From: Ignavibacteriaceae bacterium
GTDB taxonomy: Bacteria; Bacteroidota; Ignavibacteria; Ignavibacteriales; Ignavibacteriaceae
Length of the DNA stretch: 37,062 nucleotides
Reading direction: 5' to 3'
Assembly: GCA_013359345.1 (NCBI GenBank)
Contig: JABWCA010000007.1
Coordinates: 1 to 37,062, forward strand
This document shows positions 1-37,062 of the stretch, in pieces. A program made the position numbers and the translations under genes. The notes under the pieces were generated by a model. It searched no databases. It was not told where the DNA came from and worked only from the letters and a program-made list of their open reading frames with translations. Positions within the stretch are counted from its first letter, which is position 1. Every line of letters starts with the position of its first letter.

Positions 1-341
1 GTCTGAGGCTGAAAAGAATCATCACGTGAGTGTTTCTGGGCGTACAGTTCATACCCGTCAAAATAGTCCTCATCATTCATGTAATCTTCCATTGAGAACT
101 CGTCATCACGGGCATCAACCTCATCCTGCGCTTCCTCATTTGAAGAAGAATCTTCAGTGGGCTCGTCATTATCTTCCCTCATTTCCATCTCTTCTTCAAG
201 AACAGGATTGAGTTCAAGTTCTTCCTTGATTCTCTGTTCAAAGGCAAGAGTGTTATACTGAAGCAGTTTCTGAAACTGAATCTGCTGGGGTGAAAGTTTT
301 AACTGCTGAGACTGCTTTAATTCCTGGGAAATGGAGAGCAT
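1..341 (-). CDS. rpoN: RNA polymerase sigma-54 factor, N-terminal part (cut by window edge)
   Basis: Sigma-54 directs RNA polymerase to -24/-12 promoters that need an AAA+ enhancer-binding protein to open. Only the first 113 codons are present; the reading frame is open to the left edge. The protein begins with a glutamine- and leucine-rich region I (LKQSQQLKLSPQQIQ, then a leucine/glutamate stretch ending LNPVLEE), which is the activator-interacting domain of the RpoN family. A very acidic segment follows, typical of region II. The core-binding domain, helix-turn-helix and RpoN box would lie outside the window. The ATG at 341 is preceded by a purine-rich GGAGGAG Shine-Dalgarno sequence inside the end of the upstream DUF3109 gene, only 3 nt away, so the two genes are very probably cotranscribed. 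I did not find a convincing -24/-12 promoter in the window. Confidence 0.9.
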   Translation of the reverse strand, partial: MLSISQELKQSQQLKLSPQQIQFQKLLQYNTLAFEQRIKEELELNPVLEEEMEMREDNDEPTEDSSSNEEAQDEVDARDDEFSMEDYMNDEDYFDGYELYAQKHSRDDSFQPQ

Positions 342-344
342 CTG

Positions 345-917
345 CTATTCTCCTCCCTCTTCTCTTAATGTGTCATACCACTCTTTACCGAATTCTCTTT
401 TAAGGGGATCCTCAAGAAAATCGATCAGACGGACTTTATGCTCAACGCCATTTTTTACAGCGGGCTTGCACTCATCAAACTTTTCATATCTCATGGTTTT
501 CCCGAAAAGTTTTGAAACCCTTATGGGAAAGAGGTGGCATGATATCGGTTTTCTGAAATCAGATTTACCTTCAAACCATGCTTTTTCAATGCCGCACTTT
601 GCGATATCACCGTCAAAGTAAACAAAAACACATGCCTTATTGCCGACCGATCTGGTCATGTAAACTTCATCCTTGAATTCATAAAATCCCGTGATGGCAA
701 TTTTATTTCTGTGATGCTCAGGCAGATATTCAACAACATTTTTAAGATTCTTTTCAATTGCCTCAATTTCTTTAAGCTCAAGCGGTGCGCCATACTCACT
801 TTCAAGCGTGCAGCAGGCGCCTTTGCAGGCAGAAAGATCGCATGCAAAATTGGTCCGGTATATCTCGGTGTTAACAAGTACGTCGTCTATTTGTATAAAG
901 GTATCTTTTTGGAACAT
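345..917 (-). CDS. DUF3109 family cysteine-rich protein
   Basis: This 190-residue protein matches the DUF3109 family, which is widespread in Bacteroidota and related to YkgJ-type putative metal-binding proteins. Its biochemical role is unknown. The sequence shows eight conserved-looking cysteines: C26, C31, C35 and C36 in a CxxxxCxxxCC cluster near the N terminus, then C96, C108, C127 (in SCHLFPIR) and C150. This pattern suggests a bound metal ion or iron-sulfur cluster. There is no signal peptide or membrane segment, so it should be cytoplasmic. Its stop codon is 3 nt from the rpoN start, making an operon with rpoN downstream. It is divergent from the dehydrogenase gene at 999, with 81 bp between them. 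Family call is confident; function is not known. Confidence 0.85.
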   Translation of the reverse strand: MFQKDTFIQIDDVLVNTEIYRTNFACDLSACKGACCTLESEYGAPLELKEIEAIEKNLKNVVEYLPEHHRNKIAITGFYEFKDEVYMTRSVGNKACVFVYFDGDIAKCGIEKAWFEGKSDFRKPISCHLFPIRVSKLFGKTMRYEKFDECKPAVKNGVEHKVRLIDFLEDPLKREFGKEWYDTLREEGGE

Positions 918-998
918 AACCCGTCAAAATTTTGAAAAAATTGTTACTTTAAAATAGAAAATTATCATTTAATCAAATTTCATTCCAAAATAAATATT

Positions 999-1763
999 AT
1001 GAATCTAAGAAACAACAGAATTATCATTACAGGGGCATCAACAGGAATAGGGAGAGCCCTGGCAAAACACCTTACCGGTTATGGCTGCGAGCTTCATCTT
1101 ATGGCAAGGAGAAAAGAGCTTCTTGATGAAATCAGGCAGGAACATCCCGGTGCTGCAATCTTCACCTACCGGTGCGATGTGACTCACAGAGAGGAAGTGA
1201 GGGAGATTACCGGGAAAATAAGGAAAGACCACGGTTCCGTTCAGGTGGCAATTCTGAACTCTGGGGTGAGCATGCCGGGCAAAAAAGGAGTCTTTGACTA
1301 TGATAAAATTAAAGAGACGATGGAAATAAACTATTTCGGCGTTGTAAACTTTCTGGAAAATCTTATTCCGCAGATGACAAATGACGGCGGAGGGTGTATT
1401 GCAGGTGTTTCAAGTCTCGCAGATACGAGAGGTTTTCCCTACAGCGGATACTATTCAGCAAGCAAAGCGGCACTTTCACTGTATCTTGAGAGTCTCAGGG
1501 TGGAGCTTAACCCCGCAGGTATTAAAGTTCTGACGGTGAAGCCCGGATTCGTTAAGACACCCATGACCGATAAAAATAAATTCAAGATGCCGTTTATGAT
1601 AAGCGCGGAAAAAGCGGCTGAAATAATTGCCCGGGGAATTGAAAAAGAGAAGAGCGTTATAGCTTTTCCTTTTCCTACTGCACTGGGTGCTAAAATCACG
1701 GGTCTGCTGCCCGACCGCCTTTTTGATTATATAGCCAAAGGTTATCTTGAAGGCAGCTATTAA
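999..1763 (+). CDS. Short-chain dehydrogenase/reductase (SDR)
   Basis: This 254-residue cytoplasmic NAD(P)-dependent oxidoreductase is of the classical SDR type. The Rossmann nucleotide-binding motif TGASTGIG is at residues 11-18. The structural N111 is in EINYFG, the catalytic serine is at 138-139, and the YxxxK motif is Y152/K156. R37-R38 after the second beta strand hints at NADPH preference. The C-terminal part (EKAAEIIARGIEKEKSVIAFP) resembles SDRs annotated as acting on acyl or lipid substrates, but the substrate cannot be read from the sequence. It stands alone, divergent from the DUF3109/rpoN operon and 135 bp upstream of the next gene. No Shine-Dalgarno sequence is obvious at the ATG, which is common in this phylum. 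Confidence 0.9.
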   Translation: MNLRNNRIIITGASTGIGRALAKHLTGYGCELHLMARRKELLDEIRQEHPGAAIFTYRCDVTHREEVREITGKIRKDHGSVQVAILNSGVSMPGKKGVFDYDKIKETMEINYFGVVNFLENLIPQMTNDGGGCIAGVSSLADTRGFPYSGYYSASKAALSLYLESLRVELNPAGIKVLTVKPGFVKTPMTDKNKFKMPFMISAEKAAEIIARGIEKEKSVIAFPFPTALGAKITGLLPDRLFDYIAKGYLEGSY

Positions 1764-1898
1764 AACAACCCTTACGGAGAAAGGTTAAAACAAATCAGAA
1801 TCTGAGTTTAAGACTGAATGCTTCCATTTTTACTTTAAAAAATTTTTCAGTTTTCAGTATCTTGGTTATTTGGCAAAAACTTTTTAGTAAAGTCAGCT

Positions 1899-2129
1899 AT
1901 GAGTTACAGAGAGCAGAAGAAATTTCTTGAAGAACTCAGAAAACAGGAGTTCAGAATGAGTCCTAAAGACGGTGACGTCTTTAAGATGTTTGTTAAACGT
2001 GATAAAGATGAAGAAGAGTTTGACACTGTCTCTTTTGCAAAGCTCAAAGAATTATATGACAAGTATATCACAAACAGACCTAAGCCAACGGCAGAGGAGC
2101 TGTTCAGGAAATTTACCGGAAATAAATAA
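1899..2129 (+). CDS. Small charged hypothetical protein upstream of GT117 gene
   Basis: I do not recognise this 76-residue protein. It is rich in Lys, Glu, Asp and Phe, has no cysteine, signal peptide or transmembrane segment, and looks mostly helical (EQKKFLEELRKQEFRM at the start, AEELFRKF near the end). It ends 19 bp before the large GT117 gene, and the ATG of that gene has an AGAGGA ribosome site in the gap, so the two are probably cotranscribed. The codon pattern and position make it a likely real gene rather than chance. The opposite-strand ORF over the same bases (1904-2149) is a shadow. Confidence 0.65.
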   Translation: MSYREQKKFLEELRKQEFRMSPKDGDVFKMFVKRDKDEEEFDTVSFAKLKELYDKYITNRPKPTAEELFRKFTGNK

Positions 2130-2148
2130 TTCAAATTAAGAGGAATCA

Positions 2149-5133
2149 ATGAATTTCAATTTAATGAACAGAATAACCGCGGGAATAGTATTCTTTGCTT
2201 CCCTCGTTGTTCTGTTAATGACTGTTCAGCCGACAGTATCATTCTGGGACTGCGGCGAGTTTATAGCAGCTTCATATTCGCTCCAGGTACCGCATCCTCC
2301 GGGAGCCCCCTTCTTTCTGATGCTGGGCAGATTTTTCTCAATGATACCGTTCGGAGAAAATCTTGGTTTCAGGGTAAATATGCTGTCTGTGCTCAGCAGT
2401 GCATTCACAATATTGTTCCTCTATCTGATTATTGTAAAACTGATTCAGAATTACAGAGGAAAAGCTCCTAAAAACCTTCTTGATTCCCTTTCAACCCTTG
2501 CAGCCGGTGCTATCGGCGCACTTTCATTTGCTTACAGCGATACTTTCTGGTACAGTGCAGTTGAAGCAGAAGTTTACGCGGCAAGTACATTTCTTTTTGC
2601 GGCAATCACATATCTGATGATTCTCTGGAATGAAAAGGCAGATAACAAGGATAACGAAAAATATATTCTTCTTATTGCATACCTCACAGGACTTTCAACC
2701 GGCGTGCACCTGATGAGTGTTCTGTCGCTTGTCACGGTTGTGATGGTTATCTGGTTCAGAAAATATATAAATGATGAAGAAGAATTAAAGAGAACCGGTT
2801 ATATTTTTATGGGCCATGCGGCACTTATACTCCTCATGGCAATTTTCATGTGGGGCGGGCAGACCGGAAGCAATATCCCTTCGCCTGAAGAATATCAGGA
2901 CTATGATTCCAAATTTAAGATTTATCTTGTGGTGCTCAGCGCAATCTATATAGGGGTGTTCTGGAAAAAGCTTTTCACAAGAAACTCATTTTATTTCCCT
3001 CTTATAATAGGCGGTGTTGCACTTTTTGCCACTTACCCCGGCGTTGTGAAGTATATTCCCGCATTTATGAAAACCGTTGCAGGCGATAACATAACCATGG
3101 AGCTTGCTCTTATTGCGGTTATGGGTCTGGCACTTGCTGCAGTGGTCAGGTATTCAATCAAAAATAATAAGCCGACTCTTCATCTTGCGGGCATGTCACT
3201 TATCCTGATAATCATAGGGTTTTCAACATACTCGATGGTGATAATCAGGTCAAATATGCAGCCCCCGATGAATGAAAACGAGCCCGATAATTTCACAAGA
3301 CTGGTTTCTTACCTGAATCGTGAACAGTACGGTGACTTCCCGACCTTCAAGAGAAGATATGCCACCGAGCCGCATCAGATGGTTGTGTATCAGAACTACT
3401 CATCAGATCTGGATTTCTTCTGGACCTACCAGATGCACCACATGATGACCAGATATCTGTTCTGGAATTATGCAGGCCGCGAATCATGGTATCAGGACAG
3501 CGGACCAAATATTGCCCCGTTTAATGCCATAGGTAATGCGATATTCAAACCGCTGGGGCTGTCATTTGCAGGTGATACAAAAGATTCACTTTTCGGGATT
3601 CCCCTGCTCCTTGGTTTGCTGGGCATCTACTTCCATTTCAGGCGTGACTGGAAAATGGCTTCTGCATTCATGATTCTCTTTATTTTCATGGGCTATCTCA
3701 CTGCATACTATCAGAACCAGCAGCAGCCGCAGCCCAGAGAAAGAGACTACTTCTATGTGGGTGCATTCTTTGTCTTCTCCATATGGATTGGTATTGCAAT
3801 AAAAGGACTTGCAGAAGTTGCTGAAAAATATATGAAGGAGGGGGCTCTGAGAAATGCAGCCACACTCTTCATCATTCTTGCGGGCATTGTTCTTGTTCCG
3901 GTGAGAATGCTGCAGGCTAATTATTACACTCATGACCGCTCCGGCAATTATGTGCCGTGGGATTACTCATACAATCTGCTTCAGAGCTGCGCGCCAAATG
4001 CAATTCTGTTTACAAACGGTGATAATGACACATTCCCTCTCTGGTATCTTCAGGATGTTGAAGGTGTCAGACGAGATGTCAGAATTGCTAACCTGAGCCT
4101 TCTGAATACCGACTGGTACATAAGACAGCTTAGAAACACCGCTCCTTACGGCTCTGCAAAAGTGAATATGACGCTCACAGATGAGATGATAAATCAGCTC
4201 AGGCCCACCCAGTTTAACGGTGCACAGAAAACTGTTACAATCACCCCTCAGGTGCGCAAGCAGTTTGATGATCTGGTACAGTCGCTCAAAGAAATGAAGA
4301 TGGTGTCAGATTCGACATTTAAGAATGCAACCGAACTCAGTTGGTTTATGCCCGCAGCGGGTCAGACCGGTGATGGCATCAGATACATCAGAGTTCAGGA
4401 TATCATGGTTGAACAGATAGTTAAAAATAACCTTGGTGACCGCCCCATCTATTTTGCAGCCACCTGCAGCCCCGATTCAAAGATAGGGCTTGATGAGTAC
4501 CTCCTTATGGAAGGTATGGCTTTCAGGGTTATGCCGTTCAAGGTTAAATCAGGGCAGCTTGCCGAAGCAGTTAATGAAAACGTGATGTATCAGCAGCTGT
4601 TTAATGAAAACCCCGGATACAGCAAAGATTACAAACCCGGATTCAAGTTCCGCGGCATAGCTGATCCGAAGATTTTCTTTGATGATAACCATGAAAGATT
4701 ATCACAGAATTACAGAAACTCGTTCCTGAGGCTCACCATTCATTATCTTGATCACGGTAAGAATGACATGGCGGTTAAAACTCTTGACGAGATGGATAAA
4801 AAGATACCGGTTTCAAAGATACCGCTTGATCCCATGCTGAGATATCAGGTTGCCGACCTCTATTTCAGAGCGGGTGCTTCTGATAAGTTTAAGACAATAT
4901 CGGCTGATATTGAAAAAGAGATGCTGAAGATGATTGAAAACAACCCCAATGATGTTATGAGGGAATTCAATCCTTATTCAATTCTCACACAGATATATGA
5001 ACGTAACAGGGAGTACAAAAAACTCGTGGGACTCTATGAGCAGCTTATGAGGCTGTATCCGCAGGATCCCAACCTGAAAAACGCATATGATATGTATAAA
5101 ACAATGGCCGATTCGCTGAACACAGGCAAATAA
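2149..5133 (+). CDS. DUF2723 (GT117) membrane glycosyltransferase, protein O-mannosyltransferase-like
   Basis: This 994-residue polytopic inner-membrane protein belongs to the DUF2723 family, glycosyltransferase family GT117 with a GT-C fold. The eukaryotic relative TMEM260 is a protein O-mannosyltransferase. The family signature is near the N terminus: after the first membrane helix comes FWDCGEFIAAS with acidic residues D34 and E37 where GT-C enzymes place the catalytic Asp, followed by VPHPPGAPFFLMLGR. Many hydrophobic helices fill roughly residues 10-590, including a second signature QPQPRERDYFYVGAF. The remaining 400 residues are soluble, with a GDNDTFPLWYLQ motif and a helical TPR-like end. 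Together these suggest a lipid-linked sugar donor used on periplasmic or secreted proteins; donor and acceptor are inference. It follows the 76-residue gene by 19 bp and is closed by a strong terminator. Confidence 0.85.
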   Translation: MNFNLMNRITAGIVFFASLVVLLMTVQPTVSFWDCGEFIAASYSLQVPHPPGAPFFLMLGRFFSMIPFGENLGFRVNMLSVLSSAFTILFLYLIIVKLIQNYRGKAPKNLLDSLSTLAAGAIGALSFAYSDTFWYSAVEAEVYAASTFLFAAITYLMILWNEKADNKDNEKYILLIAYLTGLSTGVHLMSVLSLVTVVMVIWFRKYINDEEELKRTGYIFMGHAALILLMAIFMWGGQTGSNIPSPEEYQDYDSKFKIYLVVLSAIYIGVFWKKLFTRNSFYFPLIIGGVALFATYPGVVKYIPAFMKTVAGDNITMELALIAVMGLALAAVVRYSIKNNKPTLHLAGMSLILIIIGFSTYSMVIIRSNMQPPMNENEPDNFTRLVSYLNREQYGDFPTFKRRYATEPHQMVVYQNYSSDLDFFWTYQMHHMMTRYLFWNYAGRESWYQDSGPNIAPFNAIGNAIFKPLGLSFAGDTKDSLFGIPLLLGLLGIYFHFRRDWKMASAFMILFIFMGYLTAYYQNQQQPQPRERDYFYVGAFFVFSIWIGIAIKGLAEVAEKYMKEGALRNAATLFIILAGIVLVPVRMLQANYYTHDRSGNYVPWDYSYNLLQSCAPNAILFTNGDNDTFPLWYLQDVEGVRRDVRIANLSLLNTDWYIRQLRNTAPYGSAKVNMTLTDEMINQLRPTQFNGAQKTVTITPQVRKQFDDLVQSLKEMKMVSDSTFKNATELSWFMPAAGQTGDGIRYIRVQDIMVEQIVKNNLGDRPIYFAATCSPDSKIGLDEYLLMEGMAFRVMPFKVKSGQLAEAVNENVMYQQLFNENPGYSKDYKPGFKFRGIADPKIFFDDNHERLSQNYRNSFLRLTIHYLDHGKNDMAVKTLDEMDKKIPVSKIPLDPMLRYQVADLYFRAGASDKFKTISADIEKEMLKMIENNPNDVMREFNPYSILTQIYERNREYKKLVGLYEQLMRLYPQDPNLKNAYDMYKTMADSLNTGK

Positions 5134-5152
5134 GGTTCAGAACAGATTAAGA

Positions 5153-5182
5153 GGCGGCTCCCTGATGGAAGCCGCCTTTTTT
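5153..5182 (+). terminator. Rho-independent terminator after GT117 gene
   Basis: A perfect 7-bp GC-rich stem (GGCGGCT at 5153-5159 and AGCCGCC at 5170-5176) is followed directly by six T. It lies 20 bp after the GT117 stop codon and separates that operon from the family-9 glycosyltransferase. Confidence 0.9.
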
Positions 5183-5205
5183 ATTTTACGGAGCAACTTA
5201 TAAAA

Positions 5206-6294
5206 ATGAAGATACTGGTTTTTGCATTATCGGGTATTGGTGATGCGCTCATGTTCACGCCTGCAATGAAACTGCTGAGGGAATCTCTTCCAGATGCAAG
5301 GATCACTGCAGTTGTGATGTTCGGTGCCGTAAGGGATATTTACGAAAGAACCGGACTTTTCAGTGAGGTCGTTCACTTTGATTTTCTGAAGCAGGGTGCG
5401 GTGAATTCACTCCGTTTTGTGCTTTCACTCAGAACAAGAGTGCCCGGCGGTTATGATTATGCAGTAAATGTTTATCCTTCAAACAGAAAAGAATATAATA
5501 TTATTTCATTTTTATCAGGTGCGCGTAAAAGGGCGGGAGTGAGGTATCTCAGAGCAGACAGCGCTAATCTTGGCTTCCTTAATAATCTCACGGTCAGGGA
5601 AGATGACAATCTTCATAATGCCGAAGAAAATGTTAAGCTGGCTGAATTAATAACAGGCAAAAAATTTACGGATATTCCCCCCTACCATTTTCCTCTTAAT
5701 GAGACGGATGAAAATTTTGCCGGAAAATTTCTTGAGGATAATCCTCTTACTGCCGAAAAAGGTTTCATTGGTTTTCATCCCGGCTGTGCAACCATGAAAA
5801 ATCATATCATGAGAAGATGGGAACCTGAAAAATTTGCGGAGCTTGCTTCTCTGATCAATGCAGAGCTTGATATGGATGTACTGCTTTTCGGGGGACCCGA
5901 AGAGGCTGAGTTAAGGAAATCCATACTGGATATGACAGCCGGCAGGCGCGTTTTTGAAGTGAAATCACGCAACATAGCAGAAAGTGCGGCGCTTATAAAA
6001 AGAAGCAGGGCTTTTGTTACAAATGATTCTTCACTGATGCATATCTCATCGGCAATGGGGGCAAATGTTCTTGCCATAATAGGGCCGACTAACACAAACT
6101 ATATAAAACCGTGGAAAACGAATTATTTTATATCGTCTCTGCAGCTTGAGTGTGCTCCGTGTTTTATTTATTCGCCTGCACCGTTAAGCTGTTCAAGGAA
6201 GGATGTGCAATATAAATGCATCCGCGAACTTGATGTCCGTAAAGTTTTTGAGGATCTTAAGAAGTTTATGGCTCAGTTTAATTCTGGGACGTGA
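5206..6294 (+). CDS. Glycosyltransferase family 9 (heptosyltransferase-like)
   Basis: This 362-residue protein resembles the ADP-heptose:LPS heptosyltransferases (GT9, GT-B fold), which add sugars to the lipopolysaccharide core on the cytoplasmic face of the inner membrane. The N-terminal half begins ILVFALSGIGDALMFTPA, the typical GIGD acceptor-side loop. The donor-binding half has FHPGCA, the LLFGGPEE strand, the VTNDSSLMHISSAMG motif and AIIGPTN. Near the C terminus is a cysteine cluster (LECAPCF, then LSCSR and YKCIREL) that is common in Bacteroidota GT9 proteins. It starts just after the GT117 terminator and has a GGAG sequence somewhat far from the ATG. Its last 17 bp overlap the convergent response-regulator gene. 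The sugar donor is not determined. Confidence 0.87.
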   Translation: MKILVFALSGIGDALMFTPAMKLLRESLPDARITAVVMFGAVRDIYERTGLFSEVVHFDFLKQGAVNSLRFVLSLRTRVPGGYDYAVNVYPSNRKEYNIISFLSGARKRAGVRYLRADSANLGFLNNLTVREDDNLHNAEENVKLAELITGKKFTDIPPYHFPLNETDENFAGKFLEDNPLTAEKGFIGFHPGCATMKNHIMRRWEPEKFAELASLINAELDMDVLLFGGPEEAELRKSILDMTAGRRVFEVKSRNIAESAALIKRSRAFVTNDSSLMHISSAMGANVLAIIGPTNTNYIKPWKTNYFISSLQLECAPCFIYSPAPLSCSRKDVQYKCIRELDVRKVFEDLKKFMAQFNSGT

Positions 6295-6676
6295 GACCCA
6301 GTGCTTTTTCAACCAGCCCGGTGAACTCCCTTTTTGTGAATGGCTTTGATATATAATGGGTACAACCCGATTCAATAAAGATTTCCTTATCACCCGCCAT
6401 AGCATAGGCTGTAACGGCAATAATGGGTATCTCCCTGTATTTCTCCATTAAGCGTATTTTTTTTGTTGCTTCAATACCGTTCATCCCGAACCCAAGGTTA
6501 ATATCCATCAGAATCAGGACATAATGATTGCTCTCTGCCTGGGAAACAGCCGATGGCCCGTCAACAGCCACATCAACTTCACATATTTTTTTCAGGAAAT
6601 GAACCATGACGTCCCTGTTTTCGGCATTGTCTTCAACAAGGAGTACCTTCGGTTTTTTAATTTCTGATTGTTCCAT
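6278..6676 (-). CDS. Stand-alone response regulator receiver protein
   Basis: This 132-residue protein is a single CheY-like receiver domain with no output domain. The phosphorylation site residues are all present: acidic pair E15/D16, phospho-acceptor D58 in LILMDINL, T89 in IIAVTAY, and K111 in YISKPF. It would accept phosphate from a histidine kinase and act by protein contact or as a phosphorelay intermediate. The MNGIEATKKIR and KPF motifs resemble receivers found in hybrid kinases. No partner kinase is encoded in the window. The gene is convergent with the GT9 gene and shares 17 bp with its end, so antisense transcription between the two is possible. Confidence 0.92.
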   Translation of the reverse strand: MEQSEIKKPKVLLVEDNAENRDVMVHFLKKICEVDVAVDGPSAVSQAESNHYVLILMDINLGFGMNGIEATKKIRLMEKYREIPIIAVTAYAMAGDKEIFIESGCTHYISKPFTKREFTGLVEKALGLTSQN

Positions 6677-6902
6677 TGTGTCAGTACGAAAAATTAAGAA
6701 GATTAAAATTCAATAATGATATTATGAAAATAATACATAGGAATCAATTTTAAAATTAAAAATTAATCCTTGCCTGCCGCTTATCTGCACATTTGACGAT
6801 TTGTCATGTTATTCTCTCCTTTATCAAAAGCTCCTTAACCGGGGCGGCTGATTTAACTATTTTCGTATCAAGAATTTTACCCAACATTTAATCCGGATCA
6901 GC

Positions 6903-9539
6903 ATGAAAACCATATTACTCTGTTTCTTTTTAACACTTACCGCACTGGCCGGCGGGAGTGAGCAGTTAAGACTCCTCAGTTCAGAGAAGTATAATGGCCA
7001 TATTGAGATCGACGGAAAACTTAATGAGCCGGTATGGGCAGATCTGATTGAAGTTGAGTTTACACAGAGAGATCCCGATGAAGGAAAGCCCTCAACCCAG
7101 AGAACCGCACTTAAAATTCTTCACACTGATAATGCCATTATTTTTGGCATACGGTGCTACGACACAAATCCGGATTCAATTATAGCCCACCTTGCCAGGA
7201 GAGATTACTGGGTAACATCCGACAGATTTTTAATCTTCCTTGATCCTTATAATGATAAAAGATCAGGTTATTATTTTGCAGTTAACGCAGGCGGCGCCAT
7301 GGGTGACGGCACGCTTTTTAATGATGACTGGGATGATGATTCCTGGAACGGTGTCTGGACCTCCGGAGTGAATATAGATGAAAAAGGCTGGACCGTTGAG
7401 GTTAAAATTCCTTTTTCTCAGCTGAGATTCTCAAAAAATGAGTCGATGAAATGGGGCGTGAACTTTAAAAGGGTGATTGCAAGAAATAATGAAGAATCTT
7501 ATCTCAGAATGGTGCCTAAAAAAGAAAGCGGATTCGTCTCCAAATTTCTTGAATTAAAGGGACTTGATGATATATCACCCGTTAAGAATCTGGAAGTCCT
7601 CCCTTATTTTGTTCAGAAGGCACAGTACCTTATTCATGATGCCGGCGATCCTTTTTACAAATCAAATCAGTACGTCACATCGTTCGGCGGTGATTTAAAA
7701 TACGGCATAACCAGCAATATAACACTTGATTTAACGGTTAATCCCGATTTCGGCCAGGTGGAAGTTGACCCTGCTGTACTGAACCTGAGTGCGTTTGAAA
7801 CCTTCTTTAATGAGAAAAGGCCATTCTTCATTGAGGGATCAAATCTTCTCTTTTTCGGGTTCGGAGGCTCAAATAACAACTGGGGATTCAACTTCGGAAA
7901 TCCCGATATATTCTACTCAAGAAGAATCGGAAAATCACCATCTGCACCGGTGTCAGATGCAGACTATGTAAAATATCCTGAGGAAACCAGGATTCTGGGT
8001 GCCGCCAAGCTCACCGGCAAAATTTCTGACGGCTGGTCGGTTTATGCCCTAAATGCGGTTACCGATAAAATGTCTGCAAGACTCTGGAACAGCGGAAACA
8101 CATCTTTTGAAGAGGTTGAACCGCTTACTAATTACACGGTTATAAGATCTCAGAAAGAATTTGATTCATCAAGATACGCAATAGGGTTTGTGGGCACCTC
8201 AACCTTCAGAAATATCCAGAGAGATGAAGTAAAGAACTATCTTGGTGCAAGTTCACTGGTTGGTGGTCTTGACGGCTGGGTTTTCCTTGATAAAGGCAAA
8301 AAGTATGTTATCACTTACTGGGGCACATACTCAAAGGTTAACGGAACAAAGGAGTATATAACCAGACTTCAGCAGAAACCGATCCACTATCTCCAGAGAC
8401 CCGATGCATCGTATATGAGGCTTGACACTAATCTCACGAGTCTTACCGGATGGGGGGGCAGAATAGCCTTCAATAAGCAGGAAGGTGATTTTTATGTGAA
8501 TGCCGCGCTCGGAGCAATTTCACCCGGTATGGATGTAAATGATCTCGGGTTCCAGTGGAGAGCTGATGTGATTAACGGACACATTGTAACAGGTTACAGA
8601 TGGAATGATCCCGACGGCACATTCAGGCGCAAGCAGGTATACCTGGCTCATTTCAGAACTTATGATTTTGAGGGTGATCTTGATATGTCGGGTATTTTCA
8701 CGACTTCAAACTTCACATTCAATAATTACTGGAACTTCAACATGCAGCTTGCCCACCATTTCAACGGCTACGACGGCAGGCTCACACGCGGAGGCCCCAA
8801 GGTTGTAAGACCCGACGGAGGTTTCACAGCAATTAATGTAAGAACAGACTCAAGAAAAGAAATGGTGTTTGGTGTTTTCACCAATTATGAATGGAATGAT
8901 GACGGGGCAACATACAATTATATTGAAGCCGGCATTGAATGGAAGCCCACTTCAACAATCAGTCTTGAGATTTCTCCCGGATTTGAGTACAACAATAATA
9001 AAAAGCAGTGGATTGATTCATTTGATGACCCCTCTGCAATGGCAACCTACGGCAAAAGATACGTTTTTGGTGAACTTGATCAGAAAACCGTGTTTTCAAC
9101 CATCAGACTTAACTGGACCTTTAATCCATACCTTACACTTCAGCTTTTTGCGCAGCCTTTTATTTCAGTGGGAAAATATTCTTACTTCAAGGAATTAAGT
9201 GCCCCCAGAACAGATGATTATCATGTTTATGGTACGGGAGCATCGGCAATAAGCTATGATGAAGGCAATTCAGAATATCAGGTTAAAACTCAGGAAGGAA
9301 CTCAGTTTAATTTCGGGAACCCCGATTTTAACTTCAAATCACTAAGACTAAACATGATTCTGAGATGGGAATACACCCCAGGTGCATCAGTCTATCTGGT
9401 CTGGAGCCATAATCAGATGAACTTTGACGATCCCGGCCGCATGGAGATGGGGCGTGACTTCAAAAATCTCTTTTCTGCCGAGGGAGATGACATCTTTATG
9501 GTGAAGGCAACATACTGGTTTAATGCCCTTGATTTATAA
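6903..9539 (+). CDS. DUF5916 outer-membrane protein with CBM9-like N-terminal domain
   Basis: This 878-residue exported protein begins with a signal peptide (MKTILLCFFLTLTALAGGS). Residues about 25-215 form a carbohydrate-binding family 9-like domain (IEIDGKLNEPVWADL, then RSGYYFAVNAGG and WTVEVKIPFSQLRF). The rest is DUF5916: PDFGQVEVDPAVLNLSAFET, FFNEKRPFFIEGS and a long run of alternating aromatic strands ending in an aromatic and hydrophobic tail, as expected for an outer-membrane beta-barrel. The function of DUF5916 proteins is not established; surface binding or transport of a glycan or other ligand is a common guess. The gene is single, with 226 bp upstream lacking a perfect promoter (a 7/8 match to TAnnTTTG, TATTTTCG, lies at 6858-6865) and a strong terminator downstream. 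Confidence 0.85.
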   Translation: MKTILLCFFLTLTALAGGSEQLRLLSSEKYNGHIEIDGKLNEPVWADLIEVEFTQRDPDEGKPSTQRTALKILHTDNAIIFGIRCYDTNPDSIIAHLARRDYWVTSDRFLIFLDPYNDKRSGYYFAVNAGGAMGDGTLFNDDWDDDSWNGVWTSGVNIDEKGWTVEVKIPFSQLRFSKNESMKWGVNFKRVIARNNEESYLRMVPKKESGFVSKFLELKGLDDISPVKNLEVLPYFVQKAQYLIHDAGDPFYKSNQYVTSFGGDLKYGITSNITLDLTVNPDFGQVEVDPAVLNLSAFETFFNEKRPFFIEGSNLLFFGFGGSNNNWGFNFGNPDIFYSRRIGKSPSAPVSDADYVKYPEETRILGAAKLTGKISDGWSVYALNAVTDKMSARLWNSGNTSFEEVEPLTNYTVIRSQKEFDSSRYAIGFVGTSTFRNIQRDEVKNYLGASSLVGGLDGWVFLDKGKKYVITYWGTYSKVNGTKEYITRLQQKPIHYLQRPDASYMRLDTNLTSLTGWGGRIAFNKQEGDFYVNAALGAISPGMDVNDLGFQWRADVINGHIVTGYRWNDPDGTFRRKQVYLAHFRTYDFEGDLDMSGIFTTSNFTFNNYWNFNMQLAHHFNGYDGRLTRGGPKVVRPDGGFTAINVRTDSRKEMVFGVFTNYEWNDDGATYNYIEAGIEWKPTSTISLEISPGFEYNNNKKQWIDSFDDPSAMATYGKRYVFGELDQKTVFSTIRLNWTFNPYLTLQLFAQPFISVGKYSYFKELSAPRTDDYHVYGTGASAISYDEGNSEYQVKTQEGTQFNFGNPDFNFKSLRLNMILRWEYTPGASVYLVWSHNQMNFDDPGRMEMGRDFKNLFSAEGDDIFMVKATYWFNALDL

Positions 9540-9560
9540 TAGTGTTTTAAGAAGGAGCAA

Positions 9561-9593
9561 AACCCGCCTGAAGCAATTCGGCGGGTTTTTTTT
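9561..9593 (+). terminator. Rho-independent terminator after DUF5916 gene
   Basis: A perfect 8-bp stem (AACCCGCC at 9561-9568 with GGCGGGTT at 9580-9587) runs into an eight-T tract. It sits 21 bp after the DUF5916 stop codon. Confidence 0.92.
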
Positions 9594-9606
9594 GTACTTT
9601 CTGTTA

Positions 9607-9637
9607 TTGTTATTGGTATCAGCCTTTAATAATTTTG
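9607..9637 (+). promoter_or_regulatory. Bacteroidota-type promoter of the tandem GH2-like domain gene
   Basis: TTG at 9607-9609 and a perfect TAnnTTTG element (TAATTTTG, 9630-9637) are separated by 20 nt, matching the -33/-7 promoter of Bacteroidota. Transcription would start around 9643, giving a leader of about 25 nt before the ATG at 9669. Confidence 0.7.
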
Positions 9638-9668
9638 CATAACAAAAAATTAATTTTTAGCTTGCGAG

Positions 9669-10721
9669 ATGAAACCCGGTTTTCTGATAATCATATTAGT
9701 TTTGATATGCAATACAGCTGCCTTTTCAAAGGAATGGGTGAAGGTGGTTGATTTATCAGGAAAATGGAAGTTTAAAATAGGCGATGAAGCCGCAAGATCT
9801 GAGCCTGATTACAACGATTCCGAATGGGGCACTATAAAGGTTCCCTCCGCATGGGAAAACCAGGGTTATCACGGGTACAACGGTTACGGCTGGTACCGTA
9901 AATCATTTGAAGGCACACCGGAGTTATACAACAAAATGCTTTCGGTTCACCTCGGGTATATTGATGATGTTGATGAAGTCTATATTAACGGTTACCTTGT
10001 GGGAGCTTCAGGTTCATTCCCCCCCGATTTCAAAACCGCTTACAATGCATACAGGGTTTATCCCGTTCCCAACACAATTTTAAAGACAAAAGGGCTCAAT
10101 GTCATTGCGGTAAGGGTGTATGATTCATACATTGAAGGGGGGATTTTAAGCGGCAATATTGGCATTTTTAACTATGAGGATCCTCTGCGGCCCGACTATT
10201 ACCTTGAAGGGGTCTGGAAATTCAGAACGGGTGATTCGCTGATTTACAAACAGACAAAATACAATGACGGCAACTGGGTGAATATTCTGGTTCCGGGATT
10301 CTGGGAGGAGCAGAGAGCCCCCGGTTATGACGGTGTTGCCTGGTACAGGAAAGAATTTGTTCTCACATCCTCTCTTAAAAACAGAAAGCTCGTTCTCCTT
10401 ATGGGCAAGATAGATGACTGGGATGAAGTCTATCTTAATGGTGTGAAAATAGGTGAAACAGGCGATATTGATAAGCTGAAAAAGCGGGGCTATGAAGGCG
10501 TTTCGGCTTATGAGGAAATCAGAGCATATTATATTCCCCCGGAGATTCTGCTTCAGGAAGGATCAAATGTTCTGGCAGTGCGGGTTTATGATAACTTCAT
10601 GCGGGGCGGTATTTACAGCGGGCCGGTGGGGCTCATGTATTCAGAGAAGTTTGAGAAAGCTGTAAAAGAACGTGAAAGAAAAAAGACTTTCTGGGAAAGA
10701 CTTTTCGGAGTTCTGGATTAG
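9669..10721 (+). CDS. Secreted protein with two tandem GH2-like sugar-binding domains
   Basis: This 350-residue protein has a signal peptide (about residues 1-20) and then two copies of a domain resembling the N-terminal jelly-roll (sugar-binding) domain of glycoside hydrolase family 2. Copy 1 spans about residues 26-168 and copy 2 about 176-330. The copies share matched landmarks: LSGKWKFKIGD and LEGVWKFRTGD; YGWYRKSF and VAWYRKEF; IDDVDEVYINGYLVG and IDDWDEVYLNGVKIG; NVIAVRVYDSYIEGG and NVLAVRVYDNFMRGG. No TIM-barrel or catalytic acid region is present, so it should bind rather than cut glycans. A charged C-terminal tail (KERERKKTFWERLFG) follows. It is a single gene with its own promoter. 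Location is probably periplasmic or surface; ligand unknown. Confidence 0.8.
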   Translation: MKPGFLIIILVLICNTAAFSKEWVKVVDLSGKWKFKIGDEAARSEPDYNDSEWGTIKVPSAWENQGYHGYNGYGWYRKSFEGTPELYNKMLSVHLGYIDDVDEVYINGYLVGASGSFPPDFKTAYNAYRVYPVPNTILKTKGLNVIAVRVYDSYIEGGILSGNIGIFNYEDPLRPDYYLEGVWKFRTGDSLIYKQTKYNDGNWVNILVPGFWEEQRAPGYDGVAWYRKEFVLTSSLKNRKLVLLMGKIDDWDEVYLNGVKIGETGDIDKLKKRGYEGVSAYEEIRAYYIPPEILLQEGSNVLAVRVYDNFMRGGIYSGPVGLMYSEKFEKAVKERERKKTFWERLFGVLD

Positions 10722-10840
10722 CTCTCTCCGCAGTGAATGATTTAAATTGCTGAAACTGCGCTGAATATGGAATGTGAACGGGGATTTTTATATTTTTACT
10801 TTTCAAATATTAAACCACAAAAAAGATTAATGGCGGGGCT

Positions 10841-12283
10841 ATGGAAATCACATCTTTAATTGCAATCCTTCTGGCATTTATTACCGGTTTACTCATTTCA
10901 TACCTGTATGCAAAATCAAAATTCAATCCTTCTGAAATTCAGCATGAATTTGACAAGGAAAAGGCACTCACCGGGGCAAAAACTGCGGCTCTTGAAAAAG
11001 ATCTGGAAGAGAAAAAACTGCTCATAGAAAACCTTAATTCCGAGATCAGACGATATTCGGAGACTGAAAAAGGGGACAAGGGAAAAATTGCCTCCCTTGA
11101 AACAACGGTGAAAAGAATTGATGAACTGAGTGCAGACCTGGTTAATAAGGAGAGGATGATTAATGCTTATCTTGAGGATATAAATCAAAAAACGGGCAGA
11201 ATTGCAGAGCTGGAAACAAGGATATCCGAAGAGAAGAAGCTCACCGAAGAAAAGCTGCGGCTTCTTAATGAGGCAAAGGAAAAATTCACCATTGAATTTC
11301 AGAATCTCGCAAATCAGATATTTGACGACAAATCTGCAAAATTTCAGGATATCAACAAAAACGGCATTGAATCTCTCCTTAATCCGTTTAAGGAACAGCT
11401 CGGCGAACTGAAGAAAAAAGTTGAAGAGAGTTACACTGATGACGCTAAAGACAGAAGCCAGATTATGACTCTCATAAATCAGCTAAAGGAGCAGAATCAG
11501 AAGCTTTCTGAAGATGCTCTCAATCTTACCAAAGCGCTCAAGGGTGAATCAAAGACCATGGGTATGTGGGGTGAAATGATTCTCGAAAAGGTTTTTGAAA
11601 GTTCAGGACTTGTTAAAGACCGTGAATATATTGTTCAGAAAACATTTTTCAACTCAAGGGGTGAAAGATTCATGCCCGATGCCGTTGTGAAGCTTCCAGA
11701 CAGCAAGGATATTATTATTGATTCAAAGGTATCGCTCGTTGATTATGAGAAATATTTCAATGCGGATGACCCGGCAGAGAAGGATCTTCATCTTAAAAAT
11801 CATATCGGTTCTGTAAGAAGACATATTGCAGGCCTGAGTTCAAAAGATTACACTGATCTGACGGGAATAAACACGGTTGATTATGTGCTGATGTTCATAC
11901 CGGTTGAAGCTGCATTTCATGCTGTTATTTCGCTCGATAAAGAAATTTATAATGAGGCATTTTCAAAGAAAGTTGTTCTGGTTGCCCCGTCAACACTTCT
12001 GGTAACCCTTAAAACCATTCACCTTAGCTGGCAGAGTGAGAAAAGGAACAGGAGCGCACAGGAAATTGCCGATACCGCTTCAGAAATGCTTGATAAATTT
12101 AAGGGCTTTCTTGATTCATTTGAAGATATCGGGAAAAGTATTTCAAAAGCGCATCAGAGTTATGAAAAGGCAAAAGGACAGCTTTCTGACGGAAGAGGAA
12201 ACCTTATGTCAAAAGCTCAGAAACTGCTCGATATGGGGGTTAAATCCAAACTGGAAATCACAGATTCCGGGAACAGTGAATAA
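10841..12283 (+). CDS. rmuC: DNA recombination protein RmuC homologue
   Basis: This 480-residue protein matches RmuC, a putative nuclease-related protein that limits inversions at short inverted repeats in Escherichia coli. Residues about 3-24 form one N-terminal membrane anchor. A long coiled coil with heptad-like Glu/Lys/Leu content covers about 30-220. The conserved RmuC domain begins near GESKTMGMWGEMILEKVFESSGL and includes FMPDAVVKLPDSKDIIIDSKVSL (the DSK-type PD-(D/E)XK-related core), VDYVLMFIPVEAAFHA and LVAPSTLLVTLKTI. A near-consensus -7 element (TATATTTT, 10789-10796) lies about 45 bp upstream. It is followed by a strong terminator, so it is a single transcription unit. Confidence 0.93.
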   Translation: MEITSLIAILLAFITGLLISYLYAKSKFNPSEIQHEFDKEKALTGAKTAALEKDLEEKKLLIENLNSEIRRYSETEKGDKGKIASLETTVKRIDELSADLVNKERMINAYLEDINQKTGRIAELETRISEEKKLTEEKLRLLNEAKEKFTIEFQNLANQIFDDKSAKFQDINKNGIESLLNPFKEQLGELKKKVEESYTDDAKDRSQIMTLINQLKEQNQKLSEDALNLTKALKGESKTMGMWGEMILEKVFESSGLVKDREYIVQKTFFNSRGERFMPDAVVKLPDSKDIIIDSKVSLVDYEKYFNADDPAEKDLHLKNHIGSVRRHIAGLSSKDYTDLTGINTVDYVLMFIPVEAAFHAVISLDKEIYNEAFSKKVVLVAPSTLLVTLKTIHLSWQSEKRNRSAQEIADTASEMLDKFKGFLDSFEDIGKSISKAHQSYEKAKGQLSDGRGNLMSKAQKLLDMGVKSKLEITDSGNSE

Positions 12284-12299
12284 TTTTGATAAATTATAT

Positions 12300-12340
12300 G
12301 GCTCCCTTTTAATCCTTTTTAAGGGAGCCCCCTCTTTTTC
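12300..12340 (+). terminator. Rho-independent terminator after rmuC
   Basis: A perfect 9-bp stem (GGCTCCCTT at 12300-12308 with AAGGGAGCC at 12321-12329) is followed after a few C by a T tract. Confidence 0.85.
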
Positions 12341-12420
12341 GTCCCTTTTCCTTCTGAATCTCATTAAAATTAAGTAAATTAATAGTTTAAACCCATCTTT
12401 TTCAAAAATATAAGGTCTAT

Positions 12421-13152
12421 ATGAAGAGAGAAATACACCGCTGGTGGAGCCCCAGATTACAAAAGGATATGGAAGTTGTTGTTTACGGACACTGGGGATT
12501 TTCATTACTGTTATTCCCGACAGCCGCAGCTGATTTTCTGGAGTATGAAAGATTTCAGCTTATTGATGCAATGCGTCCGCTGATAGAGGAAGGAAAAGTG
12601 AAGATTTTCTCAATCAACAGCATTAATAATGAAAGCTGGCTTCACAGCTCAATGATGCCCCATCATAAAGCTCTGAGGCATATGACCTTTAATTATTATG
12701 TTACCGATGAAGTTGTTCCCTTTATCAGAGACAACTGCAAAGGAAGTGTGGATATAGTGACTGCCGGTGCATCTTTTGGCGCGCTCCATGCCGCCAATAT
12801 CTTTTTCAGAAGGCCGGATCTCTTTAAAGGCACCATTGCAATGAGCGGTGTTTATGATCTGAAAGCTTACACCAAAGGCTATTATGATGAGAACGTTTAT
12901 TTCAACTCACCAGAGGATTATATCAAAAATCTTTCGGATCACGCCCTGCTTGAGGCTATGAGACATAATAAAAAAATCATCATTTCCACCGGACAGGGTT
13001 CTTATGAAGATCCGCAGTCTTCAATCAGATTCTCTCAGCTTCTCTGGTCAAAAGGCATTCCAAACGATCTTGAGGTCTGGGGACATGACATAACTCATGA
13101 CTGGCCGACCTGGAGAAAAATGCTTCCCTACTTTGTGAAAACCAAGTTCTGA
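12421..13152 (+). CDS. Alpha/beta-hydrolase, putative esterase (esterase D family type)
   Basis: This 243-residue cytoplasmic protein resembles the putative esterase family (PF00756) in its short, lid-free form. The nucleophile elbow is TAGASFGAL with S118. A C-terminal histidine in GHDITHDWPTWRKMLPYF is the likely catalytic base, and the acidic member probably lies in STGQGSYEDP. The starting region KREIHRWWSPRL and VVYGHWGFSLLLFPT is typical of the family in Bacteroidota. No signal peptide is present. The downstream beta-lactamase-like gene starts 5 bp after the stop, so the two are cotranscribed. The substrate is unknown; carboxylic esters or formylglutathione-like thioesters are possible. 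Confidence 0.82.
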   Translation: MKREIHRWWSPRLQKDMEVVVYGHWGFSLLLFPTAAADFLEYERFQLIDAMRPLIEEGKVKIFSINSINNESWLHSSMMPHHKALRHMTFNYYVTDEVVPFIRDNCKGSVDIVTAGASFGALHAANIFFRRPDLFKGTIAMSGVYDLKAYTKGYYDENVYFNSPEDYIKNLSDHALLEAMRHNKKIIISTGQGSYEDPQSSIRFSQLLWSKGIPNDLEVWGHDITHDWPTWRKMLPYFVKTKF

Positions 13153-13157
13153 ACAAG

Positions 13158-14423
13158 ATGAGTCTGTTAAAGGCTTTAGTTTTAGCGGTCGCCTTTGCAT
13201 CTGCCCTTTTTGCGCAGAATTTCTCCAAGGGCGACCCCCTTTTTCTCAAAAAACTTCTTGAAGAGAACAGAGACTCTCTTCTTGGGGTGACTGATAATCC
13301 CTCAAAATATAAACTTCAGATACTCTACACGCAGATAGAGAGAGACAGCGAAAATAACCCTTCATTCAGAACCTTCTCTTACAGGGTGAATGACACACTC
13401 TATTTTTATCCTGCCAGCACAGTTAAATTTCCCGCAGCCCTGATTGCGCTTGAAAAACTGAATGAAGCCGGTATAAACGGGCTGAACAGAAATTCATATT
13501 ATGTGGTTGATACCCCTTTTTCACCCACAACACCCGTCAAAGGGGACGTAACCAGCAAAAACGGAAAGGCAAGCATTGCGCATTATATCAAAAAGATTCT
13601 CCTTGTGAGTGATAATGATGCGTATAACCGGCTGTATGACTTTACCGGGCAGAAAGAGCTGAATGAACGGCTGCATCAGAAGGGTTTTAAGAGTGTCAGA
13701 CTTAATCACCGGCTGAGCATGGCGCTTGATTATGAAGGGAACAGATTCTCCAACGAAGTTAAATTCTATAATGATTCTGCTCTTGTTTATGTAAGCCCCC
13801 CAAAGTATAACAGTGATTCGGTTTACAATGATATGTACGGGCTGTTTATAGGCCTTGCTTATATCGGTGCAGACGGCGTGATCAAAAGACCGCTTGATTT
13901 CACGGTTAAAAACTATATCAGTCTCACTGATCTGCAGAAGATGCTGATTTCGGTGATGTTTCCTGCTGCCGTGAATCCCGCAATGCGGTTCAGTTTCAGT
14001 GAGTCAGACAGGCAGTTTCTGCTGAAATACATGTCGATGTATCCGCGTGAAAATGATTATCCTGAATACAGGAAACACTCTTGGTATACCGATAATTATG
14101 TAAAATTTCTGATGTTCGGAGATAATTATCCTTCAATTCCCGGAAATATCAGGATATTCAACAAGGTGGGCAACGCCTACGGATTTGTTATAGATAACGC
14201 ATATGTAGCAGATTTTGATGCGGGCATTGAATTCTTTCTCAGCGCAGTTATATACACCAATGAAGATGAGATACTGAATGATGACCGTTATGAATATGAA
14301 ACGGTTGCATTTCCTTTCATGGCACGGTTAGGCAGAATTATTTACAGGTACGAGCTTGCCAGAGAGAGAAAGAACAAACCTGATCTTAATGAGTTCAGGA
14401 TTGATTATTCCCGACCAGACTGA
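13158..14423 (+). CDS. Exported serine hydrolase, class A beta-lactamase-like fold
   Basis: This 421-residue protein has a signal peptide (MSLLKALVLAVAFASALFAQ) and a penicillin-recognising serine hydrolase fold of the beta-lactamase2 type (PF13354). The acylation motif is S87-T-V-K90 in YPASTVKFPAA. The SDN motif is at 151-153 in LLVSDNDAYNRLY. The third motif appears as KVG in IFNKVGNAYGFVIDNAYV, replacing the usual KTG. The omega-loop Glu that activates the deacylating water in class A enzymes is not seen at the expected distance; the region reads VRLNHRLSMALDY. It may therefore not be a drug-degrading beta-lactamase but a peptidoglycan-related or other hydrolase. It is the second gene after the esterase and overlaps the convergent HisH-like gene by 29 bp. 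Confidence 0.8.
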   Translation: MSLLKALVLAVAFASALFAQNFSKGDPLFLKKLLEENRDSLLGVTDNPSKYKLQILYTQIERDSENNPSFRTFSYRVNDTLYFYPASTVKFPAALIALEKLNEAGINGLNRNSYYVVDTPFSPTTPVKGDVTSKNGKASIAHYIKKILLVSDNDAYNRLYDFTGQKELNERLHQKGFKSVRLNHRLSMALDYEGNRFSNEVKFYNDSALVYVSPPKYNSDSVYNDMYGLFIGLAYIGADGVIKRPLDFTVKNYISLTDLQKMLISVMFPAAVNPAMRFSFSESDRQFLLKYMSMYPRENDYPEYRKHSWYTDNYVKFLMFGDNYPSIPGNIRIFNKVGNAYGFVIDNAYVADFDAGIEFFLSAVIYTNEDEILNDDRYEYETVAFPFMARLGRIIYRYELARERKNKPDLNEFRIDYSRPD

Positions 14424-14982
14424 TAAAATTCTTCATAAAAGTGACCCCATGCTCACCCGAAAGTTCGGGCAGAAACTGAAACGCATAATGATTATCGCAC
14501 GCAACACCCGTTGAATGACCCTTCTCTTTCAGCTCCATGCATTCAAGCACGTCATTAGGAACTTTATAAATTCTGTCATAATAAAGGCTGCACTCTTCGG
14601 GCAGGTTTTCGAGAAGTGATATTCTGTTGGTGATAACTGTCCTGTAGCTGCCGGGTTTCATTTTCACGGGATCAGCCTCAGTAAAACAATACGGAAAATA
14701 GCCAAGCCCGTCGGTATTCGTTCTCATGTATTCACACATAAGAAGAAATCCGCTTCCCAGCCCCAGAACAGGTTTATTCATTAACCTGAGCTGAGAAAAG
14801 AGATTCATAATCTTCAGCCTTTTGGCTGCCGAAATCGGGTCAGAAATATTAGGCAGTATAATACCGTCAGCCTTGAGAATGTCATATTCATTGATTGTGA
14901 TTTTATAATCAGTTCCTGCAGCAGTTCTCAGCAGGCTGATCAGTTCAGGGGAGGCGGTACCATAATCGATTACAGCTATCAT
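14395..14982 (-). CDS. HisH-like class I glutamine amidotransferase homologue, catalytically degenerate
   Basis: This 195-residue protein has the layout of HisH, the glutaminase subunit of imidazole glycerol phosphate synthase. It starts MIAVIDYGTAS, matching HisH MIAIIDYG, and has the PVLGLGSGFLLMCEY strand-turn-helix, DGLGYFP, and a C-terminal FQFLPELSGEHG block. The catalytic residues are missing. The nucleophile elbow G-x-C-x-G reads G-L-G-S-G, with Gly76 in place of Cys. The FHPE motif reads FLPE, with Leu171 in place of His, while Glu173 remains. The oxyanion-strand PGVG motif is also altered (PNIS). It should not hydrolyse glutamine. No hisF or other his gene is nearby. The intact reading frame and a good promoter argue that it is expressed and not a pseudogene. 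Its job is unknown. Confidence 0.75.
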   Translation of the reverse strand: MIAVIDYGTASPELISLLRTAAGTDYKITINEYDILKADGIILPNISDPISAAKRLKIMNLFSQLRLMNKPVLGLGSGFLLMCEYMRTNTDGLGYFPYCFTEADPVKMKPGSYRTVITNRISLLENLPEECSLYYDRIYKVPNDVLECMELKEKGHSTGVACDNHYAFQFLPELSGEHGVTFMKNFISLVGNNQS

Positions 14983-15007
14983 ATAACCAGATTTAATTTT
15001 TGTTCAT

Positions 15008-15038
15008 CAAACATAAGCAATAATTATTCAATAGGCAA
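15008..15038 (-). promoter_or_regulatory. Bacteroidota-type promoter of the HisH-like gene
   Basis: Read on the minus strand, TTG (15038-15036) is followed after exactly 20 nt by TATGTTTG (15015-15008), a perfect TAnnTTTG element. The start codon lies at 14982, giving a leader of about 20 nt. Confidence 0.7.
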
Positions 15039-15154
15039 AATGATATGAAGATTAAGTGGAAATATTCACAAAAGCAGCGCTTAATGCTCAGTTGATGTTG
15101 GTCTCCAAGATCCAAAAATATTCTACGGCGGGCCTATTATCAGACTGAGAACGG

Positions 15155-15193
15155 GAAAAAAATCCCGGAGGAGAAAAAATCCCCTTCCGGGAT
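15155..15193 (-). terminator. Rho-independent terminator of the DUF3298/zinc-ribbon operon
   Basis: On the minus strand an 8-bp stem (ATCCCGGA with TCCGGGAT, between 15193 and 15162) is followed by a T tract of about seven. It lies just downstream of the zinc-ribbon gene stop at 15202. Confidence 0.85.
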
Positions 15194-15201
15194 CCGAAAA
15201 A

Positions 15202-15861
15202 TCATTTGCTGAGAAGTTTTTTAAGGAAAGCGACTATCCATAACTGATCTTCACGATCAGCATACTCAAAAAACTTAATCTTTGTTTTGCCGTAAAATAC
15301 AGCCGGCACTTTCTGGGTCTTTGAAGAGTTGTAAGATTTGTTCCCGAGCTGCCATTCATCCATGCTTATCGCTTTTATATTTTCAAGAGGAATAGTCACA
15401 TCCTTTGAAACCGCGATTCTGCTTTTTATCACTCTTATTGAATCGGAACTCACAATAAGCCTCTGAACTTCGGTCATAGAATTAATTGAAAAAATGAACA
15501 TTCCTATACCTACAAACCAGAAAGGAATTGAGAACAAGGCGAAGAATCCGGCCTGAGAAGCCATAAGGGTCCAGAATGCAACAAAGGCGAGCCAGAAAAT
15601 TGAAAATACAAGCGTGGCACAGCCAACTGATTTTACACCTCCTTTGGGAAGGCTGATCTCATAAGACGAATCTGAAAGCTTATTGAGCTGCAGCCTTGAT
15701 GCGGCAGGCATCTTATCAGGCGTCACGTTATCCGGAGTGCCTTCAAAAACTTCGGAGATCCTGAAAACATGACCGCAGTTCTGACATTTGCCAAGGTCAG
15801 TACGGATATTCAGATCTTCGGGATTAATTTCCCGGCTGCATTTAGGACAATAAATGTTCAT
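15202..15861 (-). CDS. Zinc-ribbon membrane protein with PH-like tail (hypothetical)
   Basis: This 219-residue protein starts with a zinc ribbon made by two cysteine pairs, C5xxC8 and C26xxC29 (IYCPKCSR and GKCQNCGH). A linker is followed by two close membrane helices at about residues 78-128 (SVGCATLVFSIFWLAF, then LFSIPFWFVGIGMFIFSI). The C-terminal 90 residues alternate hydrophobic strands (RLIVSSDSIRVIKSR, VTIPLENIKAISMDEWQ, AVFYGKTKIKFFEY) and look like a bacterial PH-like domain. Function is unknown. It begins 21 bp after the DUF3298 gene, so both are probably read from one transcript that ends at the terminator at 15155-15193. Confidence 0.75.
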   Translation of the reverse strand: MNIYCPKCSREINPEDLNIRTDLGKCQNCGHVFRISEVFEGTPDNVTPDKMPAASRLQLNKLSDSSYEISLPKGGVKSVGCATLVFSIFWLAFVAFWTLMASQAGFFALFSIPFWFVGIGMFIFSINSMTEVQRLIVSSDSIRVIKSRIAVSKDVTIPLENIKAISMDEWQLGNKSYNSSKTQKVPAVFYGKTKIKFFEYADREDQLWIVAFLKKLLSK

Positions 15862-15882
15862 TTGTTCAATCTTTGCAAGTTG

Positions 15883-16653
15883 TTAATATCTGAATGGGCT
15901 GCTTTCAAGAAAGAGTCCTTTTATCTGATCAGCCGGTATGGTGAAAGTGATAACGCCGGCAGAATAGGGCGCAATTTCATAGTGATTATATGCAATATTC
16001 ATTCCGTTCATATCAAAAGTATAATTTTCTCCGAGATGAAACTGATCATCCGCAAACCAGTAACCTGATTCTGAAAGGGGAACCTCGGGATCCAGCCCTT
16101 CATGCTCCCTGAATAATTTTTCACCGATCTCAAGCAGTTGAGCCAGACCCTCTTCACCGAAGAATGACTCGAGTGTGTACTGTTCACCCGTCTGCGGATT
16201 AAGGTGACAGGTTACAGAGGTATAGTTTCCGTGAGCCCCGCCCATATAACCCCCTTCAGAAAACATGAGGGTCAGGTAACTGTCGTTATTAAAGTAACCT
16301 GTGGCAGAGTAGAAGTAATCCCAGAATTCACCTCCGAACATTTCACCGCTTTGTCTCATTTCCAGATTCATCTGTTCCATTTCCATGAACATTGTGTCAT
16401 AGCGCCCGATATCCGTCATGTTTAATCTGATGAACTCATTAAGCCAGGCACCATTTAAGTCCGGATTATCGACATTGAATACAGGATATTCGTAATCAAG
16501 CTGAACATAAGGATAACCATCAGGCGACCTTTCCGACCTCAGGGAGTCAGAAATTATAATGGCAACATTTCTGTCATGCATAGTGAGATTCTGGGCAGAT
16601 AACGCTGCGCAAAAGATAATCAGGGAAAAAACGAAAGAAATAATTCTGGTCAT
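15883..16653 (-). CDS. Exported DUF3298 domain protein (RsiV-like C-terminal fold)
   Basis: This 256-residue protein has a signal peptide (MTRIISFVFSLIIFCAALSAQ). Its body matches the DUF3298/DUF4163 pattern: VQLDYEYPVFNV near the start, the GGAHGNYTSVTCHLNPQTGE motif, then FFGEEGLAQLLEIGEKLF, and a C-terminal EIAPYSAGVITFTIP strand pair. The same domains form the extracellular part of RsiV anti-sigma factors, where they bind lysozyme, but no anti-sigma segment or membrane helix beyond the signal peptide is present here. It is likely periplasmic or lipoprotein-like, with unknown ligand. It is the first gene of a two-gene unit with the zinc-ribbon protein. No perfect promoter motif was found in the 215 bp before it. 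Confidence 0.8.
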   Translation of the reverse strand: MTRIISFVFSLIIFCAALSAQNLTMHDRNVAIIISDSLRSERSPDGYPYVQLDYEYPVFNVDNPDLNGAWLNEFIRLNMTDIGRYDTMFMEMEQMNLEMRQSGEMFGGEFWDYFYSATGYFNNDSYLTLMFSEGGYMGGAHGNYTSVTCHLNPQTGEQYTLESFFGEEGLAQLLEIGEKLFREHEGLDPEVPLSESGYWFADDQFHLGENYTFDMNGMNIAYNHYEIAPYSAGVITFTIPADQIKGLFLESSPFRY

Positions 16654-16868
16654 GTTAACTCATAATAATTGAAAAATAATAATTTATACTGCAGGGATTG
16701 TAAAAAGTGCCCGAAAGGATTCTGCAATTTAATATTTTAAGTTTAAACCGGGAGTGATTTTAATCCGTTTAATTGAATTTGCGGAGTTCCGGGGCAGCAA
16801 GGTCAATATGGTTAATTAACAAATATTCCTTATTTTTCGGGATAATGTAAATTTAAAGAGAAAACAAA

Positions 16869-18092
16869 ATGCATGATTCAGATAAAAAAGGATTTGACAC
16901 CAAGTGCGTGCATGCCGGAATAGGTGAGTATGAGTTTGGCTCAGTTGTTCCGCCTATATTCCAGACATCCACTTTCAAGTTCAAATCTGCCAGACACGGG
17001 GCAAACCTTTTCACAGGAGAGGAAAAGGGACATATTTATACAAGGATGAGCAACCCGACAGTTGAAGCAATGGAAAATGCCGTTGCAGAGCTTGAAGGGG
17101 GCTATAAGGCGCTCGGCTGTGCAAGCGGGATGGCTGCGATTGACCTCATATTCAGTGCACTTCTTCAGTATGGCGATCACGTTGTCTGTTCAACTTCGGT
17201 ATACGGACCCACAAGAACCCTTCTTGAAACAGTTTTCAGCAAGTTCGGGGTATCAACCACGTTTGTAAATTCTTCAGATCATCTTAAAGTGCTTCATGCA
17301 ATCAGACCTGAAACCAAAGTTGTTTATATTGAAACACCCGGCAACCCCACCCTTGCAATTTCAGATCTCTCAGAGATTTCAAAGATAGCCAGGGCACACA
17401 GTTGTCACATGGTTGTTGATAACACTTTTATGAGCCCTGCCCTGCAGAGACCCCTCATGCTGGGTGCTGATATTGTTCTGCACAGTATGACCAAGTTCCT
17501 CAACGGTCATGCGGATGTTGTTGCGGGCATTGTTGTTGTCAACACCGAAGAGCTTTATATAAAAATGAAAAAAGTGCTCAACCAGACAGGCGGCGTTATA
17601 GATCCGTTTAATTCGTTTCTGGTGCACAGAGGGCTTAAAACCCTGGCAATTAGAATGCAGAGACACTGTGAAAGCGCTACAAAAATTGCGAGATACCTTG
17701 AAGCTCACCCGATGGTGAAATCAGTTTCATTTCCCGGATTACCTTCACACCCCCAGCATGAAATTGCCAAAAAGCAGCATCTGGGTCATGGCGGAATGAT
17801 AGCTTTTGAACTTCAGGGCGGTTTCCAGGCTGGTGAGATCATGATGAACACTGTAAAGCTTTGTCAGCTTGCCGTATCACTCGGCGGTGTTGAATCATTA
17901 ATACAGCATCCTGCAAGCATGACGCACTTCTCAATGGGAGAGGCGGGACGTGCTGCAGCGGGCATTACCGAAGGGCTTGTCAGGTTCTCAGTGGGCATTG
18001 AAGATGCCGATGATCTTATTGCAGATCTTGAGCAGTCATTTGAAGAGATTAAATACCGGATGGGTGAAAAAGAATTCAGAAACTCAATCTGA
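16869..18092 (+). CDS. PLP-dependent trans-sulfuration family enzyme (methionine gamma-lyase or cystathionine gamma-lyase/synthase type)
   Basis: This 407-residue cytoplasmic enzyme belongs to the Cys/Met metabolism PLP family (fold type I). The Schiff-base lysine is K209 in LHSMTKFLNGHADVVAG. D184 in VVDNTFMSP contacts the PLP ring nitrogen, and Y57-x-R59 in HIYTRMSNPT binds the phosphate of the neighbouring subunit. ASGMAAI and the C-terminal SLGGVESLIQHPASMTH are also typical. The loop that carries Cys116 in Pseudomonas putida methionine gamma-lyase (YGCT) reads YGPT here, so the reaction cannot be fixed from the sequence. Possible products are methanethiol, cysteine or cystathionine. It is a single gene flanked by unrelated genes, with an imperfect terminator-like hairpin downstream. 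A near-consensus TAAATTTA lies at 16848-16855. Confidence 0.88.
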   Translation: MHDSDKKGFDTKCVHAGIGEYEFGSVVPPIFQTSTFKFKSARHGANLFTGEEKGHIYTRMSNPTVEAMENAVAELEGGYKALGCASGMAAIDLIFSALLQYGDHVVCSTSVYGPTRTLLETVFSKFGVSTTFVNSSDHLKVLHAIRPETKVVYIETPGNPTLAISDLSEISKIARAHSCHMVVDNTFMSPALQRPLMLGADIVLHSMTKFLNGHADVVAGIVVVNTEELYIKMKKVLNQTGGVIDPFNSFLVHRGLKTLAIRMQRHCESATKIARYLEAHPMVKSVSFPGLPSHPQHEIAKKQHLGHGGMIAFELQGGFQAGEIMMNTVKLCQLAVSLGGVESLIQHPASMTHFSMGEAGRAAAGITEGLVRFSVGIEDADDLIADLEQSFEEIKYRMGEKEFRNSI

Positions 18093-18115
18093 TTATCTTT
18101 CCGGCTTTTATTATG

Positions 18116-18146
18116 GCCTCCGCAGAATTAAATGCAGGGGCTTTTT
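18116..18146 (+). terminator. Imperfect terminator after the PLP enzyme gene
   Basis: A 9-bp stem with one mismatch (GCCTCCGCA at 18116-18124 with TGCAGGGGC at 18133-18141) is followed by five T. Confidence 0.6.
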
Positions 18147-18198
18147 CATTTTAAATTACGGCTTGGGTGCTGAAAGTCTGAATACCGGCGGAGTTGCA

Positions 18199-18516
18199 TC
18201 AAAGGTCAGAACGTGGATCCCAGTCGAGTCCGTCACACGGGACGTAAGTTTCGGTGGGGTTCTCATCATACTTAATGCATACAGGAGCAGAGGGATCATA
18301 ATTTTTGCATGAGCCGCAGATAGAATTAGTGAGAATGGCCTTGTTCTTTTTAACATAATCCTGATAAGCAGACCACGCCGGCTGGATCACAAATCCCAGT
18401 AATGAAAAGAATGCTATGATAAACCACAGGGTGTCATCAATGTAGTATTTTAACACCCAAAGACCGCTTATCACGAAAACAAGACTAATTAATACACGAT
18501 AAACCACTAAACCCAA
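18199..18516 (-). CDS. Small membrane protein with cysteine-rich tail (hypothetical)
   Basis: This 105-residue protein is not recognised. It has two membrane helices (about residues 4-24 and 29-48), a short basic segment, and a C-terminal soluble tail with four cysteines in CGSCKNY, PVCIKY and VPCDGL, likely to bind a metal ion. The start is TTG at 18516, with a GGAGAG sequence 13 nt upstream; a GTG a few codons inside is an alternative. It is convergent with the PLP enzyme gene and divergent from the beta-barrel gene. Length, two clear helices and the ordered cysteines make it a probable real gene. Confidence 0.6.
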   Translation of the reverse strand: MGLVVYRVLISLVFVISGLWVLKYYIDDTLWFIIAFFSLLGFVIQPAWSAYQDYVKKNKAILTNSICGSCKNYDPSAPVCIKYDENPTETYVPCDGLDWDPRSDL

Positions 18517-18547
18517 TTTTTCAGCTCTCCCGTATCCGGATTAATAA

Positions 18548-18576
18548 TTTTGTGAGACTCAAATTTGTTATATTTG
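18548..18576 (+). promoter_or_regulatory. Bacteroidota-type promoter of the beta-barrel gene
   Basis: TATATTTG at 18569-18576 is a perfect TAnnTTTG element; a TTTTG at 18548-18552 gives a short spacer of 16 nt. Transcription from here would start near 18582, downstream of the GTG at 18552, which supports the ATG at 18606 as the true start. Confidence 0.6.
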
Positions 18577-18605
18577 CAGCGAAAAATCAAAAAAAAGAGG
18601 ACTTA

Positions 18606-19313
18606 ATGATTAGACTGTTTTCGAAGATTATTGTTTTAGCGTTTCTGATGATTTTGACTCTAGGCGATGCAAAAGCCCAGGTGGGGATCAACCTCCTCGG
18701 AGGATTTCCTCAGGGTGATTTCAGAGCCAACACCGGCAGAACCGGGTTCGGTATCGGCGGCGAGTTTCTGTTTCAGCCCAATCCGCTCGCTCCCTTTGCG
18801 CTTGGCGTTAATGTTAATTATATTAATTACGGAAGTGAAAGCAGGAGAGTGCCCCTTTCAAATTTCATTCAGGATATCACAGTTGATGTTGACAGATCAA
18901 ACAACATTGTTCAGGGTATGCTGATGCTGAGATTATGGGCGCCCACACCGTTTGTTAAACCATATGTGGATATTCTGGGAGGCGGTTCCTACATCTATAC
19001 CCAGACCACCCTTAAAGAAAGATACTCAAATCAGGAAAAACTCAGTGATGTGAATTTCAGCGACTGGGCATGGAGCTACGGCGCCGGCGGCGGTCTTATG
19101 CTGAAAATTTACAGCGAAGTGGGAACCAGTATCTGGCTGGATCTCGGAGCCCGTTACATCTACACTACTGAAGCAGAATATTTAACAGAGGGCGATATTA
19201 ATGTAAATATAAACCCTCCTTACGGAATTACATATAATTCCAGAAGATCAAAAATGGACCTGCTTGTTGCTCATATTGGTGCGTTTCTTGAGTTTTCATT
19301 GATCCCCCGTTAA
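18606..19313 (+). CDS. Outer-membrane beta-barrel protein
   Basis: This 235-residue protein starts with a signal peptide (MIRLFSKIIVLAFLMIL to DAKAQ) and then shows alternating strands rich in Gly and aromatic residues: VGINLLGGFPQGDF, GFGIGGEFLFQPN, WAWSYGAGGGLMLKIY, WLDLGARYIYTT and a final LLVAHIGAFLEFSLIP. This is typical of small OmpW/OmpA-like porin-family barrels of eight or so strands; the exact family is uncertain. The ORF could extend to a GTG at 18552, but that codon overlaps the promoter, and the ATG at 18606 has an AGAGGA ribosome site. It stands alone, with its own promoter and terminator. Confidence 0.8.
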   Translation: MIRLFSKIIVLAFLMILTLGDAKAQVGINLLGGFPQGDFRANTGRTGFGIGGEFLFQPNPLAPFALGVNVNYINYGSESRRVPLSNFIQDITVDVDRSNNIVQGMLMLRLWAPTPFVKPYVDILGGGSYIYTQTTLKERYSNQEKLSDVNFSDWAWSYGAGGGLMLKIYSEVGTSIWLDLGARYIYTTEAEYLTEGDINVNINPPYGITYNSRRSKMDLLVAHIGAFLEFSLIPR

Positions 19314-19325
19314 TTTTTACGGTTT

Positions 19326-19353
19326 ATCAGGCGGAGCAAATCCGCCTGATTTT
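19326..19353 (+). terminator. Rho-independent terminator after the beta-barrel gene
   Basis: A perfect 10-bp stem (ATCAGGCGGA at 19326-19335 with TCCGCCTGAT at 19341-19350) with a 5-nt loop is followed by a short T run. The remaining bases to 19649 hold only the next promoter as far as I can see. Confidence 0.85.
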
Positions 19354-19533
19354 CAGTCAATTTTCAAATCTTATTTCATCTTAATTTATTTCCTTAAAAA
19401 TCCGATCTCAGTTCCTTGGTTCATAACCGGATGAGCTGTTTTTATTTATCAGTGATGCATTTCCTGAAGCTTCACACAAACCTTTTAGTTGAAAATTAAT
19501 TTGTTATTTGAACTGTTCACCCCTTAAAACAGT

Positions 19534-19541
19534 TAATTTTG
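19534..19541 (+). promoter_or_regulatory. -7 promoter element for the metallophosphoesterase gene
   Basis: TAATTTTG is a perfect TAnnTTTG element. A TTTG at 19507-19510 is 23 nt upstream. The start codon is about 110 bp downstream, leaving a long untranslated leader. Confidence 0.45.
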
Positions 19542-19649
19542 TAACCGGGAAACAGAAATATCCTCATAATTTAATCTTCAGCGGGTGGATAACAACAATA
19601 ACCGGAATCTTAAAATAAACAAACCGCTCTCCGGAGCAATTACACAATA

Positions 19650-20801
19650 ATGGCAATATTTTTTTTAGTTTTTCTTACCGTTTACGGTTCTGCTAACTTT
19701 TACGTTTATTACCGTGGTCTCCAGGCAATAGAGAGTCTGCCTCTCTGGGTTAAAATTGTCTATACTGTCATATTCTGGTCGGCTGCGGCCTTTTATATAA
19801 TGTCCAGAACATTCCTTGATCTTGATAACATCGTGTTCGATATTATTTTATGGATAGGTGCAATCTGGTTTGCGGTGCTGCTCTATTCATTTATTTATGT
19901 GCTCTCTGTTGACCTTGTAAGGCTCGGATTCAAAATTTTTTCATTCACTCCCCCTGTTCTTTTTCAGAACATCACGGCAACAAAACTCGGGCTGTTTCTC
20001 GGAGCACTCGGGTATCTGGTTCTGGTTGTGGGTTACGGTGTGTGGAATGCAAATAACATCCAGATAAGAACAATCAATCTCACACTTCCCAAGAAGGATT
20101 CAAAGCTTGATTCTCTTAATATTGCCTTCTTCTCCGATTCCCATTTCTCGCCTATACTCGGCACAAAAAAAGTACACGATATTCTCAGGGGAATTGAAGA
20201 AATCAAACCCGATCTCATTCTTACGGGCGGCGATATTGTTGATGATAAATCAAAGCATCTTTACCGTCATAAAATTGATCAGGAACTTAAGAAACTTAAA
20301 GCCCCCATGGGGGTTATTGCCATAAACGGGAATCATGAGTATATAGTTGGGATCAGGAGCGCTATGGCTTTTATAAAAAACAGCGGAATGACCCTCCTCA
20401 GAGATGAGCATATAATAATTGACAGTTCGCTTGTTATTGTCGGGCGTGATGATAAAACTGCCGACAGGTTTGCGGCCGGCAAAAGGAAACCGATTGAGGA
20501 AGTGATGAAAGATGTTCCCCGCAATCTCCCGGTAATTATGCTTGATCATCAGCCTTATGACCTTCATCTTGTTGAAAAGGCAGGTGTTGATCTGCAGCTT
20601 TCGGGACATACGCATCAGGGGCAGATGTTTCCCATCAACCTGATTGTAAGCAGAATTTATGAACTCAGCTGGGGGTATCTGCAGAAGGGTAAAACACAGT
20701 TTTATGTCTCTTCAGGTGTTGGCACCTGGGGGCCTCCTGTAAGAACCGGTTCTGTTTCTGAACTGATAAATCTAAAGATCACCTTTAAGGATGAAAAATA
20801 G
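19650..20801 (+). CDS. Membrane-anchored metallophosphoesterase (YkuE-like)
   Basis: This 383-residue protein has an N-terminal block of about four membrane helices (residues 1-150) and a C-terminal calcineurin-like phosphoesterase domain. The metal-binding motifs are in order: FFSDSHFSP (D-x-H), LTGGDIVDD (GD), INGNHEY (GNH), MLDHQPYD and SGHTHQGQMFP (GHTH). Proteins of this layout, such as Bacillus subtilis YkuE, act on phosphodiesters at the membrane, possibly UDP-diacylglucosamine or other lipids; the substrate here is inference. It is a single gene with a long leader. Confidence 0.9.
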   Translation: MAIFFLVFLTVYGSANFYVYYRGLQAIESLPLWVKIVYTVIFWSAAAFYIMSRTFLDLDNIVFDIILWIGAIWFAVLLYSFIYVLSVDLVRLGFKIFSFTPPVLFQNITATKLGLFLGALGYLVLVVGYGVWNANNIQIRTINLTLPKKDSKLDSLNIAFFSDSHFSPILGTKKVHDILRGIEEIKPDLILTGGDIVDDKSKHLYRHKIDQELKKLKAPMGVIAINGNHEYIVGIRSAMAFIKNSGMTLLRDEHIIIDSSLVIVGRDDKTADRFAAGKRKPIEEVMKDVPRNLPVIMLDHQPYDLHLVEKAGVDLQLSGHTHQGQMFPINLIVSRIYELSWGYLQKGKTQFYVSSGVGTWGPPVRTGSVSELINLKITFKDEK

Positions 20802-20926
20802 TCTGTCGTAAGGAATTCGTACTCCCCTTTCCGCAATAAGCTGAACCTGAGGAATGAGTAAATTCTGAAGCAGTTATGTTATGACTGCCCGCTGTTCCGT
20901 TCTCATAATCACCATTTTTGATAAAA

Positions 20927-21058
20927 ATGCACGGCGGAAAGACACGGGGATTTTATTCGGATACAATCTGTCTGATAAAAAATCCTGAATCACAGGGCGC
21001 AGAATGGCCTCAGATATCGGATGCAAACTCAAATGAGCTTTACAGTATTAATGATTAA
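20927..21058 (+). CDS. Possible 43-residue small ORF or gene remnant
   Basis: An ATG at 20927 opens a 43-codon frame (MHGGKTRGFYSDTICLIK, then NPESQGAEWPQISDANSN) that stops at TAA 18 bp before a strong terminator stem. The codon choice in the second half resembles neighbouring genes. There is no ribosome-binding sequence, no signal peptide and no family I recognise. It could be a small protein, the tail of a decayed gene, or chance. Confidence 0.25.
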   Translation: MHGGKTRGFYSDTICLIKNPESQGAEWPQISDANSNELYSIND

Positions 21059-21075
21059 CTGATCGATTGATCAGA

Positions 21076-21108
21076 CTGCCGGGAATCAGCACCCCGGCAG
21101 TTTTTTTT
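21076..21108 (+). terminator. Rho-independent terminator upstream of prfA
   Basis: A perfect 8-bp stem (CTGCCGGG at 21076-21083 with CCCGGCAG at 21093-21100) is followed by eight T. It is 275 bp past the metallophosphoesterase stop, so it either ends a long trailer or serves a small transcript in this gap. Confidence 0.9.
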
Positions 21109-21221
21109 ATGAAAAGACTGCCATAAAGCATTGATCAGCTTTATTCTCTCTGAAACGTTTAACCCCCGAAGTCTTAATATCAGACATTAAATTTGTCAAC
21201 TGATGGCAATTCTTATTTCAG

Positions 21222-21229
21222 TATATTTG
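21222..21229 (+). promoter_or_regulatory. -7 promoter element of prfA
   Basis: TATATTTG is a perfect TAnnTTTG match 26 bp before the ATG of prfA. The nearest TTG is 26 nt further upstream, longer than usual, so the -33 box is uncertain. Confidence 0.55.
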
Positions 21230-21255
21230 TAATTCACAAAAATTAAAGTTATTAA

Positions 21256-22332
21256 ATGGATTTCCTCGAAAAACTAAAGAAGATTAAAGAAAAATTTGAC
21301 CGTATAAATGATCAGTTATCTGACAGTGCCAATCTGAATGACACCGAAAAACTGGTAAACCTGAGCAGGGAGAGAAGTGAGCTGGTTGATTTTGTGGAAG
21401 CCTATGAGAAATATGCAAAAGTTCTTGCCGACCTGAAGGAAAACAAAGAGATACTTGAATTATCTGATGACAAAGACCTTGTTGCCATGGCGCAGGAAGA
21501 GCATGACGGACTGAAAGAACTGCGTGATAAACTTGAAGACGAGATCAAAGTTCTGCTGCTCCCCAAAGATCCAAATGATAACAAAAATGCGATCCTTGAA
21601 ATAAGACAGGGTACCGGTGGTGAAGAAGCCGCCCTTTTTGCGGGTGATCTCTTCAGAATGTACTCCCGTTATGCAGAGGTGAGAGGATGGAAAACTGAGC
21701 TGATAGACCTGAATGAAACCGGCGGCAAGGGGGGGGTCAAGGAGGTTGTGGTCGGGATTTCGGGAGATAATGTTTACGGTGAGCTCAAATTTGAGAGCGG
21801 TGTTCACAGGGTGCAGCGTGTGCCTTTAACCGAAGCAAGCGGCAGGGTGCATACTTCAGCCGCATCGGTTGCAGTGCTGCCCGAAGTTGAGGAAGTCTCG
21901 GTTGATATTAATCCTGCCGATCTCAAAATAGACGTATACAGATCCGGCGGAGCCGGAGGTCAGAACGTCAACAAAGTTGAAACTGCCATACGAATCACAC
22001 ACGTCCCGACCGGTATAGTTGTTCAGTGTCAGGATGAGCGCTCACAGCTTAAGAACAGGCAAAAAGCAATGAAGGTGCTTGCCGCAAGACTTTATGATCT
22101 TGAAATGAGCAAGCAGAACTCAGAGATTGCCCAGCAGCGCAAGCTCATGGTAAGAAGCGGTGACCGCAGCGATAAAATACGCACCTATAATTTCCCTCAG
22201 AACAGAGTTACAGATCACAGGATCGGGTTCACAATGTACAACCTCACCGGATTCATGAACGGTGATCTGACCGATATGATAGAGGCTCTTAAAGTTGCAG
22301 ATACTGCAGATAAGCTGCAGGCAGAAGTCTGA
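21256..22332 (+). CDS. prfA: Peptide chain release factor 1
   Basis: This 358-residue protein is class I release factor RF1, which reads UAA and UAG stop codons in the ribosomal A site and triggers peptide release. The catalytic GGQ motif is at residues 234-236 in RSGGAGGQNVNKVE; its Gln is normally methylated by PrmC. The stop-codon recognition tripeptide of RF1 (PxT) is P190-L-T192 in RVPLTEASGRVHTSA, not the SPF of RF2. The N-terminal helical domain covers about residues 1-100, and the protein is of full normal length. No prmC gene is next to it. It has its own promoter and is followed by two hairpins. Confidence 0.96.
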   Translation: MDFLEKLKKIKEKFDRINDQLSDSANLNDTEKLVNLSRERSELVDFVEAYEKYAKVLADLKENKEILELSDDKDLVAMAQEEHDGLKELRDKLEDEIKVLLLPKDPNDNKNAILEIRQGTGGEEAALFAGDLFRMYSRYAEVRGWKTELIDLNETGGKGGVKEVVVGISGDNVYGELKFESGVHRVQRVPLTEASGRVHTSAASVAVLPEVEEVSVDINPADLKIDVYRSGGAGGQNVNKVETAIRITHVPTGIVVQCQDERSQLKNRQKAMKVLAARLYDLEMSKQNSEIAQQRKLMVRSGDRSDKIRTYNFPQNRVTDHRIGFTMYNLTGFMNGDLTDMIEALKVADTADKLQAEV

Positions 22333-22339
22333 TTTTAAT

Positions 22340-22391
22340 CCGGGCTGTTCAGCCCGGGTGAATTTTATTGAGGGCCCGGTAAAAAGGCCCT
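22340..22391 (+). terminator. Two consecutive hairpins after prfA
   Basis: A 7-bp perfect stem (CCGGGCT at 22340-22346 with AGCCCGG at 22351-22357) is followed by a T-rich stretch, then a second hairpin (AGGGCC at 22371-22376 with GGCCCT at 22386-22391). The first is a plausible weak terminator; the second lacks a T tract. Confidence 0.5.
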
Positions 22392-22476
22392 GAAAATTAA
22401 ATGAGTCCGCAGAATTGATCTTTCCTGAAACGGGAGAAGAAACCCTGCGGTGCAGAAATATAAAAGGCAGAAAGAT

Positions 22477-22803
22477 ATGGATCTGAAGAGTGCTGCTGCC
22501 GTGCTGGCAGAAGATATTTCCTCTCTTAAAGATGAAGTCAGATACAAAAATGAACTTGCCCGCCTTGCTGCGGCATTTGCCGGTAATATCTCTGCCGCTT
22601 TCTCTGCAGGGCACCCCGGATCTGTGATGCAGTTTCTGCAGAATGCAAAACATACACTAAATGAAGCCGGGGCTTTAATACAGGAAAAAAGTACAGCGGA
22701 TCCGGCTGAGAATGATGATCTGGCCAGGATTGAGGAGTTGCTCTCAATCTGCAGAAAGAGTCTTTACTCAGAAATTAAACGCACCGCTTTGCACATTTGC
22801 TGA
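22477..22803 (+). CDS. Small helical hypothetical protein
   Basis: I do not recognise this 108-residue protein. It is rich in Ala, Leu, Glu and Lys and appears almost wholly helical (LKSAAAVLAEDISSLKDEV, AARIEELLSI-like stretch near the end), with no signal peptide. The ATG at 22477 is preferred; a GTG at 22450 in the same frame would add nine basic residues. The end is abrupt (ALHIC), and the +1 frame stays open past that point for about 25 codons (FADLLQKKTDTDYKYF), so a frameshift of a longer protein is possible. The opposite-strand ORF over this stretch looks like a shadow. It lies between prfA and the phosphodiesterase gene. Confidence 0.45.
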   Translation: MDLKSAAAVLAEDISSLKDEVRYKNELARLAAAFAGNISAAFSAGHPGSVMQFLQNAKHTLNEAGALIQEKSTADPAENDDLARIEELLSICRKSLYSEIKRTALHIC

Positions 22804-22879
22804 TTTACTACAGAAGAAAACAGACACAGATTATAAATATTTTATACTTTCTTTAACTTACTGGATAAAGATCTCATTC

Positions 22880-24097
22880 ATGAAAAAACTTTTCGGTATT
22901 TTACTGCTCCTTAACTTTACGTTATTTTCTCAACCCAATTATACAATTCTGATTTCTTTTGACGGCTTCAGGCATGATTACATGGAGAGGGGTCTTACCC
23001 CCACTCTTAAAGAGATTGAAAAAAACGGAGTGAGAGCTGCCTCTCTGCGGCCTGTTTATCCTTCCAAAACTTTTCCTAATCATTACTCCATTATCACCGG
23101 TTTGTATCCTGAGAATCATGGCATTATAGCTAACACCTTTTACGATCCCCAGACCGATGAAACCTACACCATAGGGGATTCAACCAAGGTAACAAATGCA
23201 AAATGGTATACGGGAGAAGCATTCTGGGAAACAGCTCAGCGCAACGGTATCATAGCTGCAAGCTATTTCTGGCCGGGCTCGGAAGTTAAACTGGATTACA
23301 GACGCCCCAGATATTATATGAAGTACGATCATGACAGACCATATAAAACCCGCGTTGACGGCGTGATTGACTGGCTCAAACTGCCGTATAGTGAGCGGCC
23401 AAGGTTTATCACACTTTATTTTGACGCTGCCGATAGTTACGGCCATAATTACGGACCAGATTCAGACAGCCTGAACCATGCCATCGGTATTCTTGACCGG
23501 ATCACCTCATATCTTCTGAGCAGGCTCCCGGAAACCGGTATTGAAGACTCGGTAAACCTGATATTTGTCTCAGATCACGGAATGACACAGGTTGATACCA
23601 GCAAATATATTGATGTGGAACAGATTATCGGGAATGAATATAAAGTTAAATTCTGGAACTGGGGGACTTTCGTATTAATTCAGCCCGAAAAAGACCAGAC
23701 CGAGGCTGTTTATAAGAAACTTAAACAAAACGAAAAGCACTTCAAATCATACAGAAAAGATGAGATACCCGATTTTTACCATTTCTCATCAAGTCCGCTG
23801 CTTTCTGATATAATCCTTGTCAGTGATCTCGGCTGGGAAATAGGGACCACCGCACACCGCAAGCGGTATATAAAGTGGAATGCCCACGGTAACCACGGTT
23901 TTGAAAAAGACCAGCTTGATATGCATGGTTTCTTCCTGGCCGCAGGCCCTGATTTCCGCAAAGGATACAAAACGGGAACCCTCTGGAACATTGACATCTA
24001 TCCCCTCCTCTGTGAAATCTTCGGCATCCCCGTCAGATCAAATATAGACGGCCGGGCAGAGAGGATAAGGTTTTTACTCACTAAAAATGCTTTTTAG
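22880..24097 (+). CDS. Exported NPP-type phosphodiesterase (alkaline phosphatase superfamily)
   Basis: This 405-residue protein starts at ATG 22880 with a signal peptide (MKKLFGILLLLNFTLFSQ). It belongs to the nucleotide pyrophosphatase/phosphodiesterase family (PF01663), zinc enzymes that split phosphodiester bonds in the periplasm or at the surface. The metal ligand D28 is in ISFDGFRHDY and the nucleophile T64 is in YPSKTFPNHYS. Further metal ligands are in YFDAADSYGHNYG, FVSDHGM and GNHGFEKD. The first in-frame start lies 168 bp upstream at 22712, but that extension has no signal sequence and overlaps the previous gene. Its TAG stop is part of the first heptad of the repeat block at 24092, so the gene directly abuts the IVP cassette. 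Confidence 0.88.
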   Translation: MKKLFGILLLLNFTLFSQPNYTILISFDGFRHDYMERGLTPTLKEIEKNGVRAASLRPVYPSKTFPNHYSIITGLYPENHGIIANTFYDPQTDETYTIGDSTKVTNAKWYTGEAFWETAQRNGIIAASYFWPGSEVKLDYRRPRYYMKYDHDRPYKTRVDGVIDWLKLPYSERPRFITLYFDAADSYGHNYGPDSDSLNHAIGILDRITSYLLSRLPETGIEDSVNLIFVSDHGMTQVDTSKYIDVEQIIGNEYKVKFWNWGTFVLIQPEKDQTEAVYKKLKQNEKHFKSYRKDEIPDFYHFSSSPLLSDIILVSDLGWEIGTTAHRKRYIKWNAHGNHGFEKDQLDMHGFFLAAGPDFRKGYKTGTLWNIDIYPLLCEIFGIPVRSNIDGRAERIRFLLTKNAF

Positions 24098-24126
24098 GGG
24101 TTTAGGATTTAGGGTTTAGGTTTTAG
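24092..24126 (+). repeat. Telomere-like heptad repeat, left copy (TTTAGGG type)
   Basis: Five imperfect heptads run in tandem: TTTTAGG, GGTTTAG, GATTTAG, GGTTTAG, GTTTTAG. The 22 bp at 24098-24119 occur again as an exact reverse complement at 24900-24921. The block begins inside the stop codon of the phosphodiesterase gene. Confidence 0.92.
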
Positions 24127-24309
24127 AGCAGCATAAACGTTGTGATAATAATCAGTTATTCCAGGTAAACATCAATAATTTATATCAGGGTATTCAGTTT
24201 TTCAACTGTATATTTATAGATTAAAGCAGCTAAATTGGGGCGAATGGTTGAGTTTCTTGTAACTTTTCACCATCTTTAAAATTGTGATTTTATAATAGTA
24301 ACTTTTGAA

Positions 24310-24663
24310 ATGAAAGATTTTACTGAACTTGAAGTATGGATAAAATCCAGAAAACTTGCAAACATTATATACAGTCTTAGTAAAGGGTTCCCCGGATCAG
24401 AGATACATGGATTAACTCTTCAGATCAGAAGAGCGGCAATTTCTGTTCCCTCGAATATAGCTGAGGGGGTTGGAAGGAACACGAAAAAAGATACACTCCA
24501 GTTTCTTTATATCGCGAGAGGATCTTTGTTTGAGCTGGAGACTCAGATCTATCTTGCGTTCGATCAGAACTTCATTAAAGATGAACACCTTAAATCATCT
24601 CTTGAGGAAGTAAGACACTGCAAAAGGCTATTGAACGGATTTATAAATTATTATCAGGACTGA
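24310..24663 (+). CDS. Four-helix-bundle protein of the 23S rRNA intervening-sequence (IVP/S23) family
   Basis: This 117-residue protein is a clear member of the IVP/S23 family (PF05635). It has the signature order FTELEVWIKSRKLANIIY, FPGSEIHGLTLQIRRAAIS, VPSNIAEGVGRNTKK, FLYIARGSLFELETQIYLA and a closing helix, at the usual family length. Relatives are encoded inside 23S rRNA intervening sequences (for example in Leptospira and Coxiella), and the Avd protein of diversity-generating retroelements shares the fold and binds nucleic acid. No reverse transcriptase, variable gene or rRNA is in this window. The gene sits alone between inverted heptad repeats. Its function here is unknown; RNA or DNA binding is the best guess. 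Confidence 0.93.
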   Translation: MKDFTELEVWIKSRKLANIIYSLSKGFPGSEIHGLTLQIRRAAISVPSNIAEGVGRNTKKDTLQFLYIARGSLFELETQIYLAFDQNFIKDEHLKSSLEEVRHCKRLLNGFINYYQD

Positions 24664-24899
24664 TCATCGTTAATGCAACCCGTAATGATGAAGAGATTTT
24701 TTTGTTATTTTCAAGATCATGAAAACTGAAACTATTATAATTCTCGATAAGTTATTAATCTGAATATCAGATAACTATTGTTCAATAATCATATTTTCGG
24801 ATATTCATCACAAGACAAAAATTATACACAATCAGGACATAAAAATTATTATTCATAGCATGGCGGGATTATTCTCGGCAATAAATTGACTATTTCGGA

Positions 24900-24930
24900 C
24901 TAAACCCTAAATCCTAAACCCTAAACCCTA
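24900..24930 (-). repeat. Telomere-like heptad repeat, right copy (inverted)
   Basis: This block is the reverse complement of the left copy: 24900-24921 matches 24098-24119 exactly over 22 bp and a further heptad extends it to 24930. It ends 16 bp before the TTG start of the amylase gene, just upstream of the GGAG ribosome site. Confidence 0.92.
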
Positions 24931-24946
24931 TTTTCCCGGAGCAGCC

Positions 24947-27343
24947 TTGAAACTACTAAAATACCTGACGATATCACTATTGCTGATGAGCAGTGCAGTA
25001 ATGCCTCAGAAAATTAAAGATCTGATAAAGCCGCTTAATGTTCAGACCGGCAAGGAAACAAAGTTCATCATAAGCGATGTGTTTTACATTAAAGGCGGGT
25101 ACAGCAGCCTTGCAATCAAAGAAAATCCGAGAGTGAAGGCTCAGTTTTCATTGAAGGATTCTGTGCTGAGTGTTACTCCTTCTCAGGATGCACGCGCCTA
25201 TGAACTCCTTAATTTTAATCTGAACGGAGAAGAATATGTGATTCCGCTTCAGGTTAAAAAGCCCGATTATTACAGATTTGAATTCCATGCAGAAAAAGAG
25301 TATAAAGATGTTTTTATAATCGGGAGTTTTAACGGCTGGAACAGAAGCGGTGACCGCATGACCGACCCTGAGGGTGACGGAATCTTTACCGCTGACATTG
25401 CACTCGATCCCGGAAGATATGAATATAAGTTTTATGCTGACGGTCAGGAAATTGTTGACAAAAGAAATGACTATCAGGTACCGAACGGAATGGGCGACTT
25501 CAACTCGGTTATTGTTATTACTAAAGAAGGCGTGCCCGAGCTTTTCCTCCAGATAATGGAAATGAAAGACCTGGGGGATGAGATCGCAGTTGAATATTAC
25601 TATAAGGCGAACTTCCCAGCAGATATTGACACACTTGCAAAAATTGTTGCCCTCCTTGATAACAAACAGCTCGGAATGGAGAGACTTCAGTGGGGTGAGT
25701 ATTTCGGGTTTAAGGTGCTGCTCAAAAAATCTGAACTTAAGGGAGAAAAGCATCTCCGGGTTTCAGCGCTTTTTAATGATTTCAGAATGGTATCGAATAC
25801 CCAGCAGACACTGTTTATTGACGGCCAACCAGCAGGTGCTCCCGGCGTTAAGCAAACATGGTATGACGGTATAATTTATTCGCTGATGATTGACCGCTTC
25901 AATGATGGTGACAAGTCTCTCAATAACCCTATTAAGCATGACTCCCTTTTCCTCCCGGCAAATTACAACGGCGGAGATTTCCAGGGAATTATCGACAAAC
26001 TGAACGAAGGGTATTTCAGCGATCTCGGAATTAACACTATATGGGTATCCCCGGTTTATGATAATCCGAATGAGGCTTTCAGAGAGTTCCCCCCGCCGTA
26101 TCACTATTACTCAGGGTACCATGGCTACTGGCCGATCGATTTTACAAAGACCGAAGAAAAGTTCGGTTCAATGGAAAAGCTTAAGGAACTGGTTCAGACA
26201 GCTCACTCCAAAGGGATAAAAGTGCTGCTTGATTTTGTATCTCATCATACTCATGAACAGCACCCTAAGTTTAAGGAACACAGAGAATGGTTTGGAGTGC
26301 TTGATCTCCCTGATGGCCGAAAAAATCTCAGACTCTGGGATGAGTACCGACTCTCAACATGGTTTGAACCTTATCTCCCGTCATTTGATTTCACAAAGGC
26401 TCCCGCTGCAATAGAATATGTTTCAGAGAATGCTCTCTGGTGGCTTGAGCAGACAGGCGCAGACGGATTCAGGCATGATGCAGTTAAGCACGTACCAAAT
26501 GAATTCTGGAGAACCCTTACTGCCAAACTGAAAGACAAATACCAGGATGAAGGCAAAGAAGTTTATCAGATAGGGGAAACCTTTGGCGGTTATGACCTTA
26601 TAAGTTCTTATGTGACGAATGGTCAGCTTGAATCACAGTTCAACTTCAATCTTTTTGACGTTGCCATTCAGGTGTTTATTGACAGCACCCAGTCGTTTGA
26701 GATTCTGGCCAGCGAGTTTGACCGCACTTATCATTATTACGGACCCATGCATCTTATGGGTAACATTATGGACAGCCATGACAAGATCAGATATATGGCA
26801 TATGCTGACGGTGATCTTGTGATTAATCAGGGTGATGCAAACATGATTGCCTGGAATAATCCCCCTAAAGTTGACAATCTTTCAAGCTATGCAAAAGCAC
26901 AGTTGTACCTGGCTTACATGTTCACGATTCCCGGTCTCCCCGTTATTTACTACGGATCTGAATTCGGAATGACAGGAGCGGCAGATCCTGATAACAGAAG
27001 GATGATGCGTTTCGGTAAAGATCTCAACGATACTGAAAAAGGGATGATGGAAAATGTGAAGAAGCTGGTAAAACTGAGGAATGAGGCTTCGGCATTAAGA
27101 TACGGTGACCTGATGCCTGTGCATATTGAAAAAGATATCCTCGGGTATATCCGTTCCGATCTTAACGGAAGATATCTTGTTGTTCTCAACAAAGGCAGCC
27201 GGCCGGCTGAGAAAAAAATATATGTCCCCTCCGTTTACGGGTACACTCTCACTGATGTATTTACAGATAAAAGAGTATCAGTGTATGATCCTGTAAAGCT
27301 TGATGCTTACGGCTACAGAATCTTTAAGATCACAGCTAATTAG
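24947..27343 (+). CDS. Secreted GH13 alpha-amylase family enzyme (neopullulanase/cyclomaltodextrinase-like) with CBM48-like domain
   Basis: This 798-residue enzyme cleaves alpha-glucans. It starts with TTG at 24947 after a GGAG ribosome site; the N terminus is a signal peptide (MKLLKYLTISLLLMSSAVMP). Residues about 115-195 form a CBM48/AMPK-type glycogen-binding fold (VFIIGSFNGWNRSGDRM, then GRYEYKFYADGQ). The GH13 barrel starts near residue 305 and carries all four conserved regions: DFVSHH at 429-434, DGFRHDAV with nucleophile D511, IGETFGGYD with acid/base E544, and MDSHD with H611/D612. A beta-sandwich C domain ends the protein. It should work in the periplasm or outside on starch, glycogen or their oligomers. 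It lies between the IVP cassette and the ATPase gene and has a long terminator downstream. Confidence 0.92.
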   Translation: MKLLKYLTISLLLMSSAVMPQKIKDLIKPLNVQTGKETKFIISDVFYIKGGYSSLAIKENPRVKAQFSLKDSVLSVTPSQDARAYELLNFNLNGEEYVIPLQVKKPDYYRFEFHAEKEYKDVFIIGSFNGWNRSGDRMTDPEGDGIFTADIALDPGRYEYKFYADGQEIVDKRNDYQVPNGMGDFNSVIVITKEGVPELFLQIMEMKDLGDEIAVEYYYKANFPADIDTLAKIVALLDNKQLGMERLQWGEYFGFKVLLKKSELKGEKHLRVSALFNDFRMVSNTQQTLFIDGQPAGAPGVKQTWYDGIIYSLMIDRFNDGDKSLNNPIKHDSLFLPANYNGGDFQGIIDKLNEGYFSDLGINTIWVSPVYDNPNEAFREFPPPYHYYSGYHGYWPIDFTKTEEKFGSMEKLKELVQTAHSKGIKVLLDFVSHHTHEQHPKFKEHREWFGVLDLPDGRKNLRLWDEYRLSTWFEPYLPSFDFTKAPAAIEYVSENALWWLEQTGADGFRHDAVKHVPNEFWRTLTAKLKDKYQDEGKEVYQIGETFGGYDLISSYVTNGQLESQFNFNLFDVAIQVFIDSTQSFEILASEFDRTYHYYGPMHLMGNIMDSHDKIRYMAYADGDLVINQGDANMIAWNNPPKVDNLSSYAKAQLYLAYMFTIPGLPVIYYGSEFGMTGAADPDNRRMMRFGKDLNDTEKGMMENVKKLVKLRNEASALRYGDLMPVHIEKDILGYIRSDLNGRYLVVLNKGSRPAEKKIYVPSVYGYTLTDVFTDKRVSVYDPVKLDAYGYRIFKITAN

Positions 27344-27404
27344 ATTCTCTTAATGAGGGGCTGATCCGGTTTAGGAATCAGCATAACCATTGTGATTTTG
27401 TATA

Positions 27405-27441
27405 AAGGCTGTCTGACCACACCGGTCGGGCAGCCTTTTTT
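27405..27441 (+). terminator. Rho-independent terminator after amylase gene
   Basis: A 14-bp stem with G-U pairs (27405-27418 with 27424-27437) and a short loop is followed by a T tract ending at 27441. Confidence 0.88.
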
Positions 27442-27547
27442 GCTTCAGTGCCATCAGGTAACTCCGGTGACCTCCTTGTGTTGTTTAATTGTAAGAAGTG
27501 CATATCAGACGTAACTGAATTTTGAAGACAGTTTTGATATTTGTATA

Positions 27548-27571
27548 TTAGTATAATCACAATTATACTAA
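27548..27571. promoter_or_regulatory. Operator-like palindrome at the start of the ATPase gene
   Basis: A perfect 10-bp inverted repeat (TTAGTATAAT, 4-nt spacer CACA, ATTATACTAA) ends 2 nt before the ATG at 27574. It could be an operator or an RNA hairpin covering the ribosome site. Its outer part recurs at 29111-29132. Confidence 0.7.
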
Positions 27572-27573
27572 TC

Positions 27574-28968
27574 ATGAGTTTACAAATGTTCGTCAACCGG
27601 AAAAGAGAGCTGAAATTATTAGGCGATGCCTATCATGACCAGGGTGCCGGATTCTATATTATTTACGGCAGGAGGCGTGTCGGGAAAACGGAACTGGTAC
27701 TTAATTTTTTAAAGGATAAGCCCCATTTGTATTATATGGGTGATCAGCGTTCTGAGCAGGAGCAAACAGAAACGGTTAAACTTCTTCTGGCAGAATATTT
27801 TCATGATGAGTTTATTAAAAGTATCGGGATGCGGTCATGGGATTCGGTATTCAGCTATCTGGCCGGAAAAGATTTTGGTGACAGGAAATTTATACTTGCC
27901 CTGGATGAATTTCCGTATATAGCAGAAAACTCACCTTCGGTGGCTTCTGTTCTTCAGAAATACTGGGATCTTGGGCTAAAAAATAAAAATCTGTTTATAA
28001 TTCTCACAGGTTCCTCAGTCTCTTTCATGGAAAAGGAACTGCTCAGTTACAAAAGTCCGCTTTACGGAAGGAGAACCGGACAAATGGAGGTCAGACCATT
28101 TACCCTCTTTGAAGCAGCTGAACTTTTTCCCGGAGCAGATCATGAAAAAGTTTTTGATTTTTACAGTGTTGCCGGCGGAATTCCTGCCTATCTGACAAAA
28201 TTTGACAGCAACAAAAGCCTTAAAGAAAACCTTCTCAAATGTGTGCTTAAAAATGACGCTTTCCTTTATGGTGAAGTTAATTTTCTCTTAATGCAGGAAC
28301 TGAGAACACCGCGGTACTATATGGCCGCTTTAAGGGCAATTTCACTCGGAGCAACAAAATTAAATGATATAAAAAATTTAACAGGATTTGACAGGCAAAT
28401 GCTTGGCAAATATCTTGAAACACTTTATGAACTCAGAATTATAAAAAGGATTTTTCCTGCTTTTGAAAATCCCCTCAAAAGCCGGAAGGGGTTATATGTC
28501 ATTCAAGACAATTACTTCAGGTTCTGGTTCCGTTTTATTAATCCCTGGCTGACCCTTATCGAAGAAAACAGGCCCGGAATGATCTTAAAAGTTATTGAAG
28601 AAGGTTTTCAGATATACAGGGGTTTCATCTTTGAGGATGTATGCCGTGATTTTATAAGAATTAATTCCGGCATATCAGGCTTTGAGAATGATTTTATCGG
28701 ATCCTGGTGGAACGGAAAAGCAGAGATTGATATAGTTTGTACCGGTCTTAACGGTGAAATTGCGGTTGGAGAATGTAAATTTACAAACAGTAAAACAGGT
28801 ATAAATATACTTGAAGATCTTGAAAAGAGGGCGTCACTTATGACTCAGAAAAAAATAGCAAAATACCTGCTTTTTTCAGGATCCGGTTTCACAGAAGAAC
28901 TTCTGAATCTGAAAGAGAGACGTGAAGATTTAGAATTAATTTCTTTTAATGAGATGTTCAGCTATTAA
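27574..28968 (+). CDS. Archaeal-type AAA ATPase with PD-(D/E)XK-like C terminus (DUF234 type)
   Basis: This 464-residue protein belongs to the family of stand-alone ATPases first noted in archaea (COG1672-like). It opens with the family signature MFVNRKRELKLL. The Walker A motif is GRRRVGKT at residues 32-39 and Walker B is FILALDEFPYI. A sensor-like LTGSS motif follows, then a winged-helix region (KLNDIKNLTGFDRQMLGKYLETL). The C-terminal 130 residues are a DUF234 restriction-endonuclease-like domain with AEIDIVC and VGECKFT, giving the D...ExK core. Function is unestablished; nuclease-linked or selfish roles have been proposed. The TTG at 27541 upstream lies within and before the palindrome and is rejected as start; ATG 27586 is an alternative. 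It is a single gene bracketed by near-identical palindromes. Confidence 0.87.
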   Translation: MSLQMFVNRKRELKLLGDAYHDQGAGFYIIYGRRRVGKTELVLNFLKDKPHLYYMGDQRSEQEQTETVKLLLAEYFHDEFIKSIGMRSWDSVFSYLAGKDFGDRKFILALDEFPYIAENSPSVASVLQKYWDLGLKNKNLFIILTGSSVSFMEKELLSYKSPLYGRRTGQMEVRPFTLFEAAELFPGADHEKVFDFYSVAGGIPAYLTKFDSNKSLKENLLKCVLKNDAFLYGEVNFLLMQELRTPRYYMAALRAISLGATKLNDIKNLTGFDRQMLGKYLETLYELRIIKRIFPAFENPLKSRKGLYVIQDNYFRFWFRFINPWLTLIEENRPGMILKVIEEGFQIYRGFIFEDVCRDFIRINSGISGFENDFIGSWWNGKAEIDIVCTGLNGEIAVGECKFTNSKTGINILEDLEKRASLMTQKKIAKYLLFSGSGFTEELLNLKERREDLELISFNEMFSY

Positions 28969-29354
28969 CTTGCAGAATAAATTTAGTCAGCCCCGCAGGT
29001 TTTGATCTCAATTTTTATTCAGCTAAAGGAGATTCTTTATTATTTCACGAACCTTAGTCAGGCTGGTATAAGCAAAAATATGCGGACTGACCTCACGTTG
29101 TATAATCATGATTAGTATAATCACGATTATACAAATGTCAGATATGAGCAGCAGAGGGAAAGAAAATAATAGCGGGATATTATGAGAATACCTTTTTCAC
29201 ACACCGTCATCAAAATATAACGGCGAATGAATGTAAATCATATTATGCGGAAAAGGCGCGGAGGAACAGTTCAGGTTACTTTGCTATGGCAGAGTGTATT
29301 ATTCTGACATCCAGGATATGGTGCATTGTGACAGAGTAAAACTGAACTATAAAC
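28969..29354. other. Gene-free stretch with duplicated palindrome
   Basis: This 386-bp stretch between the ATPase and EamA genes holds no convincing ORF on either strand. Its only clear structure is the cluster of palindromes at 29103-29132. The rest may be the decayed remainder of an earlier gene, but no family can be recognised. Confidence 0.5.
29103..29132. repeat. Downstream copy of the ATPase palindrome, with adjacent palindrome
   Basis: Bases 29111-29132 match 27547-27568 at 21 of 22 positions (A to G once). The change makes an 8-bp arm palindrome GTATAATC, AC, GATTATAC. Immediately before it, TAATCATGATTA is a perfect 12-bp palindrome. An ATG follows at about the same distance as in the upstream copy but opens only a 16-codon frame. 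Confidence 0.8.
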
Positions 29355-30236
29355 TCACTTCTTGTAATTAATGAAGTAAATACCCAGCACAATCATTCCC
29401 ATCGAGAGAATATGCAGTATCTCAATAAGCTCACCATCTATGAAGCCCCACACAACTGCCACCACCGGAATCAGATACGTCACTGTTGAAGCAAAGACAG
29501 GAGTTGTTGTCTGAATCAGTTTATTAAACAGCACCAGAGCAAGGGCAGTGCCCACCACGGAGAGTATTGTAATATATCCGAGGGATGCAAGGGCAAGTTC
29601 GTGAGTCTTCACCGCGGTTATAATATCTGTTGAGATAAGCAGAATCACAGAAACGGGCAAAATGGTAAGGAATGATAGCGATGTAAGGGCAGCCGGCGGT
29701 ATTTCAGAAAACCGCTTTTTCACAATATTACTGCTGAAGCCGTAAAATATAGTGGCAAGGACAACAAACAGAGCATAAAAATTGATATTGCCGAAACCGG
29801 TTCCGCTGCTTTTAAGAATCAGAAGCACAGAGCCTGTTATTCCCAGTGAAAGACCTATAAGCTGATTGCGTCTGAAAGGGCTTCCGAAAACCAGAACACC
29901 GATTATAAACGTGAATATGGGGGTCATGCTGTTAAGAATCCCCGCAAGCGAACTTGAAATCTGAGATTCGGCAACCGCAAAAAGGATTGCAGGCATAAGA
30001 TTGGAGAGAGTGGCAAAAAGGAGAAACCAGGGCCAGTGCGGCTTCAGATATTTTTTAAGGTGCAGCACCGCAAACGGAGCAAGCACCAGCGCCGATATGG
30101 TAACCCTGAGCGCCCCGACCTGAACAGGACTAAATGCATCAAGCCCCCGTTTAATCAGAATAAACGAGCTGCCCCATATTACAGCAAGAAAAATCAGTAT
30201 AAACAGCGGAAAATATCTGTGATCAGATTTAAGCAT
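29355..30236 (-). CDS. EamA family (drug/metabolite transporter superfamily) permease
   Basis: This 293-residue inner-membrane protein has ten predicted membrane helices in two EamA repeats. Repeat 1 begins with LFILIFLAVIWGSSFILIKRGL and repeat 2 with INFYALFVVLATIFYGFSSNIVKKR; the family motif PVFASTVTYLIPVVAVVWGF is in the second half. Such proteins export or exchange amino acids, nucleosides or other metabolites; the substrate cannot be told. The frame extends upstream to 30332, but the ATG at 30236 is preferred because a -7 promoter element lies between them and because the extra residues are not hydrophobic. It is divergent from the subtilase gene. Confidence 0.88.
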   Translation of the reverse strand: MLKSDHRYFPLFILIFLAVIWGSSFILIKRGLDAFSPVQVGALRVTISALVLAPFAVLHLKKYLKPHWPWFLLFATLSNLMPAILFAVAESQISSSLAGILNSMTPIFTFIIGVLVFGSPFRRNQLIGLSLGITGSVLLILKSSGTGFGNINFYALFVVLATIFYGFSSNIVKKRFSEIPPAALTSLSFLTILPVSVILLISTDIITAVKTHELALASLGYITILSVVGTALALVLFNKLIQTTTPVFASTVTYLIPVVAVVWGFIDGELIEILHILSMGMIVLGIYFINYKK

Positions 30237-30259
30237 GAGTCTCTTTAAAATTTGAAGTT

Positions 30260-30267
30260 CAAAATTA
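30260..30267 (-). promoter_or_regulatory. -7 promoter element of the EamA gene
   Basis: On the minus strand this is TAATTTTG, a perfect TAnnTTTG match, 24 nt before the ATG at 30236. No TTG is at the usual upstream distance. It excludes the longer start at 30332. Confidence 0.5.
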
Positions 30268-30366
30268 CGTAAAGCAACTGAAAAAACATTCCTGAATTCT
30301 GTCAATAAATTATTTCTGCAAAAGCCCTGCAATTGAACTGAACCGGACCGTGGGCTGCTTATCTTC

Positions 30367-30397
30367 TTGAATAATAACCAAAAAATAGTTAGCTTTT
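30367..30397 (+). promoter_or_regulatory. Bacteroidota-type promoter of the subtilase gene
   Basis: TTG at 30367-30369 is followed after 20 nt by TAGCTTTT at 30390-30397 (7 of 8 to TAnnTTTG). Transcription would begin near 30403, giving a leader of just under 30 nt. Confidence 0.55.
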
Positions 30398-30430
30398 TTA
30401 TTTCCGTTAAAACTAATTATAAAGGCTCCA

Positions 30431-33400
30431 TTGAATACTGCCCGCTACATGCTTTTAATACTTGTTTTTACACTTTCCCTGATTACAGAGACCATGCCAC
30501 AGCGCGCCGGAGATGCAATACCCGGAGAACTGATAATTCAGCTTAAAAATAAAGAAAACAGATTTCAGCTTGTAAGTGATTTCCGGAATATAGGGCTTCA
30601 TGAAAAGGAGCTTCTCTCGGATATCATGAATGTTTACCTCTTTGCCTACGATATATCAAAGGGCGAAGCACAGGATGTTCTGTATGCCGTTAAACTTCAT
30701 CCTCAGGTGAGTCTGGCTCAGTTCAATCACGTTTTCGGAATCCGGGAAGGTAAACAGGAGTATGAGAAAAACCCCTCAAACACAGTTTCTTCCGCAATGC
30801 CTGATGATCCTCAGTTCGGAAACCAGTGGGCGCTCAATAATACAGGTCAAAACGGCGGAACACCCGATGCAGATATTGATGCCCCGGAGGCGTGGGACTA
30901 CACAACGGGCGGCATTACCGCGCTCGGTGATTCTGTTGTTGTTGCCGTAATTGACGGCGGGTTTGATCTTAATCATCAGGACCTGAGATTTTTCAAAAAT
31001 TATCTTGATATACCCGGCAATAACATTGATGATGACGGCAACGGATACGTTGATGACACCAACGGATGGAATGCCTATAATAATAATGGCAATATAACGT
31101 CAGATAATCATGGAACACATGTTGCAGGCATTGCTGCCGCCAGAGGAAATAACGGTGTTGGTGTTTCCGGGGTCAACTGGGGTGCAAAGGTTCTCGCAAT
31201 TCAGGGGTCATCTTCTTCTGAAGCAACAGTTGTGAAAGCCTATGGTTATGCCCTCAAAATGCGTGCAATGTATAATCAGACAAACGGTGTGAAAGGCGCA
31301 TTTGTGGTTGTGACCAATTCATCGTTTGGCGTGGATTACGGGCAGCCCTCAAATTATCCGGTATGGTGTGCCCTTTATGACTCCCTTGGCTCATACGGTG
31401 TTTTAAGCTGCGGTGCCACAGCCAATCTTAATATTAATATTGACCTGCAGGGGGATATCCCTACGGCATGCCCGAGCAATTATCTTATTTCGGTCACTAA
31501 TACAACAAGCACCGATCAGAAAAACGGAGGAGCTGCCTATGGCCTCACCACAATTGATCTGGGCGCCCCGGGAACAAGCATTTTCAACACACTGCCAAAT
31601 AACAGTTACGGCAACCTGACAGGCACCTCAATGGCCACCCCGACTGTTGCAGGCGCTGTTGCACTGCTTATTTCCGGTTCCAATCCCGGACTTCTGCAGC
31701 AGTACAGGGAAAATCCCGGGCAGGCAGCACTCATTTTCAAGGATTATATTCTTCAGGGAGTTGATCAGGTTCCGGCACTTAACGGCCTTACTGTCACCGG
31801 AGGCAGACTTAACATATTCAAAGCTCTTCAGCTTGTTGCTGTGCCGCCGGATACGATACCACCGACAGTCATCACTGACCTTTCAGCCGGTAACCCAACA
31901 TCTTCTGCAATCACCCTCACCTGGACCGCACCGTCAGATACAAGCAGGAACGGAGTGGTTTCATACAGAATCAGATATTCAGCTTCACCCATTTTAACAG
32001 TCTCCGATTTTAACAATGCCACACCAGTTCAGTTCGCCGGATCACCAAAGCCGGCAGGACAGTCAGAATCGGTTAAAATCAGCGGACTCCAGCCGGGAAC
32101 ATCATACTATTTTGCAATCCGTTCACTTGATACATGGAGCAACATCTCCCCCGTCTCAAACTCGCCTGCAGGAACAACTCTTGCACAGCCGGTTTATTCT
32201 GCGAATATGCAGCAATTGTATCACACAATGCTTGTAAATCAGATGATAACCGATTCGGTGATGATCTCGAACATATCTCAGAGCCCCTCAACTCTGGATT
32301 TTACCGTATCACTGATAAACAACACTTTCCCGGAGGGTTCTTTAACAATTTTCCCTGTATTGAAACCTGACTCAAATCAGCCTCTTAACCTTAACAGGAG
32401 CAAAGAGAACCCGTTTGAGATTAATTCAGGACACTTTGACGGGCAGGGGGGACCGGATCAGTTTGGCTATAAATGGATTGACAGTGATGAAACCGGTGGT
32501 CCTGCATATATCTGGCAGGATATTTCTTCAACAGGAACCCCGGCTGCCAACTGGACTCCAACCGGAACATATAATGCAAAAGATGAAGGCTTTGCAGGTC
32601 CGTTTGATATCGGATTTCCCTTCAAGTTTTACGGACAGCCCAAAACGCAGGTCAGAATCAGTTCAAACGGATTCCTGACATTCGGCACTCTCACAGCCAA
32701 CACTTTTACAAATTCTTCAATTCCTTCGGCAGGTGCCCCGAATGATATGATTGCTCCTTTCTGGGATGATCTGGACGGATCAAATCAGGGAACCGTACAC
32801 TATCAGAGCTTTGCAGATAAATTTGTGGTTCAGTACACTAACTGGCCGAGATACTCGGCAACCGGAGGGCTGACTTTTCAGATTGTACTGCAAAGAAGCG
32901 GAAAGATTCTCTTTTACTATAATAACCTGAATTCGGGCACACTGAATTCTGCTACGATCGGGATTGAAAACGCTGACGGTACAATTGCGCTTCAGCCGGC
33001 ATACAACTCACCATTTGCAGCAAACTCCAAAGCGGTTATGTTTCAGGCTGAACCCGACTGGCTGGCCGCAAATAACATTTCGGGCACGCTCTATAATAAT
33101 AACAGCGCAGCAGTTAATCTGTCATTTAATTCAAACGGTCTGCCGCTTGGCAACTATTCAATGGATATGGTTGTCACAACAAACGACCCTGCTGCACCCG
33201 CAGATACAATTCCGGTTAGGATGACCGTGACGAATGAAATACCTGTAGAACTCGCCTCATTTTCAGCAGTTCAGGAGGGGGGTTCGGTTATTCTGACCTG
33301 GATGACTGCCACAGAAACGAATAACGCCGGTTTTGAAGTGCAAAGGAAAAGCGGCGATGAAAGCTGGAAAGCGCTCGGTTTTGTGAACGGAAAAGGCACA

Positions 33401-33799
33401 ACCACAACTCCCTCAGCATATACTTTCAGTGATAATAATGTGCTTACGGGAAAGATTTCCTACAGACTCAAACAGACGGATTTTGACGGGAGCGTGAATT
33501 ACTCACCTGTGACAGAGCTTGATGTGGTTTCACCTGTGGAGTATTCACTTTCACAGAACTATCCTAATCCGTTCAACCCTGTAACTAATATCAGATATTC
33601 AATACCGGAAGAGCAGACGGTTGTTCTGGAAGTCTTTAACCATCTCGGTGAAAAGGTTGCAGAACCGGTGAACGGCCGGCAGAAAGCCGGTTATCATTCA
33701 GTTCAGTTTGATGCATCAAAACTTGCCAGCGGAGTGTATATATATTCAATCTCGGCCGGGAGCTTTAAGCAGAGCAGAAAGCTGATTCTGATGAAATAG
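30431..33799 (+). CDS. Secreted subtilisin-like serine protease with fibronectin III domain and type IX sorting signal
   Basis: This 1122-residue protein starts with TTG at 30431 (an ATG six codons on is an alternative) and a signal peptide ending near TMPQ. A propeptide precedes the S8 peptidase domain, which has the complete triad: D175 in VAVIDGGFD, H227 in DNHGTHVAG and S400 in LTGTSMATPTVAG, with oxyanion N296 in VVTNSSFG. Next is a fibronectin type III domain at about residues 475-585, then a long beta-rich region with FDIGFPFKFYGQP and MIAPFWDDLDG, as in other Ignavibacteria surface proteins. The last 80 residues are a type IX secretion sorting domain (SQNYPNPFNPVTNIRYSIPE to ASGVYIYSI). 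The protein should be exported by that system and anchored or released outside the cell. Confidence 0.93.
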   Translation: MNTARYMLLILVFTLSLITETMPQRAGDAIPGELIIQLKNKENRFQLVSDFRNIGLHEKELLSDIMNVYLFAYDISKGEAQDVLYAVKLHPQVSLAQFNHVFGIREGKQEYEKNPSNTVSSAMPDDPQFGNQWALNNTGQNGGTPDADIDAPEAWDYTTGGITALGDSVVVAVIDGGFDLNHQDLRFFKNYLDIPGNNIDDDGNGYVDDTNGWNAYNNNGNITSDNHGTHVAGIAAARGNNGVGVSGVNWGAKVLAIQGSSSSEATVVKAYGYALKMRAMYNQTNGVKGAFVVVTNSSFGVDYGQPSNYPVWCALYDSLGSYGVLSCGATANLNINIDLQGDIPTACPSNYLISVTNTTSTDQKNGGAAYGLTTIDLGAPGTSIFNTLPNNSYGNLTGTSMATPTVAGAVALLISGSNPGLLQQYRENPGQAALIFKDYILQGVDQVPALNGLTVTGGRLNIFKALQLVAVPPDTIPPTVITDLSAGNPTSSAITLTWTAPSDTSRNGVVSYRIRYSASPILTVSDFNNATPVQFAGSPKPAGQSESVKISGLQPGTSYYFAIRSLDTWSNISPVSNSPAGTTLAQPVYSANMQQLYHTMLVNQMITDSVMISNISQSPSTLDFTVSLINNTFPEGSLTIFPVLKPDSNQPLNLNRSKENPFEINSGHFDGQGGPDQFGYKWIDSDETGGPAYIWQDISSTGTPAANWTPTGTYNAKDEGFAGPFDIGFPFKFYGQPKTQVRISSNGFLTFGTLTANTFTNSSIPSAGAPNDMIAPFWDDLDGSNQGTVHYQSFADKFVVQYTNWPRYSATGGLTFQIVLQRSGKILFYYNNLNSGTLNSATIGIENADGTIALQPAYNSPFAANSKAVMFQAEPDWLAANNISGTLYNNNSAAVNLSFNSNGLPLGNYSMDMVVTTNDPAAPADTIPVRMTVTNEIPVELASFSAVQEGGSVILTWMTATETNNAGFEVQRKSGDESWKALGFVNGKGTTTTPSAYTFSDNNVLTGKISYRLKQTDFDGSVNYSPVTELDVVSPVEYSLSQNYPNPFNPVTNIRYSIPEEQTVVLEVFNHLGEKVAEPVNGRQKAGYHSVQFDASKLASGVYIYSISAGSFKQSRKLILMK

Positions 33800-33897
33800 T
33801 ATCATATGATACGTAAGTAATGTATCCGGTTGTTTGTGTTTTGAATCAGCTGAATTGCTGAATTAATCCCGAATTAACGGGCTAAAAGATAGAAATT

Positions 33898-33935
33898 ACG
33901 CCCTTCTTCGTATCAAAACAGAGAGGGGCGTTTTT
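33898..33935 (+). terminator. Rho-independent terminator after the subtilase gene
   Basis: A 10-bp stem with one G-U pair (ACGCCCTTCT at 33898-33907 with AGAGGGGCGT at 33922-33931) is followed by five T. It lies about 100 bp past the stop codon. Confidence 0.85.
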
Positions 33936-33950
33936 GTTTTAAAATAAATC

Positions 33951-34110
33951 GTTGTTCGTGGAAGCATAAATATAAGACGTTGCTCGTTGTTCGTAAATCG
34001 TGTCTCGTCACAGCATAAATAAAAGACGTTGCTCGTTGCTCGTATTTCGTCACAGCATAAATAAAAGACGTTGCTCGTTGCTCGTTGTTTGTGGCTCGTA
34101 TTTTGTTGCA
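33951..34110. repeat. Heptad-based tandem satellite (TTGCTCG type)
   Basis: Three long units each open with AGCATAAATA and start at 33963, 34012 and 34054, so they are 49, 42 and about 56 bp long, all multiples of seven. Inside each unit, degenerate heptads run in tandem: TTGCTCG, TTGTTCG, TATTTCG, TGTCTCG and similar. A shorter run precedes the first unit from 33951. ORFs across it on both strands are low complexity and not credible genes. Confidence 0.88.
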
Positions 34111-34130
34111 GCAAAAATGCAGGGCATCCG

Positions 34131-34155
34131 TAGAGACGCAATGCTTGCGTCTCCC
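34131..34155. repeat. REP-like palindromic hairpin
   Basis: GAGACGCAA (34133-34141) and TTGCGTCTC (34145-34153) form a perfect 9-bp stem with a 3-nt loop, preceded by TA. No T tract follows, so it is not a terminator. Its form resembles dispersed bacterial palindromes that start GTAG and contain a GC-rich stem; copy number elsewhere in the genome is not visible here. Confidence 0.7.
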
Positions 34156-34224
34156 ATGGTTAACCCTTTAGGTCTTACTGATTGTCTCAAACAGGGAGAA
34201 ATTATGAGATTTCGCTCAGAAATA

Positions 34225-34251
34225 TGTATAAAAATCACCTGAATTTATACA
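34225..34251. promoter_or_regulatory. Operator-like inverted repeat 1 upstream of the Fic gene
   Basis: TGTATAAA (34225-34232) and TTTATACA (34244-34251) form an inverted repeat with an 11-nt spacer. The same half-sites and spacing recur exactly 40 bp downstream at the second site. Confidence 0.65.
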
Positions 34252-34260
34252 CAACCATTT

Positions 34261-34295
34261 TATATGTATAAAAAACCGCAGATTTTATACATATA
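34261..34295. promoter_or_regulatory. Operator-like inverted repeat 2 upstream of the Fic gene
   Basis: Perfect 13-bp arms (TATATGTATAAAA at 34261-34273, TTTTATACATATA at 34283-34295) surround a 9-nt spacer. It ends 28 nt before the preferred ATG at 34324 and covers the ATG of the longer frame at 34264, which argues against that longer start. Confidence 0.75.
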
Positions 34296-34323
34296 TTGCA
34301 CCTTAAAACAGAAAATAAAAAGT

Positions 34324-35418
34324 ATGAACTTCAATCCCTCATTACCATATAACGATCTTCCTCATCTCCCATTCCGGTCGGACATTGATACTGTCAGAAT
34401 TCTGAAAAAACTGGCTTCTGCTCACAGATTTCTCGGAGAACTAAAAGGTGAGGCTAAAACCATACCGGATGAAAATATCCTGATTAACACTCTGGTCTTA
34501 CAGGAGGCAAAAGACAGCTCGGCTATAGAAAATATTATCACCACTCATGATGAACTTTATAAATCCGGCGTTATTGATAACTCATTCGTTGATCCCGCGG
34601 CAAAAGAGGTGCAGAGATATGCGGCGGCTCTTAAAAAAGGACTGATGCTGATCGCAAAAGACAAGTTGCTGACAATGAATAATATAATTGAAATTCAGCA
34701 GGAGATTGAAATGAACTCTGCGGGATTCAGAAGGCTGCCCGGCACCACATTAAAAAATCTTAAAAACGGAGAAGTTATATATACTCCGCCTGCGGGTTAC
34801 GATAATATCATGAGACTGATGGAAAACCTGGTCAGATACATAAATGATCATGAGTTGCATAATGCCGATCCCCTGATAAAAATGGCGCTGATTCATTATC
34901 AGTTTGAAAGTATACATCCGTTTTATGACGGGAACGGCAGAACGGGACGTATAATAAATGTACTTTATCTTATACTTAATGATTTGCTGGATTTGCCTGT
35001 ACTTTATATGAGCAGATATATAATTAAAAATAAGAGCAGATACTACGAGTTGCTTCAGGAGGTAAAAAAAACCGAAAGTTACGAAGAATGGATTTTGTTT
35101 ATGCTGGAATCAGTGGAAAGCACCGCAAAAGAAACAGTCATTATTATCAGGAAGATTAAAAGGCTCTTTGAGAGTATTTCAGAGAAGATAGAAGCCGAAC
35201 TGCCCAATATTTACAGCAGAGAATTAGTGAACAATTTATTTTATCATCCTTATACAAAAATTGAGTTTCTTTGCCGTGATCTGAATATCACCAGAATTAC
35301 AGCTCAGAAATATTTAAGTATGCTTGTAGATGCAGGAATCCTGACAAGAAACAAGCTGGGGAGGAGCTATTATTTTGTGAATAAAGAACTTTTCGGGTTA
35401 TTTGCAGGAATGGAGTAA
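34324..35418 (+). CDS. Fic family protein (AMPylation domain with N-terminal inhibitory motif and C-terminal winged helix)
   Basis: This 364-residue protein has a Fic N-terminal region, a Fic core and a DNA-binding tail. The catalytic motif is complete, HPFYDGNGRTGR at residues 198-209 with H198, so transfer of AMP (or another nucleotide moiety) to a target protein is likely. The inhibitory helix motif (S/T)xxxE(G/N) is present as S65 to E69-N70 in KDSSAIEN, marking a class II Fic that restrains itself by Glu69. Residues about 310-350 form a winged helix (FLCRDLNITRITAQKYLSML, then GRSYYF), suggesting autoregulation at the two inverted repeats just upstream. The frame could start at 34264, but that ATG lies in the operator. 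No antitoxin gene is adjacent. Confidence 0.92.
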   Translation: MNFNPSLPYNDLPHLPFRSDIDTVRILKKLASAHRFLGELKGEAKTIPDENILINTLVLQEAKDSSAIENIITTHDELYKSGVIDNSFVDPAAKEVQRYAAALKKGLMLIAKDKLLTMNNIIEIQQEIEMNSAGFRRLPGTTLKNLKNGEVIYTPPAGYDNIMRLMENLVRYINDHELHNADPLIKMALIHYQFESIHPFYDGNGRTGRIINVLYLILNDLLDLPVLYMSRYIIKNKSRYYELLQEVKKTESYEEWILFMLESVESTAKETVIIIRKIKRLFESISEKIEAELPNIYSRELVNNLFYHPYTKIEFLCRDLNITRITAQKYLSMLVDAGILTRNKLGRSYYFVNKELFGLFAGME

Positions 35419-35534
35419 AACTGAGCCTGAATACCGGGAATCAGAATTGAGATCGTGATAATAAATAAAATTTCACAAACTCTTTCATGAAGCGGGCTGC
35501 TGACACAAAATCAGCCGGATTTTATATATAAATA

Positions 35535-36647
35535 CTATTGCAAATCCTTCAGTACCGCATCATAAACCATATCAACAGAGATGAGATCCATGCAGTTGGG
35601 TACAAAATCACAGGTTTGTTTATAACAGACAAGGCAGTCCATGCCGGGATAGATTTTAGTGATCCGGCTGTAATCTTCTATTTCATGGTATGACGTGGGG
35701 CCAAAGAGACAGACAACCTTTTTCTGAAGTGCGGCTGCAGCGTGGAGAGCCATGGTATCACCGGTGACCACGACATCGGGCAGGCTCATCAGTGCAAAAA
35801 ATTCTCTGAGAGTGTTTGAAGATCCGGTATCAATAACTTCCGGATAATCATTCTTTAAGGCGCGGTTTCTTTCCTCTTCTTCACTGCCGCCATAAAGGAG
35901 AATTCCCGTTCCTTCAATTTTGAGAAGCCTCTCTATCAGAGCAGAGTAGCCGTCATAACGCCACTGCTTTAACTGCCATCTGCCGGAAGCTCCGGTATTG
36001 AGACCAACCAGCCTTTTATATTTTGACAACCCATGATCTTCTCTGAACCTCTGTGCAAAGGCAATCTCATTTGCTGAAAGTTTCAGCTGAATTGCACCCT
36101 TTTCATACGGGAGACCGCAGATTTCATGGATCACCTGCTGATAAGACTTTGTATTAACCTTTTTAATATTATCGAAAGCGCCCATTTCAAACCACTCAAC
36201 CGCGGCTGCATCTGCAGGCTCTATAAATCCGCGGGGGTTCATAAGGTAGCCTTTCTTCACACCTGCCTTAACCAATGAGGCAAGCGGTGCGCTCTGAGGC
36301 GAGGCATCGGGATGGATAAGGATGTCATAAGATGAAGAAAGCAAAAGCGTGTGTGTTGATGCTTCATCAAAATCAAGGACTTTCTGAACGTCATTAAGAT
36401 TGTTAAAGAGCGCCATTGCATTCTTTTTTGTCACCCAGGTGATATGAGATGAAGGCCAGGCTTTTTTAACCGCGGGAATAAGAGAGGTTGTTCTGAGAAC
36501 ATCACCAAGCGCATCAAGCTTTATTATCAGGATGCGGGTTTCATACTTAAAATACTCTGAACAGTTTTCACAGGTTCTGCCGTCAAGCTTATTGAATTTG
36601 CAGGGTCTGTCGCCAGGGAAATGTCCGCAGTCCGGTCTGAGAATCAT
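35535..36647 (-). CDS. Glycosyltransferase family 9 with cysteine-rich N-terminal extension
   Basis: This 370-residue protein is a heptosyltransferase-like GT9 enzyme (GT-B fold), probably acting on a cell-surface glycan at the inner membrane. The GT9 core begins at about residue 38 (RILIIKLDALGDVLRTT) and includes GLNTGASGRWQLKQW, ILLYGGSEEE and the donor-site VVVTGDTMALHAAAAL with VCLFGPTS. Ahead of it is an unusual 37-residue segment with four cysteines (C7, C16, C26, C29 in RPDCGHF, RPCKFNK and RTCENCS), suggesting bound metal. Another cysteine cluster is near the C terminus (MDCLVCYKQTCDF and NCMDL). Its start is separated by 1 nt from the stop of the preceding glycosyltransferase gene, so they form an operon. 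Confidence 0.88.
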   Translation of the reverse strand: MILRPDCGHFPGDRPCKFNKLDGRTCENCSEYFKYETRILIIKLDALGDVLRTTSLIPAVKKAWPSSHITWVTKKNAMALFNNLNDVQKVLDFDEASTHTLLLSSSYDILIHPDASPQSAPLASLVKAGVKKGYLMNPRGFIEPADAAAVEWFEMGAFDNIKKVNTKSYQQVIHEICGLPYEKGAIQLKLSANEIAFAQRFREDHGLSKYKRLVGLNTGASGRWQLKQWRYDGYSALIERLLKIEGTGILLYGGSEEEERNRALKNDYPEVIDTGSSNTLREFFALMSLPDVVVTGDTMALHAAAALQKKVVCLFGPTSYHEIEDYSRITKIYPGMDCLVCYKQTCDFVPNCMDLISVDMVYDAVLKDLQ

Positions 36648-36648
36648 A

Positions 36649-37062
36649 TCAGTTTTCGCTGTCCTTAATTATCCGGTCAAAAATTTCCGGGAGGTTGTTG
36701 AAACTGTTCTTTTTAGTTCTTTCGATAATATTACCGGCAAAATTTATCTGATCACGTTCACGGTAAAATCTCAGAACAGATTCTGCTATTGCCTCAGCAG
36801 AATCAGGTTTAATAACGTAACCTGTTTTCCCCTCATCAATAAACTCGGCAAGCCCGCCGACATCGGTAACTATTGCCGGTTTAAGGAAACCGTATGCAAC
36901 ATTAAGAATTCCGCTCTGTGTTCCGCTGCGGTAAGGAAGAATCACAACATCGGCAGGGGCAAAATACTTTTCAACCTCTTCATTCGGAATAAATTTATTC
37001 AGCATATACACATGCTTTGAAATGCCGAGAGGATCAAGCATTCTCTTATAAAAATCAAACTC
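36649..37062 (-). CDS. Glycosyltransferase family 4-type, C-terminal part (cut by window edge)
   Basis: The last 137 codons of a GT-B glycosyltransferase of the GT4/group 1 kind are present; the frame is open to the right edge. The visible part is the donor-binding half: FIPNEEVEKYFAPADVVILP, then SGTQSGILNVAYGFLKPAIV, TDVGGLAEFIDEGKTGYVI, and a C-terminal helical tail. The usual E(x)7E motif region reads RSGTQSGILNVAYGFLKP, with the first Glu apparently replaced by Gln or Ser, as in several group-1 enzymes that use this Q-S-G variant. It reads directly into the GT9 gene, 1 nt away, so the operon probably builds a surface polysaccharide or glycan. Confidence 0.85.
   Translation of the reverse strand, partial: EFDFYKRMLDPLGISKHVYMLNKFIPNEEVEKYFAPADVVILPYRSGTQSGILNVAYGFLKPAIVTDVGGLAEFIDEGKTGYVIKPDSAEAIAESVLRFYRERDQINFAGNIIERTKKNSFNNLPEIFDRIIKDSEN

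Follow-up and report, generated by a model that had tools for sequence, protein, structure and literature searches.

What is the role of an IVP/S23 gene that lies between two protein-coding genes and is enclosed by inverted arrays of a short tandem repeat? IVP genes occur in intervening sequences (IVSs) of 23S rRNA; that of Coxiella burnetii holds an S23p/IVP open reading frame (ORF), measures 428 to 444 nt, and has a 28-bp stem (PMC4990558). Transposition of 23S rRNA IVSs was proposed long ago, and they have long been suspected of being mobile elements or remnants of transposition; for decades, the IVP genes in them have been described as unclear in function and origin (PMC4990558). The gene that raises the question here was found in a 37,062-nt stretch of DNA of an Ignavibacteriaceae bacterium, the whole of which was analyzed and is referred to below as the window.

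An IVP gene between inverted heptad arrays

The features of the unit and of the genes at its borders are given in Table 1.

Table 1. Positions within the window of the IVP unit and its bordering genes
Feature	Position	Strand	Remark
Type I phosphodiesterase / nucleotide pyrophosphatase family gene (Phosphodiest)	22712..24097	+	left border, outside the element
Left (5') arm, TTTAGG[G/A/T] heptad array	24092..24130	+	overlaps the upstream phosphodiesterase stop codon
GCAGCATAA tail adjoining the left array	24128..24136	+	also in dispersed host TTTAGGG arrays (contigs C189 and C293)
IVP gene, 117 aa, PF05635 / TIGR02436 four-helix bundle	24310..24663	+	sole gene between the arms
Right (3') arm, the heptad array inverted, CTAAACCCTAAATCCTAAACCCTAAACCCTA	24900..24930	-	
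Alpha-amylase family gene (Alpha-amylase match)	24947..27343	+	right border, outside the element

Both arms are built of 7-bp units and share a perfect inverted repeat of 22 nt (24098-24119 and 24900-24921), with a wider pairing of 29 nt at 90% (24098-24126 and 24900-24928). The left array overlaps the TAG stop codon of the phosphodiesterase gene (24095-24097), and the right array ends, at 24930, 16 bp 5' of the TTG start codon of the amylase gene at 24947; a single intergenic gap is filled by the inverted TTTAGG[G/A] arrays and the IVP gene, which is the only substantial coding-strand ORF inside the unit. The original prediction, made from the sequence alone, had claimed a 22-bp perfect heptad repeat bounding an IVP gene, this gene as the only one of the unit, a unit that fills one gap from the phosphodiesterase stop codon to 16 bp before the amylase gene, and a locus without rRNA. 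All of these claims held, the neighbors being the phosphodiesterase and amylase genes.

Compared to dinucleotide shuffles of the flanks (n = 500), with a mean pairing score of 9.1 and a maximum of 16, the arms scored 22, and no second inverted repeat with a score of at least 16 within 1.5 kb was found anywhere in the 37-kb window. Sites resembling TTTAGGGTTTAG numbered 6 in the window versus 0.22 expected and were confined to the two arms. As for the earlier suggestion that the repeats could pair as an RNA stem, folding of the whole unit predicted a structure in which the arms are paired (z = -3.3 versus shuffles), with the role of such an RNA remaining an inference. Whether relatives have an empty phosphodiesterase-amylase gap, which had been proposed as a check, could not be assessed, since the two genes adjoin each other in none of the relatives examined; the amylase gene itself is present there.

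The IVP protein of the window matches PF05635 with an E value of 4.5e-36 and also matches TIGR02436. Its AlphaFold model (mean pLDDT of 97) best fits 2GSC (TM of 0.95) and 2RLD, with a weaker match, at a TM of about 0.8, to DGR Avd (4DWL) and a DGR RNP (8UB7). IVP and DGR Avd have the same fold, and homology between PF05635 and Avd was proposed earlier (PMC10053308), but the IVP cassette has neither a reverse transcriptase nor a template/variable (TR/VR) repeat pair. A known catalytic motif is absent from IVP, and the Xanthomonas IVP, whose structure has been solved, forms a homopentamer (PMC4990558). The median dN/dS of IVP coding sequences was 0.105; IVP is therefore a working protein, maintained by purifying selection.

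Arms and repeat units of other IVP genes

IVP genes were present in 232 of 296 sampled genomes of the phylum, often with 5 to 15 in each. To score arms, we compared the two 200-bp flanks of a gene for their best inverted match without gaps (+1 per match, -2 per mismatch), a score of at least 13 being a pass. In genomes of the same family or order, 64 of 93 IVP genes passed, compared to 3 of 900 positions taken from the same loci; with right flanks swapped between IVP genes, 1 of 92 passed, and a stricter cutoff of at least 15 was reached by 50 of 93 IVP genes and by 0 of 900 positions. Controls for gene type gave a similar picture: arms were present at 69 of 93 IVP genes, compared to 5 of 276 genes of other kinds and 2 of 55 that were short and isolated. 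One control gene with a strong inverted repeat (L080:7160) lies between two copies of a different, non-heptad repeat. Altogether, the architecture of arm, IVP gene, and inverted arm is strongly enriched at IVP genes and nearly absent elsewhere.

This architecture is not limited to relatives of the host. One genome per species was scanned across phyla, which yielded 80 named loci, 79 of them tested, from Bacteroidota, Planctomycetes, Clostridia, Omnitrophica, Anaerolineae, Alpha- and Betaproteobacteria, Cloacimonadota, and others; by the same test, 48 of 79 passed versus 14 of 790 controls. All 30 IVP genes of seven Flavobacterium genomes had arms at a looser cutoff of 11, as did all six IVP loci from a plasmid collection (five cyanobacterial and one from Riemerella). 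In an unbiased 400 kb of one complete genome, both tandem-heptad foldbacks detected enclose IVP genes, and two more heptad arrays are solitary. Clear paired arms are missing at the cutoff for about 25 to 40% of IVP genes. The layout, in which each element has its own repeat, thus surrounds most IVP genes tested across many bacterial phyla, and the earlier claim of a free-standing, IVS-like element is supported and extends well beyond the window. At two loci of relatives (L107 in G034 and L134 in G026), up to four IVP genes are clustered in 7 to 12 kb, so that hot spots or arrays of elements are possible.

The repeat unit varies between elements, and the two arms of any one element agree. Among 103 arms with a score of at least 14, the best repeat lag was 7 in 47, 14 in 24, and 8 in 23 (94 of 103 together), and G exceeded C, read toward the gene, in 91 of 99 arms. 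The host genome itself (G000, an assembly of 454 contigs) has three IVP genes, each adjoining a tandem array of a different unit, i.e., TTTAGGG in the window, a ATCAGTGAC-like unit on contig C240, and ACAGGAG on contig C172, which stops before any right arm could appear. When the arms of 17 orthologues were matched with each other, the inverted match between an element's own arms averaged 15.6, compared to 10.6 across elements, a difference reached in none of 20000 permutations; both arms change in step among orthologues, with the caveat that this test was not corrected for relatedness. Furthermore, close IVP relatives often carry the same arm unit: in a comparison of loci without flank similarity detectable by nucleotide search, a unit was shared by 33% of IVP pairs with at least 60% identity versus 0.2% of pairs below 30%, some of these pairs having a common neighbor gene at the protein level. 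At one locus of a relative (L114 of G024, about 4000-5020), the arms differ, one being a plain array of heptads and the other about five repeats of a 39-bp unit containing the same heptads; the two arms can therefore grow differently.

TTTAGGG as a telomere-like or otherwise special sequence, the flavor given to it in the original prediction, was considered and ruled out, as other elements have other units of 7 to 8 bp. The essential feature is the pair of foldback short-tandem arms around an IVP gene, and the TTTAGGG sequence is incidental.

Filled and empty gaps and dispersed foldbacks

Orthologous gaps with and without an element were found in Flavobacteriaceae, in an operon with the order homocysteine S-methyltransferase, B12 methionine synthase, and MTHFR. 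Xanthomarina and Winogradskyella have an IVP gene between the homocysteine S-methyltransferase and methionine synthase genes, and Aequorivita has one in that upstream gap too, adjoining one extra gene; the methionine synthase-MTHFR (metH|metF) gap measures 0 to 2 bp in Xanthomarina and Aequorivita. In Flavobacterium (L165, L407, and L408), a related IVP with GTTGATR-type arms occupies the metH|metF gap, the element beginning straight after the stop codon and ending straight before the start codon. No target-site duplication was seen by eye at the metH|metF junctions, where the borders are blurred by repeat ends.

A second Flavobacterium gap holds the element in 19 loci and measures 21 to 57 bp in five other genomes; in L280, the same gap has a distantly related IVP with different arms, and in further Flavobacterium species, it has foldback-like remnants without IVP. 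A foldback devoid of IVP also lies between two co-directional genes in Flavobacterium G344 (L293, about 1965-2105), at a site that measures about 140 bp in seven species but 18 bp in G113 and G311, two others. Filled, empty, and differently filled orthologous gaps therefore exist, and the outcome that would have counted against the original prediction, i.e., all relatives sharing a filled gap with no empty sites, was not met, given the empty and precisely filled gaps of Flavobacteriaceae. The cassettes behave like insertions; their mobility is an inference, as no transposition was observed and one genome per species was compared. Near-identical IVP copies at different sites were not found among 95 loci of relatives, the top nucleotide identity being 81%, and the vertical persistence of the Flavobacterium copy has been long, which also fits a useful resident cassette.

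Arrays without IVP genes were examined in the host and in Flavobacterium. TTTAGGG arrays gave 41 matches at about a dozen places of the host genome versus 8 for a reversed control pattern, and at least eight of these places are outside the window, most without IVP. On contig C189 (L303, about 3080-3828), a 44-bp minisatellite made of TTTAGGG-like heptads and GGAGCAGCATAAGTGGA faces inverted single copies, without IVP, and extends to the contig end. Arrays of TTTAGGG stand at the ends of host contigs C391, C451, C245, and C189 (L308, L309, L306, and L303), and as contigs start or end in them, these repeats seem to break the assembly. Other short tandem families of the host are of the TTCGATG and CGTTGCA types (L305, around 2590-2850, and L307, around 1616-2003, on C293 and C229); those on C229 are inverted relative to each other at a distance of 340 nt, and no IVP was found between them.

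In four Flavobacterium genomes, the unit CAAAGGTN occurs 166 to 239 times versus 0 to 3 for the control, and in G228 and G281, two genomes without that element, AAAGGTTC arrays do not exceed background. G232 contains at least 63 arrays; among those analyzed, 10 neighboring pairs stand head to head and none in the opposite arrangement, and one of the 10 encloses the IVP gene. Miniature foldbacks without IVP, built of the same unit as the IVP element, are hence dispersed through genomes. The original prediction would also have been refuted by the same repeats being common in gaps without IVP genes, and this was literally met in the host genome; because the IVP-less copies of Flavobacterium are foldbacks with the unit of the IVP element, we interpret them as derivatives and not as evidence that refutes the prediction.

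A proposed class of IVP foldback elements

We propose that the unit of the window belongs to a widespread class of small insertion elements, for which we use the name IVP foldback elements; we consider this reading likely, its inferred mechanism included. Such an element would comprise an arm, an IVP gene, and the inverted arm, about 0.5 to 0.8 kb in all, each arm being a short array of 7- to 8-bp tandem units. IVP would recognize its own arm repeats, most likely as a hairpin of RNA or single-stranded DNA (ssDNA), and would protect or present this hairpin. Given that a solved homologue is a pentamer and that IVP shares its fold with Avd, which acts within a reverse-transcriptase ribonucleoprotein, it is plausible that a ring of IVP accommodates several repeat units. 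Spread into intercistronic gaps would be rare and would depend on an enzyme supplied in trans, whose identity is unknown, and IVP-less foldbacks would be mobilized derivatives. One candidate for this helper is a Y1 (HUH) transposase that acts on hairpins; Y1_Tnp is encoded in all nine genomes checked, which does not discriminate, and no link to the arms has been shown. Dependence on a reverse transcriptase was ruled out, since an RVT_1 match is absent from 6 of 9 genomes checked. IVP-rich complete genomes without RVT_1 are G001, G006, G018, G232, and G336, and the host genome has one distant reverse transcriptase on another contig; a resident RVT_1 enzyme is not needed for persistence of the elements.

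The strongest rival, which we regard as unlikely, is a nonmobile regulatory cassette, in which the arms form an intercistronic RNA hairpin processed by RNase III or an enzyme like it, IVP binds RNA and regulates both its own transcript and its neighbors, and differently filled gaps reflect ordinary horizontal transfer and recombination. In its favor, the arms are able to pair in a transcript, the usual site is between genes (e.g., metH/metF, cas6/cas4, or an iscA-like gene and sufB), RNase III cuts the stems of Coxiella IVSs (PMC4990558), and IVP is under purifying selection. Against it stand the precise stop-to-start insertion in one lineage, with the neighboring gap of the same operon used in another, the different IVP element in the same gap of L280, and the presence in a single genome of dozens of IVP-less foldbacks built of the element's unit; given these observations, a regulatory cassette would need a means of dispersal too.

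Still less probable is a scenario in which hairpins came first, i.e., foldbacks resembling the short tandemly repeated repetitive (STRR) sequences of cyanobacteria arose in many gaps through slippage and the correction of quasi-palindromes, with IVP genes as passengers surviving in their loops. Some genomes have many IVP-less arrays, 7-bp STRR hairpins of cyanobacteria are on record without IVP genes (PMC2670836), and slippage with fold-back repair would account for the concerted change of arms. However, the tandem foldbacks detected in 400 kb of a complete genome hold IVP and not other genes, other genes are hardly ever found in such loops (5 of 276), the unit goes with the IVP sequence at loci that are unrelated, and AAAGGTTC arrays do not rise above background where that element is absent. 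Chance, or an ordinary terminator-like inverted repeat beside an unrelated small gene, can be all but dismissed: inverted repeats are common between bacterial genes, but the observed score of 22 exceeds the shuffle maximum of 16, arms accompany 69% of IVP genes versus 0.3% of control positions, and a 7-bp periodicity with a mirrored unit is not accounted for.

IVP foldback elements, as proposed here, resemble 23S rRNA IVSs in protein family, in size, and in complementary termini that close a stem around the ORF. They differ in that the window unit lies between protein-coding genes, has ends made of tandem 7- to 8-bp arrays, and is multicopy with IVP-less miniatures; the window unit, not being in rRNA, is therefore not an IVS. 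That IVP genes lie within hidden rRNA was ruled out, as no conserved 23S motif was present in 173 IVP loci (by a check for exact motifs only). Cyanobacterial STRRs are intergenic hairpins of 7-bp repeats between co-directional genes, with unknown function (PMC2670836). The window arms likewise are tandem 7-bp repeats in an intergenic hairpin, with identity to the described STRR families not established; no link of STRRs to IVP was found in the literature, whereas the cyanobacterial plasmid IVP genes checked here do have inverted arrays. Both 23S rRNA IVSs and STRR hairpins seem related to IVP elements.

Comparisons with other systems are looser. Drosophila FB/NOF foldback transposons have long inverted termini of short tandem subrepeats, and noncoding derivatives are common; they have no sequence relation to the IVP element, which lacks a transposase. 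REP/REPIN sequences with RAYT, as well as MITEs, are dispersed noncoding palindromes that originate from, or rely on, a resident element with a single gene (for a survey of REPs, see PMC3733652). The IVP gene differs from RAYT in encoding an Avd-like four-helix bundle and not a Y1 transposase, and the units differ even within one genome. No transposase with the same ends, one criterion for a MITE/IS relationship, was found, and only IVP lay between the arms in the loci read. In Beggiatoaceae, TAACTGA heptads are direct repeats, and the paper describing them does not mention IVP (PMC4679880). No description of arrays flanking IVP genes was found in the open-access literature searched, and the class appears to be undescribed, although an earlier description elsewhere is not excluded.

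IVP genes have also been noted in cas loci, with 18 reported (PMC3936711), and have been listed as CRISPR linked (PMC10910872). On plasmid pPg_01 of Pseudanabaena galeata (L401, 1281-2020), cas6 and cas4 are separated by an IVP gene that has long arrays of the TTAGC type; the CRISPR-linked reports may, tentatively, reflect hitchhiking insertions like this arm-bounded one. In Riemerella anatipestifer (L405, 1409-1980), an arm-bounded IVP cassette lies between an iron-sulfur assembly accessory gene (iscA-like) and sufB. A bolder reading, which in our judgment could as easily be wrong as right, is that IVP foldback elements form a distinct class of bacterial mobile elements and are the source of IVSs, STRR hairpins, and IVP genes of cas operons. 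They would combine a noncatalytic Avd-like pentamer with inverted tandem arms, the unit being specific to each protein lineage, and would move, aided by a helper enzyme, through a hairpin of RNA or ssDNA.

IVP/S23 genes are among the commoner uncharacterized small genes of the phylum and have been known mainly from 23S rRNA. Their common architecture gives them a testable role, i.e., each IVP should recognize its own arm unit. The proposal would also account for the contig breaks at these arrays in the metagenome-assembled genome (MAG) of the host, and it offers one origin for rRNA intervening sequences, STRR hairpins, and the IVP genes of cas loci.
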